Positions 1 to 6,381 of a stretch of DNA of 6,381 nt are shown piece by piece. Within the stretch, counting starts at the first letter, position 1; every line of letters starts with the position of its first letter. Source of the stretch: Actinomycetes bacterium (GTDB lineage: Bacteria; Actinomycetota; Actinomycetes; JAJYSQ01). Made by a program: the position numbers and the translations under genes. The stretch is taken from NCBI GenBank assembly GCA_021793495.1, contig JAJYSQ010000109.1, forward strand, positions 1 to 6,381, given 5' to 3'. A model generated the notes under the pieces. The model was not told the origin of the DNA. It worked only from the letters and a program-made list of their open reading frames with translations, and made no database searches.

Positions 1-325
1 GGCTGCGAAGCCGTGCCGGCACGCCACGCACGAGCGCCATCCACGGGGCGCCAGCGAGCACCAGCGGCGGCACGGCCACCATGAGTGCGAGCTGGCTGAC
101 GGTGGTCGCGGTGAACGACCCGCCGGCCACCGCCTCCCACCGTCCACTCAGGACGACCACGGCGATGGTCCAGGCCGTCACCGTGGCGAACAGCCGCCCG
201 CGACGGACGGTGCGCGGGTGGCCATGCCGGCGCGCCAGGCGGCTCAGGGTGAGGTAACCCACCACGTACGGCACCGCCAGCACCACCAGCGCCGCGGTCA
301 CCGCGCCGGCTGGCCAGCTGCTCAT
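1..325 (-). CDS. ctaG: caa3_CtaG-type cytochrome c oxidase assembly factor, 3' end cut by the window edge
   Basis: This frame stays open for 108 codons from an ATG at 325 to the left window edge, so only the N-terminal part is seen. The ATG overlaps the TGA of subunit III as ATGA, and the local Shine-Dalgarno sequence is weak (GGGTG), which fits translational coupling. The product is hydrophobic, with helices near residues 7-29, 45-60 and 74-94. The stretch LALMVAVPPLVLAGAP followed by LVRGVP (residues 79-103) matches the hallmark region of the caa3_CtaG family, multi-helix membrane proteins linked to assembly of CuA/CuB-type oxidases. That family usually has a His-x3-His pair (HMxQH) just before this stretch; here the positions are Thr74 and Gln78. 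The family call rests on remembered consensus and operon position. The role, probably copper handling during oxidase assembly, is inferred. Confidence 0.8.
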   Translation of the reverse strand, partial: MSSWPAGAVTAALVVLAVPYVVGYLTLSRLARRHGHPRTVRRGRLFATVTAWTIAVVVLSGRWEAVAGGSFTATTVSQLALMVAVPPLVLAGAPWMALVRGVPARLRS

Positions 326-1029
326 GACACCCAGTAGAAGAGGACGAACACCCCGACGAGGACGATGGCCATGAAGCCGGCGAACAGCGATGCGGCATCG
401 ACCGCCAGGCGGAACGCCATGACCTCGGAGCTGTCAGCGGCGTCCCCCCCTGGAGACAGCACGCCGCGCAGCCGGATCGAGCGCGCCAGCACGGTCTCGA
501 TCTGGTAGAGCTCGATCAGCAGCATGCCGATCGTGACCACCTCGGTGCCGACGAAGACGCTCGCGTACCCGCTGTCCCCCGGGGCGAACGGCAGTCTGCT
601 CAGCTGCCAGATCGACAGCCCCACGGTCAACGCGAGCACCCCCGTGGTGATGGCACTGGCTACCCCCCAGTCGAGCACCCCCCGGCGTCCCGCTCGCAAC
701 CGGCGGGTCGCCCAGACGAACAGCAGGCTGCTCGTCACCCCGAGACCGAGCATGACCACGCTCAGCAGGATCGGAGGGTGCTGGCTTGGCTGGTGCCACA
801 GACCGTTGGAGTCCAACGACCGCAGGTAGAAGTACGAGAACACCAGCGCGCCGTACACGGTGGCTCCGATGGCCACGAACATCCGGGACGCTGCCCAGGA
901 CGCATTGGCCTGGGCACGGGCATAGAACGCCTGCTCGTCGACCACGGCGTGCACCGGCACGTCCTGGACACTCGTCGGAGTCGCCGCAGCGGCACCGGAC
1001 CTGCCGTCACTGACCGAGTGCTCAGCCAT
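322..1029 (-). CDS. ctaE: Cytochrome c oxidase subunit III, divergent
   Basis: This 235-residue membrane protein has five predicted helices (about 47-69, 86-107, 119-141, 155-183 and 211-233), the count of the short bacterial form of subunit III rather than the seven-helix form. The segment GALVFSYFYLRS (residues 60-71) followed by a Trp resembles the subunit III signature helix. The fourth helix aligns with the usual HGxHV helix but has no His there, reading EVVTIGMLLIELY. The C-terminal WHFVDxxW-like motif is also not evident. The start ATG at 1027-1029 has a strong GAGGAGG at 1036-1042, 6 nt upstream, and overlaps the end of ctaD by 8 bp. Subunit III carries no redox centre; it stabilises subunit I and supports proton uptake in the family. 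Order and size make the identification firm despite divergence. Confidence 0.9.
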   Translation of the reverse strand: MAEHSVSDGRSGAAAATPTSVQDVPVHAVVDEQAFYARAQANASWAASRMFVAIGATVYGALVFSYFYLRSLDSNGLWHQPSQHPPILLSVVMLGLGVTSSLLFVWATRRLRAGRRGVLDWGVASAITTGVLALTVGLSIWQLSRLPFAPGDSGYASVFVGTEVVTIGMLLIELYQIETVLARSIRLRGVLSPGGDAADSSEVMAFRLAVDAASLFAGFMAIVLVGVFVLFYWVS

Positions 1030-3001
1030 GCTGGTCCTCCTCGCGGACAGGATCGGACAGTGCAGGCCCGCAGCCGACGCCCACCGGCTCGGGCACGACC
1101 GCCACCGGTGGCCGGTCCGGGACCCCGTAGTCGTACGGGCTGGACAACACGACCGGCACTCGGTCGAAGTTCTCCAGCGGCGTCGGGTAGGGGATCGTCC
1201 ACTCGAGTCCCAGGGAGTGCCACGGGTTCATCGAGGACGGCCGGTTCTTGATCGCGGTGGTCCAGACGATGTTCCACAGGAAGATCAGCAGCGAGACTCC
1301 CAGCAGGTAGGCCGAGATCGTGGCCCAGTCGTTCAGACCCTGCAGGCGGTGCTGGTACTCGAACACCCGTCGGGGCTGACCGAGCAGGCCGACGGCGAAC
1401 AGCGGCAGGAACGTGGAGTTGAAGAAGACGATCATGGTCCAGAAGTGCCACGTGCCAATCTTCTCGCTGAGCTGCAGGCCAGTGAAACGCGGGAACCAGT
1501 AGTACACCCCGGCGAAGAAGCCGAACATGTACCCACCCATGATCGTGTAATGGAAATGGGCGAGGACGAAGAACGAGCCGTGCAGGGTGGTGTCCGCCGG
1601 GACGTCCGAGATGAACACCCCGGTGATCCCGCCGAGCAGGAAGTTGAACAGCAGCCCGAGGCAGAACAGCATCGGTACGGTGATCCGGATCTTCGCCCGC
1701 CACAGGGTGCCGATGGCCCCCAGGTAGACGATCCCGGTCGGCACCGAGATCAGCTCGGTGGTCAGCATCACGACCGGTCGCATGTCCGGGTTCATCCCGC
1801 TCATGAACAGGTGGTGCTGCCAGACGAAGAAGCTCAGCACGCCGACGCCGATCAGCCCGGCGACCACCGTCCGGTAGCCGAACGCGGGCTTGCGGGCGAA
1901 GACGGGCAACAGCTCCGCGAGGATCCCGAAGCTCGGCAGCGCCAGCAGGTAGACCTCGGGGTGCCCGAAGAACCAGAAGAGGTTCTCCCACAGGTAGGGG
2001 CTGCCGCCATGCTGCCAGGTGAAGAAGGCCGTCTGCCAGGTCCGGTCCATGAGCATCAGGTAGAGCCCGGCGAACAGCACCGGGACCGCCAGCACCATGA
2101 TGCTCGCGGTGGACAGCATGGCCCACACGAAGATCGGCAGGCGTCCGAACGTCATCCCCGGAGCTCGGTGGCTGATGATGGTGGCGGCCATGTTGACCGC
2201 CCCGAACAGCAGCGACAGGGCCATCAACCCGAAGGACACGAGGTAGGAGTCCATGCCCTGGGTCGCCTGCACCGCCAACGGGGCGTACCCGGTCCACCCG
2301 GTCGGGAAGCCGCCGATGAGCAATCCGGACAGCAGGACCACGAAAGCCGCAGGCGTCAGCCACAGGGACAGCGCCTCGAGCCGGGGGAACGCGACGCGCT
2401 TGCTGCCGATCATCAGCGGCACGAGGTAGTTGCCGAACGGCCCGATGATGGCCGAGGTCATCATCATCATCATCATGGTGCCGTGCATGCCGACGAGCTC
2501 GATGTAGGCGTCGGGTGTGATCACATGGCTGGTGGGTGACAGCAGCTCGGTCCGGAACAACAGGGCGAACAACCCACCCACCATGAAGTAGAGGATCATG
2601 GCGACGAGGTACTGCGCGCCGACCACCTTGTGGTCGAGGGTGTACCGGAAGAACTTCCCGAGCCCCGGCTGGGCCTCCTCGGGCGCCGGTGGTTGCCGGC
2701 CGACGAGCTTGGCCAGCGGGTAGTTCACGATACCGAGCCCAGCGAGGAAGCCGACGCTGCCGACGAGGTACCCCAGGACCAGCGAGACGTTGTTCTGGTC
2801 GCTGCCCTGGACCTGCTGCCAGTTGTGCGCGATGGCGTTGCCGGCCCAGTGACCGATCGCGTAGCCGATGACGGCGCCGACCAGCCCCCAGAGGACATTG
2901 GGGCGCAGCCAGTCGTTCCGGGTGCGTCGGGCCGCGGGCACACCGCCAGTGGCGAGCGTCCCTCCGTCGCCGGCCGGGCTCGAGGTGATGTCGAGTGCCA
3001 T
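1022..3001 (-). CDS. ctaD: Heme-copper oxidase subunit I (aa3-like, A-family) with atypical proton channels
   Basis: This 659-residue catalytic subunit reduces oxygen at a heme/CuB centre in the membrane. Heme ligands are H173 and H484 (low-spin) and H482 (high-spin). CuB ligands are H347 in GHPEVY and H396/H397, and Y351 is the cross-linked Tyr. E349 marks an A1-like site, and the propionate-binding Arg pair is present in QPRRVFEY. From H347 to H484 the spacing equals that of the Paracoccus enzyme, so key positions map without gaps. On that map the D-channel Asp is R202, the nearby Asn is E209, the K-channel Lys is V425, the K-channel Ser is A362 and the Mg-site Asp is G475. Two extra N-terminal helices (about 36-58 and 72-98) precede the usual helix I. 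The start has AGGAG at 3009-3013, 7 nt upstream. Subunit I is certain; proton pumping is not. Confidence 0.97.
   Translation of the reverse strand: MALDITSSPAGDGGTLATGGVPAARRTRNDWLRPNVLWGLVGAVIGYAIGHWAGNAIAHNWQQVQGSDQNNVSLVLGYLVGSVGFLAGLGIVNYPLAKLVGRQPPAPEEAQPGLGKFFRYTLDHKVVGAQYLVAMILYFMVGGLFALLFRTELLSPTSHVITPDAYIELVGMHGTMMMMMMTSAIIGPFGNYLVPLMIGSKRVAFPRLEALSLWLTPAAFVVLLSGLLIGGFPTGWTGYAPLAVQATQGMDSYLVSFGLMALSLLFGAVNMAATIISHRAPGMTFGRLPIFVWAMLSTASIMVLAVPVLFAGLYLMLMDRTWQTAFFTWQHGGSPYLWENLFWFFGHPEVYLLALPSFGILAELLPVFARKPAFGYRTVVAGLIGVGVLSFFVWQHHLFMSGMNPDMRPVVMLTTELISVPTGIVYLGAIGTLWRAKIRITVPMLFCLGLLFNFLLGGITGVFISDVPADTTLHGSFFVLAHFHYTIMGGYMFGFFAGVYYWFPRFTGLQLSEKIGTWHFWTMIVFFNSTFLPLFAVGLLGQPRRVFEYQHRLQGLNDWATISAYLLGVSLLIFLWNIVWTTAIKNRPSSMNPWHSLGLEWTIPYPTPLENFDRVPVVLSSPYDYGVPDRPPVAVVPEPVGVGCGPALSDPVREEDQHG
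2459..2476. repeat. (CAT)6 trinucleotide run encoding six consecutive Met in CtaD
   Basis: Six perfect CAT units on the plus strand read as six ATG codons, M176-M181 of subunit I. They begin three residues after the low-spin heme ligand H173, in transmembrane helix II. Homologues usually have a mixed Met/Phe/hydrophobic stretch after the HG. A pure triplet repeat can gain or lose units in frame. Confidence 0.9.
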
Positions 3002-3029
3002 TCAAGGACTCCTGGATTCGTCGGGGCCG

Positions 3030-3986
3030 TCAGGATCCGGCAGGCGAGGTCACGCTGCTGGGGAAAGGCGAAGGGGTGGCTGTGGCGTTGGGCTCCTGCC
3101 CCGATCCGTAGAACCCGCCACCGGCTCCCGGGTTGTAGTAGGGCGCGGCTGGAGGCAGCAAGGGCAGGTCAGGGGCGTGGCGCTGCTGCTCCTTGGTCAG
3201 CCACTGGGAGAACGCCCCGGCGCTGACCACGTACCCGTTGTTGTACATGGCGCCATGCCAGATCCCGCACAGCTCGGAGCAGCGCACCTCGAATCGTCCG
3301 AGCTGGGTCGGGGTGGTGAACGCCACGTTGTCGACGCCCGGGTTGGCGTCTGCCTTCACTCCCAGCTGGTAGGCCCAGAAGCCGTGGATCACGTCCAGGC
3401 TCGTGACGTGGAACACGACCGGGCGGTCCACGGGAAGGTAGAGCTGGGTGGTCTCGAACCCTCCGGCGTTCAGGTAGCGGTAGGTGAACTGCCACTGCTG
3501 GGCGATCACCTGGACTTCCAGCGGCTTGGTCGAGGAAGAGGACACCGGGCTCCAGATGGGGTTCGGCCCCTCTCCCGCCCCGGCACCGGCCGGGTGGATC
3601 AGCTCGTACGTCCCGAATCCGAACAGGAACAGCACGAGAGCGGTGGTGATCCCCAGCCAGCCGGCCTGGAAGACCCGGTTGCCCCGGATGGGCGGACCGT
3701 CCTCGATCACGCCACGCTGCGAACGGAAGAAGATGAGCGCGTACCCGAAGTAGGTCCAGATGAACAGCACGACGGGGGTCGCGATGGCGGTGAGCACCTT
3801 CATGTCGAACTGCTGGCTGGCCGCGCTGTCGCTCATGCCCCCCGGTGGCAGGTGCGGGCCGAGGACGAGGTACACCAGGGGGGTGGCGATCGCCGACAAG
3901 ACGAGCCATACCAGGAAGATCCGTAGCGCGTGCCGGGGCTGGGCCGCCGTGGCGTGCGTGGGCGAAGGAGGCGTTGAGCCGCTCAT
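3030..3986 (-). CDS. ctaC: Cytochrome c oxidase subunit II with CuA domain
   Basis: This 318-residue protein is membrane-anchored with an extracytoplasmic cupredoxin domain that takes electrons from a donor such as cytochrome c. The CuA ligand set is complete: H201 in DVIHGFW, then C236, E238, C240, H244 and M247 in CSELCGIWHGAM. There are three hydrophobic segments (about 20-42, 64-87, 106-129). The last two match the normal helix pair; the first is extra, and no lipobox Cys is visible. The Glu that usually lies at the K-channel mouth is Q107. The Q-W-x-W electron-entry motif reads Q-W-Q-F, with F167. A Pro/Gly/Ser-rich tail (about 271-318) follows, with no heme c CxxCH. The ATG is 1 bp after the upstream stop (TGAGATG), with AAGGTGG at 3996-4002. 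The gap to ctaD is 28 bp. Confidence 0.96.
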   Translation of the reverse strand: MSGSTPPSPTHATAAQPRHALRIFLVWLVLSAIATPLVYLVLGPHLPPGGMSDSAASQQFDMKVLTAIATPVVLFIWTYFGYALIFFRSQRGVIEDGPPIRGNRVFQAGWLGITTALVLFLFGFGTYELIHPAGAGAGEGPNPIWSPVSSSSTKPLEVQVIAQQWQFTYRYLNAGGFETTQLYLPVDRPVVFHVTSLDVIHGFWAYQLGVKADANPGVDNVAFTTPTQLGRFEVRCSELCGIWHGAMYNNGYVVSAGAFSQWLTKEQQRHAPDLPLLPPAAPYYNPGAGGGFYGSGQEPNATATPSPFPSSVTSPAGS

Positions 3987-3987
3987 C

Positions 3988-4668
3988 TCAGGCCACCACC
4001 TTCAGGAATCCACCCATGAACCCCAGGGTCTGCATCGGGCCTCCGTTGCCGTACAGGAAGGCGGTGCCGCAGGGAACGAAGCACTGCCAGTGGTAGAGCC
4101 CCGCCGCTCCCGTGCGGAACTCGAACTGGATCGTGTTGTGCGAGTAGTTCGTGGTGCAGGGGGCAGCCGAGCACGGGTTCTTCGCCGTGTCGGGCACGCC
4201 CTCGAGAGGGACGCTGACTCCGAGGGCCGGGATGGTGAACGTGTGCCCGATTCCGGGCGCGTCGTTCTTCGGGGTGAGCGCGTCGACGGTCTGACCGTTG
4301 ACCGTGATGGTCCCGCCCACCGTCCCCTGCGGCTGGTTCATCAGTGGGTTGCGCAGGTCGCTGCCGGTGTCGTACTGCAAGATCGTGACGTGCACCAGAG
4401 CGTGTGCCGGTACCTGGAGCATGGTCGTGTGCACCCACTGGCCGTCCGGCCGCTGGATCAGGTAGCTCACCCAGTCGGGGTGCGGGCCGCTGCCGAGCGC
4501 GGGCACCGTCTGCATCGTGAGAGAAGCCTCGGCACCGTTGCTGGTCGAGGACGTCGTGGCGGCGATCGCCGCAGGGTAGCGGCTGAGCTTCAGCCCACCC
4601 CAGATGAACAGTGTCGCTGCGATCAAGAACGGAATGATGATCGCCAGCAGTCGTCCTGGCTTGGACAT
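3988..4668 (-). CDS. Membrane-anchored cupredoxin-like protein with C-x3-C motif, oxidase-associated
   Basis: This 226-residue protein has one N-terminal helix (about 7-25) that probably acts as an uncleaved anchor, a Ser/Thr-rich linker, and an exported beta-rich domain. The C-terminus reads YHWQCFVPCG (residues 192-201), giving C196-x3-C200 with H193 just before, then M212 and M218. H142 in GHTFTIPALG sits where cupredoxins often place the first His ligand. The Cys spacing equals that of CuA, but the His and Met expected 4 and 7 residues after the second Cys are Phe and Gly. C166 and C171 could form a disulfide. GGAGGAG at 4674-4680 lies 5 nt before the ATG. The next gene, ctaC, starts 1 bp after the stop, so an oxidase role is likely: a CuA metallochaperone, an electron carrier or an accessory subunit. 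The copper fold is inferred from motif pattern; the precise function is unknown. Confidence 0.82.
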   Translation of the reverse strand: MSKPGRLLAIIIPFLIAATLFIWGGLKLSRYPAAIAATTSSTSNGAEASLTMQTVPALGSGPHPDWVSYLIQRPDGQWVHTTMLQVPAHALVHVTILQYDTGSDLRNPLMNQPQGTVGGTITVNGQTVDALTPKNDAPGIGHTFTIPALGVSVPLEGVPDTAKNPCSAAPCTTNYSHNTIQFEFRTGAAGLYHWQCFVPCGTAFLYGNGGPMQTLGFMGGFLKVVA

Positions 4669-4777
4669 GCCTTCTCCTCCGGCGTGTCGGGATCGACAGA
4701 TGGGTCGGTGGGTCGCGTGCGGCCCGGGATCCGCTACGTGCCAGGCAGCGGGCCCACCCCCAGCGCGGTGCCGGTGC

Positions 4778-5725
4778 TCATCGCAGCCACCGACCGGCGA
4801 GCACGTCCACGGCGAGGGCGACGAACAGCAAGGTCAGGTAGCTGATGGATCGGTGGAACAACCGCATCGCGGCCTTGCGGTCCAGCCCGGTGCGCGCGGT
4901 CTGCCGGTGCAGTCCGAGCGCACCCTGCAGGAACCAGGCTCCCAGCGTGGTCGCGGCCACCGGGTAGAGCCATCCGGTCCCGGCCACCGGCCACAGCAGC
5001 AGCGAGACAGCCACCGTGGCGACGGTGTACCCGGCCATGGCCCGGGTCACGGTGCGGTCGCTGGCGACCACCGGGAGCATCGGTACTCCGGCCCGCGCGT
5101 AGTCCTCGCGGAAGCGCAGGGCCAGCGCCCAGAAGTGCGGCGGTGTCCAGAAGAACACGATGGCGAACAAGATCACCGGGGCGAGACTGATCCGCCCGGT
5201 CACGGCCGCCCACCCGACCAGGACGGGCGCGCACCCGGCGGCTCCACCCCACACGATGTTCTGCGAGGTGCGGCGCTTGAGTCCCAGGGTGTACACGAGG
5301 ACGTAGAAGGCGATGGCGGCGGTAGCCAGCGCGGCGGCCAGCAGGTTGGCCCCCCACGACAGCGTCCCGGTGGCGAGCACGGCGAGCACGGCGCCGAAGA
5401 CCAGTGCGCGGTTGGGCGGCACGGCCGCGGTGACGAGCGGCCGGTTCGCGGTCCGGTTCATCACCGAGTCGATGTCCCGGTCGACATAGCAGTTCAGGCT
5501 GTTCGCGCTGCCTGCCGCGAGGCTGCCGCCCACCAGGGTCACGGTCAGCAGCCGCCATCCGGGCCACCCGTGCGCGGCCAGGACCATGCTCGGCACGGTC
5601 GTGACCAGGAGCAGCTCGATGATCCGCGGCTTGGTCAGCCCGACATAGGCGCGGATCGTGGTGACAGCGCGCCTCGGGGCGCTGCGGGGGGCCGGTGAGA
5701 GCTCCACCAGCTCGACTGTCGCCAT
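4778..5725 (-). CDS. ctaB: Protoheme IX farnesyltransferase (heme O synthase)
   Basis: This UbiA-family membrane prenyltransferase adds a farnesyl group to the heme B vinyl, giving heme O, the precursor of heme A. From the ATG it is 315 residues, close to the normal family length, with many hydrophobic helices. The first Asp-rich motif is N78-x3-D82-x3-D86 (NCYVDRDID), which binds the prenyl diphosphate through Mg2+. [17 protein letters not shown] (145-161), [13 protein letters not shown] (191-203) and [13 protein letters not shown] (208-220) are further family signatures. I chose the ATG at 5725 because AGGAAGG lies 5 nt upstream; an in-frame GTG at 5758 would add 11 residues and has only a weaker GGTGG. 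A 109-bp gap separates it from the cupredoxin gene, so it may be co-transcribed or separately expressed. No heme A synthase gene is in view. Confidence 0.96.
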
Positions 5726-5730
5726 GTCGT

Positions 5731-5737
5731 CCTTCCT
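5731..5737 (-). promoter_or_regulatory. Ribosome binding site that decides the ctaB start
   Basis: The minus strand reads AGGAAGG here, followed by five bases and then the ATG at 5725. This is a better-spaced and stronger match to the 16S rRNA tail than anything before the in-frame GTG at 5758. It therefore supports the shorter protein. Confidence 0.7.
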
Positions 5738-5760
5738 GCCGAGACCGTCGGTGACCACGC

Positions 5761-5778
5761 GTCCACCGGGTCGTGGAC
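5761..5778. promoter_or_regulatory. Perfect 6-6-6 inverted repeat upstream of ctaB, possible operator
   Basis: GTCCAC-CGGGTC-GTGGAC is a perfect 6-bp inverted repeat with a 6-bp spacer, 36-53 bp before the ctaB ATG. A second, smaller inverted repeat, GGATC-N4-GATCC, lies at 5793-5806. I could not identify a confident -10 or -35 element nearby. The repeat could be an operator for a dimeric regulator, an RNA hairpin in the leader, or chance in GC-rich DNA. If the GTG start at 5758 were used, the repeat would lie directly before the coding region. Confidence 0.35.
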
Positions 5779-5847
5779 ACCGATGGTGAGCGGGATCGAG
5801 TGATCCTTCGAGAATCTTCAGGGTTGTGGCGGGCGAGATGGTGAAAG

Positions 5848-5872
5848 TGACGGGGCTGTCATCCAGCCGTCA
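5848..5872 (-). terminator. Possible weak terminator hairpin at the end of the histidine kinase gene
   Basis: On the minus strand TGACGGCTG (5872-5864) can pair with CAGCCCCGTCA (5858-5848) with a two-base bulge and a five-base loop. The kinase stop codon lies in the loop side. Only CTTTC follows instead of a U-run, so a rho-independent terminator is doubtful. It might mark the end of the kinase transcript and leave ctaB with its own promoter. Confidence 0.3.
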
Positions 5873-6381
5873 TGTTCGCTTCACCCGAGGCTGCCCGTGC
5901 TGGCGTGGGGTGCAGCGTGCAGTCCCCGAGCGGCACGGTCAGCTGGAAGCGGGTGCCCTTCCCCGGTGCGCTGTGTACGGCGACCTGGCCACCGTGGGCA
6001 GAGACGATGGAGTGCACGATGGCCAGGCCGAGGCCGGATCCTTCGACCCGCCGGCCCCCGCGATCCTCCAGCCGCCAGAACCGGCGGAAGACCAGGGAAT
6101 GGTGCTCGGGGGCGATCCCGATGCCGTCGTCGGCCACCTCGATCACCGCGGCGTCGCTGCTGAGATGACACCCCAGGGTGATCCGGGCGCCTGGCTCGGT
6201 CGCGGCGACCGCGTTCTCCACCAAGGCGTCCAGGGCCGCGATGATCCGCTCGGCATCGGCGCAGATCGTCCCCTGCGCACAGACGTCGACCACCCAACGC
6301 CGGTCGGCGATGCGTGACCAACCGTTGGCGACGGCGGACAGCAGGTCGGCGAGGTCGACCGGGACCCGGTGCAAGGATCCG
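5859..6381 (-). CDS. Sensor histidine kinase, C-terminal ATP-binding domain; 5' part cut by the window edge
   Basis: The frame is open to the right edge with no stop, so the true start lies outside. About 173 C-terminal residues are visible. They form a GHKL/HATPase_c domain: the N box in [11 protein letters not shown], the G1 box in DDGIGIAPE, the F box in FRRFWRL, and the G2 box in [11 protein letters not shown] followed by AHGG and the strand [12 protein letters not shown]. The preceding VPVDLADLL segment is typical of the linker after the dimerisation helix that carries the phospho-acceptor His, which is not in view. Such kinases phosphorylate a partner response regulator in response to a signal, usually from the membrane. 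The gene ends about 130 bp before ctaB on the same strand. Whether it controls the oxidase genes cannot be judged from this fragment. Confidence 0.92.

What the first reader, a model, noticed from the sequence alone, without database searches (positions are those of the whole stretch)
1577..3668. Oxidase core without a recognisable K channel
Counting from the GHPEVY site (H347, E349, Y351) to HFHY (H482, H484), CtaD keeps the exact residue spacing of the Paracoccus enzyme, so positions map directly. The K-channel Lys (Paracoccus K354, in PTGIK) is V425 at 1727-1729. The channel Ser (S291) is A362 at 1916-1918. In subunit II the Glu at the channel mouth (E78) is Q107 at 3666-3668. Three matched losses in two genes suggest a real lineage trait rather than sequencing error. 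The active-site Tyr and all CuB His remain, so reductive catalysis looks intact while proton delivery must use another path.
Basis: partly seen in the sequence, partly recalled or inferred. Interest (0 to 1): 0.78.

Follow-up and report, generated by a model that had tools for sequence, protein, structure and literature searches.

The report
Acidophile oxidase with rebuilt proton inlets
This operon encodes a respiratory oxygen-reducing enzyme that lacks the lysine and the partner glutamate of the standard K proton channel, carries a glutamate elsewhere in the same helix that likely does part of their job, and has Arg and Glu in place of the Asp and Asn of its second proton inlet; named relatives with the same changes include acid-loving iron-oxidising bacteria, so nature has apparently re-plumbed an enzyme usually thought to need both channels.

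Summary
All three residues are as stated: V425 at the K-channel Lys site, A362 at the Ser site, CtaC Q107 at the mouth Glu site. The missing Lys is a clade trait (0 Lys in the 200 nearest relatives); the missing Ser is not (71 of 200 keep it). More was missed. All 200 carry Glu416 and Ser419 on helix VIII. Across 79 COX1 rows, Glu416 (32 rows) and the Lys (45 rows) never co-occur; 2 rows have neither. One clade for the Glu type is rejected (AU p 0.003), so the exchange happened at least twice. The CtaC Glu stands in 27 of 27 readable Lys rows and in 0 of 32 readable Lys-less rows, though 4 of 80 clade loci have it. The window's clade also has Arg/Lys plus Glu for the D-inlet Asp132 and Asn139 (198 of 200). 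Gene order cup-ctaC-ctaD-ctaE matches the rus operon core of iron oxidisers. Likely mechanism: protons enter by a shifted D inlet and Glu416-Ser419 relays them at the active-site Tyr, with weak or no pumping. Anatomy shown, mechanism inferred.

The parts
1022..3001 (-). ctaD, oxidase subunit I, 659 aa, with two extra N-terminal transmembrane helices (residues 36-58 and 71-89 of the model)
   Evidence: Pfam COX1 430 bits
1727..1729 (-). V425, site of the K-channel Lys (Pd K354, Rs K362); I 182, L 12, V 6 of 200
1754..1756 (-). E416 on helix VIII (Rs position 353), 200 of 200
1745..1747 (-). S419 on helix VIII (Rs position 356), 200 of 200
1736..1738 (-). T422 (Rs T359, Pd T351), upper K-channel Thr, 200 of 200
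1916..1918 (-). A362, site of the channel Ser (Pd S291); variable in the clade
2396..2398 (-). R202, site of the D-channel Asp (Rs D132); R 185, K 13, G 1, W 1 of 200
2375..2377 (-). E209, site of the D-channel Asn (Rs N139); 200 of 200
1955..1957 (-). E349 (Rs E286, Pd E278), end of the D channel, 199 of 200 (Asp in one)
1949..1951 (-). Y351 active-site Tyr, 200 of 200
1577..1579 (-). G475, site of the Asp of the LHD motif; Gly in 200 of 200
1817..1819 (-). Q395, next to the CuB His pair (Ala in 31 of 33 Lys rows); Gln in 199 of 200
3030..3986 (-). ctaC, subunit II with intact CuA ligands
3666..3668 (-). Q107 of CtaC, site of the K-channel mouth Glu (Pd E78)
3988..4668 (-). cup, cupredoxin-like protein with an N-terminal hydrophobic stretch, 226 aa, CxxPC motif; beside ctaC in 77 of 80 relatives' loci
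322..1029 (-). ctaE-like gene after ctaD (235 aa; no Pfam or NCBIfam match); beside ctaD in 77 of 80 loci
4778..5758 (-). ctaB, haem O synthase

Best explanation
This is a haem-copper oxidase of the A-family fold, predicted to reduce oxygen, that lacks the K-channel lysine and its subunit II mouth glutamate and carries Arg and Glu in place of the D-inlet Asp and Asn, and it likely takes up its protons through that shifted D inlet, with Glu416-Ser419-Thr422 on helix VIII predicted to act as an internal proton relay at the active-site tyrosine in place of the lysine. Shown: the residues, their conservation, the mutual exclusion of Lys and Glu416 in two separate places of the tree, and the linked absence of the subunit II Glu. 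Inferred: that Glu416 carries protons, that E209 is the inlet acid feeding E349, that pumping is weak or absent (an acid at this Asn site abolishes pumping in laboratory mutants of ordinary enzymes), and that the rebuild suits cells facing strong outside acid.
For: 0 Lys, and E416, S419, T422, Y351 in 200 of 200 relatives. In 79 COX1 rows the combinations are 43 Lys without Glu or Ser, 32 Glu with Ser and no Lys, 2 Lys with Ser, 2 with none of the three (Gln at the Lys site). AU test rejects one Glu clade, p 0.003. CtaC mouth Glu in 27 of 27 readable Lys rows, none in 30 of 30 readable Glu rows and 2 of 2 Gln rows. Asp132/Asn139 pair in 48 of 48 rows outside the window's clade and 12 of 12 plasmid oxidases, against R/K with Glu in 198 of 200 clade rows. 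E349 in 199 of 200. Published mutants: K319M (bovine number) essentially blocks haem a3 reduction, and N98D (the Asn139 site) keeps oxygen reduction but loses pumping (PMC12901375 and PMC10194837, passages).
Against: No member of the clade was measured here. The D-channel Ser at Rs 201 is M, L, I, V or A in 200 of 200 clade rows against Ser in 28 of 33 Lys rows, so a continuous wire from E209 to E349 is not assured. No coordinates were available to scripts, so the distance from Glu416 to Tyr351 or CuB was not measured. One Lys-less lineage (L140, L141) has Gln and no Glu416, so the Glu is not always present. Four clade loci (L055, L058, L064, L076) carry the CtaC Glu without the Lys. Ser419 occurs in two Lys-bearing oxidases (Nostoc, Rhizobium cyoB). 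The direction of the older Lys/Glu exchange is not settled by the unrooted tree.
Confidence: 0.42

Rival explanations
1. Protons for water formation come from the outside face, as in cytochrome c-type NO reductase, through the altered haem-propionate region (G475) and Glu416, so the enzyme neither pumps nor separates charge.
For: Both inside inlets are altered. Profile alignment puts E416 on the NorB helix VIII Glu (Glu280 of 3o0r) and NorB has THG where the clade has LHG. That Glu is critical for activity and proton uptake in cNOR, which takes protons from outside (PMC3431322, passages). Outside acid would make such uptake cheap (inference).
Against: Per-residue confidence of the profile alignment was low and it needs a two-residue gap. 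The nested Glu lineage and L091-L093 keep Asp at the G475 site. E349 stands in 199 of 200, which is hard to explain without a D route. Halobaculum L155 has Gly there with a normal Lys.
Confidence: 0.18
2. The D route alone carries every proton; Glu416 and Ser419 are structural (for instance holding the haem a3 side chain or a water) and have no part in proton transfer.
For: E349 conserved. The third Lys-less lineage does without the Glu.
Against: Glu416 is absent from 45 of 45 Lys rows and present in 32 of 34 Lys-less rows, in two separate parts of the tree, which points to replacement rather than packing.
Confidence: 0.25
3. It is an NO reductase of the eNOR, sNOR or related type rather than an oxygen reductase.
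For: Altered channels and a Glu in helix VIII; putative eNOR genes are often annotated as oxidases (PMC8756737, passages).
Against: The active-site Tyr stands in 200 of 200; eNOR has Gln there, sNOR Asn, gNOR Asp (PMC8756737 Table A4). The NOR motif H-X-Arom-X-E is absent (HPEVY).
Confidence: 0.04
4. A decaying or mis-assembled paralogue: the genome has a second, ordinary Lys-bearing oxidase (L001), so this one drifts.
For: L001 on contig C163 has Lys, Ser, Asp, Asn and the CtaC Glu.
Against: Same substitutions in 128 clusters at 90% identity, 111 of 502 core columns invariant in 200 rows, cup beside ctaC and ctaE beside ctaD in 77 of 80 loci each.
Confidence: 0.02

Closest known systems
'2TM' COX1 clade of iron-oxidising bacteria (Degli Esposti et al. 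2021, PMC8239418; abstract, sections 11 and 12 and passages seen)
   Same: Two extra N-terminal helices, acidophile and iron-oxidiser setting; the paper reports K- and D-channel variants and seven K-channel losses under one of two hypotheses for archaeal family A
   Different: Whether its Supplementary Figure 7 shows the Glu416/Ser419 state or the Arg/Glu inlet could not be read; no Acidithiobacillus CoxA sequence was obtained here
rus operon oxidase of Acidithiobacillus, Acidiferrobacter and Acidihalobacter (PMC10654088, passages seen)
   Same: Gene order cup-coxB-coxA-coxC
   Different: cyc2 and cyc1 precede cup there; a CXXCH scan of frames of 110 aa or more found none in 67 of 80 loci and only single motifs in 13; cyc2 and cyc1 were not searched by homology
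A1-type aa3 oxidase of Paracoccus and R. sphaeroides
   Same: Fold (1.3 A over 492 residues), Tyr, CuB and haem His, Glu286
   Different: No K-channel Lys or mouth Glu, Arg/Lys and Glu for the D-channel Asp and Asn, LHG for LHD
Thermus ba3 (B family)
   Same: Arg at the Asp132 site (R100, PMC12901375 Table 2)
   Different: ba3 has Met at the Asn139 site, Ile at the Glu286 site and Thr at the Lys site; here Glu, Glu and I, L or V (Thr in L089)
cNOR NorB
   Same: Glu in helix VIII after the His pair, Gly in the THG/LHG motif
   Different: Tyr present, no FeB-ligand Glu; the Glu is two residues nearer to the His pair

Membership tests
A-type haem-copper oxygen reductase (Sousa et al. 2011, PMC3084760) | Tyr-I, CuB His and haem His of subunit I | tested here: met
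   200 of 200
A-type haem-copper oxygen reductase (Sousa et al. 2011, PMC3084760) | K channel Lys354, Thr351, Ser291 | tested here: not met
   Lys 0 of 200, Thr 200 of 200, Ser 71 of 200 (Ala in the window)
A1 type (PMC3084760) | D channel with Asp124, Asn131, Ser193, Glu278 among others | tested here: not met
   Asp 0 of 200; Asn131 site Glu 200 of 200; Ser193 site never Ser; Glu278 199 of 200. So: A fold and A kinship, but not the published A1 channel set
'2TM' COX1 (PMC8239418) | two extra N-terminal transmembrane helices | tested here: met
   model helices 36-58 and 71-89
'2TM' COX1 (PMC8239418) | branches with Acidithiobacillus COX1 | not tested
   no Acidithiobacillus COX1 obtained
rus-type operon | cup-coxB-coxA-coxC order | tested here: met
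   window; cup beside ctaC in 77 of 80 loci, ctaC beside ctaD in 79, ctaE-like in 77. The ctaE-like gene is named by position only
AcoP cupredoxin | sequence relation to AcoP | tested here: inconclusive
   AcoP 7z3g is the best-scoring cupredoxin but E 0.36
AcoP cupredoxin | six residues between the Cys and His copper ligands (C159, H166; PMC4059628) | tested here: not met
   Cys196-x3-Cys200, no conserved His in the loop, Met212
eNOR | Gln in place of the active-site Tyr (PMC8756737) | tested here: not met
   Tyr 200 of 200
cNOR/qNOR | H-X-Arom-X-E and H-H-X-Arom-Arom-X17-E motifs (PMC3084760) | tested here: not met
   HPEVY; Glu at first His +20 instead of +22
B type | alternative K channel with Thr at the Lys site (PMC12901375 Table 2) | tested here: not met
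   I, L or V in 200 of 200; Thr in one clade member outside them, L089

The most novel reading that the evidence does not exclude
An oxygen reductase that takes its chemical protons from the acid outside, as NO reductases do, and pumps none: iron oxidisers at low pH would then run respiration on the outside proton pool, with Glu416 the last acid before the copper site. This would break the rule that A-family oxidases separate charge.
Probability: 0.12. Interest if true: 0.88.

Novelty: new variant of a known kind. Interest (0 to 1): 0.56.

Why it matters
The K channel has been studied largely with laboratory mutants in which the Lys change blocks the reductive phase. Here nature offers enzymes in which Lys and a Glu-Ser pair in the same helix replace each other in at least two separate lineages, and a third lineage with neither, each time with the partner Glu in another gene missing as well. 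That gives ready-made material to test the need for the Lys, the role of a second buried acid, and the link between the D inlet and pumping. It also warns that annotation as an aa3 oxidase does not imply proton pumping, which matters for energy budgets of acidophilic iron oxidisers.

Tried and rejected
NO reductase identity: rejected on the Tyr. Pseudogene or sequencing error: rejected on conservation. A single clade for the Glu type: rejected, AU p 0.003, under one model, a quick tree, and a group named after an earlier tree had been seen. Side-chain geometry: no coordinates of the model are laid for scripts, so distances were not measured. Cytochrome c genes nearby: a CXXCH scan found single-motif frames in 13 of 80 loci and none in 67, a crude test. 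NorB comparison: hhalign E 6.4e-07, probability 85.5, but per-residue confidence low. Structure searches listed A-fold oxidases in the rows shown; absence of NORs there is not evidence. Literature: ten searches of open-licence papers and the passages opened showed no description of the Glu416/Ser419 exchange or of the Arg/Glu inlet in nature; Degli Esposti 2020, the supplement of PMC8239418 and the 2024 PNAS survey of NO reductases (not held) were not read, so a prior description there is possible. A laboratory double mutant that moves the inlet acid from Asp132 to the Asn139 site and regains pumping is recalled (Branden et al. 2006) and was not read; if it applies, pumping may be kept. Recalled, from no call: the letters Met and Ala at R. 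sphaeroides 353 and 356, and the R. sphaeroides number E101 of the mouth Glu.
Full report
What is there. The minus strand carries, in order, ctaB (4778-5758), a 226-residue cupredoxin-like gene here called cup (3988-4668), ctaC (3030-3986), ctaD (1022-3001), a ctaE-like gene (322-1029; named by position, no Pfam or NCBIfam match) and a frame running off the window (2-325) that I take for ctaG from recall; a histidine kinase fragment lies beyond ctaB. CtaC has all CuA ligands. CtaD has 659 residues. Its model (pLDDT 87.1) has two helices, 36-58 and 71-89, before the usual core, and the core superposes on R. sphaeroides subunit I at 1.3 A over 492 residues. The window lies in a 2.3 Mb draft genome (81% complete) that also holds an ordinary oxidase with the Lys, L001.

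Check of the finding. I widened the sample to the window, 80 loci of genome contigs (80 kept of 141) and 119 listed proteins (120 listed of 7959 hits, one being the window). In these 200 rows the Lys column is I 182, L 12, V 6. The Ser column is mixed, with Ser in 71, so A362 is not a shared loss. In CtaC of 80 rows (window and 79 loci) the Glu column is Q 70, S 5, E 4, A 1; the four with Glu are L055, L058, L064 and L076. One clade member outside the 200, L089, has Thr at the Lys site.

The helix VIII exchange. All 200 rows carry Glu416 and Ser419 (R. sphaeroides positions 353 and 356) and keep Thr422. To see whether this goes with the missing Lys I took 29 further COX1 loci across Actinomycetota (160 of 296 genomes had a match, 30 loci kept, one of them the window; read), then 22 of 30 loci from the class of one of those genomes, then 12 plasmid-borne oxidases of Cyanobacteriota, Halobacteria, Gemmatimonadota, Bacteroidota and Pseudomonadota, picked from the 60 rows listed. 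Of the 79 rows, 32 have Glu416, Ser419 and no Lys; 43 have Lys with neither; 2 have Lys with Ser; 2 have Gln at the Lys site with neither. Glu and Lys never occur together. On a tree built without the motif columns the Glu type falls in two places: one clade of 26 rows that holds the window, and a clade of 6 rows nested among Lys enzymes near ordinary actinobacterial aa3. Holding all 32 together is rejected (AU p 0.003). The tree is a quick one, the Vibrio and Spirosoma rows are long, and an unrooted tree does not say whether the window's clade lost the Lys or never had it; in the nested clade loss is the simpler reading.

The second gene. In the same rows the CtaC mouth Glu is present in 27 of 27 readable Lys rows and absent in 30 of 30 readable Glu rows and 2 of 2 Gln rows. 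Not counted: 2 Lys rows and 1 Glu row unreadable at the site, 4 Lys rows and 1 Glu row without a CtaC hit, and the 12 plasmid rows, whose CtaC was not examined. So the Lys and its partner Glu in another gene are missing together in all three Lys-less lineages. The four clade loci named above are the exception.

The D inlet. In R. sphaeroides numbering, Asp132 and Asn139 stand in 48 of 48 rows outside the window's clade, in 12 of 12 plasmid oxidases and in 120 of 120 proteins listed for the nearest sister group. In the window's clade they are Arg or Lys plus Glu in 198 of 200 rows, and Gly or Trp plus Glu in the other two. Thus the acid sits seven residues further along the chain. The Asp of the LHD motif is Gly in 200 of 200, in the sister rows L094, L097, L106 and L143 and in one Lys row, L155. 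Glu286 is kept in 199 of 200. The D-channel Ser at 201 is lost in all 200, which weakens the idea of an ordinary water wire. The sister group reads Glu, Ser and no Lys in 118 of 120; two were not resolved by the simple offset.

Mechanism. Reviews seen in passages state that the Lys mutation blocks haem a3 reduction and that an Asp at the Asn139 site leaves oxygen reduction normal but abolishes pumping (PMC10194837; PMC12901375). A natural enzyme with an acid at that site and no Lys should therefore need another acid near the active site and may pump poorly. Ser419 and Glu416 lie about one and two turns before Thr422 on the same helix as the missing Lys, and stand in for it in two lineages. I therefore commit to a shifted D inlet with Glu416 as internal relay. 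These steps are inferred. The chief rival is uptake from outside: the profile alignment places Glu416 on the NorB helix VIII Glu and NorB has THG where the clade has LHG, and cNOR takes protons from outside (PMC3431322); that alignment is of low per-residue confidence.

Setting. Named clade members include Acidithrix ferrooxidans (L041), Ferrithrix thermotolerans (L071), a Ferrimicrobium (L060) and Acidiferrimicrobium (L006), besides bog and palsa draft genomes and Trebonia. Acidimicrobium, Ferrimicrobium, Ferrithrix and Acidithrix are listed as acidophiles that respire iron, and Acidimicrobium and Ferrimicrobium cells show spectra dominated by a-type haem when fed iron (PMC5143472, passages). 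Whether the window's own host oxidises iron or lives in acid is unknown. The order cup-coxB-coxA-coxC is that of the rus operon (PMC10654088, passages); cup is beside ctaC in 77 of 80 loci.

Known or new. Family A members without the canonical K channel, and a two-extra-helix clade in iron oxidisers, are in print (PMC8239418). The residue-level exchange, its two places on the tree, the linked CtaC absence and the Arg/Glu inlet were not found in ten searches of open papers, but key supplements and subscription papers were not readable. I rate it a new variant of a known kind.

Noticed in passing
window 3988-4668: The cupredoxin-like protein has His142, Cys196-x3-Cys200, Met212 and Met218 in all 78 rows aligned and a second CxxxPC pair, but no conserved His in its copper loop: an odd, possibly CuA-like or disulfide-locked site with no Pfam or NCBIfam match. 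The sister rows L094, L097 and L106 lack the second pair.
   Followed up: partly
L140, L141: A third Lys-less lineage: Gln at the Lys site, no Glu416, and Val at the CtaC Glu site; how these enzymes take up protons is unexplained.
   Followed up: partly
L091, L092, L093: A2-like oxidases (Ala at the Glu286 site) that also lack Lys and carry Glu416 and Ser419.
   Followed up: no
L055, L058, L064, L076: Clade members that have the CtaC mouth Glu although the Lys is missing: regained or retained.
   Followed up: no
L005: Nearest tree neighbour of the window (70% of core columns) is labelled Acidobacteria; either gene transfer or a mislabelled draft genome.
   Followed up: no
window 322-1029: The ctaE-like protein matches neither Pfam nor NCBIfam although it sits where subunit III belongs.
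   Followed up: no
window residue M172 of CtaD: 96% of the clade have Glu directly before the haem ligand His173; the window has Met.
   Followed up: no
L155 554-2839 (Halobaculum): A 2286-base gene annotated only as DUF6789 family protein contains an oxidase subunit I with Gly in place of the LHD Asp but normal Lys, Asp and Asn.
   Followed up: no
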